Below are positions 1-64,000 of a stretch of DNA of 64,000 bases, one piece after another (within the stretch, counting starts at the first letter, position 1; every line of letters starts with the position of its first letter). Below the pieces are notes generated by a model. That model was not told where the DNA came from and did no database searches. It saw only the letters and a program-made list of their open reading frames with translations. A program made the position numbers and the translations under genes. This stretch comes from Candidatus Altimarinota bacterium (GTDB lineage: Bacteria > Patescibacteriota > Gracilibacteria > BD1-5 > UBA6164): positions 62,001 to 126,000 of the forward strand of contig JACFNZ010000003.1 in the NCBI GenBank assembly GCA_019454605.1. The letters run 5' to 3'.

Positions 1-181
1 CAAGAACTCAAATATCTTTTTTATCTTCAATAGATAAATCTTTTAATCATTTTAAGATATCATTTAATAATCATTTTTTTCATAAAAATTCATCATTTAA
101 TTCTTTTAATTCCTCTAAAGAAGATATATTATTTAATTTGTCTAAAAAAGATATTTTTAGATTTTGTATTTGGTTTTTCAT
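1..181 (-). CDS. pheS: Phenylalanine-tRNA ligase alpha subunit, N-terminal fragment (runs off the window)
   Basis: Only the first 60 codons are present; the gene continues past the left edge. The visible part reads MKNQIQNLKISFLDKLNNIS and then E-F-L-G-K-K-G-L-L-N-D-I-L-K-G-L. This matches the N-terminal coiled-coil of bacterial PheS, where a 'LGKKG.l...lk.l' pattern is typical. Three of its glycines are TGA codons. PheS forms the catalytic alpha2beta2 complex with PheT and charges tRNA-Phe in the cytoplasm. The start is the only ATG in frame after an upstream stop; there is no SD sequence. The family assignment rests on the short N-terminal domain, so it is good but not certain. Confidence 0.8.
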
Positions 182-281
182 AAAAACTATTTATTTAAAT
201 TATTAAATAAAACTATAATAAAAAATATCAATAAATCAATAAGAAAATATAGTTAATTATTTACTAAATTTGTGTAATTTT
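182..281. other. Intergenic gap between pheS and aspS
   Basis: About 100 bases of AT-rich sequence. No convincing hairpin terminator or RNA gene was seen. It presumably holds the pheS promoter. Confidence 0.5.
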
Positions 282-2060
282 TTAATCTTTTTTAATTACA
301 CTCACATGTAACTCTCTTAATTGTTCTTCATCTATCAAACTTGGTGCATTCATCATAAGATCTTGAGCTTTTCAAGCTTTTGGGAAAGCATAAACTTCTC
401 TTATATTTGACTCATCTGTTAAAATCATCATAAATCTATCCATTCAAATAGCAAAACCTCAATGTGGTGGAACTCAGTATTGGAAAGCTTCATACATTGC
501 TCAAAATTTATCAATTACTTCATTTTTAGATCTTCATACAGTTTCAAATGCTTTAATTAAAATTTCTACATCATAATTACGAAGAGATCATGATAGTATC
601 TCATATCAATTACAAGAAAGGTCATATTGATTTGCTTTCATTGCTAATAAATTATCACTATTAAATGCTTCTATTCATCAAATAGGCATAGAAAATGGAT
701 TGTGTGCAAAGTCTATTTTTCATGAAATTGGGTCTTGTTCAAACATTGGGAAATCAATTATCCAACATAAAGCAAGTTTATTTTTATCTGCTAAATTAAA
801 TTTGTCTCTTAAAGCAAGTCTTACTTTATTTAAAATACCAACAGCTTTTGTAAATTCATCTGCTGAAAAAAACACTATATCACCTGATTTTGGATTTAAT
901 CTACTTTCAATTTCCTTAATTTCATCTTCACTCATAAATTTTAAAATAGGTGATTTTTTTCATCATTCTTCATTGTCATCATAAATAATATAAGCAAGTC
1001 ATTTTGCTCCTTCATTTTTAGCAACTTCAGTTAATTCATCAATATCTTTTCTTGACATAACTTGTCATTCAAGTTTTATTGCTTTTATAACTCAAGAATT
1101 ATCATAAACTGATTTAAATACTGAAAAATTAGAATTTGAAAAAATATCTGTTAAGTCAATAAATTTCATTCAAAATCTTAAATCTGGTTTGTCTGATCAA
1201 TAATTATTTAAAGCCTCATCATAAGACATTGAGTAAAATTTTTGATCCATTATTTCTTTATTTGAAAGAGATTTTACTGAATCAAATATATAATTTTCAA
1301 CTACTTTAAATATATCTTCTCTTTCAACAAATGACATTTCACAATCTATTTGATAAAATTCACAAGCGTGACGATCTGCTCTTGGGTCTTCATCACGAAA
1401 ACAAGGAGCTATTTGAAAATATTTATCAACTCATCAAACCATTAAAAGTTGTTTATATTGTTGTGGAGCTTGAGGTAGTGCATAAAATTTACCTGGATGT
1501 AATCTTGAAGGAATTAAAAAATCTCTTGCTCATTCTGGTGATGAAACTGTAAATATAGGAGTTTGAACTTCATTAAATTGATTATTATAAAACCAATTTC
1601 TTGTAAAGTTTAAAAATTTAGATCTAAATAATACATTGTTTAAAACTTTTTTTCTTCTTAAATCAATATATCTATGTTTATATCTTATTTCTTCATTTGA
1701 AGTAGTTTTGAAATCATCAAGTTCAAATGGAGGAGTTTTTGATTTTGAAAGTATTTTAACTTCTGTTATAATTACTTCTATATCTCAAGAGTGTAAGTTT
1801 GGATTAGCTTGTCAATCAGGTCTTGATCTAACAGTTCAAGAAGCCTGTATAACAAATTCTGATCTAAATTCATTTGCTATTTTATGAGCATCTTCACTAT
1901 ATTCTGGATCAAAAACTATTTGAGTAAGTCAATATCTATCTCTCAAATCTATAAATATAATTCCTCCATGATCTCTTCTATTTGAAACCCATCAAGATAA
2001 AGTAACTTTTTCTCCATCATTTTTTAGAGTTAAATCATTACAAGTATGTGTTCTAAGCAT
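282..2060 (-). CDS. aspS: Aspartate-tRNA ligase (bacterial type, possibly non-discriminating)
   Basis: The 592-residue protein has the usual length of bacterial AspRS. It attaches aspartate to tRNA-Asp, and in non-discriminating forms also to tRNA-Asn. An N-terminal OB-fold anticodon-binding domain begins [10 protein letters not shown] and contains [11 protein letters not shown]. Class II motif 2 ([19 protein letters not shown]) is near residue 221. The GAD insertion domain lies between motifs 2 and 3. Motif 3 (G-M-D-R-F-M-M-I-L) is near residue 538. Many glycines are TGA. The 5' leader carries a T-box-like antiterminator/terminator pair (2081-2278) whose N base (C) fits a tRNA with discriminator G73, that is Asp or Asn. 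If it senses tRNA-Asn, the enzyme would probably be non-discriminating and work with GatCAB; that part is inference. Confidence 0.95.
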
Positions 2061-2080
2061 ATTTTAATATTTAAAAAAAT

Positions 2081-2122
2081 AAAAAAGTATAAAGATATTT
2101 AAAAAATATTTTTATACTTTTT
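2081..2122 (-). terminator. Intrinsic terminator of the aspS leader
   Basis: The arms 2082-2100 and 2104-2122 form a nearly perfect AT-rich stem followed on the minus strand by a T-rich run. It sits just before the aspS ATG and competes with the antiterminator, as in T-box attenuation. Confidence 0.7.
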
Positions 2123-2278
2123 GGTTTGAAATTAATTTTTTCAAAAGGTGCCACCAAAAATCATTCTTAATTTTAGTTTTTTTACAAAGTGTTTCAACTT
2201 TGAGAGGTTCTAATAGAGTTTTTAAAACTTTTTCTTCCTCCAGCTTGTAGTTGTTTGCTACTAATAACGCTATTTGAA
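2081..2278 (-). promoter_or_regulatory. Probable T-box riboswitch leader of aspS
   Basis: On the minus strand the leader folds in the T-box order. The Stem I base is 2270-2278 paired with 2208-2216 (8 of 9 pairs). A hairpin at the Stem III position is 2185-2202 (CAAAGT-loop-ACTTTG). The antiterminator pairs TTTTTGG (2154-2160) with CCAAAAA (2118-2124) around the bulge TGGCACC (2147-2153), which matches the T-box consensus UGGNACC with N=C. The 3' arm CCAAAAA overlaps the 5' arm of the terminator, so the two structures are mutually exclusive. N=C pairs with discriminator G73, present in tRNA-Asp and tRNA-Asn. Stem I is short and no GAC or GAU specifier is evident. An AAC triplet just above the Stem I base on the 3' side is a possible Asn specifier. 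The antiterminator is strong; the specifier is uncertain. Confidence 0.72.
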
Positions 2279-2282
2279 AATT

Positions 2283-2310
2283 ATTTTAATAAAATATTTA
2301 AAATAATCAA
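2283..2310 (-). promoter_or_regulatory. Putative promoter of the aspS leader
   Basis: Minus-strand TTGATT (2305-2310), 16-bp spacer and TAAAAT (2283-2288). This would start a leader of about 215 nt. The match is moderate in such AT-rich DNA. Confidence 0.4.
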
Positions 2311-2312
2311 GA

Positions 2313-4874
2313 TTATTTTATTATTTCATCTTCTTCTTCAACTCATTTCATTAAACTAGCTGAAACTATTTCATCTTCTCCTCATCTAATTTTTGTTAAA
2401 ATAACTCATTGTGTTACTCTTGATGTTACTCTAATTCATTTTAAAGGAAGCCTTATAGTTTGTCATCATTTACTCATTAAAAGTAAATCAGTATCAAGTA
2501 AATCTTCTTCTTTTAGAGTCATTGCTGAAATAACTTTTCAAGTTTTTGTAGTTACATTCATAGCTTTTACTCAAGATCATCATCTATTTTGATCTCTATA
2601 TTCTGTTATTTCTGATATTTTTCACATACCATTTTGAGTAACTATCAATACATATTTATCCGGAGTTCAAACAACTCAAACTTCCATTACTTCATCTTCT
2701 TGCTTTAATTTTATTCATCTAACTCAAGAAGCTGTTCTTCACATAGGTCTTACATCATCTTCATTAAATTGAATTGCCTTTCAATCACGAGTTGCTATAA
2801 ATATATTATCATTTCAAGAAGTTGTTTTTACCCAAGCAAGCGAATCATCTTCTTTTATTTTTAATACAATAAGTCCACTTGATCTAATTTTTTTAACTTC
2901 ATCAAGTAATAATTTTTTTGAAGTTCATTTTGAAGTTACAAAAAATAAATATTTATTTTTTTCTTCTGTTATATCAAGTATTGAAGCAATTTCTTCTCAT
3001 TTATCAAGTGATAATAAGTTAATAATTGGTTGTCATTTTGATGTTCTATTTGACTCTGGTATTTCAAATGCAGGAAGTGTAAATACTCTTCATCTTGAAG
3101 TAAAAAACAATATATCATTATGATTTTTTGTAGATAAAATTAATTTAATTTCATCTTCGTCTTTTGTTGCAGTTGTAACTCAAACTCATCATCTTCTTTG
3201 AGTTCTAAATGATGATGATAATATTCTTTTTATATAACTATTTTTTGATAAAGTAATAACTACTTCTTCATTTGCAATCGTATCACGAGGATTAAATTCT
3301 CAAATTTTACTATTATTTATTTGAGTTCTTCTTTTATCTCAAAATAATTTATTAACTTCATCTAATTCTTCAATAACAATAGCAATAACTCTTTCTGGTT
3401 TAGCTAAGATGTCCTCACTATCTTCAATAAATGCTAATTTTTCTCTTAATTCTTCTTCAATTTTTTCTTTTTCAAGTCATTGTAATCTTCTTAATTTCAT
3501 CTCTACAATAGCATTTGCTTGTATTTCAGATAATCCAAAAGTTTTTTGTAATTGAATTTCAGCATCATCATAAGAAGCTCTAATAACTTTTATAACTTCA
3601 TCGATATTATCTAAAGCTATTTTTAATCATTCTAAAATATGAGCTCTAGCACGAGCTATTTTTAATTCATAAATAACTCTATTTGTAACTACTTCTTTTC
3701 TATGAGCTATAAATTCAAGTAAAATTTCTTTTAAATTATATAATTTTGGTTGCATTCATCTTTCTCACAATGCAATCATATTGTATCAAAAACTTGATTG
3801 CAATTGAGTCATTTTATATAATTGATTTAAAATCTTTTTAGGAAAAGCATCTTTTTTTAATTCAACTATTACTCTAACTCAGTCCTTGTTTGATTCATCT
3901 CTTAGATCAGAAATTCAAACTATTTTTTTCTCTTTTACTAGTTCTGCTATTTTTTCTACAAATGATGCTTTATTTAATCCATAAGGAATTTCTGAAATAT
4001 GGATGTATTTTCTTCATTTTAAATTTTCTTCAATAGAAGCAACTCATCTCATAACAACTGATCATCTTCAAGTTGAATAAGCTGTCAATAAAGCTTCTTT
4101 ATCATAAACTATTCATCAAGTTGGAAAATCAGGTCATTTAATAAATTGCATTAAATCTTCTATAGTAACTTCTTCTACATTAGTAGATTTTAATAAATAA
4201 TTTATAGCTTCACAAAGTTCTCATAAATTATGACTAGGTATGTTTGTTGCCATTCAAACAGCAATTCACATAACTCAATTCATAAGTAAATTTGGAATCC
4301 TATTTGGTAAAACAGATGGCTCTTGTCTTGTTGTATCAAAATTATCTCTAAATAAAACTGTTTCTTTTTCTATATCAGATAACATATATTCTGTTAACTT
4401 TGTCATTTTAGCTTCAGTATATCTATATGCAGCAGCTCCATCTCAGTCCATTGAACCAAAGTTTCATTGACCTAAAACAAGAGGGTATCTTAATGAAAAA
4501 TCTTGAGCCATTCTAACCATCGCTTCATAAACAGAACTATCTCAATGTGGATGATATTTTCATAACACATCTCAAACTACTGTAGCTGATTTTCTAAATT
4601 TTGCAGAAAATCTAAGTCATTGTTCGTGCATTGAAAAAAGTATTCTTCTATGAACTGGTTTTAATCAATCTCTTACATCTGGTAATGCTCTTGAAACTAT
4701 AACAGACATCGCATAGTCTAAATAACAAGTTTCCATTTCATCATTTATGCTTCTATTTATATCTCAATCATAAACTATTCAAGTTGGAACAGCTAGTGTA
4801 GTTTGATCTTTCTCTTCATTTTCTTGAGTATTTTCATCTAAATCATCATTTTCTAAATCTTTATTTTCAGACAT
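2313..4874 (-). CDS. gyrA: DNA gyrase subunit A
   Basis: The 853-residue protein is the DNA-cleaving subunit of gyrase and partners with GyrB to introduce negative supercoils. The N-terminal breakage-reunion domain contains [18 protein letters not shown]. The catalytic tyrosine lies in [10 protein letters not shown] near residue 150. The register is shifted by an acidic N-terminal extension of roughly 25 residues relative to E. coli. The C-terminal beta-pinwheel has GRTASGVRGIKL-type blades and the GyrA box Q-R-R-G-G-V-G near residue 558, which identifies gyrase rather than ParC. Both box glycines are TGA. ATG start, no SD sequence. It lies downstream of a divergent AT-rich promoter region and upstream of the aspS leader. 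Confidence 0.95.
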
Positions 4875-4980
4875 ATTTAAGAAATTAATTTATAATAATT
4901 AATTTATAATAATTTTTTTATATTTTGCAAGTAAAAAGTGTTTTTTATATGATTATTAAAGCAAAAAATATAATAAAATT

Positions 4981-5010
4981 AAAAAATCGCTTAAATTTAA
5001 GCGATTTTTT
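4981..5010 (-). terminator. Terminator after the pilin-module operon
   Basis: The palindrome AAAAAATCGC/GCGATTTTTT with a short AT centre lies just 3' of the 177-residue pilin-like gene on the minus strand. The rest of 4875-5014 is AT-rich and presumably carries the gyrA promoter. Confidence 0.75.
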
Positions 5011-5014
5011 AATT

Positions 5015-5548
5015 TTATTTATAAACCCAAGGAGCTATCATATTTAGTATAACTCAAGAAAGTAATACTAAGACTAATCATATAATTCATTTTACAATTC
5101 TTTTTTTAACTTCAGAAGTATCTGTCCCTGTTGATAACATAATTCAGTTAATAACAATAAACAAAACTCAACTAAGGGCACAAATAGCTGTAAACCATTT
5201 TATAATATTTCAAATAATTGCTTGAACTGATTTAAATCAAGGTTTTATTCGACATTCATATCATTTTTCATCATCTCAAGTACAATTTCCTCAAGGAACT
5301 TTTTCAGTTACTTTTACTTTTATAGGAGTAACTTCTGAGTTAGTGTTTGATGCTTTTGCTTTTTCAGCCTCTAAATCAGATATATCTTGCCTAATTCTTG
5401 TTGATACACTATCTTGTGGTGTATTTGATAATTGTTCTTCTAATGCTTTTATTTCTTTATCAATATCTTGAGTTGTTTTTTCTGCAAAAACATTATTTCA
5501 AACAATAAGTAAAATTAAAAAGAAAAAAGAAAGTATTATTTTTTTCAT
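5015..5548 (-). CDS. Secreted type IV secretion pilin-like membrane protein (one module)
   Basis: 177 residues. A signal peptide (MKKIILSFFFLILLIVGNNV FA-type) is followed by a charged coiled-coil (residues about 25-75), a Cys-containing region and two hydrophobic segments. The segments are separated by a motif reading S-T-G-T-D-T-S-E-V-K-K-R-I-V-K-G-I-I-G. This hydrophobic, then G-[DE]-x-x-K-x-x-x-x-K-x-I, then hydrophobic pattern resembles VirB2/TrbC-like T4SS pilins described in CPR and mycoplasma genomes. It is the last gene of the operon started by the VirD4-like ATPase and is separated from its neighbour by 15 nt. The pilin assignment is an inference from motif and context; I do not recognise the N-terminal half. 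Confidence 0.7.
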
Positions 5549-5563
5549 AATAAATAATTTATA

Positions 5564-6469
5564 TTAAAAGTTTAAAGTCTTTAAATCAAGTAGTATAGTA
5601 TAAGTTCAAACTAAAATTAAAACAGCTATTAATGTATTAAACACAATACTTTTAGCTTTTTTAACTTTGTCATCATCTCATCAAGAAGTGATATAATAAT
5701 ACCCTGCAAGTGATAGAAAAAATATAGCAATAGGTCAAGCAAAAAATAATGCTAAATTAGCTAAAGTTGCAAATAATTCTTGTCATTGTCATTTGAAATC
5801 TCACTTAAACATTACATTTCTCCAAACTTCCATAATTCAAATAAATATAAGTCAAGCAAGTGACCATAATATTTTTTTCTTTGATTCAGATACTTTTTCT
5901 TCATCTCAAGAGGCTATAATTATTTTTATTCCACTATAAACTATCATAAAAATAGCTATTCAAACTATAACTATTTCTAAAAAAGTTATTATATTTCCTA
6001 AAGTATTTCAAAAAACACTTGAATTCATAAATATATTTCTTTGATAAATAGTTATTCAATCTCAAGTTGTTGATGTGATATCATCAGTTGTCCTTTTGTC
6101 TGAAAACGAACTATATAATAATCAAGGTATATTTACAAATAACAATCATATTATAGCATACCATATAGATCTTTTACTTTCTGATAATCTTGCCTCATCA
6201 CTTCACATAGATATAACCATCATAGTTCAAGCATAAACTAAATATATAACAAGTAGTCATCAAATAACTATTTTAAAAGTTTTTAAAATATTGTTTGTAG
6301 TTTGTCATACTTGATTTTTCATATCTCAAGTTTTTGCATTTATAGATACATCTTTTATTTTAGATGTAGCATCTTGTGCTTTTTTAAAATCTATATTTCA
6401 AGCATTTACAAAATTTACACTAAAAATAATTGAAAATAATAAAAATATTTTTATAAAAGTTTTTTTCAT
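5564..6469 (-). CDS. Polytopic membrane protein with three pilin-like modules
   Basis: 301 residues with an N-terminal signal peptide (MKKTFIKIFLLFSIIFSVNF). Three repeated units each consist of a hydrophobic helix, a charged turn and a second helix. The turns read S-M-G-S-D-E-A-R-L-S-E-S-K-R, A-S-G-D-E-E-K-V-S-E-S-K-K-K and S-G-G-D-D-D-K-V-K-K-A-K-S. The same unit occurs once in the downstream gene and three times in the upstream gene, so this looks like a tandem multiplication of a T4SS-pilin unit. It probably sits in the inner membrane beside the VirD4-like ATPase. A VirB6-type channel role is possible on topology alone. No sequence signature fixes the function. Confidence 0.7.
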
Positions 6470-6478
6470 ATTTTTTTA

Positions 6479-7399
6479 TTAAAATTTATTTATAAAGAAA
6501 GTTAAAATCAAATAACTTCATACTAAAATTAACATTCATATTCATATATAAAGTAATATTTTTTTGGCTTTTTTTTGTTTTTCATCATCTCAAGCTCAAG
6601 TTAAAACTAAAAATCATGCATAAATAATCATTAAAACCATAATTATAGCAAGAAATGTATTAAACCAATTAAGTAGTGTTGTAATTATTTTAGCATTTCC
6701 TGTAACATTTTGACATATACTAGTTCAATAATAATGAAGTATACCTCACCCTCCACAATCAGGATTAAATGTATTTTTAACTATTATATCAGCAAATTTT
6801 ATAACTATAAATCAAATAATTGCTTGAAATATAATAGATTTTCATTTTTTTATTCATTCATCATCTCACCCAGCTGTAATTATTTTATAAAAAGCATAAA
6901 TTCACATAGCAAGAAATGCAAAAGATGCAAGTAACATTAACATTTCAGTAAATGGTTCTATTAATTTTTCTACAGCCTTATTTGCTAAATTATTATCAAC
7001 TGAATAATCAAACATAACTTTGTATACTGAGAATGCTATTTGCATAACAATTATTCAAACCGAAGCCCAAATAATTCACATTTTTAATTTTTTTTGCTCT
7101 TCATCTGTGTTTTCTCAAAAAATTAGCTTTATAACCATAATAACAGCAAAAAATAAAACTAATGCAAAAACTATAACTCTTAGATCACGAGCTATATTAA
7201 GTAAAAAATATTTTATTCATTTTTCTCAAGTTGTTCAAACATAAAAAAAATCATTTCCTTCAATTTCATTTAAATAATCATTATTTGTATCTCTACCAGT
7301 ATTTTCATTTGTTATTTTTATATTATTGTTTGCAAAAGAAAAACTTGGTATAAGTATAAAACTTAATATCAAAAGAATTTTTACTAAAATTTTTTTCAT
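6479..7399 (-). CDS. Polytopic membrane protein with three pilin-like modules (paralogue)
   Basis: 306 residues with signal peptide MKKILVKILLILSFILIPSF and about six membrane segments. Its three charged turns are E-N-T-D-E-E-Q-K-K-L-K-M, T-A-G-G-D-D-E-G-I-K-K-G-K-S and T-G-A-G-D-D-E-K-Q-K-K-A-K-K, each followed by a hydrophobic helix. The last is the closest to the classic pilin-like unit of CPR T4SS loci. It lies 26 nt downstream of the ATPase gene and 9 nt upstream of its paralogue, so all four genes are probably one transcript. Two cysteines between modules two and three might form a disulphide outside the membrane. The exact role is unknown. Confidence 0.7.
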
Positions 7400-7425
7400 A
7401 AATAAATATTAATTTTTAAATTTTT

Positions 7426-10239
7426 TTAAGTGATTCAAAGTCTTGCCTCAATTTCCATATCTACATATTTTTTCTTTCTTCAATATTTTTTTCTTGAGTA
7501 TTCTTTTATAATTTTTGCTGCTTCTACATTTTTATAATTATTATCCCAAAGTGTTTTCATATCAAATGGACGAGTTGTAGCATTATTTATATTTAGTTTA
7601 ACATAAGTTGTAAAATTTGCAATACCAATTATATCTTGTTGTGATAAAAGTGGAGCATATTCTTTTTCTAAATACTCTGCGTCTTCAGCTCAAACTTTAA
7701 ATGACATAATTGTTCAAGCATTTCAAAATACGGCATCTTTAATTGATGGTTTATCTCATTTTTGTCAATTTTGTCATCCTATTTGAGCTATAAATTGATG
7801 TGCCATTATTAAAGCAAGTTTATATTTTCTAGCCTCACTTAAAATCTCTCAAAAAGTTTCTGTTGCAAAGTTTTGAAACTCATCAACATACATAAAAAAA
7901 TCTTTTCTATCTTCTTCTCTCATATCTGCTCTAGACATCGCTGCCATATTAACTTTTGAAACAAATATTAATCAAAGTAATTGTGCATTTAAAGCTCAAA
8001 TTTTTCATTTTGATAAATTTACTAAAAGAGCTTTTTTATTGTCCATTATATCTCTAATATTAAAAGCCGATTTTGGCTGACCTATAATATTTCTAATAGT
8101 TGTATTTGTAATAAATGGCCCAAATTTTGATGAGAAATAAGGTATCATTTCTTGTTTTTCTCTATCTCAAGTATTTGCATATTCATGTTCCCAAAATGAT
8201 TTTACTACAGGATTTGTAATTTTTGAAGTTTTGTATTTCATAAATCGATCATCAACAAAAAGTCTTGGAACATCTATCAAAGTTCATCAATCCTCAACAT
8301 CTTCCATCAAAGTCAAACATCAATTTCTAAAATAATGCTGTATACGAGGTCCAAAAACTTCATCTCAAAATATTTTTATAAATATTTCAGTAGCATCCAT
8401 TGCTGCTCTATCCATTTCTCTTTTTCTATTTTCTATATCAGAAGATATAACTTCTAACATATTTAATCACATTGGATATTCATCATCTGCTGGATCAAAA
8501 ACTATAGTATCACGAGCCCTTTCTTTAGGAGTAAATGCTAAAATATCTTCAACTAAATCTCAGTGTGGGTCTATAACTCAAAGTCAGTCTCAATTCCACA
8601 TATCTTGACGAGCAAGGTATCAAATAAATACAGATTTTCATCCTCAAGATTTTCAAATAATATAATGATGTCTTCCTCTATCTTTTTTATCAAAATATAT
8701 AGGTGTTTTTTTATTTCTATATTCATTATATCACATCAAAACTCCATCTTTATAAACAGGAAATCCACCCAAGTGTCTATGAACTTTTTTTAATTCAAAG
8801 AGATCTTCTAGTTTTTTTTCTCAAGAAATTTCATCAATTACTTCTTTTTGTCAAATTTTTACTTTTTCTTCTAAAATGCAAGGATCTTTTGGAAATTTTA
8901 AATTATGTGGTGGAGCTAGTTTTTTATAATCAAGCCAATTAATTATAGGGGATTTATTGTAGTTTATATCAGGAAAATGATATAGTGTTGATAATTCATC
9001 TGATGAAAATATTGAAACTCATTGAAAAAATCATAAAAATTTCATTTTAAATGCAAAGTATCTAATAGGAGTAAACAAAAAGTATAATCAATCTTCATAT
9101 GATTGTGGGTTATCTAAAGCATTGTTGTATTCATCTGTGAAAATAGATGAGGATGCAATTACAGCATGCACTCACTCTTTTGCTTTTATAGGACTTTTTG
9201 ATGAAACAAGCACTCTTATAGAAGTTCTAAATCAAGGTTGCCCTCGAGATTCTCACATAATTTTATGACTTTCTGTTTCTCGTTGATTAAATATTTTATA
9301 ACTATCTCATGAAGATGCTCCTGGTGCATTTGAACCTTGCACCATACTATCTGTTCATTGAACTAAAGCAACTATAGGATTCCAAAAAAAATCTAAAAAC
9401 GGTATATTTCTTGATTTTTTATATTCTCATTTAGCAACTAAAGATGCTGCATTTTTTGCTTTTTTATTCCACCTTGATCAAATAGGTTTTAAAACAATTT
9501 GATAAACAGCCTTGTCTTCCTTATCAAGAGAAGAAAAAACATTTGTAAAGTTATTTAATGGGTCATCTTCTAAATATTTAAATGATTTTATAGGATAAAC
9601 ATCATCATTTAATTTTGATAAAGATGCTGCTCTTAGAGTATATCAAAAAGGCTTTATATCAATATACTCTTTTTCTTTATCAATAATTCTAACTTCTGCA
9701 TCATTATAAATAGATGTAATATGTTGAGAAACTACATTAATATACTCTGGTAAAGTAATTATATAAAAGCTTAATTCTCAATTTTCATATACTAACTCAA
9801 GTGATATTTTTGAATGATCAAATATAAAATCTAAGAAACTATCTTTTAATCAAACATTTGAAAGTTTATGTATTGCTTTATAATACATACTCATCATTCA
9901 AATTTTTTCTTTAAAATCTTTTTTTGTTTCTTTTTCTTTATCAAGTTTTGAGTCCGCTTTTGGTAAAGTAACTTTTAAATAAACTAATTTTTTAAAAATG
10001 TGTATTTCATAAAAAATTCTAATTAACTTTAAAACAAAAAGTAAAGATATGAAAATAATTATTAAAAGAAGTACATAATAAAACACATCTCATAATGATC
10101 AAAAAAAATCAAATCATTTACTATTGTCTACCTTTTCAATATTTTTATTTGTTTCAAATCTTTTTGATGCATCAATTAAACTAGCAAAAGTAAATCTTGT
10201 AGTAGTTAAATATCAAATTATAATATATATTATTTTCAT
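7426..10239 (-). CDS. VirD4/TraG-like membrane-anchored DNA-translocating ATPase
   Basis: 937 residues. An N-terminal hydrophobic region and a transmembrane segment (around residues 50-75, Y-Y-V-L-L-L-I-I-I-F-I-S-L-L-F) precede a long unassigned domain. The P-loop ATPase follows, with Walker A G-K-S-G-G-G-K-S near residue 530 and V-I-D-P-H-G-D-L near residue 557. A Walker B-like segment, F-F-M-Y-V-D-E-F-Q-N-F, lies near residue 785. The DPHGDL and VDEFQNF motifs are characteristic of the VirD4/TraM-recognition ATPases common in CPR genomes. These proteins couple substrate DNA or protein to a secretion channel at the inner membrane. It is the first gene of the pilin-module operon and has its own promoter. 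The substrate cannot be told from sequence. Confidence 0.85.
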
Positions 10240-10276
10240 ATAAATAATAAAGTTTTAAAAGTTTTAATTTGTGTCT

Positions 10277-10305
10277 AGTATAACATATTTTTGTAAAAAT
10301 TACAA
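10277..10305 (-). promoter_or_regulatory. Promoter of the VirD4/pilin operon
   Basis: Minus-strand TTGTAA (10300-10305), 17-bp spacer and TATACT (10277-10282), about 40 nt upstream of the ATPase ATG. The rest of the 10240-10420 gap is AT-rich and also carries a weaker plus-strand TTGAAT/TATAAT pair (10365-10391) for the next gene. Confidence 0.55.
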
Positions 10306-10420
10306 GAAAATATTTAAACTACTTTAAATACATCTAATAAATACATCTAAAAATCAATAAAAGTTTGAATTTTTATTTTTTTTATTATAATATTAAAAAA
10401 TTAGTTTTTAATTAAAAGAT

Positions 10421-10810
10421 ATGAATATATCTAAAGAACAAGTAGACTTACTTGTATTAGACTTATTAAAACTTCACCTAGAGGAAATTGAAGTAGATGA
10501 AGAAGAATTTCTTGATTTATTAAAATGATCTTTATCTTTAAGTTTGACAGAGAAAAAAAGGGTTATAGATGCTGTTCCTGAATTATCACAATTTCAATTT
10601 GATGAATTAAAAAAGGTATTTTTAGAAGAAAGAGAAAAGTTTAGAGAACTTGCTCAAGCTCACCCTGAAGATATAAAAAAATTACTTGTAAAACAACAAC
10701 AAGAATGGATTGAATTATGAGAAGTTTATCTTTTAGAGCAAGAAAAAAATAACACAAAAGGGCAAGATGAACAAAAAATAGATGATATTAAAAAATCACT
10801 TTGACTATAA
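10421..10810 (+). CDS. Small acidic protein of unknown function
   Basis: 129 residues, strongly acidic and rich in E, K and L (starts MNISKEQVDLLVLDLLKLHL), predicted mostly helical with no signal peptide or membrane segment. I recognise no family. It is followed four bases later by the RluD-like gene, so the two are probably co-transcribed. The last codons are TGA-CTA-TAA, so a standard-code reading would end two codons earlier. ATG start, no SD sequence. Confidence 0.75.
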
Positions 10811-10814
10811 TTTT

Positions 10815-11753
10815 ATGAATATAAATTTTTGTACTTATATAGAAAAAAAACAAAGAGTAGATATATATTTATCTGCTCTTTTAAATGATTTTTCAAGAAG
10901 TTATATTCAAAAAATGATTGATAATTGACAAGTAAAGGTAAATAATAACATAATTAAAAAAAATATAAAAATTGATTTTAAAGATGAATTAAATATAGAT
11001 GTTTTTACAAAAAAATTAGAAATAGAAAAAGAAAATATTCCTCTAGATATAGTTTATGAAGACCAAAATTTGGCAATTATAAATAAAGATGCCTGAATAA
11101 ATTCTCACCCAACACCATGAGAAGATTGAAAAAGTTGAACTTTAGTTAATGCTCTTTTATATCATATAAAAGATTTATCTTGAATTGGTTGAGTTGAAAG
11201 ACCTGGGATAGTTCATAGGCTTGATAAAGACACTTCAGGGTTGATAATGATAGCAAAAAATGATAAAATGATGCTTTATCTACAAGATTTAATAAAAAAA
11301 AGAGAAAAAATTTGAAAATATTATCTAGCAATTGTTAATTGAGTTATAAAAGAAAATAATTTTATTGTAGAAAGTTATATTTGAAGAGACCCAAATAATA
11401 GAATTAAAATGACAACTAGAAATTGAATAAATCCAAAAATAGCTATTTCAAAAGTAAAACTTATAAAAATAATTGATGAAAAATACTCTTTAGTTGAAGT
11501 AAAAATAGAAACTTGAAGAACTCATCAAATAAGGGTTCATCTGTCAAGTATTTGATATCCTATTATTTGAGATAAAGTTTATTGAAATCAAAAAGTAAAT
11601 AAAGAGGTTTTATCTAAGTATTGATTAAATAGACAAGCTCTTCATTCATATAAATTAGAAATTGAAATATATGAAAAAAATCATCTTTTTTATGCTAAAT
11701 TAAAAGATGATTTTAAAAAAATTATTTGAGATATTGATTTAAAAACTTTATAA
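10815..11753 (+). CDS. RluA/RluD-family 23S rRNA pseudouridine synthase
   Basis: 312 residues, the usual size for the family. An N-terminal S4-like RNA-binding domain ([10 protein letters not shown]...V-K-V-N) is followed by the catalytic domain. The catalytic motif H-R-L-D-K-D-T-S-G at about residues 133-141 contains the nucleophilic Asp. [10 protein letters not shown] is near residue 233. It isomerises specific uridines in rRNA or tRNA to pseudouridine; with an S4 domain, RluD-like 23S modification is most likely, but the exact target is not visible. Its TAA stop directly abuts the stop of the convergent minus-strand gene. Confidence 0.93.
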
Positions 11754-12269
11754 TTATTTTTTAACTTCTTCTATAAAAAAATCCTTTATATAAGCTCTTT
11801 TTTTAGTATATCAAAGATCAATTATTAATTTATACTTTTGTCACTCTTTTACTTTTTCAAATTCAGATTTTTTAGATAATTTATTTTTAGAAAATAATAA
11901 AAAACTATTAAAAAATTCTTCTGGAACTTCTTCAAATTCTCAAGAAAATCATATTTCTACTCATTTTATTTTTGAATCTTTATTTACTCCTAAAAAATCA
12001 AGTAATTTTTTTTCATTACTTTTTATTTCAAATAAATAAGTATTTAATTCTTTTTTTAATTCATCTAATTTTATTTGATTAATCATTTTACTTAATTCAA
12101 CTGTGCTTAAATGCCTTGTTGATATAGCTTCAACTATTTCTTCTTGTTTATTAAGTCAAGCAAAATAATTATAAAAATCTTTTGATTCTTTACCTTCTTC
12201 TTTTTGAGGTAAAATTTCATATCTTTCCTCAAGTCAAGACACTTCGTTTATTTTTTTTATTTCTGACAT
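11754..12269 (-). CDS. Hypothetical protein, last gene of the GspF-like operon
   Basis: 171 residues, soluble, charged and mostly helical (MSEIKKINEVSGLEERYEIL...), with no signal peptide. Its stop codon directly abuts the stop of the convergent pseudouridine synthase gene. It is the fourth gene of a tight minus-strand run that starts with a GspF/PilC-like gene at 14210; the gaps are about 10 nt. I do not recognise a family. The context suggests a role linked to a pilus- or secretion-type assembly. Confidence 0.7.
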
Positions 12270-12280
12270 TGTTTTGTTTA

Positions 12281-12730
12281 TTAAATATTATCTCATCTTT
12301 TAATTCTAGAGTTTCAAGGTGTTAAAATAACTGATCACTCATCTCTTAAACTAGCATCAGCAAAGCTTAAATTATTTATTTTTGGATTAATTTTATCTAA
12401 AGATTGTGCTAAAAGAGCTGTCTTATTATTTGCTTTTTCTCAAACAGATAATATTGCTTCTTTAATATCTTTTTCTGCTGTATCTACTAATTTTTGGACC
12501 ATTTCATTATCTGAAATTGATAAATTTTTAATTGTAAGTTTTCTTCAATCCATTTTTTCATTAATTCCTTTTGCAATAGATTCTATTTTTTCTTTCACCA
12601 TTTGGGCTGCTTCTAGTTCATCAATTCAAGATTTTTCTAAAGCACTTTTTATTTCTCCAAAGTTTTTAGGTTTTACATCATTTGTAGAAAATGGTAGCTT
12701 ACTTTCTTTTATATCTAAAAATTCTCACAT
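12281..12730 (-). CDS. Hypothetical protein in the GspF-like operon
   Basis: 149 residues, soluble and helical (MGEFLDIKESKLPFSTNDVK), with no membrane segment or known motif. It is separated by 10-11 nt from both neighbours, so translational coupling within one operon is likely. The C-terminus reads V-I-L-T-P-G-N-S-R-I-K-R-G-D-N-I. Function unknown. Confidence 0.7.
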
Positions 12731-12740
12731 ATTTTTATAG

Positions 12741-13073
12741 TTAAAAATTAAAATTATCTAATTTATTGGAAATATCTTCAAGTTCTTTATCTATATTAAT
12801 TTTATTTAGTTCTTCATTTAATATATTTTCTTTTTTGTCAATATATAAAGAAGTATTTTCCAAATTTATAAACAAATCAAGGATTATTTTTAAAAATTCA
12901 TTATAAATATTTATAAATAATTCTTTATCTTCTATTTTAGATAACTTTAGATAAATTAAAGCAAAATTATCTATGTTTATTCAAAAAGTTTTATCTATAG
13001 TATTTATAGTATCTATCATACTTTTTAATTCACTTAAGAGATGATTTTTCTCTTCTATATTTATTTTTTCCAT
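12741..13073 (-). CDS. Small coiled-coil protein in the GspF-like operon
   Basis: 110 residues with heptad-like spacing of Leu and Ile (MEKINIEEKNHLLSELKSMI), no signal peptide, rich in K, N and E. It starts 9 nt after the stop of the GspF-like gene. No TGA-encoded glycine is needed except one. Family not recognised; possibly an adaptor of the assembly machine. Confidence 0.65.
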
Positions 13074-13082
13074 ATATTTAAA

Positions 13083-14210
13083 TTACATAACATTTACCAT
13101 ATTGAAAAATGGTAATAATATAGCCATAACTAAAGTTCAAACAATAAGTCAAACAACAATAATAACTATTGGCTCGATAGCTGTAGAAAGTCATTTTACA
13201 ATTGTGTCAATTTCTCTATTAAATTTATTTCAAATATTTAATAATAAGCTTGGTAGTTTTCAAGTTTGTTCTCATATTTTAACTATTGAAGCAAGCTCTA
13301 TAGGAAAATAATCATCTTCTATCCCTTCTTTTAATTTTTTAATTCACATACTCTCACTAAGAGGCAATCATTCACTGATTTCAGATATAATTTCTCAAAT
13401 TCTTTTTTCATAATATGCATTATTTAATGATTTTTTTGAAATATCTAAAGCTTCATTTATATTTATTCAATTTTGTAATAAAGTTCATAATGTATTTGTA
13501 AAAACAACTAAAATTTGCTTTTTTATTAAACTTCAAAATAAAGGAATTTTTAAAACATATTTATCAAAATATATTTTTGTTTGAGAGTGATTTTTAAAAG
13601 TTATTAATCATCAAATTAAACATATAAATATAATAATTAAAATTATATAATTATTTTGTAAAAATTCTGATATATTTATAACATTTTGTGTTAAAGATGG
13701 TAAATTTACTTTTGCATCATCATACATTTTTTGAACTTTTGGTATAACAAATGTCATAAATCAGATTATCATCATAATTGATAAACTAACAACTATCATT
13801 GGGTAAATTAAAGCTCAAATTACTTTTGATTTTAATTCTGCATTTTTTTCTTCTCTATTTTTTATACTTTCACAACTAGATGATACTTTTCAAGTTAATT
13901 CTCACATTTTTATCATATAAATATCAAAAAATGAAAAACTTTTTTGATAATCAGCAAATGATTCAGACATTTTTTTTCATTTACTTAAGTCTTTTGAAAT
14001 TTTTAAAATAATTTGTTTTAAATTTTTATCTTTAGTTTGGTATGATAAAATAGATAAAGAATTAGTTATTGGTATTCAAGAGCTAAGCAAATTAAATAAA
14101 GACTCAAAAAAAGATATTTTTTGTTTTTGAGATATTTTAATACTTTTATTTAAAAAAATATCTTTAAAATAATTCATATAATCAAATTTTTTTACTTTAC
14201 TCAAGTCCAT
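13083..14210 (-). CDS. GspF/PilC-type inner-membrane platform protein (second copy)
   Basis: 375 residues with two T2SSF domains. Each has a cytoplasmic helical bundle and a membrane helix, with a final membrane segment ending V-M-A-I-L-L-P-F-F-N-M-V-N. This end is typical of GspF/PilC (compare the ending of the other copy at 27260-28417). It anchors and rotates or gates the pseudopilus machinery under an ATPase. No ATPase is adjacent here, and the following three genes are unknown, so this may be a second pilus-like system or may share the PilB motor encoded at 28.5-29.7 kb. The start follows an AT-rich gap with divergent transcription of the heat-shock gene. Confidence 0.88.
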
Positions 14211-14311
14211 TTTTTATTTTTATATTTAAACTTAGTATTATTATATCATTTAATTTGTTTTTTTACAAAAATTTCTATAATATAATAAATTTTATTTATT
14301 TAGTAGTTTTT

Positions 14312-14743
14312 ATGTTTAAATTTTTTTGAGTTTCAGATAATGAAAAATCACCAGATATAGATTTAGAAATAGTTGATACAAAAGAAGAAGTTCTAGATGA
14401 GGAAGTTTGACAAATAGCTCTTGATGTGCTTGAAGCAGAAGACGAAATATATATAATTGCTCCTATAGCTTGAGTTGAACAAGAAAAAATAGATATTTCT
14501 ATAAACAAAACTATTTTAACTTTAAAATGAAATAGAGAAAAACCTGAAGAATACCATATAGATGGAATTATTTCAAAAAATTCAGAAGTGTTTTTTGGTA
14601 AATTTGTTAGAAACATAATTTTACCTGAAAATCTTGCATTAAATAAAATAAGAGCTTATATGGAAAATAATTTACTTATAATCTCTATACCAAAAATGAA
14701 GTTTGACTCAAAAGTAGTTAAAATAAATAAAATAGAATGATAA
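14312..14743 (+). CDS. Small heat-shock protein (Hsp20/alpha-crystallin)
   Basis: 143 residues. The central alpha-crystallin domain contains I-I-A-P-I-A-G-V, a stretch of beta strands with I-N-K-T-I-L-T-L-K-G-N-R, and ends in M-E-N-N-L-L-I-I-S-I-P-K, the usual C-terminal strand. Hsp20 proteins are ATP-independent holdases that form large oligomers. The last codons are TGA-TAA. No CIRCE-like operator is visible upstream. No SD sequence. Confidence 0.85.
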
Positions 14744-14753
14744 TTAAAAAACA

Positions 14754-14996
14754 ATGTTTAAAAAAAGTAAAAACCTTGATAGAGGAGTAAAAAAAGTAGA
14801 TAAACTTGTTACTTGAATAATTATTTGATCAGCTATAGCTTCAATTATATGAGCAAGCCAAACAGATAAATGAAAAGAAGTAACAAAAGATTTAAAAAAT
14901 AAAATAATTCCTATTTGAAATAAAACAAGCAAAAAAGCCTTCTCTATATTTTGAAAATTTATTGCTTTTATTGTATGAATATTTTCTAAAAAATAA
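14754..14996 (+). CDS. Small membrane protein of unknown function
   Basis: 80 residues with a hydrophobic segment near residues 20-35 and a second near the C-terminus (F-S-I-F-G-K-F-I-A-F-I-V-G-I-F), so probably two membrane helices. It sits between hsp20 and a secreted protein gene with only 10 and 3 nt spacing, so the three are likely one operon. No family recognised. Confidence 0.7.
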
Positions 14997-14999
14997 ACT

Positions 15000-15731
15000 A
15001 TGAAATTTATAAATAAACTACTTAGTGGTTTTATAATTTTTATCTTAATATATCAAAATACTTTTGCAGAACAAAAATTAGTTGTTTCTGATATGTGTCA
15101 ATATAAGCAAGAATTTGAAGAGTGTTTAGATGCAAATAAAAATTGAACTACCAGATCAATAGAAGACTTTGTTTGTATTGCTAGTAATAATTATTTTGAA
15201 ATAATGTCTCAAATAATTTTAGACAAAGATTTTAAAAAAATAGATAAAGATGTTGATACTTTTTTTAAAAATTTACAAGAAAATAAAAATTATTATTTTT
15301 GAAAAGATGCTAAAGAGCCATTTACCAACTGAATTGATTTACTTGAAGACAAATTTTCTATATATTGAGAATTTTGAGAAAAATATATAAAACATTGTAA
15401 GGTTTGAGATGATAATAATGATAGTATTTTAAAAAAAACTATTGATTGTTTTTGATGAACTATACCAGCAAAAGAGTCAATTCCATATTTTTTACAAGAA
15501 TCAAGTTGTAAAAGTTTTATATCTTCAAAACTTGAGATAAATAAACAAATTTGATATGATATATTAAAACTAAATAAAGCTCAAATTAAAAAAGATGAGG
15601 ATAAAACTTATATGCAAAAAGAAAGAAATAAATATGATAAATTGCTTGAAATAATTATGGTAAATGTATGATATTTAGAAAGAATTTGGAAAAAATGGCC
15701 TTCTAAAACAAAAAGTGCTGAATGAAGTTAA
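15000..15731 (+). CDS. Secreted protein of unknown function with six or more cysteines
   Basis: 243 residues. A signal peptide (MKFINKLLSGFIIFILIYQN TFA-type) is followed by a mature part with several cysteines (D-M-C-Q-Y-K, E-E-C-L-D-A, F-V-C-I-A, K-H-C-K-V, I-D-C-F, S-S-C-K-S) that could form disulphides. It is otherwise helical and charged. No lipobox is evident at the cleavage site. Last gene of the hsp20 operon; the end TGA-AGT-TAA is followed by a strong bidirectional terminator. Function unknown. Confidence 0.72.
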
Positions 15732-15739
15732 AGATAAAA

Positions 15740-15770
15740 AAATTGCAAGACTTAGTCTTGTAATTTTTTT
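15740..15770. terminator. Bidirectional terminator between the hsp20 operon and mutL
   Basis: A 12-bp stem, AAATTGCAAGAC with GTCTTGTAATTT, with A and T runs on either side, lies between convergent genes and so serves both strands. Confidence 0.8.
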
Positions 15771-17593
15771 TATCTTTCATATTTATTTTTTAATTCTTCT
15801 AAATCTATTTCAAAAATCACAGGTCTTCAATGAGGACAAGTTAGACTATATCAATCAAAAGCATCGTTTAAAAGTTTATTTATCTCAAATAAATTTAATT
15901 TATTTCAAAACTTTATAGCACTTCTACAAGCAGTATATGCCATTATTTTATTTTTTACTTCATCAATTGATTTAAAATCTTTTGTTTTTCATAAATCAAT
16001 ATCTTGCAAAATATTTAAAATAATTTCTTTTAAGTTTTCTTTTTTTATAAAATCAGGAATTGAAGATATATTTATTATATTATTTCACATATCTTCTATC
16101 TCAAATCACATATCTAAAAAAATATCTTTATAATTTTCAAAAATTAAAAATTCCTTTGAAAGTAATTTTATATTTTCTCCCAAAAGTAGTTTTTGAGAAT
16201 TTGTTATTTTTTCATTATTTACAAGTTTTTCATAAATAATTCTCTCAGCTAAAGCATGTTGATCAAAAATAATTATTTTTTTATCTTTTTCTACTATTAT
16301 GTAACTATTAAAAGTTTGTCATATTATTTTTCATAGTTTTGTATAGTGTAAATCTCAATTATTTTCAAAATTATTATTTATTTGAGTTTCATCTTCATTT
16401 AGAAAACTTTTTGTAAAGTTTATAGCATCTATTATATTATTTTGATTTGGGTTTGGAGAAGTATCTTTATACGGAGAATATGATTTAAATTTTGTTCAAC
16501 TTCAAGTATAATAACTTTTTGTTTGAGAAATATTATTTAAAAAACTAGTATTTGTTTGATTATAATTTTCTTTTAAAAAACTAGTATTTTCATCTTTAAT
16601 TAAAACTGATTTTTCTAAATTATCTAAAATAGCATGATAAACTGCTCTAAAAATATTTTGTTCATTTTCAAATCTAACTTCTTGTTTTCTTGGATGCACA
16701 TTTACATCAACAATAGTTGGATCAACTTCAATATTTAAAACATATCCTGGCTGATTTTGATGAGGTATAAATCTATTATAAGCATCAAAAATTGCTCTTG
16801 AAATTAAAAAAGAAGTTATTGGTCTTTTATTTACAAATAAATTTTGTTTATTCTTATTTGTAAAAGATATTTTTGGAGTTGTAATATATCAAGTTATATG
16901 TATTCAAGTAGTTTTAAAGTCAATTTCTAACATATTATCAATAAAATCATCTCAATAAATATCATAAATCCTTTCTTTTAAAGTTTCATTAATATTTTTT
17001 TTAAATATTTTTTTATCATCTGAAATAAATTCAAATCAAATATTTGGGTATGACAAAGAAACACTTTCTAAATAAGATAATATTTTAGAGTATTCTGTTT
17101 TTGTAGTTTTTAGATAATTTAATCTTGCTGGAGTATTATAAAATATATTTTTAGCAATAATTAAAGTTCCTTTTTCAAAAGATATTTTTTCTATATTTTG
17201 TCAATTTATATTGTCAAAAGTAAGTTTATTTCAATGAGTTTCATCACCAATTTTAGTCAAAATTTCAAATTGAGAAATTGATGAAATACTTGCTAAAGCC
17301 TCTCAACGAAATCAAAAAGTCATTATATTAAATAAATCATTAATATCTTTTATTTTTGAAGTAGTATGTTTTTGCAAACAAATTTCTAAATCACTTTTTC
17401 AAATTCATTCTCAATTATCTCAAACTCAAATATATGTTTTTCATCAATCTTTAATTTCTATTTTTATATTAGTTGCTTTAGCATCTATAGAGTTTTCAAC
17501 TAATTCCTTAACTATTGAAACAGGTCTTTCAACTACTTCTCAAGCAGAAATTTGATTTATAAGTAAATTATTTAGTTTTATTATTTTTCACAT
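15770..17593 (-). CDS. mutL: DNA mismatch repair protein MutL
   Basis: 607 residues. The N-terminal GHKL ATPase starts [20 protein letters not shown] and has [17 protein letters not shown] near residue 57 and G-F-R-G-E-A-L-A-S-I near residue 95. The C-terminal dimerisation domain ends C-P-H-G-R-P-V-I-F-E-I. MutL couples mismatch recognition by MutS to strand removal. The C-P-H-G-R-P motif is one of the conserved C-terminal motifs of endonuclease-type MutL; I did not find a clear DQHAxxE(X)4E match in hand translation except [12 protein letters not shown] at about residue 440, which fits it. Downstream convergent gene shares the terminator. Confidence 0.95.
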
Positions 17594-17654
17594 AAGGTAA
17601 ATATAGTCTATAATAAAAATATAATATAAATATTTATTATTTAGTCAAAAAAAG

Positions 17655-17685
17655 AAAAAGACTACTTAATTAAAAGTAGTCTTTT
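17655..17685 (-). terminator. Terminator of the TGA-free gene
   Basis: A 13-bp stem, AAAAAGACTACTT with AAAGTAGTCTTTTT, lies 30 nt past the stop of the 17716-18537 gene on the minus strand and is followed by T-rich sequence. Confidence 0.8.
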
Positions 17686-17715
17686 TAGTATTTTTGAAAT
17701 CCATAAGATAGGTTT

Positions 17716-18537
17716 TTAGCCCTTCAAGAATTTCAAAAGATCTTCCTCTCCATCAACAGGAGTCATACTTCCTCTCCTTGCCTCAAGTTTGGCAATAAGC
17801 TTTTGCTTGAGCCCATCAATGGAGTTAATATCAAAATCAGATTTGATATCAATTCCATGAGCCTCAATACAAAGCTTGAGTGGATTAATGCTACGAATAA
17901 CATATCTCGCCTGCCCCATGCTAAAGCCATTTTTTTGGACTTCAGAAGAAACAGGAGAGAGAGTTATTTCTTCTTCTTCTTTTGTTTTTTGTTTTTGTTC
18001 TTTTTCTTCTTCTTGTCCCCCATCTGTAATTGATTGACGGAGGGACTGAACTCCAAGGGCATTTGTTGCATGCTTTTCTCCTTCTTCAAAATTTTTAGCT
18101 GAAAGAACTTCAGCCAAGTTAGAGACTTCTTCATTCACTTTTGCAAGATCATCAAGTTTCCTCCTATTTGCAGTATTAACAGCCACCCTGGTCAAATTAC
18201 CAGCCAAAGCTGTGCTAATTTGACTAAGGCCACGGAAAGTGTTTGCAATATCTTGTGAAGTTGCTTTGTCTTGCAAAGTTGCTTCAAAGGTTTGAGATTC
18301 AGTCAAAATCGAGCTAAGGTTGAGAGACATTTTATCACCTCCATTTAGAGAAGAAATAGTTTCAAGTAATCCCTTTAGATCTTCTAAATACTTATTTTGT
18401 TTATTTTTTTTGTTTATAAAAATTCCAAGCAAAATAATGCCTAAAACTCCTATTATAACTAGAAAAATAAAAACAAGAAGTACCAAAAAATCATATTCGG
18501 GAGACAAAAAGAAATCTCGCCACATATTATTTTGCAT
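17716..18537 (-). CDS. TGA-free, GC-richer gene for a membrane-anchored coiled-coil protein (probably transferred)
   Basis: 273 residues. One membrane helix at about residues 17-42 is followed by a long helical, acidic cytoplasmic or extracytoplasmic part with an E/K-rich linker near residues 175-195, then a C-terminal domain (G-Q-A-R-Y-V-I-R-S-I-N-P-L-K-L). All 19 glycines use GGN and none uses TGA, unlike every long neighbour, and the G+C is visibly higher. It has a strong SD sequence (AAAGGAG, 7 nt before ATG), which neighbours lack. Inside, GGAGGTGATAAAATG at about 18328-18342 could start a second, soluble product of roughly 200 residues. It has its own promoter and terminator. I do not recognise the family; recent acquisition from a standard-code donor is inferred. 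Confidence 0.8.
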   Translation of the reverse strand: MQNNMWRDFFLSPEYDFLVLLVFIFLVIIGVLGIILLGIFINKKNKQNKYLEDLKGLLETISSLNGGDKMSLNLSSILTESQTFEATLQDKATSQDIANTFRGLSQISTALAGNLTRVAVNTANRRKLDDLAKVNEEVSNLAEVLSAKNFEEGEKHATNALGVQSLRQSITDGGQEEEKEQKQKTKEEEEITLSPVSSEVQKNGFSMGQARYVIRSINPLKLCIEAHGIDIKSDFDINSIDGLKQKLIAKLEARRGSMTPVDGEEDLLKFLKG

Positions 18538-18561
18538 AGCACTCCTTTTTAAAGAAGTAAC

Positions 18562-18591
18562 TTAATATTACTAATTATTTACTTTTGTCAA
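18562..18591 (-). promoter_or_regulatory. Strong promoter of the TGA-free gene
   Basis: Minus-strand TTGACA (18586-18591), 18-bp spacer and TATTAA (18562-18567), followed by the SD sequence AAAGGAG and ATG at 18537. This is one of the best -35 boxes in the window. Confidence 0.65.
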
Positions 18592-18605
18592 GTTTATTTT
18601 ATAGC

Positions 18606-19712
18606 TTATTTTTTTAAATAAAAATAAGCAAGTTCATTTCAATTATAAAGTTTTCTATTTTTATAATTTTTTTGTTTAATTATTTGATTAAATTCAGTAT
18701 AAGAAGTGATAATTCATCCACTTAAATCTTTATTTTTTTGTAATATAAAATCAATATTTTCATACATATTTTTTATATTATCTTCTTTTAGTCTAAGTCA
18801 ATATGGTGGATTTGAAATCAAAGTTCAAGATAATTTTTCTGTTTTATAATCTTTAAAATCTTTTAATTCAAACTTTATACTATCTTCCACTTTTGCATTT
18901 TTAGCATTTTGTATAGCTTTAGTTAAAACTTCTTGATCAATATCAGATGCAATTATATTATAATTTTTTTTAAAAATCTTTTCTTTTGCTTCTTTTCTTA
19001 AATTAAAAAAATAATTTTCTGGGAGTAAATTCCAATCTTCAAAAGCAAAGTATCTAAAAAGTCCTGGAGCTATATTTTTTGCAAATAAAGCTGCTTCAAT
19101 AGCAATTGTCCCGCTTCAACAAAATATATCATAAAAAGGTGTGTCAAATTTCCAATTTGATAAAATAATTAAAGCAGCAGCAAGTGATTCTTTTATAGGA
19201 GCTTCTCAAGTATCTGTTTTGTATCATCTTTTATATAAAGTTTCTCAAGATGTATTTAATAAAATAAAAGTTTCATCTTCAATTAAAAAACTCAAAACTT
19301 CAAAAATAGGCTTAGAATCTTCTTCTGGCATTTTATTTCATGATTTAGAAGTCATTTTATCAACAATTGCTTTTTTTGTTATTGATTGTAGTGCTGGTGT
19401 ACTTGTTAATTTTGATTTTATAGAAGTTGCTTTAGTAACAACTCTATAATACCTATTTATATATTTTTTCCAATCAATTTCATAAACTAAATCATATAAT
19501 TTATCAAAATTATCAATATTTTTTTTAGAGTTTAATACTAAATAAAGTTTATTTCAAACTCTACTCCATAAATTTAATTTTGCCATTAACTCTATAGGTC
19601 ACTCAAAAAAAACAAGTCTATCTTTTGTTTGAGTGATAATTCATCATTGTTTTTCTATTTCTTTTTTAAGTATTGCTTCAAGTCAAGCACTACATGTAAG
19701 TAAAAATTTCAT
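18606..19712 (-). CDS. THUMP-domain rRNA N2-guanine or N6-adenine methyltransferase (RlmL/YcbY-like)
   Basis: 368 residues. An N-terminal ferredoxin-like/THUMP region (MKFLLTCSAGLEAILKKEIE) is followed by a Rossmann methyltransferase of the UPF0020 family. The SAM-binding motif D-I-F-C-G-S-G-T-I-A-I-E-A-A is near residue 197 and the catalytic S-N-P-P-Y-G near residue 304. The family methylates 23S rRNA (G2445) or tRNA. The length fits a single methyltransferase, not the double RlmKL fusion. No linked gene reveals the target. Confidence 0.9.
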
Positions 19713-19791
19713 ATTTTAAAAAATTATTTTTAGTTTTTTTGATTATATGATTTTATCTATATAATACAAAAAATAAATTTAATTATAAAAG

Positions 19792-20772
19792 ATGCAAATA
19801 TCTATAATGATGTCAGTTTGATGTCAAAACTTGTGAGATGAGTTAATACTAAAAAATGAGATAAAAAAATTAAAAACTATGTATTGAGAAAACACTATTT
19901 TTAATGTATTTACTTATGATATAAAAGATATTTTTTGTAATATAGAAAATACCAATTATTTTGAATATTTTCCTATATGAATTAAAAACCCAAAAAATAT
20001 CTTTAAAAATATAAAAAACTATTTTAACTTTATAAAAATAATAAAAAGAAGTGATTTAGTTGTTTTTTGATGATGATGAATATTTTTTGACAATGAAGTT
20101 TGAAGTTTTAAAAATCCTTTAAATCAATGGTTATTTCGTGCTAATATAATAAATTTATTAAAAAAAGAACTTTTAATTTATTGAGTTTCTCTTGATATAA
20201 AAGATAGAAAAAATGATTTAAAGATTAAAAATATATTTTGAAAAGCAAAAAAAATATTTGTAAGAGATGAAAATAGCTTTTTATATTTAAAATGATTAGA
20301 TATAAATTCAACTATCATAAAAGATCCTGTTTTTTATGATAATAATGATTATATAGAAGATAAATCTAGTATGATTGATAAAGTATGAGTATCTGATTTT
20401 AATATAAATTTTTTAAAAAATATAAATTTAAAAAACAAAACTATTTGAATTGCTTTTAGAAAATGATACTTAAATGATGAAGAAAATAATATAAAAACTA
20501 TAATTAATTATCTAATATCTCAAAACTGTAAAATAACTTTATTACCTCACTCATTTCATAAAATAGACAAAATAGCAAATGATTTATTATTTTTAAATGA
20601 CTTTGTTAGTTCTTGAATTACAATAACAAATAACATGAAAGAAACTTATGAAGTTTATAATAATAAAAAAATAGACTTTTGTCTATCTATGAGGCTTCAT
20701 TCTATGATTTTATGTGAAAGTTATAATATAGATTATATAAAAATAATTTATGCTAAAAAGTGAGAGTTTTAG
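19792..20772 (+). CDS. csaB: Polysaccharide pyruvyl transferase family protein, CsaB-like
   Basis: 326 residues. The protein shows the family's two-lobed GT-B-like pattern. It has a poly-Gly stretch V-V-F-G-G-G-G-I-F-F-D near residue 92 and S-M-R-L-H-S-M-I-L near residue 299 (CsaB proteins have M-R-L-H-S-L-I). CsaB adds ketal pyruvate to secondary cell-wall polymer, which is the ligand of SLH domains. The next large gene on the other side of the accessory island encodes an SLH S-layer protein, so a joint role in S-layer anchoring is attractive but inferred. ATG start, TAG stop; the palindrome island starts 9 bases later. Confidence 0.82.
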
Positions 20773-20780
20773 GTTAACTC

Positions 20781-20792
20781 ACCCCCGGGGTT
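20781..20792. repeat. REP-like palindrome copy 1 (ACCCCCGGGGTT)
   Basis: One mismatch to the AACCCCGGGGTT core. It marks the left edge of the TA/RAYT island, just after the csaB-like gene. Confidence 0.7.
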
Positions 20793-20838
20793 TAAAAAAC
20801 TACATTCAGTATAAGTCTTTAAAAAATAAATAAATATT

Positions 20839-21111
20839 TTAAATAAATTTTCTATATTTTCATATATATAAAATAACAACTTCTTTTCAATTAAAATTAT
20901 AATAAATAGAATATCTATATTTAGTATCAACTATGATTCTCACACTTTGAGTTATTATAGTTCAAGATGATGGAAATAATTTTAATATATCTATAGTTTG
21001 TTTTATATTTTGTAAAACTTTTGCAGCATAAAAATCATTATCCTCTGAAATATAGTCAAATATATCTGACATATTATTTTCAGACTCTTTTGTATATACA
21101 ATTTTATACAT
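20839..21111 (-). CDS. ParE/RelE-superfamily toxin (TA pair 1)
   Basis: 90 residues. The ParE-like fold is suggested by M-Y-K-I-V-Y-T-K-E-S-E, a helical region with A-A-K-V-L-Q-N-I-K-Q-T-I, then strands R-I-I-V-D-T-K-Y-R-Y-S-I-Y-Y-N and the C-terminal V-V-I-L-Y-I-G-K-Y-R-K. The family either poisons gyrase (ParE) or cleaves mRNA on ribosomes (RelE); which one is not decided by sequence. Its start overlaps the end of the antitoxin gene by 8 nt, the classic coupling. TAA stop. Confidence 0.8.
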
Positions 21112-21274
21112 AAGTATTTTTTTTAGAAAATATTTTCTTTTCTAAATTCAAGTAAAATTCATTTTCTTCATAAATATTTCCATTTTCTAGATCATTTAAT
21201 CACCTTTTTATTCATTCTATATCCTCAAAACTTAATCAAGCTTTTTTAAAAGCTTCTACATTTATTTCTTTCAT
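21104..21274 (-). CDS. Antitoxin of TA pair 1
   Basis: 56 residues, short and acidic/basic mixed (MKEINVEAFKKAGLSFEDIE). It precedes and overlaps the toxin gene, and its promoter region is a near copy of that of TA pair 2. The N-terminus resembles the short antitoxins of ParDE-type pairs only loosely, so the assignment rests on context. It probably binds the toxin and represses its own promoter. Confidence 0.7.
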
Positions 21275-21289
21275 ACTTTTAATATTTAA

Positions 21290-21354
21290 AAACTAAACTC
21301 ACTTTTCATTATAACTTTTTATCTAAAATTGCAACTTTAGATAACCCCGGGGTT
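21290..21354. repeat. Duplicated promoter-plus-palindrome segment, copy A
   Basis: About 65 bases that align closely with 22402-22466. Both carry a minus-strand TATAAT (21308-21313 here), TTGCAA 15 bp upstream (21329-21334), the block AAAATTGCAACTTT and the AACCCCGGGGTT palindrome. It serves as promoter of TA pair 1. Confidence 0.8.
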
Positions 21355-21361
21355 ATCTAAA
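21336..21361. repeat. REP-like palindrome copy 2, perfect 26-bp inverted repeat
   Basis: The core AACCCCGGGGTT (21343-21354) is extended on both sides by TTTAGAT and ATCTAAA, a perfect 26-bp palindrome. The TAG stop of the RAYT gene (21357-21359) lies within it. Confidence 0.85.
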
Positions 21362-21845
21362 ACTCCAACTCATCTAAAATTAAATCTTTATATTTTTCAA
21401 TTTTTGATTTATCTATTTGATGATAACTTGTCCACTTATAATTGTCTATATTGTCTACTATCTTATGCTTTATTGGATTAAAGTTTACATAAGCTAAGCA
21501 TTTTTCTAAATAATCATCATCTTTAATTAGTTTAGCTTTAAATCTTCACTCAAATAATTGTCATTTTCTATTATTTTTTAAATTAAAATATTTAGCATAA
21601 GAATTTTGTATATTTCAAATAAAACTAGATAATTCAGCCCCAGGATTAGAAATTACAAAATGAAAATGATTTGGCATAAAACTATATGAAAATATTTTTA
21701 TATCTTTATATTTCTCTAAATTAGAATATTTTATAATTATCTTATAAAATCTTTCAAAATCAGCATCATTTTTAAATATTATTTGTTTATCAAATCATCT
21801 ATTATAAACATGATAATATCAATTTTCAAAAGTTCTTCTAGTCAT
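21357..21845 (-). CDS. REP-associated tyrosine transposase (RAYT, IS200/Y1-like)
   Basis: 162 residues with the RAYT hallmarks. The HUH nuclease motif lies in F-M-P-N-H-F-H-F-V-I near residue 60. The catalytic tyrosine lies in I-Q-N-S-Y-A-K-Y-F-N near residue 90. The signature R-K-G-Q-L-F-E-G-R-F-K-A-K-L and the C-terminal Y-V-N-F-N-P-I-K-H-K also match. RAYTs are single-copy Y1 nucleases that cut REP palindromes. Here the gene is bounded by AACCCCGGGGTT palindromes three bases before its ATG and over its stop. Glycines include TGA, so it is adapted to code 25. TAG stop. It sits between two toxin-antitoxin pairs. Confidence 0.9.
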
Positions 21846-21847
21846 AT

Positions 21848-21859
21848 AACCCCGGGGTT
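21848..21859. repeat. REP-like palindrome copy 3 (AACCCCGGGGTT)
   Basis: Perfect 12-bp palindrome two bases upstream of the RAYT start codon. Confidence 0.85.
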
Positions 21860-21911
21860 AGTATTAATCAACTCTATTATATATTTTAATTTTAGTTAGA
21901 CAAGTTTTTTA

Positions 21912-21923
21912 AACCCCGGGGTT
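21912..21923. repeat. REP-like palindrome copy 4 (AACCCCGGGGTT)
   Basis: Perfect copy between the RAYT gene and the terminator of TA pair 2. Confidence 0.85.
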
Positions 21924-21933
21924 GAGCACAAAA

Positions 21934-21964
21934 AAAAGACCTATACTTTTGTATAAGTCTTTTA
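21934..21964 (-). terminator. Terminator of TA pair 2
   Basis: An imperfect stem, AAAAGACCTATAC with GTATAAGTCTTTT, 18 nt past the RelE-like stop on the minus strand. Confidence 0.7.
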
Positions 21965-21981
21965 AAAATTGAAAGTAATTT

Positions 21982-22218
21982 TTATATTCATTTGTAAACA
22001 TCTCATCTAGTATCTACTGCAACTATCTCATTTTCATCTTCTTTTTTTATAAAAACTATTCTTATTTTTCATCTTCTAATTCTAAAATAATTCTCATATC
22101 ATTTTAATTTAACAACAATATAAGAAGATAAATTATTTTTTAATATATCTTCTATTATAGATTTTAATTCACTTTTATAAGCATTCTTACTTATATACTT
22201 TTCCCAAGATTTTGTCAT
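21982..22218 (-). CDS. RelE-family toxin (TA pair 2)
   Basis: 78 residues, short for the family. The core Y-E-N-Y-F-R-I-R-R-G-K-I-R-I-V-F is followed by I-V-A-V-D-T-R-G-D-V-Y-K-G-I. This matches the RelE pattern 'yRiRvGdyRiiy...v..i.hR.dvY'. RelE-like toxins cut ribosome-bound mRNA. The antitoxin gene lies two bases upstream. The two toxins of the island are different families or distant subfamilies, so this is not a simple gene duplication. Confidence 0.88.
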
Positions 22219-22220
22219 AA

Positions 22221-22388
22221 TTAAAAAGTTTTTAATAATTCAGAAGCTTTTATAGGTTTATTGAAAACAAACTCATAATCATCTATTTCCTTATCATCAA
22301 AAATTCAAGATTCATTTATCTTTTTATACTCTTGAATTGAAAGTTTTAATAAAACAGTCTTATTTGTTTTATCTAATACTTGTGCCAT
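22221..22388 (-). CDS. Antitoxin of TA pair 2
   Basis: 55 residues (MAQVLDKTNKTVLLKLSIQE) with a possible short N-terminal strand-helix DNA-binding part and a C-terminal toxin-binding tail. It ends two bases before the toxin ATG. Assigned by gene order and size. Confidence 0.75.
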
Positions 22389-22401
22389 ATTATTATATTA
22401 A

Positions 22402-22466
22402 AAAATTAAACCCACCTTCATTATAACTTTTTCTCCAAAATTGCAACTTTTGATAACCCCGGGGTT
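22402..22466. repeat. Duplicated promoter-plus-palindrome segment, copy B (with REP-like copy 5)
   Basis: Aligns with 21290-21354. It contains minus-strand TATAAT (22420-22425), TTGCAA (22441-22446), AAAATTGCAACTTT (22437-22450) and AACCCCGGGGTT (22455-22466). It drives TA pair 2. Confidence 0.8.
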
Positions 22467-22476
22467 GGATTCTCTT

Positions 22477-22509
22477 AAAATTGCAACTTTTCATCATAAG
22501 CCCGAGGTT
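22477..22509. repeat. Degenerate REP-like copy 6
   Basis: A third AAAATTGCAACTTT (22477-22490) followed by AAGCCCGAGGTT (22498-22509), two mismatches from the palindrome core. It forms the right edge of the island next to the S-layer terminator. Confidence 0.65.
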
Positions 22510-22524
22510 AAATCAAACACAAAA

Positions 22525-22552
22525 AAAAGACTTCTAATTAAAGAAGTCTTTT
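22525..22552 (-). terminator. Terminator of the SLH surface-protein gene
   Basis: A perfect stem, AAAAGACTTCT with AGAAGTCTTTT, around AATTA, 18 nt past the stop on the minus strand. Confidence 0.8.
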
Positions 22553-22569
22553 AAAAATTAAGTAAATAA

Positions 22570-25500
22570 TTATTTAACTGTAGAAACAAATACTGATTTT
22601 AGTCAAGCATTTTCATATACTTTAACACTTGGAATTTCAGTTGTTTCAAGATCTGATAATTCAAGTTGTAATGAAGGAGTTCCTGTAAATCATGGATTTA
22701 AAGTAGCACCTGACACTACTAGTATAAATGTAGCATCTCCACCTGCAGTAACAGTTACATTAGTTCCTGAAGCAAAGTTTACTAAATTGTCATTTGAAAC
22801 TGAATTTTTATATAGAACTAAATTTGATGAATTTAGAGTTCCAGTATATCATACAGCTTGAGTTATATTAGCAGTCATACCACTTAATGTAACTTCATCT
22901 TTACCATATGCAGTAACTTTAAATGATAATGCATTATTTAAAGTTGGAGTAGATATAGAGTTTTGAGTTACAAGTAATGTATTTTCAGCTAAGAAATGAG
23001 TTGCAGAAACAAATCAAGTTCCAGTAGCTACAACAGCAGTACCATTTGAACTATTTGAAGAAACTTTAGTTACAGCTAATTCAACTGATCCAGTAGAATT
23101 ATAGTTAGCATTAGCTTGAACTGTAAAGTTTACAAATTTATCAACTAATATTTCACTATCAACAGAAGCAATATCATCAAATGATAATGATCCTGAAGAA
23201 ATAGAGTTAGCAACACCAACTTGTTTTCCATTAGCAAATAATCTATAATTAGAGAATTTATCTAAGTTTGTTCAAGTAAATGAAACATCATCTAATTGTA
23301 ATTTATCATTTTTAGCATTTACTCTAAATGAGAATAAATTAACATTTTCTTGTCAAGCTTTAATTAAAGTAGCTTTTGGAGAAGCATCAGTAGATGCAAC
23401 TGTAGAAGTAGCAGCTTTAACAGATATTAATGCTCAAACTGGAGTTGAAGAAGCAGATACTGATTTACCAGTTTCTGAATCAATAGCATCAACTGAATTT
23501 AAAGTTAATTTAAAGCTTCAAGCAGTAAATGAACTATATAAGTTAGCTTTAACTTGGATATTTACAGCAGAATCTTTTGAAACTTTTGCATTAAATCATT
23601 CAAATCTAACAGTTGAACCATCAAGTAATTTTGATGAAACAGCATTTCCATTTACATATAATGTAGCATATACATTTTGATTAGCACTTCCAGAATAAGT
23701 TACACCAAAAGTAGCAGCATTTAAGTTAATAGGATTTCCTTTTGTTGAAGTAAATTGAGCTCCATATACTAATACTCATTCACTTGGAGATGAAACAGTA
23801 GTATCTCATAGAGAATCATTTCTAGCAACATTTAATACAGAATCTTGAACTTTAACATTTATAGAAGAAATTGATCAAATCATATCTTCTACTGATTGTT
23901 GATTAGATACATATTCTTTCTCAACAAATGATCAAGCAGTCATTGATCCGATTTTAAATGAACCTGTAGCAGTTCCTTTTAAGTTACCATAAACTTTTAC
24001 ATTTTGAGTACCTTGAACATAAACAGTTCCTTTAAAGTTTAAATCAACTCATGAGTTAGTTGGAGTAGCAGAAATAACACTATTTCCTATAGATAAGTAG
24101 ATAGTATTAAATAAATCTCCTAAATTAAGTGTTGTTGCTCCAGAAAGAGTAACATCTTTTAATTTAACTTGATTTTTAGCAGTAATAGTACCTTTAAGTA
24201 AAACTACTTCTGAACTTCCTGGTGCATAAGTTGCATCTAAAGCAGTAGTAGAATCTCTTTCAAGTCTAGTTTCTCCTCAAGTAACATTAACAACAGTTAA
24301 TAATTTAACAGATGAACTATTAACTAAAGTTCTAAATCAATTAGTTGCTTCAGTTACATTAAGATCAGAATCATCTCTTAATCTTAATTGGTAAGTATCA
24401 GTTGAGTTTTCAACTTTTGAAACATTAGCTTTTACATAGTAAATAGCTGATAATCCTGATTTAACTAAGTTTTTATCAACAACTAAAGTTAAATATCTTC
24501 CATTAACAGAAGAAGAAGTTGAAACAACAACTCAATCTCTAACTAATTGGAAATTAGATAAATTATCTAAAGAAGCACTTCCTGATAAGTAAAGAGAAAC
24601 AGAGTTTAAATTTACATCAGTAGTTGATTTTCCATTTGGAGTATTATTAGTTAATCTAAATGCTCCTAAATCAATTAAATCAGAAGAAGCTTTATAGTTT
24701 TGAGTAGTTGCTACTGAATCAAAAGTTATATTGTTAACTGTATAGTTAGCAGTTCTAAGTTTTGGAGTAACAAATGATCCAGAAACATTTAAAGCAGAAG
24801 AATTAACAGTTGATGAAGCGAATTGATAATCAACTCAAGCATTACTTTGTAATCCAACATATAAATCTAAAGTTTCAGTAGATCAAGCTTTAACAACATA
24901 AGCAGGAGCAAAAGAAACAACAGCAGTACCTTCATTATTAAATGAAACTTCTGAAGAAACTTTTTTACCATTTACTTCAAACCATACTTCATTATCTGAA
25001 TTAACATTTCCTAAACCAACTTTTTTAAGTTCTAATGTGTTTAAAGAAACATCAGAAGCTCAAGCAGTAAAGTCAACTTTAGCAAATAATACAGATCCTG
25101 TTCCAGGAACTTCAGTTCCATTAGCAGGAGATCCTGGATTTAAAGAAACTTCTAAATTTCAAGCTTTAACTTGAGTATTATTATCAGCTCCAGTAGAAGT
25201 AGTTCCAGTTGAAGTAGTTCCAGTTGAAGTAGCACCACTACCTGAACCATCACCAAATAAATCTCCAAATAGATCATCTAAATCTAAATCACCATCTGTA
25301 TCAGCTCCTTCACTATCAGTAGCAGTTACTCAAGCATCAGCAGTAGTAAATACAAATGATCTTTTAGCAGCAGCAACTCCAGAAACTTTAGTAGTTTCAG
25401 AAACAACTCCAGCTTCAACAGCAGCTGAAGTTAAATCAGCAACCCAAGTTTTAGCATCATAAGTATCAAGACCAACACCTAAAGCTTCCATAACCATTTT

Positions 25501-25896
25501 TAAAGTTTCAGCTTCAGTAATTGAATCATTTGGTCTAAATTTTGAATTAGCAGATAAAAATCCTAATTCTAAACCTTTTTCAACATATCCACAAACCCAA
25601 TCATTTGGAGTTTTAGCAGATACATCTGAGAATTTACCTTCACAAGTAGTGTTTGGTTCTTCTCCAGCTAAGTTTAACATAACTTTAGCCATTTCTCCTC
25701 TAGTTATAGAATCATTTAATCTATAAGCAGAAGGATTTTCTGAATTATTGTTGATAATTCCTAATGCAGCTAATCTATTAGCAGCATCTACAGAAGAATC
25801 AGCAGCATTAACTCCAACAACTGGACTAACTACTGATAAAACAATAGATAATGCAGCAGCAGAAGCTACAGCTTTTTTAAATAGAGTATTACTCAT
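22570..25896 (-). CDS. SLH-domain S-layer or surface protein
   Basis: 1108 residues. A signal peptide (MSNTLFKKAVASAAALSIVL, cleavage near residue 31 after V-N-A) is followed by two SLH repeats at about residues 35-165. These contain A-A-N-R-L-A-A-L-G-I-I, Y-R-L-N-D-S-I-T-R-G-E-M and F-R-P-N-D-S-I-T-E-A-E-T. Next come an acidic Asp-rich segment (D-T-D-G-D-L-D-L-D-D-L-F) that may bind calcium and a Thr/Ser/Gly repeat linker. A long beta-rich region with many Ser, Thr, Asn and Val fills the rest. SLH repeats bind pyruvylated wall polymer. The first 188 residues use only GGN for 12 glycines, while TGA appears later. It is likely the main surface protein, given size and a long structured leader. 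Confidence 0.88.
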
Positions 25897-26311
25897 ATAT
25901 AATATATAAGTTACAAAATAAAATATTTATGTTAATTTTTAATTAACATATTTTTTAAAAAAGATTTATAATTTCTTTTTTAAAGTGCCAAATTATTACT
26001 ATATAAAAATAGTAAATTCAAGTATTTAAAGAGTACTTGAAATGCTCTTTTTTTTGAAAAAGTTAAACTTTCCAAAAAAGGTTAAAGCCTTAACCTAAGT
26101 CATTATGCATAACTCAGGAAGAAAACTATATTTTAAAAAATATCTCTTTCTTCCTAAGTTATACAAAAACTTATAATTAAAACTTAAAGTTTTTAATATT
26201 TTAAATCAAAAAATGTTAAAGAACTATTAAAATATAATCCAGATTATATAAAATTTTACAAAAAGTCAAAAGTTATACTACTTTTTTCACTAAATCTTCA
26301 CATTCATTTTT
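25897..26311. other. 415-base gap: structured leader of the surface-protein gene and a long palindrome
   Basis: No gene fits. On the minus strand there is a candidate promoter (TTGAAT, 17 bp, TAATAA). Hairpins include TGTTAATT/AATTAACA at about 25931-25950 and GGTTAA/TTAACC at 26080-26095. A near-perfect palindrome lies at 26109-26162. A long structured 5' leader would be typical for an abundant S-layer mRNA. No known riboswitch was recognised. Confidence 0.5.
26109..26162. repeat. 54-base near-perfect palindrome
   Basis: The left arm begins ATAACTCAGGAAGAAA and the right arm ends TTTCTTCCTAAGTTAT, with a largely self-complementary AT-rich centre. It has no T run on either side, so it does not look like an ordinary terminator. 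Confidence 0.7.
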
Positions 26312-27178
26312 TTACTTTTTCTCTAAAATAATAACCCAAAGTCTTGCTCGTAATTCATCTAAAAAAGGGATTTTAGATAAAAAATTTAAGTTTTTTAAAA
26401 AGTATTGCTTTTGATAATTAATTAAAAATTTATCACTTTTTATGAAATTATTTAGTATTTTTTGAAATTTTCTTTTAGTTATCTTGTTTAAGTAAGTAAA
26501 AGCTTCATTTCATTTATTGTTTTTTCAAATCCTTAAATCTATTCTTTTTTCCTTATCAGGTAGATTTTTTACTGATAATTTATATAAATCAATCAAAAAT
26601 TTATCTGAAAAAAATACATGCAGCCAAGGAATAGGTAAAGTATCCCATAAATGATGTCAAAATATTTCATAATATGGAGCAAAGTTTATAAGTATCTTAC
26701 CACCTGGTTTTAATACTCTAAAACTTTCTCTTAATAATTGAGCAGTATCTGGTATATGTTCTATAACATCATGAAGAAGTATTAAGTCAAAAAAATCATC
26801 TCAAAAATCCATCTTATGAGCATCTCATAAAGTAAAAAAGCAATTATCCAAAACTCATTTTTCTTTTGCTATAGAGTTTGCTTGAGAAATAAAGTTTTTT
26901 GAAGTGTCTATTCAATAAACTAGACAACTGTATTTTAAAGCAAAGTAAACTCACTTTCATCAACCTCAACATCATATATCAAGAATTTTTTTATCTTTTA
27001 AAGATTCAAAATCAAAATTTTTAGAAAATAATTTTTCAAGTCAAGGTGCTGATTCAAATTCATGAGTAGAGTAATTTAGATCAAAAATTCAGTTTTTAGA
27101 ATTATTAAATGGATGATTTTTTTTAGGAAAAAATTTAGATATCTCTAACACACTTTTTAGTAAAATGTTTCTTAACAT
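26312..27178 (-). CDS. SAM-dependent methyltransferase, class I
   Basis: 288 residues. The motif K-I-L-D-I-G-C-G-G-G-G-K-S-V-Y near residue 63 is SAM-binding motif I, and L-L-H-D-V-I-E-H-I-P near residue 130 is typical of small-molecule or polymer methyltransferases of the Methyltransf_11 type. F-R-V-L-K-P-G-G-K-I-L-I-N follows. The substrate is unknown; a sugar or quinone-like substrate is possible. It stands alone between the surface-protein leader and the pilus operon. Confidence 0.85.
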
Positions 27179-27259
27179 AAAAAATTACTTAATTTTAAAT
27201 TAGTTTTAAAATAAACTTAAGTAATAATTTATGTATTTAATGATATTTTGCAAAATATT

Positions 27260-28417
27260 TTAACTATTTGATACTTGATCTGCAAGATTCATAATTGGTT
27301 GCATTATAGCAATTGCAATAAATCAAACTATAACAGCCATAAAAACTATAATCATTGGTTCAAGTAATTTGTTTATAACTCAAATAGTATTGTCTACTTC
27401 TTCATCATAAAAGTCAGCCACCTTTAGTATAATTTCATCAACTTTTGCTGTTTGTTCTCATATTTGAATCATTGACACCATCATTTCTGGAAACAAAGGA
27501 TCTCACTCTAGCGATTCATATATTTTAAGTCATTTTTTTATATCATCTCTTAAAAAAAGTATTCTTTGTCTATAAACTTCATTTCAAACAGCATCTGAAG
27601 TAATACGAAGAGATTCTACTATTGAAACTCAAGATTTCATCATTCAAGACAAAACTCTAGCAAATTTTGATAATATAATTTTTTGAGCTACCATTCATAA
27701 AATAGGTATTTTTAAGACAATTTTATCAAAATAATATTTTCAAGACGGAGTTTTTTTCCAAATCATTACTCAAACTACTGCTAAAAATATCACTATAGCC
27801 ATAAGCCACCAATATAATACAAAAAAGTCTGATATTGCTATTAATATTTGAGTGGACATAGGTAAATTATCTCCTCAATCAAATATTTCAAGTAGTTTTG
27901 GAACAACCATAATCATCATAACTGCAACTACTCATATAACAACTACTACAATTGCCGCTGGATACATTAAAGCTGATTTTAGTTTTCAGTTAATAGATGC
28001 TATTTTTTCAACTTGATCTGCTAAATCTCTTAATGCAGTATTTAATTTTCAAGTTTTTTCTCATGATTCTATCATTCAAACTTCAGCTGGATTAAAAGAT
28101 CCAGGATACATTTCTAAACATTCTGATAATCATTTTCATTCTTTTAATTCTTTTTGAAAATTTCTTAAGATCATTTTTAAGACAGTTTCTTTTTTTTCTT
28201 GTTTTTCTAAAATTGCAACTCATTTTGTTAAAGTAATTCAAGCATTAATCATTGTAGACAGAAGTCTAAAAAATAATACTTTATCTTTTACTGTTAAACT
28301 TTGTCTTGAAAGTAAATATAAATTTATTTTATCCATTAATGGAATATTGTCTTTTTGAGTTGCAAATTTTTGACTCTTTTGTTGATTTTCATCATCAAGA
28401 ATTAATATATCTGACAT
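27260..28417 (-). CDS. pilC: Type IV pilus inner-membrane platform protein PilC
   Basis: 385 residues with two T2SSF domains. Each contains the pattern of a charged helical bundle (for example M-I-E-S-G-E-K-T-G-K-L-N-T-A-L-R-D-L-A-D and M-I-Q-I-G-E-Q-T-A-K-V-D-E-I) and hydrophobic segments. The C-terminal membrane helix ends I-A-I-A-I-M-Q-P-I-M-N-L-A. PilC sits in the inner membrane under the PilB motor and drives pilin assembly. It is the last gene of the 31928-27260 operon, 34 nt after the ATPase. A second, diverged copy is at 13083-14210. Confidence 0.92.
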
Positions 28418-28451
28418 ATTTTTTAATTAAAAAATAATTTTTTTAGTAAGT

Positions 28452-29717
28452 TTACCCATTTTGAGTTTTAGCAACTGCATACACTTCAGTTAAAGAAGTA
28501 GCTCAATTTAAAGCCTTTATAATTCAGTCTTGCTCAAGCGAAATCATTCAATCTCTTATAGCTTGTTTATTTATATTAAAAGCACTCTCTCAAGCAAGAA
28601 CCATTTCTTTTACTCAATCACTCATTTCAAGAACTTCATAAAGTCAAACTCTTCATTTATATCAAGTATTTTCACATTTTTCACATCATCCTGGTATATA
28701 AAATTTAGGAGATTTTAATAATTCAGGAGAAACTCTTTTTTGTAATTCTTCTCTCTTTGTGAGTTTTATAGCATTTTGTATATCAAGTAAAGTATCTTTA
28801 TCAAGTTCATTTATTCAAATTTGTTTTTTGCAGCTACAAAGTCTTCTAATAAGTCTTTGTGCTATAACTGCATTAAAAGATGCTGGTATTAAAAATGGTG
28901 GTATTCACATTTGTATAACTCTTGTTAATGTTTCTGCTGCAGAGTTTGTATGTATTGTTGAAAGAACTAAATGTCAAGTCAAAGATGCTTCAATAGCAAT
29001 TTCAACTGTTTCTTTATCTCTCATTTCTCATACCATTATGATATCTGGGTCTTGCCTTAATGCTGTTCTTAGTCAATGAGCAAATGTATATCATATTTGT
29101 GGTTTTACTTGACTTTGATTTATTCAATCAACTTGATTTTCAACTGGGTCTTCAAGTGTCATTATATTTACATTTTCTTTATTTAATATAGATAGTGCTG
29201 CATATAAAGTAGTTGATTTTCAAGACCCTGTTGGTCCTGAAGTTAAAACAATTCAGTTTGGTAGAGATATTGATTTTTTTATTAAATCAAGGTTTTGTCA
29301 CTCAATTCATAAATCCTCTAGCTTTGGAATTTTTTTTGATTTATCAACAATTCTCATAACTATTTTTTCTCAATGAACTGTTGGAAGAGTTGAAACTCTC
29401 AAGTCAAGTGGTTTTTCTTCAATAGTTTTAGATATTCTTCAATCTTGTGGAACTCTTGATTCATCTATTTTTAAATCAGATAATATCTTGAATCTAGCAA
29501 CTATTCATTGATGTAAAAAATTTTGATATTCTAAAATTTCTTTTAATTCTCAATCAACCCTATACCTAAGCCTTATAAATGAAGACAATGGCTCTATGTG
29601 TATATCAGATGCTCAAGATAAAACAGCTCAAAGTATGATATAGTCACATATTAATTGAACATTTTCTCAAGTATAAACTAAGTTTTTTAAGTTACTTATA
29701 ACTTCTTTTACTTCCAT
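28452..29717 (-). CDS. pilB: Type IV pilus assembly ATPase PilB/GspE (short form)
   Basis: 421 residues. It lacks the usual N-terminal MshEN domain of PilB (normally about 560 residues) and starts close to the N2 domain ([20 protein letters not shown]). Walker A is G-P-T-G-S-G-K-S-T-T-L near residue 160. The Asp and His boxes and Walker B (I-I-M-V-G-E-M-R-D-K-E-T) follow. A zinc-binding tetracysteine is C-S-C near residue 296 with C-E-K-C near residue 344, which is diagnostic of PilB/GspE rather than PilT. It powers pilus extension. No PilT retraction ATPase is in the window. Confidence 0.92.
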
Positions 29718-29734
29718 AAAATTAAAATTAATTT

Positions 29735-30988
29735 TTATTTTTTTTCATTAAATGATTTAATATATTGTTCTAAATTTGATATAGAATAATTTAAATCACC
29801 TGCTTCTTTATAAAGTTTTGTTAGGTCTTGTTTTTGCTTTACTCAACTTTCTATTTTTTTAGCAGTTTGCTCTAATTCTTTTACATATTTATCAAGTCAT
29901 TTAAATATAGAAATTGACTCTCGTTTATTTATAGTTTGAGATTTAAAAGTAGGTGAATTTAGTTTAGCTAAAATGTCTTTGATATCTTTTGAAACATCAT
30001 TATATTTTTTTATAATTTTTTCTATATCTAATTCTATTTTATAAGTAGGAAGTCATCTTACATAAAACCTTAACAAAAGCGATACTTCAAATTTATTATC
30101 TTTTTCTGTTCAATTTGTTATATAATTTAAAAATCCTTTTACACTACTTTCTCAAACACCTCTAATTCATGAAGTTGTATCTATATATTCTGGAATAGTT
30201 ATATCGTCAATATCAACCATATTATTTTCTAATATATTGTATTTTGTTGTTTTAGTATCTCACTTTAAAACAATTGAGTTTAATAAACTATCTCTTTCAA
30301 TTATTAATCAATTTTTATCATCTAAAGTAGAATTTCAAACTGTTTGTAAAAAATATAAAAATCTAACTATATCTGCCTTTCTTCAAACTAAATCTAACTT
30401 TAGTGGTATATAAAATATTTGAGTTCAAATATCTTTTATATTTTTATCAATAGGGATAACTCAATCAATTCATATTTTTGATGTAGTAGATAAAGAAAAT
30501 GTATTAAGCAACCTTTCAATATAATTAATAAAATATAGGTCAGTAATACTTCATTCAACAGAAGTTCAATCAGAGTATGATGGAAGTATTTTTGACATAC
30601 TTTCATCTCTTTGTGCTATAAGTCAATCTTTTAATTGAGAATTAAGAAGTTCTTCTTTGCTAGATAAAAACTTTAAATAATTATCATTTGTTTTATTTAC
30701 CAAGTTTTCATCATAAAAACTTTTATTTTCTTTTAAGATTTTTTTTACTTGTTCATTTTTAGATAACTCTAAGTATTCAGCATAGGAAAGTCAGTTTTTT
30801 TCATAATTTTTATATTTACTAACTTCTTGATTTAATGTATTTGTTAATGCACTAACTTCTCAAAATCAAGGTATTACATATAAAATCAATACCAATAATA
30901 AAATAAATGTAATTATTCAAGAAAGTATCAATTTATTTCTAATTATATCATTTATTTTCTCTTTATTTATTTTGTCTTTATTTTCCAT
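29735..30988 (-). CDS. PilO-like single-membrane-span protein of the pilus operon
   Basis: 417 residues. A short basic N-terminus is followed by one membrane helix at about residues 20-45 (L-I-L-S-G-I-I-T-F-I-L-L-L-V-L-I-L-Y) and then a coiled-coil. A mixed alpha/beta middle domain and a second coiled-coil end the protein. This is the layout of PilN/PilO-type alignment proteins, though it is longer than the usual 200 residues. Position just before pilB supports the role. Sequence similarity alone is weak. Confidence 0.65.
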
Positions 30989-30998
30989 ATTTTTTTTA

Positions 30999-31928
30999 TT
31001 ATAAAGATAAGTTATTTTTTAAATTATTATATTTTAATTTTAAATCAATTTTTGTTTTTTTAACATAAGCTCATTCTCAAGCAAACTCTGAACTAAAAAC
31101 TTTTTGTTTGTTAATTAACTCAAAATTATAGTTTGGATTTTTTTCTATAAAGTTCAAAAAACTTGCTGCTAATGTTATACTAGTTCAACCTATTAAATCA
31201 TCTTTTTTTCAGATTTCTCAAGAAGATCAAATGATTCAAATAGATTCTCTTTCATCAGGGATTTGCCAAGTAGATGAAAATGTTTCACAAGTAGTAGTTA
31301 ATTCTCCATCTCAAGTAATTTTTATATCTTTACATTTGATGTCTCAAACACTTCAACCTAAAAAATCATCTTTCATTTTATCAAAATCATTTAAAATATC
31401 TATAACCTTTAATTTATTTAATTTATTTGATATTAAAAATTCTCACTCTTTTGATGATTTGAAATTTTCAACATTATATAAGTCATAAAATATATTATCA
31501 AGTCATTTATTTTTATCTTTTCATAAAACAATTGTATTTTTTAATTCACTTATTTTTGAATTAAATTTTTGAGTTAATCAAGCTACTGAGTAGCAATATT
31601 CTCAAGAATCAATATTTTCTCTATTTCCTCATAAAACTAAAAAACAAAATGGATCAATTAAAGAACTATTTTGATAAGAAGAATCTTTTTGAACTGAAAA
31701 ATAAAAATAAAATCATACAATAAAAAATACTAAAAATATATTTACTATAGATAGTATATTAGAAGACAAGCTCATATAATACCATTTATCTTTTTTATTT
31801 TGTTCATTATCTTCAACTTCTTTTTTTCAAAAATCTATATTTCAAGATAATTCTTTAAAAATATTATCTGTAAAATTTTGATTTTTATCAGTATTTGATA
31901 CTGAATTTTCTCATTTTTGGTCAATCAT
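30999..31928 (-). CDS. Membrane protein of unknown function, first gene of the pilus operon
   Basis: 309 residues. A charged cytoplasmic N-terminus (MIDQKGENSVSNTDKNQNFT) precedes one membrane helix at about residues 58-80 (N-I-L-S-I-V-N-I-F-L-V-F-F-I-V-G-F-Y-F-Y). The large outer part has several cysteines (P-F-C-F-L, E-Y-C-Y-S, I-K-C-K-D, T-T-C-E-T). The next gene begins 10 nt later. The order resembles pilus operons with minor components, but no family is recognised. Confidence 0.65.
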
Positions 31929-31990
31929 AATTTTAAAAATTAATTAAATAACAAGTGTATCATATCACACTTTTTTTTAAAACACAAAAA

Positions 31991-32030
31991 AAATAAAAAT
32001 AATTAAGCTATACTTTAATTATTTTTATTT
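31991..32030 (-). terminator. Terminator after the DinG-like gene
   Basis: A perfect 16-bp AT stem (31991-32006 with 32015-32030) directly beyond the stop on the minus strand. It also insulates the pilus operon. Confidence 0.7.
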
Positions 32031-32031
32031 T

Positions 32032-34665
32032 TTAATTTAATTTATTTTTTAAAATCTCTAAAAAATCTTTTGAATTTCAATTTTTAATCTTTATATCTCA
32101 AGGAAAAGAATTTTTCATAATATCTCACCAAGAAGTTGAATAAAATCTATCATCAAGTAAAACAACTATTCAATTATCTTTTTTTGTTCTTATAAGTCTT
32201 CAAAATCATTGCTTGGTTTTTATAATAGCTTTTGGGATAGAGTATTCTAAAAATGCATTATTATAAAGTTTTCATCTTGCTTGTAGTATGGGGTCATTTG
32301 GTACTAAAAAGGGAAATTTATATATAATTAAATATTTCAAATTGTCTCCTGGGATATCAATTCATTCCCAAAAACTATCTGTTCAAAGTAATACTGAGTT
32401 ATTTGATGATGCCAAAAAATGATTTAATATCTTATACTTACTTCATCAAACTCATTGAGCTAGTAATGAAATTCAAGATTTTTTTAATTCTAAATTTAAA
32501 TGTAAATAAGTATCTTTTATTGACGAATAACTTGTAAATAACATCAAGGTTTTTCACATAACTATTTTTAAAAAATCTAAACAAAAATCAAATATCTTAG
32601 TATTTTGATATTTTATAGATCATAAATCATTTGGAATAAACAAAAGAGCTTGTTTTTCATAATCAAAATCTGTTTCTAGTTTTAAAAAATTAAAATCATC
32701 TAATTTTAAAGTATGCTTTATATAATCAAACGAATCGTTTATAGACAATGTAGCTGAAGTTAAAATAATATTGTCTACTTTGTCCCATAAAATATTTTTT
32801 AATGTATTTCAAGGAATAAGTACAGTATAAAGAAGTATTTTTTCTTCTTTTTTTATTTGAAAAATTGGTATATATCTATCTAAATTTCATTGGTTTAGAG
32901 AAATTCCAATAACACTTAAAATATTTTCTAATGTTTTTATGTCTTGTTTAATTTTTGAGTAAATATTATCTGGAATAATTGATAATTTATTAAATATTTC
33001 TATAAAATTTATCTCTATTTTTTCTTTTAAATTATTTATTTCTTTATTTTCTATAAAAAAAGTTTTGTCTATTAATAAGTCAAAAACTTCATTTCAATAA
33101 GTATTTTTTTTATTTGCAAACTCTGTTAATATATCAAATAAAAAAGTAATTTGATTATATAAATTATCAAAATCGATGTCTAGATTGTCTACTTTGTATT
33201 TTAATTTTTTTAAAGAATTTAGTATTTTATTTAATAAATCTTTTAAAAAAGATAGTGAAAAGCTCTCAATAGAAGCATCTGTAGTAGTATCTTCTAGGTT
33301 ATGTGCTTCATCTATTATTAAATTTTTAACTTCTTTAAAAAGTGATTGACTAGATATAGAATCTTGAATTAATAATGAATGATTGACTATAACTATATTT
33401 GAGTTTTGGGCTTTAATCCTTGCTTTAAATAAAAATTCATAATTTTTAAACTCATTTTCATCACTTAAAACACCTAAATCATCTCAAGATAATTCTCTAG
33501 ATAAAAAATATTCATTTGGATAAAGTGTTAATTCATCAAGTTCTCAATAAGTTGTTTTTAGTATCCATAAAGTAATTTTTGAAAAAAAAGACACTTCTTC
33601 ATTTGATAAAAATTGATTTTCTTCTAAATATTCAAAATACTTCGATATAGACAAGTAGTTTTTCTTTCACTTTAGTTTTGAGTAAGTAAAGTCATATCAA
33701 AGATTTTTTTGTAAAAACTCTAAATCTTTATAAAATATCTGATCTTGCAAATTTTTTGTATTAGTTGAGATTATAACTTGCTCTCAAGTTTTTACTGATT
33801 TTAAAATAGATGGTATTAAATAAGCAAAAGTTTTTCAAACTCAAGTTGGGGCTTCTATTAATAATTTTTTATCATTAAGTATTGAGTCTAAAATAGCTTT
33901 TGCCATAAATAATTGATTTTCTCTTATCTCTGAATTTGGCAATTTTTGTAAAACTTCTTTTATTGTATCTTGATTTAAATCTAATTTTATCTTATCTTTA
34001 ATTTCAATTTTATTTTGTTTTTTTACCTTATTTAAAATAGTTTTAGTAAATTCTTCTTTTGATAGATTTTCAACATCTAATGATAATAATTTTTTATACA
34101 AAGAAAATAAATCTTTATCTCACATCGAAAATAAAAAATTTAATAGTTTTTTTTGCTTTATATCTAGACTTTTAAATTGTTTAATTATTTCCTCAAAGAG
34201 TAAAATAGTTGCTTTTGTGTCATTTAAAGCTCTATGTGCATCTTCTAGTTTTAAGTTTAAAACTTCACACAAATTTCATAAATTGAGCGATTTTTCTTCA
34301 AAAAAAATAATATTTGATAAAAAAAATGTATCAAGTACTAGATTTTTTTCAATCAAAACACCATTTTCAATTAAAAAATCTCTGTCAAAATTTGTATTAT
34401 GTCAAAGTATTGGTAAATCTCAAATAAAATTTTTTATGATTTTTATAATATTTTCATCAAAAACAGGAGCATTTTTTACATCACTATCAAAAATATTTGT
34501 AATATTTGAAATTACTTCAGGTATTGGGATTTCAGGGTTAATCAATGTAGAAAAAGTGTCAATAATTTCAAAAGTATTTTCATCAAATTTTATTAAAGCA
34601 ACCTCTAAAATCTTATCTTTTTTTGAATTAACTCATGTAGTTTCCAAATCTAATGCTATTATCAC
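32032..34665 (-). CDS. dinG: DnaQ-like exonuclease fused to DinG-family helicase
   Basis: 877 residues. An N-terminal DEDDh exonuclease reads V-I-I-A-L-D-L-E-T-T-G at the start, then G-H-N-T-N-F-D-R-D-F and E-D-A-H-R-A-L-N-D-T near residue 150. The superfamily 2 XPD/DinG helicase follows, with Walker A E-A-P-T-G-V-G-K-T-F near residue 273 and D-E-A-H near residue 450. C-terminal helicase motifs include the arginine-rich motif VI (Q-G-F-G-R-L-I-R). The fusion is typical of Bacillus-type DinG, whose exonuclease acts on single strands. The start is GTG; the protein otherwise begins exactly where DnaQ domains begin. No cysteine cluster for an Fe-S centre was seen. Confidence 0.9.
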
Positions 34666-34724
34666 TTTAAATAAGTTATTTTATATATAAAACATATAAT
34701 ATAAAAAAAATAAAAAATGTAAAC

Positions 34725-34754
34725 TTGACTTTTATTTTAAAATAATTATATATT
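34725..34754 (+). promoter_or_regulatory. Promoter of the mini-transcription unit
   Basis: TTGACT (34725-34730), 18-bp spacer and TATATT (34749-34754). It points away from the DinG-like gene, toward a short transcript that ends at the terminator near 34914. Confidence 0.6.
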
Positions 34755-34781
34755 AAGTTGTGTTTTAAAAAAGGAGTATTT

Positions 34782-34826
34782 ATGAAAAATTACTTTCATA
34801 TTATTTTGTGAAAGGAGGTGATCTAA
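34782..34826 (+). CDS. Putative 14-residue peptide in the mini-transcript
   Basis: ATG at 34782 with SD AAGGAG seven bases upstream encodes M-K-N-Y-F-H-I-I-L-G-K-E-V-I and stops at TAA. The glycine is a TGA, so the standard code would end after nine residues, right at the start of the AAAGGAGGTGATC motif. The length is too short for function from sequence. It may be a leader peptide. Confidence 0.4.
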
Positions 34827-34884
34827 TATCTCTAATAAGACAAAGATCTTATTAGTAATGATAATTTGGTTCCTTAAAAACACT

Positions 34885-34914
34885 AAGCTCTTAATTAAAT
34901 TAAGAGCTTTTTTT
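34885..34914 (+). terminator. Terminator of the mini-transcript
   Basis: A perfect stem, AAGCTCTTAA with TTAAGAGCTT, followed by a run of T. Also usable by clpB on the minus strand. Confidence 0.8.
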
Positions 34915-34947
34915 AGTTAAATAAAAAATTAACACAAATTATAAATT

Positions 34948-37530
<2,583 letters not shown>

Positions 37531-37552
37531 ATTTATAAAGTTAAAATATAAA

Positions 37553-37579
37553 TTAGCACATAAATATTATACGTGCTAA
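37553..37579 (-). promoter_or_regulatory. CIRCE-like operator (HrcA box) of clpB, overlapping the -10 box
   Basis: TTAGCACAT, nine bases, ACGTGCTAA: the 9-9-9 arrangement of CIRCE (TTAGCACTC-N9-GAGTGCTAA) with two bases changed symmetrically. The minus-strand -10 sequence TATAAT lies within the spacer, with TTGACT about 15 bases upstream. HrcA would therefore block RNA polymerase directly. The hrcA gene itself is not in the window. Confidence 0.82.
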
Positions 37580-37600
37580 TTTAAAAAGTCAAAAGATTTT

Positions 37601-38797
37601 TTATAATCTTTCAACTAAAAACCTATCAATACTCATCCATTTAACTCATTCAATACTTCATGAAGCCTCATCATCCATACTAAGCACATATTTTGGCCAA
37701 GAATCATTTATTGCTAAAAGTGATGCAAACTCTCTATTGCGAGTTTTATCATTTTCAAGTAAATAAGCAACTTGAATATACATAGTATTTCAAGCTTTTT
37801 CACAAACAAAATCCACTTCTTTGTCTCATATTTCTCATACTTTTACTTCCCAACCATTTGCTATTAAATTAACAAAAACTATATTTTCTAAAATTCAAGA
37901 TATATGTATTTTAAAATATCATCATAAAAGAGCATTTTTTATTCAAATATCTGTAAAATAATATTTTTCTTTTATTTCAAATATTTTTTTTCACTTTATA
38001 TCATATCTAGAAACTTTATTTAAAAAAGATGCATTTATAGAATTTTCTAAATAATTCAAAACTATATTTGGAGAAATTGATATTTTTTGTGATTTTAAGT
38101 AATCACTAATACTTTTTGCACTAAAAATAGAACCTGCCTCACTTGAAAGATATGTAATTAATTTTTTATAAAAATCAACATTTCTAATATTATTTCTTGC
38201 TACAACATCTTTAAGAATAATTGTATTTACAACATCTTTTAAATAACTATAAACTATTTCTTCTTCAAGTTTTAAGTTTGTTAAATATGGAAGTCATCAA
38301 AACTTGATATATTTTAAAAAATTTTCTCCACTTACTTGTAAATTATGAAATTCTAAAAATTCTTTATAAGTTAAGGGAAATATTTGAAAGCTTATATACC
38401 TTCAACTTAAAAATGTAGAAAGTTCACTTGATAATAAATTTGAGTTACTTCATGTAATATAAATATCATGCTTTCAAGATGACTGAAGACTTCTAATAGC
38501 CTTTTCCCATAACTCTATATCTTGTATTTCATCAATAAAAATATATTTAAAATCTTTTACCACATTATATAAGTCATTGTAATCTCTTATTCAATCCCAT
38601 GCAATATCTTCTTTATTAAGATGAATAATTTCTTCTTTTTTAACTCATAAAGTATTTTTAATTTCATCAATAATTTGCAATAAAATATAGCTTTTTCAAA
38701 CTCTTCTTTGCCCAATAATTACCTTTACAATATCTTTATTTATAAAGTTTTTGATTTGACTTAAATATTTTTCTCTTAATATAATAGTTTTATTCAT
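37601..38797 (-). CDS. AAA ATPase with C-terminal DUF4143 domain
   Basis: 398 residues. An N-terminal AAA ATPase has Walker A G-Q-R-R-V-G-K-S near residue 32 and I-F-I-D-E-I-Q-D-I near residue 90. It is followed by a C-terminal DUF4143 nuclease-like domain (E-N-I-V-F-V-N-L near residue 310 and W-D-K-E-V-D-F-V-C, matching the 'E-x-D-F' core). The family is very common and acts in unknown roles; some relatives are associated with defence or mobile elements. The gene lies alone between clpB and the pseudouridine synthase. Confidence 0.9.
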
Positions 38798-38866
38798 ACT
38801 TAAAATATATTAGATTATAATTTATAGTTTTAAGTATACTTAAAAGTTTTAGTTTTGCAAAAATTA

Positions 38867-39586
38867 TTACAACTCTAATCAAAGTCTTTTAAATAATTCA
38901 TTTTTTTCATTTTTTGTAAGTTCTTTATATTCTCAAAAATCAAGATTTCATAGTTCTATATTTTCAATTCTAATTCTTTTTAACTTTTTTACTTCATTTC
39001 AAACACTTTCAACCATTCTTCTTATTTGTCTGTTTTTTCATTCTGAAATAATAATTGAAAAAGTTCAAGAAGATAGTCTTTTTATTAAAGCTTTTTTTGT
39101 ATAACTTCAAAGTATAAAAATTCAGTTTCTCATTTTTTCTAGTTGAGAATCTGATATGGGTCAAAAGGTTTCAACAACATACTCTTTTTGGTGATTATAT
39201 CTTGGGTGCATTAAATAATTTGCAAGTCTTCAATCGTTTGTCAAAATTAAAAGTCAAGTTGTGTCTTTATCAAGTCTTCAAATTGGAAAAACTCTTTGTT
39301 TTATGTCTATAATGTCTACAATATTTTGTTCATCATTTTGAGCACAAGTAGTTACTATTCCTCTTGGTTTATTTATTTTAAAATAAACTAATTTTTTTTG
39401 TTCTTCTACTGCTTTTTGTCAAAGTTCTACTTTATCATTTTTGGGGTCTATTAATTGTCAAATATGTGCTAATTCTCAATTTACAAAAACTTCTTTATTT
39501 TTAATATATTCTTCTGCTTTTCTTAAAGAACAAACTCAAGACTTTGATAGATATTTATGTATTTTAATTTTTTCTATTGTTTCCAT
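38867..39586 (-). CDS. RsuA/RluB-family pseudouridine synthase
   Basis: 239 residues. An N-terminal S4 domain (I-H-K-Y-L-S-K-S-G-V-C-S-L-R-K-A) is followed by the catalytic motif G-R-L-D-K-D-T-T-G-L-L near residue 105 and the C-terminal R-M-V-E-S-V-G-N-E-V-K-K-L-K-R-I. The family modifies one uridine in 16S or 23S rRNA; RluB versus RsuA cannot be told apart here. Divergent from secA. Confidence 0.92.
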
Positions 39587-39709
39587 TAGTGAGTAAATTT
39601 TTAATATTTTTTAGTTTTTATTATATTTAGTTTTTAATAAAATCAAAAAGTTTGTGTTTTAAAAACTTTTTCATATAATCTCTTAGTTATTTTTTAAAAC
39701 TTAAATCAT

Positions 39710-42313
39710 ATGTTAGAAGATATTATAAAGGCTATTTTTGGTGATCCAGATACTAAAAAAATAAATAATTATTTAAAAATAGTTGAGGAAATAAAATTAA
39801 AAGAAAAAGAATTTGAAAACTTTACTTTAGATGATGTTAAAGCAAAAACTCTAGAATTAAAAGCAAATTTTAAAGATCTTAATTTTCAAAATAAAGAAAA
39901 TTTTGAAGAAATTAATCAAAAATTAAAAGAAGTTTTAGTTCCTGCTTTTGCAAACTTAAAAACTGCAACAAAATTGATAAATTGACTAGCTTTTACTACT
40001 CCTTCTTGAAAAGAAATAACTTGGAATATGATTCCTTATGATGTGCAACTTATTTGATGAATGGCAATTCATGACTGACAAGTAGCTGAAATGAAAACTT
40101 GAGAATGAAAAACTTTAGTTGCAACACTTCCTGCTTATTTAAATGCACTTACTTGAAATCCTGTTCATATAGTTACAGTTAATGATTATTTAGCTCAAAG
40201 AGACTCAGAAGAAATGGGTATTTTATACAATACTTTATGACTTTCTGTTTGAGTTATACTTCATAATCAAAATCATAGTATTAAATATGATAATTATCAT
40301 AGAGATGTAGTTTATGCTACAAATAATGAAATGTGATTTGATTATCTAAGAGATAATATGGTTACAAAAAAAGAAAATAAAGTTATGTCAAAACCTTTTT
40401 TTGCAATTATTGATGAAGTTGATAGTATTTTGATAGATGAAGCAAGAACTCCATTAATTATCTCAATGCCTGATGATGAACCAACTTCAAAATATATGCA
40501 ATTTGCATTAATATCAAAAGAATTAATTGAAAATACTGACTATAAAGTTGATGAAAAACAAAAAACATCTACTTTAACAGATGCTTGAATTACAAAAATA
40601 GAAAAAATATTAAAAGTTGAAAATATATATGTTTCTGATAGATACAATGATTTACATCACATAGAAAATGCCCTAAAAGCAAGATCAGTTTATAAAAAAG
40701 ATAAAGATTATTTAGTTTCACCAGATGGAGAAGTTTTAATAATTGATGAACATACTTGAAGAGTTTTATCTTGAAGAAGATATTCAGAGTGACTTCATCA
40801 AGCAATAGAAGCAAAAGAATGAGTTGAAATCAAAAGAGAGAGTAAAACTCTAGCATCAATAACATTTCAAAATTATTTTAGAATGTATTACAAACTTGCT
40901 TGAATGACTTGAACTGCAAAAACAGAAGAAGAAGAATTTTATAAAGTTTATGCTCTTGAAACTCTTGTAATTCCTACAAATAAACCTATTGCAAGAGTTG
41001 ATGATAGTGATTTACTCTTTAAAAATGAACTTTGAAAATTTGACTATGCCATTAAAATGATAAAAGATTTTCATGAAAAAAAACAACCAGTACTTGTTTG
41101 AACTATATCAGTTGAAAAATCAGAATATTTATCAAATAGATTAAAAGAGGCTTGAGTTCCACACAATGTATTAAATGCTAAATATCACGAAAAAGAAGCA
41201 GAAATTGTTGCAAATGCTTGACAATTATGAGCTGTAACAATTGCTACAAATATGGCTTGAAGATGAACAGATATAAAACTTTGAGAGTGAGTTGCTGAGC
41301 TTTGATGACTTGTAATACTTTGAACAGAAAAACATGAAACAAGAAGAATTGATAATCAATTAAGATGAAGAGCTTGAAGACAATGAGATCCTTGATATAC
41401 TCAATTTTTAATTTCACCAAATGATGAAATAATGAGAATATTTGGATGAGATAAGTTATTTTGAGTATTTAACTCTCCAATGTTTGCATCACTTCCAGAT
41501 GATGAACCACTTACAAATAGTTCAATGCTTACAAAAAGAGTAACTTCTGTTCAAAAACAAGTAGAATGATATCATTTTGATAGTAGAAAACATGTACTTG
41601 AATATGATGATGTAATAAATAAACATAGAGAAATTATTTACTCAAAAAGAGATAAAATACTTGATTCTCAAAATATTGATAATGATGTAAAAGAAATGGT
41701 TTGAGAACAAGTAGAAAAATTTGTTTTAGCTTTAGAATTAAAAAATACTCCAAAAGAAGAAATTATAAAAAATGTAAATGAATTTTTATGATTTGAATTA
41801 ATTGATAATGTAATAGAAAAAAATGATGTTTCTTGAGTAGGAGACGATGAAAGTATAGCAAAATATATATGAAATTTAGCAAAAGAAGAAATAGACAAAG
41901 TAGCAAAAAAATTTACTGATATTGAAGATTTTTATGATATTGAAAGAAAAGTAGTTTTACAATCAATAGATGAATTATGGATGAGGCATATTGATTCAAT
42001 GAGTAAATTAAGAGAATCTGTAGCTTTTGAATGATATGCTCAAAAAAACCCTTTAATAGTTTATAAAGAGAAAGCATTTTATAAATTTGAAGACTTAATT
42101 TGAGAAATTTGATACAAAGTTACAAAAACTATATTTGTAGTAAAACAAGATATTGAAATAAAACAAATGGAATTAAATGAAAATAATTTTATTGTTACAA
42201 ATGATGAAGAAAGCTTAAATATAACAAATTCATCAAATTCAAATCCACTTTTTGCAAACCCAAATCAAAATAAAATAAACAACTCTTGAAATAAAACAAA
42301 AATTAGAGTATAA
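39710..42313 (+). CDS. secA: Protein translocase ATPase SecA
   Basis: 867 residues. Walker A (E-M-K-T-G-E-G-K-T) is near residue 128, followed by [15 protein letters not shown] near residue 235. The preprotein-binding region holds T-G-R-V-L-S-G-R-R-Y-S-E-G-L-H near residue 348. Helicase motif VI (G-R-A-G-R-Q-G-D-P-G) is near residue 551. The TGA codons fall on these invariant glycines, the best evidence for code 25. The C-terminus is a low-complexity N/K-rich tail without the zinc-binding SEC-C motif. It drives protein export through SecYEG. No SD sequence; ATG start directly follows an AT-rich promoter region. Confidence 0.97.
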
Positions 42314-42338
42314 GGACTTTTAAAAAAGTCTTTTTTTT
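42312..42338 (+). terminator. Terminator after secA
   Basis: The stem AAGGACTTTT/AAAAGTCTTT overlaps the last base of the stop codon and is followed by seven T. Confidence 0.75.
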
Positions 42339-42409
42339 AAATCAAAAATATTTGCTTTTTATATAGTATTTATGATATAATAAGTTAAAATATTTTATAA
42401 TTTAAAATT

Positions 42410-45076
42410 ATGACTCAAAATAATACACCTCTTGATGAAAATAATTTAGATATAGAAAAACTATCAACTATTTTAACAGATAAAGAAATTAGACCTAAAG
42501 AATTAGATCCGCTTGAGAAAGAAAAAGAAGTTAATATAGATGTAAATTTAAATAACATAGAAAAAAAAGAAATTATTGATATAAACATAAATGAAGTTGA
42601 TGATTTATTATTTATTTTACTAAAAAATGAGTATGACTTTGTTGTAATAGAGCCTACAAATGATTTAGTTAAGTTGTCTTTAAAAAAAGATAGTATTTTA
42701 AAAGATGTAAAATATATAAAATATCATACTTACTCTAGTTTGGTTATAAAACTAAAAACTATCACAAAACTTGATGTTACAAAAAATAATATAGAGCAAA
42801 AATGAGATTGATTAACTCTATTTAGAGAAAAATCAATTGATATTTTAGTAAAATCAGTTCCTTGAAATTTTGGAGAAACTATATTTTTAAAGGCAAAATT
42901 ATCTGAAAAAAAATTAACAAAAAAACAAGTTGTAAAAAAATGAGTTTCAGCATCTACTGCTTTTTGATTTTTATGATGAATTTTATTTATAGCATTAATC
43001 TTATGATGAGCTTTTTTAACTTTTGTTATAATAAATGCTAAAACTCCTGAAGATGTTGCTTTTTTTGCATCTTTATGAATTAGTTTAAATGATATAAATA
43101 GTTTTTTACTAACTTTAACAACTACTATTTTTTCAATAGTAATGATTATTGAAACTATCCTACTTATAATAGTTTTATTTAAAGCATTATTTACAAAAAA
43201 AGATCAAAAGAGAAAAAAAGTTATTTTTAGTGTGTTATCTGTAATTATGTTAATAATAGCTTGATCTTCTGCTACATTATGGATGTATTTAGATAAAACC
43301 ATAAAACAACTTCCTAATTGGCTTGAGTATTCTTATTGACTTGTTCAAATTTATGATAATAATTTATTAAATGATGAAAAAATTTGAAAATCTTGAGCTA
43401 TAATTTCAGATACAAATTCAATTATATGACCTATTGATATAAAATTTGATGTTAATTATTTACGAAAAGATGAATTAAGAAAATGATTTTCAATAAGTAA
43501 GTATATTTGGAATTTTTGAAATTGAAAAACTATTGAAACAAAAACTCCTGATGTAATTTATACATTTGATAAGAAATGAAATTACAAAATATCACTAACT
43601 TTAGAGTGAGTCGATACAAGATTTAGAGAAAAATGAGTTATTCAAAAACCTGCTTCAGAGCAACCTGAAATTTCAGTTGCTTATGTAGTTGATATAAAGG
43701 AAAAAACACTAGAAAATGGGTGAAAAACAATATCTTTTAATGCAAATGAACTAAAACCTCTTTGAGAAGTAGAATGGTATTTAGAAGATGATTTAACAAA
43801 GCCTGCTTATACTTGATACAATTTCCAACCAAGTAAGGTGTATTTTGAAAAATCACTTATTTGAATGAAATTAAAAAATTCAAAAAATAATTATATGAAT
43901 AGGATTTTTACAATATCTTGAGAGGAATCATCAATAAATTGAAAAATAAATGAAGAGGTATCTATAGATGATGATTTAGAATATACTTTTAAAGTTTCAG
44001 ATATAGAAAATAATTTTTGAGATTGATTTATTGAAGAATTTATTTGGACTATTGATGGAAAAGAGTATAAACAAAAATCAGATAAATTAAATATGGAAGA
44101 ATCTTCTAAAATAACATATAAATTTACAGATTATTGAGATTATAATATAAGTGTAAAATTAGTAAATTCAAATTGAGAATCAAACTTACTAACAAAAAAA
44201 ATCACAACAGCAAAAAAAATGAAATTAAATGGGCAAATTGATTTTTATATAAATAATTCTAAGATAAATGATATAAAATATGATAGAAAAACAAATGATT
44301 ATTTTATTTATAATATATGAGCCCCTACTAAAATAAGCTTTGATGCAAAAACTATAAGGCCTGATAATGCTTTATATACACTAGATAGTATAAAATGGGA
44401 TGTTAAATGAGATGGAAGTAATGAATGAGAATGAAAAGTGTTTGAACATGAATTTAACTTTGCTTGATTTGAAGAAGTTTTAGTTAAATATAAGTTTAAA
44501 CACAGAAGAGACAAAAATCTATTTGTAGAGTTAACTCAAAAAATAAATTTAGAATTTATAGAAAAAGAAGCTGATTTAAGTTTAAATTTAAAATCAGACA
44601 CTGAATATGCTCCCGCATTAGTATCTTTTGATGCATCACTAAGTAAAGTGCAAAATGATGATATTATAAAATTCATTTATGATTATTGAGACTGAGTAGT
44701 TGAAGAAAGAGATGCCATAAACTTGTGACACAGGTATCTAAAAGAATGAAATTATAAGATAAAATTAACTGTTGTAACTAGAAAATGAAAAGAATATAGT
44801 ATAACAAAAGATCTAATACTAAAACCTTTTGAATCAAGTGCTAAAATAAATGTATCGATGAAAAAAGCACCTACTTGACAAGAAATTGATTTTTTATCAA
44901 GTGATTCGCTTGGACAAATAGTAGCATATCATTGGGATTTTTGAGACTGAAGTAGCTCATCTGAGGCAAATCCAAGTCACTCTTATAAAAAACCTTGAAA
45001 ATATAAAGTTGTTTTAACTATTGATCTAGCAAATAACAATGTAATGAATGATAGTATAGAAATTGAAATTGAATAA
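42410..45076 (+). CDS. Large membrane protein with PKD domains
   Basis: 888 residues. A charged N-terminal 150 residues, with no signal peptide, precede three or four membrane helices at about residues 180-300 (for example F-G-F-L-G-G-I-L-F-I-A-L-I-L-G-G). A large outer portion follows. It ends with two PKD-like units: Y-D-Y-G-D-G-V-V near residue 755 and H-W-D-F-G-D-G-S-S-S near residue 839 with S-H-S-Y-K-K-P-G-K-Y-K-V-V-L-T. PKD domains mediate protein or sugar contacts at cell surfaces. It has its own terminator on both sides. Role unknown; an adhesive surface protein is plausible. Confidence 0.8.
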
Positions 45077-45106
45077 AAAAACTTGAGAAAATTCTCAAGT
45101 TTTTTT
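45075..45106. terminator. Bidirectional terminator between the PKD protein and ruvA
   Basis: A perfect stem, AAAAAACTTGAGAA with TTCTCAAGTTTTTT. Confidence 0.85.
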
Positions 45107-45695
45107 AGATATTTTTTATAATAAATGGAATTATTTTTTGTATAGTATCATAATCAGTAGGTAGCGTTTGTAGTAATTCTTCCACTCTTTTGGGGTTATA
45201 TCACATAATAGTCAACGTAGACATAATTTCATCTTTTGTAGTTTTTTCAATATTAACTTGCTTTTGTTTTATTTCTTTTTGTAAATTAATATTTTTAATA
45301 AAATCTTTATCTTTTAACTCTAAAATAATTTTTTCAGACATTTTTTTTCAAACTCACTTTATACTTTCAATTAATTTTTTATCATCTTCATAAATAGCTA
45401 TTTTTAATTTACTAACTCATAAAGACATAATATTTTGAGCGACTTTTCATCAAACTCAAGATATTTTTATAAGTTCTTTAAAAAACTCTCTATCTTCAAA
45501 AGATAAAAATCAAAATAAGTTTTGTCAATTTTCTGTAATATTATGATAAACAAATAATTCTGCCTCTTTTTTATTTATTATATGAGAATATATTAATTCA
45601 TTTATTATAATTTCATATCAAATTCAAAAATTAGTTAAAATTATAACTTGATTTATTTCAAGATTTTTTATGGTTCAATTTATATATGAAATCAT
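45105..45695 (-). CDS. ruvA: Holliday junction DNA helicase subunit RuvA
   Basis: 196 residues, typical length. Domain I is an OB-fold (M-I-S-Y-I-N-G-T-I-K-N-L-E-I-N-Q-V). Domain II has two helix-hairpin-helix motifs (L-I-K-I-S-G-V-G-G-K-V-A near residue 76 and I-K-G-V-G-K-K-M-S-E-K-I near residue 118). The C-terminal domain III ends I-I-P-F-I-I-K-N-I. RuvA binds four-way junctions and loads RuvB. Last gene of a tight run after the DHH protein. Confidence 0.93.
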
Positions 45696-45705
45696 TTTGG
45701 GAAAA

Positions 45706-46677
45706 TTAATCAATTATTTTAAAATTTGAGCTAAGTAAAGCTTGTCATTTTGTAGTAAATCAAGAAGCTTTTTTATGTCCTCCTCAATTATATTTTTTAG
45801 CAATTAATGTCAAATCTATATCATCTCTTAAAGTTCTTAGAGATGCTTTTACAAATTCTCATTTTTGAGTAAATAAGCTACAATATTTTATTCAAGAAGT
45901 TGTATTTAGATGATCAACTACTCAAGAAACATCTTCATAACTAGAATTATAACTATCAATCATAGATTTATTTACATATGAATATAGTATATTTTCCTCA
46001 TCTATAAAACTTTCACTTATAACTTTTCACCAAAGTTTGATAGTAGACAAAGAATTATTTTTAAAAAATTTGTCTACTATTAAATTATAATCTGCTCATA
46101 ATTTTAATAATTTACCTGCCATAAAATAAGTAATATTTGTAGTATTTGAGTGTTTAAATCATCAAGTATCTGTATAAATTCAAGCAAGTAAAGAAGTAGC
46201 AATATTTTTATTAATTTTTAAATTAGTAAGTAAAAATATCTCATAAATAATCATTGTAGTTGAAGAATATGTTGTATTTAATATATTTTGCTTAGCATAA
46301 ATTTCATTTGTTATATGATGATCTATAGAGATAGTATTAAAAGTTTTTTTATCAAAAAGTGTTTCATATTTTAAATCAAATCAAGTTTGAGTTTTACTTC
46401 AACTATCAAAAAAAATTATTAAATCATATTTACTTGGATTAAAATTTGATTTAAATTTATCTGTATTTATCAAAAAATTGTATTTAATAGGAATTTGGGC
46501 AACACAAATTAAATCAATTTCTTTTTGATTAAAGTTTAGGTTTATCATTTCATAAAATGAAATTCGTGAAGATAATGTGTCTATATCTGGATTTTTATGT
46601 GAAATTAAAGCAATGTTTTTTGATTTTTTAATTTTTTCTAAAATTAGATTATATACTTTTATTTTTTTTTCTACCAC
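45706..46677 (-). CDS. DHH/DHHA1-family phosphoesterase (NrnA-like)
   Basis: 323 residues. N-P-D-I-D-T-L-S-S-R near residue 30, F-F-D-S-G-S near residue 92 and S-I-D-H-H-I-T near residue 118 are the DHH motifs. The DHHA1 motif is G-G-G-H-K-K-A-S-G-F near residue 299. The family includes oligoribonucleases that degrade short RNA and cyclic dinucleotide phosphodiesterases. The start appears to be GTG (residues begin VEKKIKVYNLILEKIKKSKN). Ten nucleotides separate it from ruvA. Confidence 0.9.
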
Positions 46678-46690
46678 TATAAAAATAATT

Positions 46691-46730
46691 AAAAAATAAG
46701 AAACAATTATAAAAATACTTCTTATTTTTT
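46691..46730 (-). terminator. Terminator after murB
   Basis: The inverted repeat AAAAAATAAGAA / TTCTTATTTTTT lies between the murB stop and the DHH gene on the minus strand. Confidence 0.7.
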
Positions 46731-46760
46731 CAAAGTTTACTCTATTGTCTTTTAGAGAAA

Positions 46761-47645
46761 TTAATTTGTAATTATTTGAACTTCATTTTCAAGCAGTAAA
46801 TCAAATTTACTTAATACCTTTTCTTGAGCTAATTTTATTAAATAAATTAAGTCTTTATAGTCTCAATTATCTTTTAATGTCATTAAAAAATTTGCATGTT
46901 TATCGCTAAAATAAGCATTATTATATATAAATCATTTTAATCAAACTCATTCAATTAAACTTCAAGCAGAATTTTCTTTTGATGGGTTTTTAAAAAAACT
47001 TCCACAACTATTTCATTTTGGTTGAAGTTCTTTTCTAAACTTTATATTATCAACATCTGATGAGTATTTTTCTACAATTTTAGATAAATCAAAATATATT
47101 TTTATAATAAAATAATTTTTTGTTTGCTTAAATAGTGAGCTCCTATAAGAAAAATTTAACTCATCTTTAGTTAATGTTTCTAATTTGTTTGTAGACAAAT
47201 TATAGACAATTGCTTTTAAAAAATTATTTTCTGTTTCAAGTCAAAAACATCAAGCATTTCAAAATAAAGCACCTCAAACACTACCAGGTAATCAAATAAA
47301 TCTATGCCATATATTTTGATTATAATTATTTTCTAAATCTAGTGCTATTTGAGTTATTTTTTCACTTGAATATACTTCTAATATTTTAGTATTTTCATTA
47401 TAATCATATCATTTTAAATTATTTTTTATAACAATTCAATCAAATAAATTAAAAGCAAATAACATATTAGTTCAAGCTCAAACAAAAAGTACTTTTAAAG
47501 TATTTTTTCAAGCAAATTCTAATATTTCTTTTAAATTCAAAATATCATTTTCATTATTTATTTCAAAATAATATTTTGTAAAAGCTTTTGTTTTAAAATT
47601 AGATAAATTTGTTATTTCTATATTTTGTTGTAGGGATTTTAGCAT
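46761..47645 (-). CDS. murB: UDP-N-acetylenolpyruvoylglucosamine reductase MurB
   Basis: 294 residues. The FAD-binding domain contains A-G-T-N-M-L and G-L-P-G-S-V-G-G-A-L-F-G-N-A-G. The substrate-binding domain has Y-R-S-S-L-F-K, the proton-donor region S-C-G-S-F-F-K-N-P and the H-A-N-F motif near the C-terminus. MurB reduces the enolpyruvyl intermediate to UDP-MurNAc in peptidoglycan synthesis, so the organism makes at least some wall. Six nucleotides downstream of uvrA on the same strand. Confidence 0.94.
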
Positions 47646-47651
47646 TTATTT

Positions 47652-50486
47652 TTAATTATTTAAGTATTTTTTTATAGCAATTCAAGTAAAACTTTCTTTA
47701 CAATTTTTTACTTTATTTATATCTCAACTAACAACTAAACTTCATCAATTATCTCAACCTGTTGGTCAAATGTCTATAATATAATCTGAATTTAATATAA
47801 CTTCCATATTGTGTTCAATAACTAAAACAGTATTTCATTTATCAACTAGAGAATGCAATATTTTTAGTAATTTAAATGTATCTTGAAAATGAAGTCAAGT
47901 AGTTGGTTCATCAAGTATATAAAATGTTTTTGAAGTAGATCTTTTTGAAAGCTCTGTTGATAATTTAATTCTTTGAGATTCTCATCATGAAAGTGTTGTT
48001 GATGATTGTCAAAGTTTTATATATCAAAGCCCCACATCATTTAAAACATCTAATACTTTAATTATTTTAGGTTGATTTTTAAAAAATGAAATTCATTCTT
48101 CAACTGTCATATCAAGCACATCTGCAATATTTTTTCATTTAAATTCTACTTCTAAAGTTTCTTTATTAAACCTTTTTCATTCACAATATTCACACTTTAC
48201 ATAAACTGTTGGTAGAAAATGCATTTCTATTTTTTTTGTTCCATCTCAATCACAATATTGACATCTTCAATCACGAGTATTAAAACTAAATCTTCCAGGT
48301 CAATATCATCTAATTTGAGCCTCTTCACTTGTTGCAAAAACATCTCTTATATAAGTAAAAAGTCCAGTATAAGTTGCTGGATTACTTCTTGGAGTTCTTC
48401 AAATAGGTGATTGATCAACAACTATTGCCTTGTCTATAAACTCTAGTCACTTAATTTCTTTTACTTTTCAAACCTGTCTTTTTGCTCAATTTAATTTATT
48501 TGATAAATAATTTGCTAAAATATGATTTACTAGTGATGATTTTCAAGATCATGAAACTCAAGTTACTACTGATAAATGTTCTAAAGGGATTGAAACATCA
48601 ATATTTTTTAAATTATTTTGACTTGCTCAAATTATTTCTAAATAATTTTTTAAAATTCTTTTTTTTCTATCTACTTTTACTTCAATTTGTTTTGATAAAT
48701 AAGGTCAAGTAATAGAATTTTTATTTTCACAAATCTCATCAAAAGTTCATTCTGCAACTATATTTCATCAATGAATTCAAGCTCAAGGTCATATGTCTAT
48801 AATATAATCTGCATTTTTCATAATATCTTCATCATGTTCAACTACAATCAAGGTATTTCAAATATCTCTTAATTTTTTTAAATTTTCAATTAACATATCG
48901 TTATCCCTTGGATGAAGTCAAATAGATGGTTCATCAAGTACATAAATAATTCATTCTAATTTTGTTCATATTTGTGTTGCAAGACGAATTCTTTGAGATT
49001 CTCATCCTGAAAGTGTGTTTGATTTTCTTGAAATAGTCATATATTCTAGTCAAACTCAATGCAAAAATTCAAGTCTGTCTATAATATTTTTTAAAATATT
49101 TTTTGCTATTAGTTCTTCATTTTTTAACAATTTAATATTTTTAAAAAAATCAATAGATTTTTTAACTGACATATTAGACAATTCTCAAATATTTAATCAT
49201 TTAAAATAAACTGATAAACTCTCACTATTTAATCTATATCAATTACAAACTTCACAATCCATATTTGTCATATATTGGCTTAATTTTTCATCTTCTGCAT
49301 CTCATGAAAAAAATTTTTCTGTTAAAATATTTATAATTCATTTATATTTTCAATGATAAACTTTTCAAGAAAATGTATTTTCTGGACTTATTTTATATGT
49401 TTGTTCTCAAGTTCAATAAAGTATAATTTCTTTATCTTTTTTTGATAATTTTCAATATTTTTCATTTGCATTTATTTTATGATCTCTGCAAACTGAAAGT
49501 AATAGTTCATTATAATAAGCACTTCAAAACCATGGTAAAATAGCTCATTCTGCTATAGTTAGTCTTGGGTTTGTAATATTTTCTTCTAAAAAAACTGGTT
49601 TTTCTCAAAGCCCATGACAACTTTCACAACTTCAAGCTGGTGAGTTAAATGAAAAATTTGATATATCTAATTCACTTGGAATATGTCCACAATTAGAACA
49701 AACAAATATATTTGAATATTTATAATTTTTTGTTCCATTATCTTTTAAAAAATCAACTTCAAGTAATCCTAATCAAGATTTAAAGGCAAGTGTTAGGCTA
49801 TCTTTTAATCTTTTTAAATCTTTTAATCAGTCTTCTGTATCATAATCTTTTATTATTAATCTGTCTAAAATTACATATATATTTTTTTTATTTAAATCTA
49901 TATTTCAAACTTCATCTGATAAAGTATAAATATCATCTCAAATTTGATATCTTATAAATCAACTTTTTAAAACTTCTTTTTTTATCAAATCTATAGATAA
50001 GTCTTTTTTATCTTTTAAAATTTGAAATTTTATCATAAATTTCTCTCAAATATTATGAGTTTTTAACTCTTCTATTATAGACAATAATGAGTCTTTTTTT
50101 ATATTATGTCAACAATCTATACATTTTCTTTCTCAAATATTTAGATACAATAATTTATAATAATCATAAATTTCTGTAATAGTTCAAACTGTAGATCTTG
50201 GATTTTTATTTGTTGTTTTTTGGTCAATTGAAATAGCTGGTGAAAGTCATGAAACTTCACTATAAAGAGCTTCCTCTCACATTCATCAAATAAACATTCT
50301 AGCATAACTTGATAGACTTTCTAAATATTTTTGTTGTCAAATATTATAAATAGTTTTAAAAGCAAGTGATGATTTTCAAGATCATGAAAGTCAAGTAATA
50401 ACAGTTAATTTGTTTTTTGGAATTTTAACATCAATATTTTTTAAATTATGTGTTGAAGCTCATTTTAGGATTAAAAATTCTGACAT
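47652..50486 (-). CDS. uvrA: Excinuclease ABC subunit A (UvrA)
   Basis: 944 residues, the usual length. Two ABC ATPase halves have Walker A (T-G-L-S-G-S-G-K-S-S near residue 36 and T-G-V-S-G-S-G-K-S-S near residue 642). The ABC signature T-L-S-G-G-E-S-Q-R-I occurs in both halves. Zinc-binding cysteine pairs flank insertions (C-I-D-C, C-S-N-C, C-E-S-C and C-Q-Y-C, C-E-Y-C). UvrA scans DNA for bulky lesions and loads UvrB. Every Walker glycine except some is TGA. murB follows six bases downstream. Confidence 0.97.
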
Positions 50487-50613
50487 TTTTTATAATTATT
50501 TTTAATAAAATACAATTATATCATTGTAATCATTTTTATTTTTTTTCAAGTTATTTTTGCAAAGTAAAAAGAAATATGTTAAAATATATTTATTATTACT
50601 AACTTATAAATAT

Positions 50614-51198
50614 ATGTCTTTTGAAAAACAAGAAGAAAATTTAGATCTAAAAAAATTTGATGAAAATTTTAAAAATGATTTAAAAGATGAGGCTTTTGAT
50701 AAAAAAAACTTTAATGATATTGTTTCTTGATCAAAATATGATGAAAATCTATCAAAAGAAGAAAATTTTAAAAGTGCTTTTATGTCTAAAACATCTAAAG
50801 AAATTGATAATGCTTTAAAAAATATCCCAAAAGAAGAAAAAGATAAATTAAATGAATTACAACAAAATGAAACAAAAAATTTATCAACTAAAGAGTTAAT
50901 AGAAAATTATAAAAAAATAAAAGAGATTTTATGAACTGTTGTTGCTGAAGCAAAAAAATGAGAAAACGATACTATAACTCAAAATCAAGAACAATTAGAT
51001 AAAAAATCTCAAGAAAAAAATAATGATTTTTTAAGTGAATTAAAAAAATCAATTAATATCCAAAGAGAAAAAAATCAAGAGCAAATAAAATTAAGTAAAA
51101 AACAAAAAGAAGAAAATATGCAAAATGAAAATAAAGAAAAGATTAATCCTGAATGATTATTAGATTGATTTCCTGATTCAAGTAAAGAGTCTGTATAA
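50614..51198 (+). CDS. Charged coiled-coil protein of unknown function
   Basis: 194 residues, rich in K, E, N and Q, with no membrane segment or signal peptide (MSFEKQEENLDLKKFDENFK). Long helical and disordered stretches suggest a coiled-coil. It precedes dnaE by about 86 nt. No family recognised. Confidence 0.65.
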
Positions 51199-51284
51199 AA
51201 AGAGTTTTAAAACTATGTGTTTGTAAATTTTTATTTTTTTATATAATAGTATTTAAATAATTTAAAAAAATAAACAATTAAAAA

Positions 51285-54200
51285 ATGAATTTTGTCCACT
51301 TACATAATCACACTCACTTTAGTATTTTAAAATGAATTCCAAAACCAAAAGATTATATAAAAAAAGCTAAATCTTTAGGTATGGAGGCTGTTGCTATTAC
51401 TGATACTTCAAATATTCACTGAAACCATGAATTTTATAAATATGCAAAGGAAGAGGGGATAAAACCCATTTTATGAACTGAAATATATTTAAAATCAGAT
51501 ATGTTTGAAAATATGTTTCATTTAATAGTTTTACTTGCTAAAAATCATGATTGATTCAAAAATATAATTAAATTAAATTCTATATCAAATCTTGAAAGAC
51601 CATGAGATAAACCATACATAACTTGGGATGAGTTAAAAAAATATTCTAGTGATATAATTTGTCTTTCTTGACCTATTTCTTGAGAGATTTCTTATTTAAT
51701 ACTTACTTGAGCAAGTGATGAAAAAATATTAAATAAAATAAATGATTATAAAGAAGTTTTTAAAGATGATTTTTATGTAGAACTTATGTATCATGATGAT
51801 ATCCCTAAACAAAAATTAGTTACAGATAAATTAATATCATTACATAATCAATATAATTTTAAAGTAGTAGCAACAAATAATTGTTATTATATAAACAAAG
51901 AAGATAAAAAAACTCAAGACATAATAATGGCTTTATGAAGCTGACATGAGTTAGAAAATCCAGATAGACCAACTTTAATAAATTGAGATTATAGCTTTTT
52001 ATCTCAAGATGAAATGCTTGAGTTATTTTGATTTTTACCAACTAGTATTTCAAATACTATTGAGATAGCAAGCAAAGTAGACATCAATATAGACACTTGA
52101 AAAGTTTTAATTCCAAAATTTGAATTACCTATAGAAGATAAAATTATCTTCAAAGAGGCTGTAAAACTCGAAGAAAAAGATTTAAAAAAAACTAAAAAAT
52201 TAAGTTCTGATGAATGGTATTTAAGATATTTGTCTTTTAAATGATTAAATTTTAGATACAATTTCAATTTATCAAATCAAGATATTTTAAAATTAATTAG
52301 AAAAAAAGATATCATATGATTACAAAAAGAATTAACTAAAACATCTCCTGAGGAATTAAAAGAAATTTCTTTAACTTATTATACAGATGAAAAAATTGAT
52401 TTTTTAAAAAAATTTCAAAAAGATTTTGTAGAAAAAATAGACAGACTTGAATATGAACTTTTAGTAGTTCATGAAATGTGATTTGATGCTTATTTTTTAA
52501 TTGTTGCTGATTATATATCTTGGGCAAAAGACAATGATATACCTGTTTGACCTTGAAGATGAAGTGCTGCTTGAAGCTTGATGGCTTATCTAACAAAAAT
52601 TACAGATATTGATCCTCTTCCTTATTATTTACTTTTTGAAAGATTTTTAAATCCTGCTAGAGTTTCAATGCCTGATATTGATACTGATTTTGCTGATGAC
52701 TGAAGAGATAGAGTTATAGAGTATTGTAGACAAAAATATTGAAATGACCATGTTGCACAAATATGTACTTTTTGAACTTTTGCAGCAAGAGCTTCAGTAA
52801 AAGATGTTTGAAGAGTTATGTGAGTTAATTTTCAAGAAATGAATGAACTTGCTAAATTAATTCCAGAAAAACCTTGAACTAAACTAACTCAAGCCTTAGA
52901 AGAAAGTTTAGAATTTAAAAGTGCTTATGATAATAATGAGCTTTATAAAGATATAATAGACAATGCTTTAAAAATTGAGTGAAATGTTAGACAAGTCTGA
53001 GTACATGCTTGTGCTGTTATAATAGCACCAAATCCAATGACTGATTATACAGCACTATCTCATCCACCAAAAGATACAAATGCTATTATTACTCAATATA
53101 GTGCATATCCTTTAGAAGATTTAGGACTTTTAAAAATGGATTTTTTATGACTTAGAAACTTAACAATCATAAAAAGAGCTTTAAAAATAATAAAAAATAA
53201 TAAAAATATTGATATAGACATATTAAATCTTCCTATGGATGATGAAAAAGTATTTGAAATATTTTGAAATTGAGATACAACTTGAGTTTTTCAGTTTGAA
53301 TCTGATTGAATGAGAAAATATTTAACTGAATTAAAACCAAGTTCTTTTGAAGATTTAATAGCGATGGTTTCTCTTTATAGACCTGGGCCTCTTGCTTATA
53401 TCCCTTCTTTTATAAAAAGAAAACACAAAGAAGAAAAAGTTGAATATATGACACAAGCATTAATTGATATTTTAAAAAAATCTTGATATAGTGATTTAGA
53501 AATTGAAAATGAAAAAAATATGCTTGAAAATGACTTAAAACCAATTTTAGATGTAAGTTATTGAATTGCTGTCTATCAAGAACAATTAATGTTTATAGTG
53601 CAATCTATGGGATGATTTTCTCTATGAGAAGCTGATTTACTTAGAAGATGAATCTGAAAGAAAAAAAGAGAGATAATTGAGGCCTTAAAAATAGAGTTTA
53701 TTGAAAAATCTCAAAAATTTAAATGATATAAAAAAGAAACTCCAAAATTTATTTATGAAGAGATGATTGAACCTCGAGCAAATTACTCTTTTAACAAATC
53801 ACATGCTCGATGTTATGCCTTTATTGCTTATCAAACAGCTTATTTAAAGGCTCATTTTAAAACAGAATTTTTAACTTCTTTAATGGTAAGTGATGAAGAA
53901 AATCTAGAAAGAGTTGCTATGGAAGTTTGAGAATGTTTAAAAAATGAAATAAATGTATTGTCTCCTTCTATAAATGAATCAAAAAAACACTTTACCTATA
54001 TAAACGATAAAACTATAAGATTTTGACTAAAAGCTATAAAATGAATTTGAGATGGCCCAATTGAAGCAATAAAAAATTGAAGACAAGAAAAAAAATATGA
54101 ATCTTTAGATGATTTTATTTCAAGGGCTTGAAAAGAAGTTATAAATAAAAAATCTTTAGAATCTTTAATACTTTCTTGAAGTTTAGATGATTTTTGAAAC

Positions 54201-55160
54201 AGATGAGAGTTATTTAAAAATATTGAAAATATTATAAAATTTTCTCGTGAAAAAGATAAAATTAAAACAACAAATCAAATATGACTTTTTGATAATATTT
54301 CTTGAGAAAAAAATGAAATAAAATTAGAGCAATTTGATGATTTTAGTTTTGAAGAAAAGCTTTTTTGAGAAAAAGAAGTTTTATGATTTTTTGTTTCTGG
54401 ACATCCACTTGATGGTTTGTCTAGATATATTTCAAAAAGATCTAGTAATGATAAGGATTTTAAACTACCTTTTGATAAAATAGAAAATACTTCAAAAGAC
54501 AAAAAGCCTCAACTAGTTCAATCTGTTTGATATATAAGAGACTTTAGAAAAGCTATGACAAAATCTTGACAAAGTATGTTAATAATTTACTTAGAAAGTT
54601 TTTATTATGATTTTGAAGTAACTATTTTTCCAAAAGATTATGATAAATACAAAGATTTAATTGAAATTTGAAAATTTTTAATTGTTTCTTGACTTGCTAA
54701 TATAAGCAAAGAATTTCAAAAAAAATCTATTTTTGTTAGAGAGTTAAAGGTTATAAGTATATCTCAAGTTCTTGAGCAAGCAAAATATTTAAATTTGTTT
54801 GATAATAAAAAATATAATACTTTTATTAAAAAAGAGCAAATAGAAATTAAAGAAAAGGTTAATGATATAAATGATATAAAAGATGAAAGTATAAATATAG
54901 ATGAAAATTTAGAAGAGTTAAATATTGAGAAAAAAGATGATTATATAGAAGTAAATGACGATATAAATATAGATAAGTATATAATCAATATAGACAAAAC
55001 TACAAAAAAAGAAAAATTAAATGAATTAAAATCATTTTTGTTATCTCAAAAAAATTGAAATATTAATATACTTTTAAATTTTGATTGAAAAGAAATTGAT
55101 ACCAAAATAAGTTTAGATAATTTAGATAGCCTAAAAGATTTTATAAAAACTAATTTTTAA
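51285..55160 (+). CDS. dnaE: DNA polymerase III alpha subunit (DnaE)
   Basis: 1291 residues. The PHP domain starts [13 protein letters not shown] with its metal-binding histidines. The polymerase palm has the catalytic motif P-D-I-D-T-D-F near residue 463. The thumb, fingers and tandem helix-hairpin-helix region follow. A C-terminal OB-fold ends the protein, with an acidic linker near residue 1190. It is the replicative polymerase. The stop overlaps that of the convergent comEC by 11 bp. Position downstream of a coiled-coil gene gives no clear operon. Confidence 0.96.
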
Positions 55161-56631
55161 TAGCTTTTTTATCTATTTTAAAGTAAATTATTAAAAATAT
55201 TAATATTAAAAAATATAATATTTCTGCATAAATATTAAAATCTCAAAAATCTAATTTAAATAAAGAAAAATCTAAATTTCAAAAGAAATTTGCTATAATT
55301 ATGATATATTTTAATAAAAAATAAGTTATAAATCAAAGTAAAAATCAAAGCGATGTAGACACAAAATTTAAAATAATTGTCAAAAATCAAAATAACATCG
55401 TAAATGGGATCATTCATCAAACAAGCATATTTGCTATAGGTGAAAAAATTGATACTTGTCAAAAATTAAATAACATAATTGGTAAAGTTGTCATCATTGC
55501 TGAAAGTGTTAAAATAAAACTTTCCTTTACAGCTCAAGTTTCTGGTAAAAAATAAAATATTTTCTTAAAAAACTCTTGAAAATATAATAATCATAAAACT
55601 GCTAAAAAACTTAAATGAAAAGAGCTATCATAATTTAATATTAGTGGATTAATTAAAATAAATATAAAAGCAGTAAATAAAAGTAATGTTAAGCTATCTC
55701 AAGATCTTCAAGAAAGTAGTATAAAATATCATAAAATTCACATAATTCAAGCCCTAACTACTGGAATATTATCTCATACTAAAAGTACAAAAAACACTAT
55801 AAATAAAGAAATAATAATAAATCTTATTATACTTGGAACAAACTTTAATAAAAATCATAAAAAAATTATTATTATCGTTATATTAAATCAAGAAACAGCT
55901 ACTAGATGAGTAAGTCAAGAATTATTAAATGATTTTAACATATCTTTTGACATATCTTCTCTAGCTCAAATCAAAATTCATCAAAGTAAAACTGCCTCAT
56001 TTTCTGGAAATGTTTTATAAATATTGTCTAAAATAGTTTGTCTAGTATTGGTTATAAAAATTGTAAGTTTTGATAATTTAGCTTTTCAAGTTTTTTCTAT
56101 ATTATATGGGAAAATTTGAAAAAAAATATTTTTTGATAAATTAAATTTTTGATAGTTAAAGTTTGGAGAAAAATTGTCTATTTTACTTATTTTTGTAGTT
56201 GTTTTAATTAAGTCTCATTTATTTAAAATATAATTTTTAGAGTAGTATACTAAAGCATTTATATTTTCTACTTTATAATTATTTATAGTATTTATTTTTA
56301 AAATATATGAGTTAGAACTTTCTTGTTTTTTATAAAGTTCTTTTATTTCTCAAGTTATTTGAGTATTTTGATTATAAAAATTATTTATAAAATTAACTTT
56401 ATTTATTAAAAAATAATTATTTATTCAAGAATAAACTGATCAAAAAGTTATTCAAAATCATATAATAATTAAAAATAAATGGTGTTTTTTTAGTATAAAA
56501 ATAAATAACATTAAAAATATAAAAATAAAGCTTAAAAACAAAGTTATTAAGCTAAAGTTAAATAATATATTTGAAACTAAAATTCAAAATAAAATAGATA
56601 TTATAAAAAATAAAAATATTTTATTTACCAT
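55150..56631 (-). CDS. comEC: ComEC/Rec2-family DNA uptake channel protein
   Basis: 493 residues, a compact form without the C-terminal metallo-beta-lactamase domain of long ComEC. The many membrane helices and the conserved competence-domain motif H-L-V-A-V-S-G-F-N-I-T near residue 250 identify it. L-L-S-G-R-S-G-D-S-L-T-L-L and N-P-L-I-L-N-Y-D-S-S-F-H-L-S-F follow. ComEC forms the channel through which single-stranded DNA crosses the inner membrane. The neighbouring comF and the pilus operon at 27-32 kb support natural competence. TAG stop overlaps the dnaE stop. Confidence 0.92.
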
Positions 56632-56637
56632 AATTTT

Positions 56638-57420
56638 TTAATTAATTTCTGATAATTTTGGGGTTTTATATATTCTATAAAGTCAATAAATACCAAAAAT
56701 AATTAATCAAATTCATCATAATTGATTAAAGTTGATTCAAATTAATGTTTTAAAAAAATCAATTTTTCAAGAAAAACTATCTAAAATAATAAATAAGGCT
56801 CAAATTAAAGTAACTCATATGTATCAAATAATTCCTCTAACAGAAATAAACATTGCTAACATATAAAGAACAGAAAATAATATGAAAAACATAATAGCAT
56901 AAACTATTGCAAGTGGGAAAATTGGTACTTCATAAGGTATAGGAGAAAAAGGGTTACTATAAAGAATTTCTATTCAAATATTTGTTTCCTTTCAATAAAC
57001 TTGTCCTCAAAAAAAAGCTCCTATATATCAAACAATTCAAGCAAATAAAAAAGATAAAATTGAAACATCCATATATTTTCAACTTCTTAAATTATGCATT
57101 ATTATTGATATAAATAATACTAAAAAATATCAAGCAAATGCTCAAATTAAAGAAAAATTATAATCATTCATGAAAAAAAAGTCTATTGGATCTTTTATAT
57201 ATTTTAAATTCGACCAATTAGCTATTATATAAAATATTCTTGAGAAAAAAAATACAGATAAAAAATACCATAAAATTCTATTAAAAAAAAATGACTCATT
57301 TATTCAAAATCTATGACTTAGTCTTTTTAACATCCAAACAAATAGAAAAAAACATATTGTAAGTGATAATCAAAAAGTATAAATATAAAATCAATTAAAT
57401 ATTTCAAAAAATGGATACAT
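56638..57420 (-). CDS. Lgt-like polytopic membrane protein, catalytic motif degenerate
   Basis: 260 residues with about seven membrane helices. The middle segment (A-G-I-V-G-Y-I-G-A-F-F-G-G-Q-V-Y-G-K-E-T near residue 130) resembles the Lgt signature in which Arg and Asn are essential (G-R-x-G-N-F-I-N-G-E). These residues are replaced here. It is preceded in the membrane by H-N-L-R-S-G and followed by P-I-F-P-L-A-I-V-Y. Lgt attaches diacylglycerol to lipoprotein Cys. With key residues missing it is probably a non-catalytic or altered relative. It lies upstream of comEC in one operon (gap 6 nt). Confidence 0.6.
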
Positions 57421-57477
57421 AAAAGTTTAAAATTAAAATTTATTTAAGTTTTATTATATAAAAATTTATTAAAAATC

Positions 57478-57507
57478 AAAAAAATGGTAAAAATTTACCA
57501 TTTTTTT
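57478..57507 (-). terminator. Terminator after rny
   Basis: A perfect stem, AAAAAAATGGTAAA with TTTACCATTTTTTT, overlapping the rny stop codon; faces the Lgt-like gene. Confidence 0.85.
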
Positions 57508-59017
57508 ATTTAGCATATTCAATAACTCTTAATTCTCTTATTAAATTTACCTTAACTTCTCAAGGATAATTTAGTTTTGATTCTATATCTAAAGCTATAT
57601 TTCTAGCCATTTCATGTGCCTCAAAATCTCAAACAATATCTGCATCAACAAAAACTCTAACTTCTCTTCAAGCACTAATTGCATAAACTTTTGAAACTCA
57701 AGGAAATGATGCAACTAAAGCCTCCATTTCTTTAACTCTTTTTATATATTGTTCAATTGCTTCTCTTCTAGCTCCTGGTCTAACTGAACTAATTGCATCT
57801 GCCATTTGAACTATTGCAGCATAAATTGATATTCAAGATGGTTCTCCGTGATGATTTTCTATCATATCAACAATATTTTCTGCAAGTCAATATTTTCTTC
57901 AAACTTTAGCTCAAATTTCTGGATGAGTTCATTCAATATCTTGATCCATTGCTTTTCAAATATCATGAAGTAATCATCATTTTTTAGCTAAAATAGGATC
58001 TAAATTTAAATCACGAGCTATACTTTCTGCAATATAAGCTACTTCTGTTGAGTGTTTTAAAATATTTTGTCCATAACTTGTCCTAAATCTTAATTTTCAT
58101 ACCAAAGGAATCATTTCCTCAGGAATTCAAGTAATATTTAGTTCATCAAGAGTTTTTTTTCAAATTTCTTTTAATAAAACTTCTGCTTCATTTGTAGTTA
58201 ATTCAACTATTTCTTCAATTCTTGCTGGTTGAATTCTTCAATCTTCAAGTAATTTTTCAAGTGATTTTTTAGCAATATATCTTTTAAATAAATCAAATGC
58301 TGAAATAAATACAGTATCTGGAGTATCGTCTATAATTAAAGCAACTCAAGTAGCTCTTTCAAATGCTACAATATTTCTTCATTCTTTTCAAATAAGTTTT
58401 CACTTTAAATCATCGTTTGGTAGTTGAATTAAAGTAGTTGTAACCTCTTGAGTTACATCAGAAGCATATTGTTGGATTGATTTTATAATTATCTCTCTTG
58501 AAATTTCTTGTTTTCTTTCTTCAACTCATTTTTTATACTTTTCAATTTGAGTTATAAAATCTTTTTGGTATTTTTCTCAAACTTGTTTTAAAAGTAATTC
58601 TTTTGCTTCATTTTCAGATAATTTTGCTATTTCAGACAATTTATTTCAAAGCTCATCTTCTTTTTTTAATAAATTTTCTTGTTTTTGCCTAAAATCATCT
58701 TCTTTTTTTAATAAATTTTCTTGTTTTTGAGTTATTTCTTCTAACTTTTTATCAATTTTTTCTTCTTTCTCTTGAAGTCTTTGCTCTTGTTTTTCAGCTT
58801 TTTTTAATATTTCTTGTGATTCTTGTTTTGCTTTATTTAATAAAACATCATTTTCTTGCTTAGTTTTTTTAAGTATTTCTTCTTTTTTTATTTCTGCATT
58901 TTTTAATACTTCTTGTGCTTTTATTTCAGCACTTTTAAATGCTTTTACTTGAATGATTTTTAACAATACATATGATAAAATCCCTCAAAGTAAAAGTCAC
59001 ATGATAAAATAATTCAT
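57506..59017 (-). CDS. rny: Ribonuclease Y
   Basis: 503 residues, typical of RNase Y. An N-terminal membrane helix (N-Y-F-I-M-G-L-L-L-G-G-I-L-S-Y-V) precedes a long coiled-coil (residues 25-190, K/E-rich, with an exact internal repeat [11 protein letters not shown]). The KH domain has L-I-G-K-E-G-R-N-I-V near residue 215. The HD domain has H-D-I-G-K-A near residue 345. The enzyme initiates mRNA decay at the membrane. The coiled-coil repeat may vary in length between strains. Confidence 0.95.
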
Positions 59018-59248
59018 AACTTTTAATTTAGGTAATAATTTTCCTTTTTTGAAAATATAATAATCAAATATTTAAAAAACACTAAAAAACTATACTTTTA
59101 CATATATTTCTTTAGTTTTAATGAACAAATTAGAGATTTTTATTTAATTATTTTTAATATTTTTTAATTAACTTTAGGAAGTTTGTAGCTTATTTTTTAT
59201 AACAAGCTATATTTATATTACAAAAATAGTTTAAAAGTCAAAATTAAA
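59018..59248. other. Gap upstream of rny
   Basis: About 230 AT-rich bases with one inverted repeat (TAGCTT ... AAGCTA around 59187-59212). It probably holds the rny promoter and leader. No other feature seen. Confidence 0.45.
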
Positions 59249-59725
59249 TTAATTTAAATGGTGTTTTTTTAAAAATATATTTAAAATATCTTCTAAGCTT
59301 TTTGTAGAAATTCATAAATAATTAAAATAATTTACTGAATTTTTAAATTCTCAATATCAATTTTGAACTTTTTGTCTAATCTTATTTATTTTAAATTTTT
59401 CAATTTTTATATCATCAACAAAATTTTCTCTATCTTCTTTATTTGTTTCAGTAAAATTAATTATAGTTTTCCTTTCTTTTATAAAATTATAATCAAAAAA
59501 TACTTCAAATCTTTTTTTATTAAATTCAAACTTTAAAGATTTTATTTTTAAATCATTTTTTTCAATTTCATAAATATAATAATCTCAATATCTATATGAT
59601 ATTTTATTTTTCAATAATACATTATCTACTTTTTTTGATATTTCTTCTTTATTTTCTAAAATTACTCAATTCTCATCAAATAATTCAAGTTGTTTAGAAA
59701 ATATCTCTTTTTGATTTATATTCAT
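59249..59725 (-). CDS. Hypothetical protein
   Basis: 158 residues, K/N/F-rich, without membrane helices (MNINQKEIFSKQLELFDENG). Aromatic-rich middle region, helical end. No family recognised. Its start lies 59 nt from the comF stop on the same strand, so it may be co-transcribed. Confidence 0.6.
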
Positions 59726-59783
59726 AAAATATTTTTTATTATAAATTTATATTTATTATACCATATTTTTATAAAAAATCAAA

Positions 59784-60482
59784 TTAATCACTTGATATAC
59801 AAAGTCATATAATATTTTTTACTCAAAATTTTTTTAATAATTTTGCTATTTCATTTATAGTTGTTTTAGTTGAAACAACATCATCAATTATAACAAATGT
59901 TTTATTTTTATATTTTTTTAATAATTTTTCATTAACTTTAAAAGCATTTTCTAAATTTTCTAATCTTTTTAATTTATCAAGGTGTGATTGAGGAGTAGTA
60001 TTTTTTACTTTTTTTATTAAATTAAAATCATAATTTATTTGGTATTTTTTATTTAAAAATTTTATTAAAACTTCTCCTACATTGTATCATCTTTTTATTT
60101 TTTTTAAAAAATACATTGGTGGGGTAATAAAAATTAAATCATTTTTATTTTTATCAATATATTTTAAAATCAAGTCTCATAAATAAATTGAAAAATCATC
60201 TAAAATATCTTTTTTATGATAAAATTTTGCATCTTTTATAAGTTTTTTAATTATAAAATGTCTATAATGAGTCAATATAATAATTTTATCTAAATAAAAA
60301 TCATTATTTTTACAGTAAAAATGTTTTTCAAAATTTTTAGAGTATTCTTTACATATATAACAACTTTCTTCAAAATATCATAATTTTTCTAAACAATTTT
60401 TACATAAAAAGTGTCACTCTTTTTTACAAGAATAACACTTTTTTGGAGCAAAAATATCTTTTAAAATATCTATTATTTTCAT
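59784..60482 (-). CDS. comF: ComF-family phosphoribosyltransferase-like protein
   Basis: 232 residues. Cysteine pairs at the N-terminus (C-Y-S-C near residue 17, C-K-N-C near residue 30, C-Y-I-C near residue 45) form the zinc-binding region of ComF. The PRPP-binding-like motif is V-I-I-D-D-V-V-S-T-K-T-T near residue 196. ComF is needed for natural transformation. Its start overlaps the end of the aminopeptidase gene. The companion comEC is 4 kb away. Confidence 0.9.
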
Positions 60483-61858
60483 AACTCTAAAATCATTTTA
60501 GACAAACTTTCAATTCAAAATCAAGTTGCTCAAGAATTATAAATTCAGTATTTTTCTTTAACAAATGATGGTCAAGCTATATCAATATGTGTAAATAACT
60601 CTTTATTTAATACAAAATTTTTTAAAAAAGCTCCTCACATTGAAGCTCAAGCCATTGGACTTGAAGTATAGTTTTGTAAATCACTTATTTTTCACTTTGT
60701 TTTTTCTACATAAAATTCATTAAATGGTAATTCCCAATATTTTTCAAATGTTTCATTTTTTAATAAATTGTCTATAATCTGTCTATTATCACCCATAATT
60801 CAAGCATAATTATATCATAAAGCCACCATACAAGCTCAAGTTAAAGTAGCTATTGAAGTTATAGATTCTAAATTATAATTTTTTGATAGATAAGATATTC
60901 AATCAGCTAAAACAAGTCTTCATTCTGCATCTGTATTTGTTATTTCAACAGAAAATCAAGCATATGAATTTAAAATATCTCCTGGTCTATAAGCATCTCC
61001 AGAAATACTATTTTCAGCAAGTGGTAGTGCACAAATTATATTACAATTTAATTTTTCTTCATCAATTTCTTTCATCATATAAAGTAGTGTCGCTGATCAA
61101 GCCATATCAAGTTTCATATCATACATATGTTCTCAAACTTTTATATTTAATCACCCTGTATCAAAAGTAACTCATTTTCATACAAATCAAAAATATGGTA
61201 ATTTTTTGTCTACAATATGTTCTAAAATAACTAATTTTGGTTTATAATTACTAGCTTTTCAAACTCATTCTATTAATCAAAGTTTTTCTCTTTTTATATC
61301 TTCATAATCAAGAACTTTTATTTTTGTATTTTTAAATTTAATATTTTTTATTAAACTTAAATATTTATCTGGAGTTTTATCACTAGATGGCTTATTTACT
61401 AAATCTCTACAATCAGTAATATTTTTTAGTGTTGTTAATCTTTTTATTAAAAAATTCCTATCCAAATCACTACAAACTATATTTAAATCAAGTTCTTTTT
61501 TTTCTTTTTTATATTCTACATAATCATATTTTCAAAGTATAACACTATCAAGCAGTATATTATCTTTATTAAATTCAAAAGTTAAATTATTTGGTAAAAT
61601 AGATATATTTTCTCATAAAAAAACAAGTATATTTTTTGAAATATCAAGATGAAAAAATAAAATCAAATCTTCATAATCTCATCATAAAAATATTTTAAAA
61701 GTTGTATTTTTTTGATCTTTTAAAATATTATTTAATTTGTCTATAATATTTTTGTCTAGATTTAAAAAATTTATTTTTTCTAAATCAAATTTATTTTTTA
61801 TTAAAAAAACTAAATTAGTATTTTTTTTGTCTTCAAATTTATTTATAATTTCTAACAT
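60473..61858 (-). CDS. pepA: M17-family leucyl aminopeptidase
   Basis: 461 residues. The metal-binding motifs G-K-G-V-T-F-D-T-G-G-L-N-I-K near residue 226 and N-T-D-A-E-G-R-L-V-L-A-D near residue 309 are complete. The enzyme removes N-terminal residues with two metal ions and usually forms hexamers. The end reads E-L-G-K then TAA, with TGA at the penultimate sense codon. The ATG of comF lies within this end, so the two are translationally coupled. Confidence 0.94.
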
Positions 61859-61859
61859 A

Positions 61860-63206
61860 TTATTTTTTATTAGGATTTAATTTAAAATAACTTAAAAAAA
61901 AGTATATTGATTCTATAAATAATAATATTCAAATATATAAAATTTCAAAATTATTAAATATAAAAAATGTTATTATTCAAAGTAGATTTATTATTAATGA
62001 AAAAAATATAATTATATAATTATCTATTAAATGTAATTTTTTATAAAAATAAGTAAAAAATATCATTCAAAATGATAATAATAAACAAAAAATTAAATAA
62101 TAAATAGTTTCATAATTTATTAAATTAAATTCATATAAACTATAAAATACTAAATAAGTAAAAATAAGTATTGAAAGGAAAAAAGATATATAATTATTAT
62201 ATTTTTTATGTATAAATAAATTATAAATTATTTGAGTTAATAAAATAAAATAAATAATTATAGAAAAGTGATTAATTTGATAAATAATTCAAAAAAATAT
62301 CCCAAAATAAGTAAAAATTATTCAAATATATTTTAAAATTATTTCATCTTTTTTTAAGATTTTAATTTTTGATAAAAATTCAAACCAAATAATTCAAAAA
62401 ATACTACAAATAAAACTAAACCAAAATAATAAATTTTCTTTAAAAATATAAAAATATAAATAAAATAATGTAAATCAAAAAATATAAACACTAAAATGTA
62501 TCAATAAAGAATTATCTAAATTATTTTTTTTAATTAAAAATCTATCATAATAGAAAAATAAAGGGAAAATAAGTAAAATTAAAAATCAATTAATAAAATC
62601 AATTAAATAAAAAAAATTATTATTTGTAATAATAATATAAAAATAATTTATTAAATAAAATAAAGAAAATATTATAGAATTTATTTTTAAAAATTCTCTT
62701 GATAAAGATGATTGCTTAGATAAAAAATAAAATAAAAATATTAAAATATTTAAAAAAAATATAAAATATGAAAAATGAATTTCTAAACTATATGATATTA
62801 AATAAAGTGATATATAAGCTAAAATAAATCCTATATAATAAGAAAAATATTTAGATAATTTAATTAAATTATCTTTAGTTAAAATATTACTAATAAAATT
62901 TGTATTATTTTTTTTATCTTTTTTTTCAATATCTTCTTCATCTCAAAAAAATGATCAAAAATAAAAAAATAATAAAATTCAAATAATAAAAAATATTATT
63001 ATTTCATATATTAAACTTCAAAAAATAGTTTGAAGTATGATAGTATTTTCATTTGAAAAAATTATATTATCTTTTAAAGATAACACTAAAATATCTTGAG
63101 AAATATTTAAATCATTTCAAAAAATATCTTTTTTATTTGAAAAGCTATAAAAAATATAAAAAATAAATGAATATAAAATTGAAAGTAGAAAAAATAAATA
63201 CCCCAT
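61860..63206 (-). CDS. Polytopic membrane protein of unknown function
   Basis: 448 residues, about ten or more membrane helices, extremely rich in I, F, Y, L and N. There is one charged cytoplasmic loop (D-E-E-D-I-E-K-K-D-K-K). I cannot assign a family with certainty. Its ATG (63204-63206) begins immediately after the T run of an intrinsic terminator. The stop precedes the aminopeptidase ATG by only one base, so these genes are probably one transcript. Confidence 0.7.
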
Positions 63207-63235
63207 AAAAAAGAGTGATTAAAAATTAATCACTC
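63207..63235 (-). terminator. Terminator of the upstream gene, directly abutting the next ATG
   Basis: The perfect stem GAGTGATTAA/TTAATCACTC (63213-63235) followed by six T (63207-63212) on the minus strand. The stop codon of the partial gene lies inside the stem, and the next start codon follows directly. Confidence 0.75.
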
Positions 63236-64000
63236 AAAATATAAACAAAAAACTAAAAAATACAATATTAAAAATCAAACTAAAAGCTCATGAAGTGTAT
63301 TTTATTAAAATTAAAATTAAATTAAGTAAAATAAAATAAAATAATCAGTGGAAGTTAATTTCTAAATTATATATTTTAAAATAATTAAATAAATTTAATA
63401 ATAAAAATATTACTGAGTAAAATAATACTAAAAATAATAATGGGATTTTAGATATATTTAATATATATATAATTTTTCATACAAAAGTATAATATCATTT
63501 TAAAACTTTAGTATAAGAAAATGTTTTTCAAGTAAGTCTTGATTTAAAAATCATTATATTTTGTTTTAAAACTTTTTCTTTTAAATAAAAATTTATTTTT
63601 ATTTTATTATTTTCTTTTGATGGAATTATATAAATAAAAAAATTTTTTAATTTTTCTTTTCTTAACTCTTTTAATTTACTTTCATATTTTTCAATTAAAA
63701 GTTTTGTTTTTAAAAAAGTTCATGAAGTGGTATCTATACTAAATTTTTCTTTTTTTTCTTTTGATGGTTTTAATGTTTCTTTTATAGAATTAAAAAAAGT
63801 TTTCATTATATATCAAAAATCATCTTCTTTAGCTATAAAAGAACTTTTAGATCATACTTCTTTTAATAATTTATTTGTTTCTTTTAATAATTTTTTAGAA
63901 TTTTCATCTTTTTTTGTTTCTAAAATTTTTAATTCTATTTCTCAAATTTTTATTAAAGCAAGTTCTCAAATTTCTTTTAATTTTGTAATATTTGTTCAAG
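63219..64000 (-). CDS. Unknown protein with C-terminal membrane helices (5' end outside the window)
   Basis: At least 259 residues are visible. The N-terminal visible part is charged and coiled-coil-like (K-K-L-L-K-E-T-N-K-L-L-K-E-V). It is followed by three or four hydrophobic helices near the C-terminus (for example I-P-L-L-F-L-V-L-F-Y-S-V-I-F-L-L-L). The end F-G-V-I-N-F lies inside a terminator stem. Family not recognised. Confidence 0.65.

Follow-up and report, generated by a model that had tools for sequence, protein, structure and literature searches.

T-boxes are classic RNA sensors of tRNA charging and are known mainly from Gram-positive bacteria. In the Firmicute C. acetobutylicum, T-boxes reportedly control tRNA-dependent amidation and the synthesis of asparagine and Asn-tRNA-Asn, and a two-codon T-box reportedly binds two tRNAs (Saad 2012, 2013). 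A 2008 survey placed T-boxes in Firmicutes, Actinobacteria, Chloroflexi, Deinococcus/Thermus, and two Proteobacteria (PMC2494555). Stem I is longer in transcriptional than in translational T-boxes, and searches with the class II model covered Actinobacteria as well as those class I hits in which Stem I is truncated (PMC7778990). The actinobacterial ileS T-boxes are described as translational, and that of N. farcinica carries an S-turn in Stem II (PMC7583486); a K-turn has been reported for ileS Stem I (PMC10651847). Our literature search, with most subscription journals outside it, found no paper on T-boxes in Gracilibacteria, Absconditabacteria, Patescibacteria, or CPR; a prior mention of T-boxes in the phylum may exist elsewhere.

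Here, we describe an element in the leader of a CPR aspS gene that we regard, with a probability of about 94%, as a T-box riboswitch predicted to sense tRNA-Asn. An earlier note on this DNA had proposed a T-box on aspS, and the proposal is borne out by covariation in relatives, by the concordance of specifier with gene and of T-box with discriminator base, and by a terminator.

The aspS leader and its predicted structure

In the window (the whole 64-kb stretch of DNA analyzed), aspS lies downstream of gyrA, which ends at 2313, and the leader between the two genes is 252 nt long. The gene product, read with genetic code 25 (UGA = glycine in this host), scores 668 bits with NCBIfam TIGR00459 (bacterial aspartate-tRNA ligase), for which the cut-off is 374. 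That the host uses code 25 points to Gracilibacteria or Absconditabacteria. No tRNA genes were found within the window. Promoter-like hexamers stand just upstream of the element (Table 1), and a -10-like sequence likewise lies just upstream of the element in relatives; as four such promoter-like sites were found and 2.3 are expected in shuffles, this promoter call is only suggestive.

Table 1. Predicted features of the aspS leader and the gene downstream (positions in the window)
Feature	Positions	Strand	Description
Promoter-like hexamers	2283..2310	minus	TTGATT-16-TAAAAT; 9/12 positions; weak
T-box element	2272-2070	minus	Starts at 2272, upstream of aspS
Ultrashort Stem I, 30 nt	2242..2271	minus	Outer helix AGC (2271-2269)/GCU (2244-2242); inner helix GUAG (2261-2258)/CUAC (2250-2247)
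Predicted specifier	2253..2255	minus	Asn codon AAC, followed by A2252; part of the Stem I apical loop, 7 nt in length (CAAACAA, 2257-2251)
Stem II	2203..2241	minus	GGAGG (2241-2237)/CCUCU (2207-2203); S-turn GGAAGAA/AUUAGA (2214-2209); variable apical hairpin
Stem IIA hairpin	2185..2202	minus	CAAAG/CUUUG; in the place of the IIA/B pseudoknot with the F-box
Linker	2166..2174	minus	AAAAUUAAG; conserved as AAAUYAAG; located where the Stem III purine string would lie
Predicted antiterminator	2118..2160	minus	A1 UUUUUGG (2160-2154)/CCAAAAA (2124-2118); T-box bulge UGGCACC (2153-2147), then U; A2 UUUGAAA (2145-2139)/UUUCAAA (2131-2125), separated by AAAUUAA
Predicted intrinsic terminator	2070..2122	minus	Hairpin 2122-2082 plus U tract; overlaps the A1' strand
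aspS, putative regulated gene	282..2060	minus	Bacterial AspRS, reading with code 25; TIGR00459, 668 bits

Stem I, which the earlier note had judged to be reduced, is indeed ultrashort, and the distal tRNA-elbow-binding part (the double T-loop of a long Stem I) is absent from it. Across 100 aligned copies, 98.0% of the cells in its outer helix and 99.2% of those in its inner helix are paired, with two-sided changes. Its internal loop in the aspS leader (GUUAUUA/AA) is asymmetric and K-turn-like; family-wide, GA on the 5' side in 88 of the 100 copies and mostly RA on the 3' side are consistent with the K-turn reported for ileS Stem I, and in the aspS copy the GA pairs of this putative K-turn are degenerate (UUA/AA in place of UUGA/GA).

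Stem II contains, by sequence, an S-turn of the form GAA/A-N-U-A-G-A, with a GAAGAA-type 5' strand and an A[G/U/C]UAGA 3' strand throughout the family; the bulged G is replaced by U in the aspS copy. The Stem IIA helix is paired in 97.2% of cells among the 100 sequences and shows two-sided changes at all pairs. Where the aspS copy has this hairpin, three relatives (L020, L028, and L017) have an exact F-box CCGUCA and a possible pseudoknot pairing. Stem III, in the RRRxG-Stem III-AA arrangement of PMC7583486, is absent in the aspS copy, in which the conserved AAUUAAG linker remains.

The antiterminator had been described beforehand as a UGGCACC bulge between complementary arms, of which the 3' arm overlaps a terminator. 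Both parts of this description agree with our findings: two perfect 7-bp arms, A1 and A2, enclose a 7-nt UGGNACC bulge, the mark of the T-box superfamily, and the A1' strand overlaps the hairpin at 2122-2082.

Covariation and detection by Rfam

Of 30 loci fetched with AspRS as query, at least 11 have this RNA in front of aspS. Nine aspS leaders, aligned by MAFFT and not fitted to any structure, support six helices with 96% of the cells paired; 14 of 29 pairs show two-sided changes, a result matched by none of 500 shuffles, and RNAalifold adds a seventh helix, corresponding to the outer Stem I pairs. A covariance model (R1) built from the nine leaders matches 126 places in the class, spread over 88 of 353 genomes; many genomes have two such places, the host genome is among those matched, and the usual position of these elements is upstream of aspS and ileS. 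In an alignment of 100 sequences, 28 of 31 pairs show two-sided changes and 94.5% of the cells are paired, with a covariation score of 0.635 versus at most 0.128 for slid partners; because this alignment was fitted to the model, its pair counts lean towards the model, a bias of which the nine-leader alignment is free. Covariation in related aspS leaders, one of the checks named in the earlier note, speaks for the T-box in both alignments.

Another of these checks was a comparison with the Rfam T-box family RF00230, which has no match in the host genome, even at an E value of ≤10. It does match four distant members of the R1 set, hence of the same RNA, with 37.7 to 41.9 bits (E values of 7e-6 to 9e-5), below its gathering score of 93, which is a detection threshold and not a functional feature. 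The Rfam scan of the 64-kb window gave no match at gathering score, and the leader alone gave only a chance snoRNA match.

The missing Rfam match at gathering score, the AT richness of the leader, and its moderate folding z-score of only -1.94 would be expected of a plain intrinsic terminator or attenuator that senses no tRNA and contains UGGCACC by chance. Such an element would hardly account for the covariation, the conserved UGGNACC, the concordance of specifier with gene and of bulge with discriminator base (see below), or the subthreshold RF00230 matches on relatives, and we consider this explanation extremely improbable.

Specifier and discriminator base

The apical loop of Stem I has the form NN-XXX-A in nearly all copies. 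In the alignment tally, row G348 is misaligned (its sequence reads AUC), and for 15 rows the DNA fetched contained no gene that was informative. An AUC specifier goes together with IleRS, IlvA, or ThrC downstream in 50 of 50 cases, and AspRS-type genes go together with AAC or GAC in 34 of 34 (32 AAC copies with AspRS, and 2 GAC copies with either AspRS or a gene resembling AspRS/AsnRS), with no crossing between the Ile type and the AspRS type. Most second copies precede ileS, in some cases with small genes in between, or ilvA, and two are found with thrC. Other families of the phylum have AUC before IleRS and GUC before ValRS-like genes, which were recognized by eye from protein starts. Val-type T-boxes of this kind, with GUC in the Stem I loop, are present at L198, L201, L203, L209, L211, L216, and L221.

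The earlier note had offered AAC as a candidate specifier; the concordance of AAC, GAC, AUC, and GUC with the genes downstream confirms it at 2255-2253. Other specifier frames (ACA and CAA) and a site in Stem II were ruled out by the AUC/GUC/GAC concordance at a single loop position.

A T-box on aspS might be expected to read tRNA-Asp, or another tRNA through a frame or place other than AAC, and a GAC (Asp) specifier does occur in three aspS-type members, two inside the aligned set (L135 of genome G004 and L078 of G307) and one outside it (L184 of G305), with AAC in most aspS members. However, AUC on ileS and ilvA, GUC on valS, and the GAC of some AspRS genes all occupy the same loop position, which fixes the frame and the place, and the AAC members belong to families without an AsnRS over the cut-off. 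A reading of tRNA-Asp or another tRNA by the host leader is therefore very unlikely. As for the GAC members, gene content does not explain the switch to GAC in genome G004, which has gatB and in which no asnS exceeds the cut-off.

The earlier note had matched the C in the UGGN position with G73 of tRNA-Asp or tRNA-Asn, and both host tRNAs, tRNA-Asn(GUU) and tRNA-Asp(GUC), do have G73; tRNA-Ile(GAU) has A73, such that UGGC on aspS and UGGU on ileS match the discriminator bases of the host. In the alignment, the UGGN base is U in all 63 AUC copies and C in 33 of 34 AAC copies, and tRNA-Asn has G73 in each of the 11 relatives in which it was read. The exception, G017, has AAC with UGGU though its tRNA-Asn has G73, which would give a G-U pair. 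Every specifier ends in C, and the host Asn, Asp, and Ile tRNAs have G34, in agreement with the "C rule" for the third specifier base (PMC7583486).

The T-box bulge and its surroundings vary in the Ile-type members. About 20 of them (L063, L066, L069, L070, L080, L096, and others, mostly of family f1) have UGGUAAC in place of UGGUACC, which alters a trinucleotide described as structural. The third pair of the A1 helix (319-389 in the 100-sequence alignment) is nonstandard in 57 of 100 copies; this mismatch, which recurs near the T-box bulge, is mostly an A facing G in members of the ileS type.

Transcriptional or translational control

With RNA parameters, the terminator hairpin has an energy of -10.5 kcal/mol versus -6.5 kcal/mol for the antiterminator; the terminator is the stronger structure, and therefore termination would be the default. 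A consensus terminator scan called no terminator in the aspS leader because it requires three G-C pairs, and this hairpin is AT-rich. A comparable terminator follows the element in 97 of 121 relatives' copies, versus 16 to 23 in shuffles.

The actinobacterial T-boxes that come closest in Stem I and Stem II are translational according to PMC7583486, and a few class members are without a recognizable terminator, which would suit control of translation, with the ribosome site sequestered by the T-box and the hairpin downstream being incidental. Three observations argue against it: (i) the AT hairpin and its long U tract overlap A1' and are more stable than the antiterminator, (ii) the terminator recurs among relatives far more often than in shuffles, and (iii) in L004 and L028 the terminators end well before the aspS start and thus cannot mask the ribosome site there. 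We regard translational control as unlikely and a switch between antitermination and termination of transcription as the preferred reading.

Relation to class II and class I T-boxes

On sequence comparison, the aspS element is homologous to the class II T-boxes. A DNA pattern derived from the S-turn and the T-box found mostly Actinobacteria, and a second covariance model (R2) matched 28 of the 30 pattern-derived loci at an E value of ≤1 and 27 at ≤0.01 (best E value, 1.3e-14); IleRS is encoded downstream in all examined actinobacterial loci that match R2. The Stem I layout of the class II ileS T-boxes of Actinobacteria (N. farcinica and M. tuberculosis) is nearly identical to that found here, as seen from Nocardioides (AGCAUUUGAGCCGUUAUCAGCGGCGAGCU) and an ileS leader of the host lineage (AAGCAUUUGAGUGGCUAUCAACCACAAGCU), and the likeness extends to the S-turn (GAA/A-G-U-A-G-A), the T-box bulge, and, in some relatives, the F-box CCGUCA; the same covariance model matches both. 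At a "Candidatus Parcubacteria" locus (L293), AspRS is encoded downstream of an element with UGGCACC and the loop GGUAAACACC, which contains AAC.

Unlike class II ileS T-boxes, the elements described here have a predicted intrinsic terminator and no Stem III, their specifiers are those of Asn, Asp, and Ile (with Val elsewhere in the phylum), and a simple hairpin often seems to stand in for the IIA/B pseudoknot. The class II trait of translational control through Shine-Dalgarno sequestration appears, as judged from sequence, to give way to the intrinsic terminator. With class I (transcriptional; RF00230), the elements share the terminator/antiterminator switch and the pairing of UGGN with the tRNA end, whereas the long Stem I with its elbow-binding double T-loop is missing and the host genome lacks an RF00230 match.

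Asparaginyl-tRNA formation and a proposed mechanism

The host genome (99.4% complete) encodes only two PF00152 proteins, AspRS and LysRS. No asnS over the family cut-off was found in the host genome, its family, or the sister family, in which a few members give subthreshold AsnRS-like matches, and gatB is present in the host genome. The earlier note had asked whether asnS is absent and gatCAB present; both hold here, GatCAB being represented by gatB. Bacteria without AsnRS use a nondiscriminating AspRS together with GatCAB (PMC4206432, PMC6523644). A literature search for AspRS residues that separate discriminating from nondiscriminating enzymes gave no usable residue data, so the argument draws nothing from the AspRS sequence itself. 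Because AsnRS is absent and GatCAB is present, the AspRS of the host most likely has dual specificity and charges tRNA-Asn too; the switch would therefore report the output of AspRS on tRNA-Asn.

In the mechanism that we propose, the nascent leader would fold the ultrashort Stem I, the apical loop of which would offer AAC to the GUU anticodon of tRNA-Asn, and the S-turn of Stem II would brace the codon-anticodon pairing. If the bound tRNA-Asn is uncharged, its 3' GCCA end may pair with UGGC of the bulge, so that the antiterminator holds and transcription reads through into aspS. If tRNA-Asn carries Asp or Asn, the weaker antiterminator would yield to the terminator. Uncharged tRNA-Asn would act as a signal of too little AspRS and would open transcription of aspS. 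Compared with the T-boxes reported for the tRNA-dependent Asn pathway of C. acetobutylicum, the predicted arrangement here is a compact T-box placed directly on the sole aspS of a genome without AsnRS.

Ile-type T-boxes in the host genome and its relatives

A second T-box in the host genome (L061, G000:C7:20900-25000; positions 762-923, plus strand) has AUC, UGGUACC, and a terminator and is followed by a conserved small open reading frame of 76 amino acids and then by ileS. The host IleRS (L061:1221-4100, plus strand) contains a histidine-phosphatase (phosphoglycerate-mutase-like) domain at residues ~702-871. In a tblastn search with this stretch, similar sequence was found in L177 and L180; the DNA fetched for several other ileS loci may stop short of this stretch. 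Elsewhere (L067, L085, L092, L095, L071, and L175), the gene downstream of an Ile-type T-box encodes threonine ammonia-lyase (ilvA) or else threonine synthase, accompanied in some cases by a RidA gene, and in other operons NUDIX, MazG-like, CYTH, or ITPase-like genes, named by sequence resemblance, stand between the T-box and ileS.

Range in the phylum and implications

Among 380 genomes sampled across the phylum, R2 finds T-boxes of the ultrashort-Stem-I kind in 126. In the same genomes, RF00230 has matches at an E value of ≤0.01 in 132 and passes its gathering score in 13; the T-boxes of the phylum are partly detectable with Rfam. Compact T-boxes with an ultrashort Stem I are probably a widespread regulatory layer of CPR bacteria (about one-third of the sampled genomes), with specifiers that can be retuned (Ile, Val, Asn, and Asp). 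In code-25 lineages they would have become a minimal tRNA switch that acts on transcription and lacks Stem III, and hence the division by which a long Stem I goes with transcriptional control (class I) and a short one with translational control (class II) probably fails outside Firmicutes and Actinobacteria.

These findings extend the range of T-boxes to a large bacterial branch, in which a shortened form is widespread among ultrasmall bacteria. The predicted tRNA sensor of about 200 nt keeps the terminator, while both the elbow contact and Stem III are missing. We predict that these bacteria gauge AspRS through tRNA-Asn, and such elements may serve as naturally occurring switches under tRNA control in organisms for which genetic tools are scarce.

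Follow-up and report, generated by a model that had tools for sequence, protein, structure and literature searches.

Chromosomal genes that appear to be kept in the standard code by code-25 bacteria

Bacteria of the Gracilibacteria/SR1 type use genetic code 25, in which UGA is read as glycine. One gene, here termed X, in a 64,000-nucleotide stretch of a Candidatus Altimarinota genome (contig JACFNZ010000003.1, positions 62,001 to 126,000, referred to as the window) makes no use of this codon. An earlier note on the same DNA took the gene to be a recent transfer from a standard-code organism, possibly a host or a neighbour. The question raised by this locus is whether gene X is such an import or whether its standard-code state is inherited, and in which kind of cell the gene might then be read.

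Composition and signals of gene X

The genome of the window, G000, comprises 1,003,338 bases in 11 contigs and was read except for ∼0.6 kb. Gene X, its expression signals and the adjoining genes are located in the window as follows:

17716-18537, minus strand: gene X, 273 amino acids, ATG start, TAA stop
18542-18550, minus strand: Shine-Dalgarno (SD) site AAAAAGGAG (AAGGAG), upstream of the gene X start codon
18564-18591, minus strand: gene X promoter, with TTGACA at 18586-18591, a 16-nt spacer and a weak -10 element, AATATT, at 18564-18569
17655-17686, minus strand: intrinsic terminator after gene X, hairpin and T-run, scored on both strands
18606-19712, minus strand: upstream neighbour, RlmL-type rRNA methyltransferase (Pfam UPF0020, 6.5e-45), code 25, 14 TGA among 17 glycine codons
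15770-17593, minus strand: downstream neighbour, MutL, code 25, 28 TGA among 32 glycine codons
19792-20772: gene adjoining rlmL, an adjacency conserved in the related genomes G001 and G003

Native code-25 genes encode glycine largely as TGA, which accounts for 84% of the glycine codons in 859 non-overlapping code-25 open reading frames of G000. The 19 glycine codons of gene X are all GGN (GGA 10, GGC 4, GGG 3, GGT 2), as had been observed earlier along with the TGA-rich neighbours; at the genome rate, the chance of finding no TGA among 19 is ∼1e-15. The gene also differs in base composition. Its GC content is 0.355, compared with 0.225 for the window, and its GC3 is 0.26, compared with 0.128 or less in the 47 other tabulated open reading frames of the window and 0.088 genome-wide in the 859 code-25 frames. 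Arginine is encoded mostly by CGN codons, which make up 5% of the arginine codons in native genes. The GC-rich stretch matches the open reading frame except for the first ∼130 nt (the N-terminal, transmembrane part), which are AT-rich. In codon usage, gene X has the worst fit among the real coding sequences of G000; the open reading frames of at least 100 amino acids that fit worse are all in the rRNA operon. The comparison with the genome that the earlier note had proposed thus bears out its impression of a GC-richer gene: among the real coding genes of G000, none is more atypical than gene X, whose composition is of foreign type in GC, GC3, and glycine and arginine codons.

A promoter, an SD site and a terminator had been claimed for the gene as well. 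All three were located, and they are rare among native genes. The TTGACA box is found with all eight X genes described below (8/8) and with 4-5% of native genes (5% in G000, within 100 nt upstream). Native leaders of G000 are almost G-free and lack an SD; strong SD sites were found in 0 of 664 native genes of G000 and in 0 of 660 of G122, a relative that also carries X. The AAGGAG of gene X, on the other hand, has a duplex energy of -7.9 kcal/mol with the 16S tail of its own genome and -8.2 kcal/mol with the canonical tail. The scan that gave the terminator found 2 terminator-like sites, against 0.5 expected. With a TAA stop and no TGA glycine, the gene is readable in both codes, again as had been supposed.

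The 3′ tail of 16S rRNA in G000, G003, G006 and G010 is GGACTATCTCCTTAT, and the textbook tail is GATCACCTCCTTA. A loss of the anti-SD was considered and rejected: CCTCC was not found in the tail, yet CUCCUU remains. Since CUCCUU is kept, the presence of an SD is by itself no proof of foreign reading.

A surface protein gene with SLH domains (window 22570-25896, minus strand) also encodes glycine mostly by GGA and GGT, with TGA at 22 of 92 positions, and has a GC3 of 0.046. It could be argued from its low TGA share that gene X displays no more than the usual codon bias of native genes at high expression. However, the GC3 of the SLH gene deviates in the opposite direction, as this biased native gene favours A/T-ending codons, and expression-level bias was rejected for gene X. 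An assembly or binning artefact would have to account for a pattern that recurs in independent assemblies, on long contigs with clearly code-25 flanks. Both explanations are already refuted by recurrence across eight genomes for X and 15 for a second family, S, and they retain next to no credibility.

The gene X protein is predicted to have an N-terminal transmembrane helix (residues ∼17-41), a helical middle part, a charged linker and a C-terminal helical domain (∼206-273). In the AlphaFold2 model, which is of low confidence as a whole, pLDDT is 57 overall and ∼80 for the transmembrane helix and the C-terminal domain. Searches of Pfam, NCBIfam, PHROGs and PDB sequences with the protein gave no significant match.

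Relatives of gene X and their age

A single-sequence search with X gave one weak full-length match, in the GC-rich code-25 genome G058, and three separate regions of the G000 and G058 proteins align far above shuffles. Other single-sequence matches in Patescibacteria proved to be transmembrane or coiled-coil noise; G058 alone held. A two-sequence profile of these proteins detected X in G001 and G003 (same genus, E ∼1e-22) and in G006, G024, G031 and G122 (genus g4), and a seven-row profile recovers full X genes at E 1e-77 or better. By profile search, X is present in eight of 353 genomes of the class, G000 included. No further convincing members were found in the 353 class genomes or in 356 sampled genomes of the phylum, G019 being a weak candidate, and X is absent from G002. 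Each genome in the comparison is represented by a single assembly.

All eight genomes that carry X are code 25. The neighbours of X in genera g1 and g4 are rich in in-frame TGA, and G058 uses TGA at conserved-looking glycine positions, for example in a LysM motif. Among the 101 glycine codons of the seven full X genes, TGA does not occur (0/101). The stop codon, by contrast, is TGA in six of the eight X genes (G003, G006, G031, G122, G024 and G058) and TAA in those of G000 and G001. In five of the TGA-ended genes (G003, G031, G122, G006 and G024), an intrinsic terminator lies directly 3′ of the TGA, and if the TGA is read as glycine the frame crosses this terminator before any TAA. The spacer between TGA and hairpin in genus g4 is 22, 21, 22 and 21 nt long; the frame beyond the TGA is therefore not conserved, and the functional end of X is the TGA. 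In G058 (L002 2380-2631 and L107), the frame after the X TGA enters sequence that is repeated elsewhere in the genome.

The neighbours of X are rlmL and mutL in G000, and LysM, GDH, ABC-F and T4SS-type genes in the relatives. In the sister genome G001, rlmL and mutL are ∼80 kb apart, which places X at a rearrangement breakpoint in G000. X is syntenic in four g4 species, where the order is GDH, ABC-F, usually a methyltransferase, X and a LysM-type gene, and where X has a common leader and terminator. The LysM-type gene directly after X is homologous in G001, G003, G058 and the four g4 genomes, which represent two taxonomic families, and is gone in G000. Three copies, all in code 25, are located at:

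L143 9755-10534: LysM-type gene after X in G001
L145 10280-10996: LysM-type gene after X in G031
L002 2805-3716: LysM-type gene after X in G058

The encoded protein has no Pfam match and no obvious signal peptide. Upstream of the gene, the X promoter and leader of G000 can be aligned with their G001 and G003 counterparts at a score of 64, whereas 500 shuffles reached at most 40. The X proteins themselves have diverged; those of G000 and G001 are only 26% identical, whereas other proteins of the two genomes are ∼74% identical.

The full-length g4 X genes display a dN/dS of ∼0.2 and four-fold differences of 0.37-0.47. Their four-fold sites differ as much as those of the neighbouring GDH and ABC-F genes, which are close to saturation there, and four-fold GC is 0.27-0.40 in X compared with 0.01-0.07 in GDH and ABC-F. 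Judged from this substitution pattern, X is under purifying selection in g4. The N-terminal part of X and ABC-F both place G006 and G024 as the closest pair, and the phylogeny of X looks vertical.

Synteny, sequence turnover, the LysM neighbour and the orthology of the promoter together mean that recent transfer is not supported as an explanation, and that a simple lag in amelioration fails too. Of the transfer proposed in the earlier note, the standard code and the foreign composition stand, but its recency does not, in view of the orthologues in G001, G003 and g4. The sister genomes to which that note had pointed, G001 and G003, carry X with a shared promoter and leader, and X is absent in G002; no standard-code donor, host or neighbour, was found in the collections searched. 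TGA-glycine orthologues with a vertical phylogeny had been named as the observation that would speak against transfer. The phylogeny does look vertical, but all orthologues are without TGA glycine and most are TGA-stopped.

A second family, other cassettes and the question of origin

Family S was found through a scan for SD-led open reading frames outside native genes in G000 and in 0.89 Mb of G122. A scan of G000 by codons alone had been swamped by antisense open reading frames until an SD was required, and a TrpR-like gene that the SD-led scan gave in G122 turned out on reading to be no separate gene but a start inside a native one. S genes encode proteins of 66-73 amino acids unrelated to X; of the 48 genomes of the taxonomic family, 15 carry them. 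The 18 copies contain 144 glycine codons, none of them TGA, and in 16 copies the stop codon is TGA, with a terminator behind it. An SD, mostly AGGAGG, is found upstream of all copies. In the genes that flank 15 of the S copies, TGA makes up 47-87% of glycine codons. Three members are found in G000:

C10:29886-30095, minus strand: S gene with a TGA stop before a terminator
C6:158265-158483, minus strand: S gene of a tandem pair
C6:158558-158722, minus strand: S gene of the same pair, which looks truncated

The tandem pair is AT-richer and has TAA stops. For the small S protein, a beta fold plus a helix at the C-terminus is predicted (model pLDDT 84). Searches of Pfam, PHROGs and PDB with S gave nothing convincing; the best PDB alignments of the model have Z of 4.3 or less, and Foldseek against PDB and BFVD gave no significant match.

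Most of the X and S genes that stop at TGA have no in-frame TAA or TAG before the terminator, and the S genes of G001, G125 and G032 have a backup TAA or TAG at most four codons from the TGA. In G125, G032, G030 and G018, the GC3 of S falls to 0.14-0.16 and the gene still has no TGA glycine and ends in TGA; code and composition are thus separate signals. The TGA stop has been kept in ∼7 lineages, although these genomes are AT-rich and a single G-to-A substitution is enough to give TAA, which suggests that TGA is favoured. The chance of this, roughly estimated at 26% TGA per lineage, is 8e-5.

X and S share the absence of TGA glycine, a non-native codon usage, a consensus SD, a promoter and terminator of their own, and mostly a TGA stop. 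On the comparative evidence, they are shown to belong to a small, conserved class on the chromosome, of at least these two families, for which code-25 bacteria of the Gracilibacteria/SR1 type retain the standard code. That this state is old is likewise shown, as far as genomes can tell, by genus-level synteny, gene trees that follow genera, and purifying selection. Among the open-licence papers searched, none was found to describe chromosomal genes that retain the standard code.

Further SD-led or TGA-free genes were seen in genus g4:

L146 12423-12737, minus strand (G122), and L145 ∼5770-6105, plus strand (G031): acyl carrier protein gene (PF00550), GC-rich, no TGA glycine, TGA stop before a terminator in G122; located between GDH and ABC-F in both genomes and missing there in G006 and G024
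G122 C3:275620-276876, plus strand: NhaD/CitMHS-like transporter cassette, GC3 0.48, 27 glycine codons with no TGA, GGAGG SD, TAA stop, GC-rich terminator
G122 C3:2725-2994, 116128-116343 and 423821-424006: short SD-led open reading frames (89, 71 and 61 amino acids) with their own terminators and TAA stops

The X and S cassettes might circulate in standard-code bacteria, either prey or Patescibacteria, and be re-imported so often that they never adapt. Uptake of host DNA has been proposed for such bacteria, and UGA reassignment has been discussed as a barrier to foreign genes (PMC8080830). Atypical composition, the cassette anatomy with its own promoter, SD and terminator, and the patchy distribution of X (eight of 353 class genomes) are consistent with repeated transfer, as are the G122 cassettes that look imported, for example the transporter with its 27 glycines and no TGA. 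Against this stand the synteny and the orthologous promoter and terminator in four species, the LysM neighbour conserved across two families, and the agreement between the trees of X and its flanking genes. In addition, no standard-code donor or homologue of X or S was found, at the sensitivity used, in genome_contigs (∼85,000 species), IMG/VR, plasmids or phages, and a convincing standard-code homologue is also missing from ∼350-380 sampled genomes of the phylum. Repeated transfer is therefore considered unlikely, though still to be reckoned with; for the patchier cassettes, re-import from an unsampled standard-code pool is possible.

Phage morons also have their own promoter and terminator, an anatomy that fits X and S. 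The two families might thus come from, or still serve, phages or satellites, and have been domesticated as morons. CRISPR spacers link phages that are compatible with code 11 and lack in-frame TGA to Gracilibacteria/Absconditabacteria (PMC10746230), and these phages resemble X and S in that TGA-free genes are associated with code-25 bacteria. However, they are phage genomes with backup stops close after the TGA (PMC10746230), whereas X and S are single, syntenic chromosomal genes that mostly have none before the terminator. Moreover, no phage genes lie beside X in the window or in G001 and g4, and no homologue was detected in IMG/VR or phage records. A phage origin accordingly seems quite improbable.

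Where the genes may be read

RF2 was not found in G000, G001, G051 and G058, where the single match in each genome is RF1-like with an RF1-type PxT (PET) motif; this agrees with the description of BD1-5 genomes without prfB (PMC6851277). G000 has a tRNA with the anticodon UCA, and no tmRNA was detected by ARAGORN. The leaders of X and S pair well with both forms of the 16S tail, so native initiation is possible, but 19 of 26 pair more strongly with the canonical tail (mean -10.4 kcal/mol, compared with -8.6 kcal/mol for the native tail).

The genes might accordingly be expressed at home under a special, SD-dependent regime, for example in dormancy with scarce Gly-tRNA(UCA), where internal TGA would be avoided and the terminal TGA would be tolerated as a stall or slow stop. 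The CUCCUU of the native 16S tail means that SDs can work at home. But with no RF2 and no tmRNA detected, UGA-ended messages would jam, and TGA persists although these genomes are AT-rich and each stop could be repaired by one G-to-A substitution. Such a regime must also explain the G/C-ending codons, which natives avoid, the SLH protein gene among them. We rate it as improbable.

The likeliest place of translation for X and S is a cell that uses the standard code, probably that of the host. The explanation as a whole, a class of standard-code genes read by such a cell, is put forward tentatively, with belief and doubt close to balance. Selection would hold the standard code where the product is made on a standard-code ribosome, and the likeliest such ribosome would be that of a host or prey bacterium of the epibiont. 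Studied bacteria of this type live on other bacteria (PMC8080830, PMC13059738), which makes the host the nearest source of a standard-code ribosome. The signals of X and S are of a kind suited to such a recipient: standard code, canonical SD, TTGACA promoter and mostly a TGA stop.

It is hypothesized that the gene, as DNA or transcript, is passed to the recipient, perhaps through a type IV secretion system (T4SS). Components of such a system are found in the window, 8-13 kb from X:

7426-10239, minus strand: T4SS coupling-protein-like ATPase (T4SS-DNA_transf; Pfam PF02534 3.4e-11, PF10412 1.1e-5)
5015-5548, 5564-6469 and 6479-7399, minus strand: three T4SS pilin-like genes (Pfam PF18895 4e-7, 2e-19 and 3e-20), which adjoin the coupling-protein gene

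T4SS genes are near X in G000 and G001 and absent from the g4 stretches seen; any link between T4SS and X is putative. Patescibacterial T4SS are usually without a relaxase (PMC12102498), which speaks against plain conjugation.

In the donor cytoplasm, where UGA would be read as glycine and RF1 would be the only release factor, most copies would be read on to the end of the transcript. The TGA stop would then act as a code lock, with a clean product in the recipient only. Such a lock would be leaky, given the TAA stops of X in G000 and G001 and the backup stops in three S genes. In the recipient, X would span the inner membrane once, with its C-terminal domain in the cytoplasm, and S would act as a soluble beta protein of small size. 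That code-25 epibionts pass standard-code genes to the host for expression there, with the terminal TGA as a code lock at home, is a possibility viewed with more doubt than belief.

Several known systems offer partial likenesses. As in Agrobacterium T-DNA, the signals and codons of X and S fit a recipient and not the bearer, and a T4SS ATPase is near X. The analogy is a working one: here both partners would be bacterial, and the code itself would be the lock. Alien genes detected by composition resemble X and S in having GC, codon usage and signals foreign to the genome; X and S differ in being old and common to relatives, with a composition that is kept and not ameliorating. Engineered code-locking and genetic firewalls (for example PMC12269064) also give a proper product under one genetic code only, but the engineered lock protects its bearer, whereas that of X and S would be natural and directed outwards.

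If host expression is true, the genetic code would serve as an address label, and genes for another cell could be read from the genome. This would represent a bacterium-to-bacterium counterpart of T-DNA, would give the reassignment of UGA to glycine a use in biology, and would be a case in nature of the genetic firewall sought by synthetic biologists; it would also provide a direct pointer to host-acting genes of uncultured Patescibacteria. Even without host expression, something keeps two unrelated families from adapting to the code of their own genome.

Two other TGA-poor loci in G000, both AT-rich, are likely imports from a standard-code bacterium:

C5:11056-11580, minus strand: glucosaminidase, 0 TGA among 12 glycine codons
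C6:65838-67395, plus strand: PAS and chemoreceptor-like open reading frames in two overlapping frames, 1 TGA among 23 glycine codons
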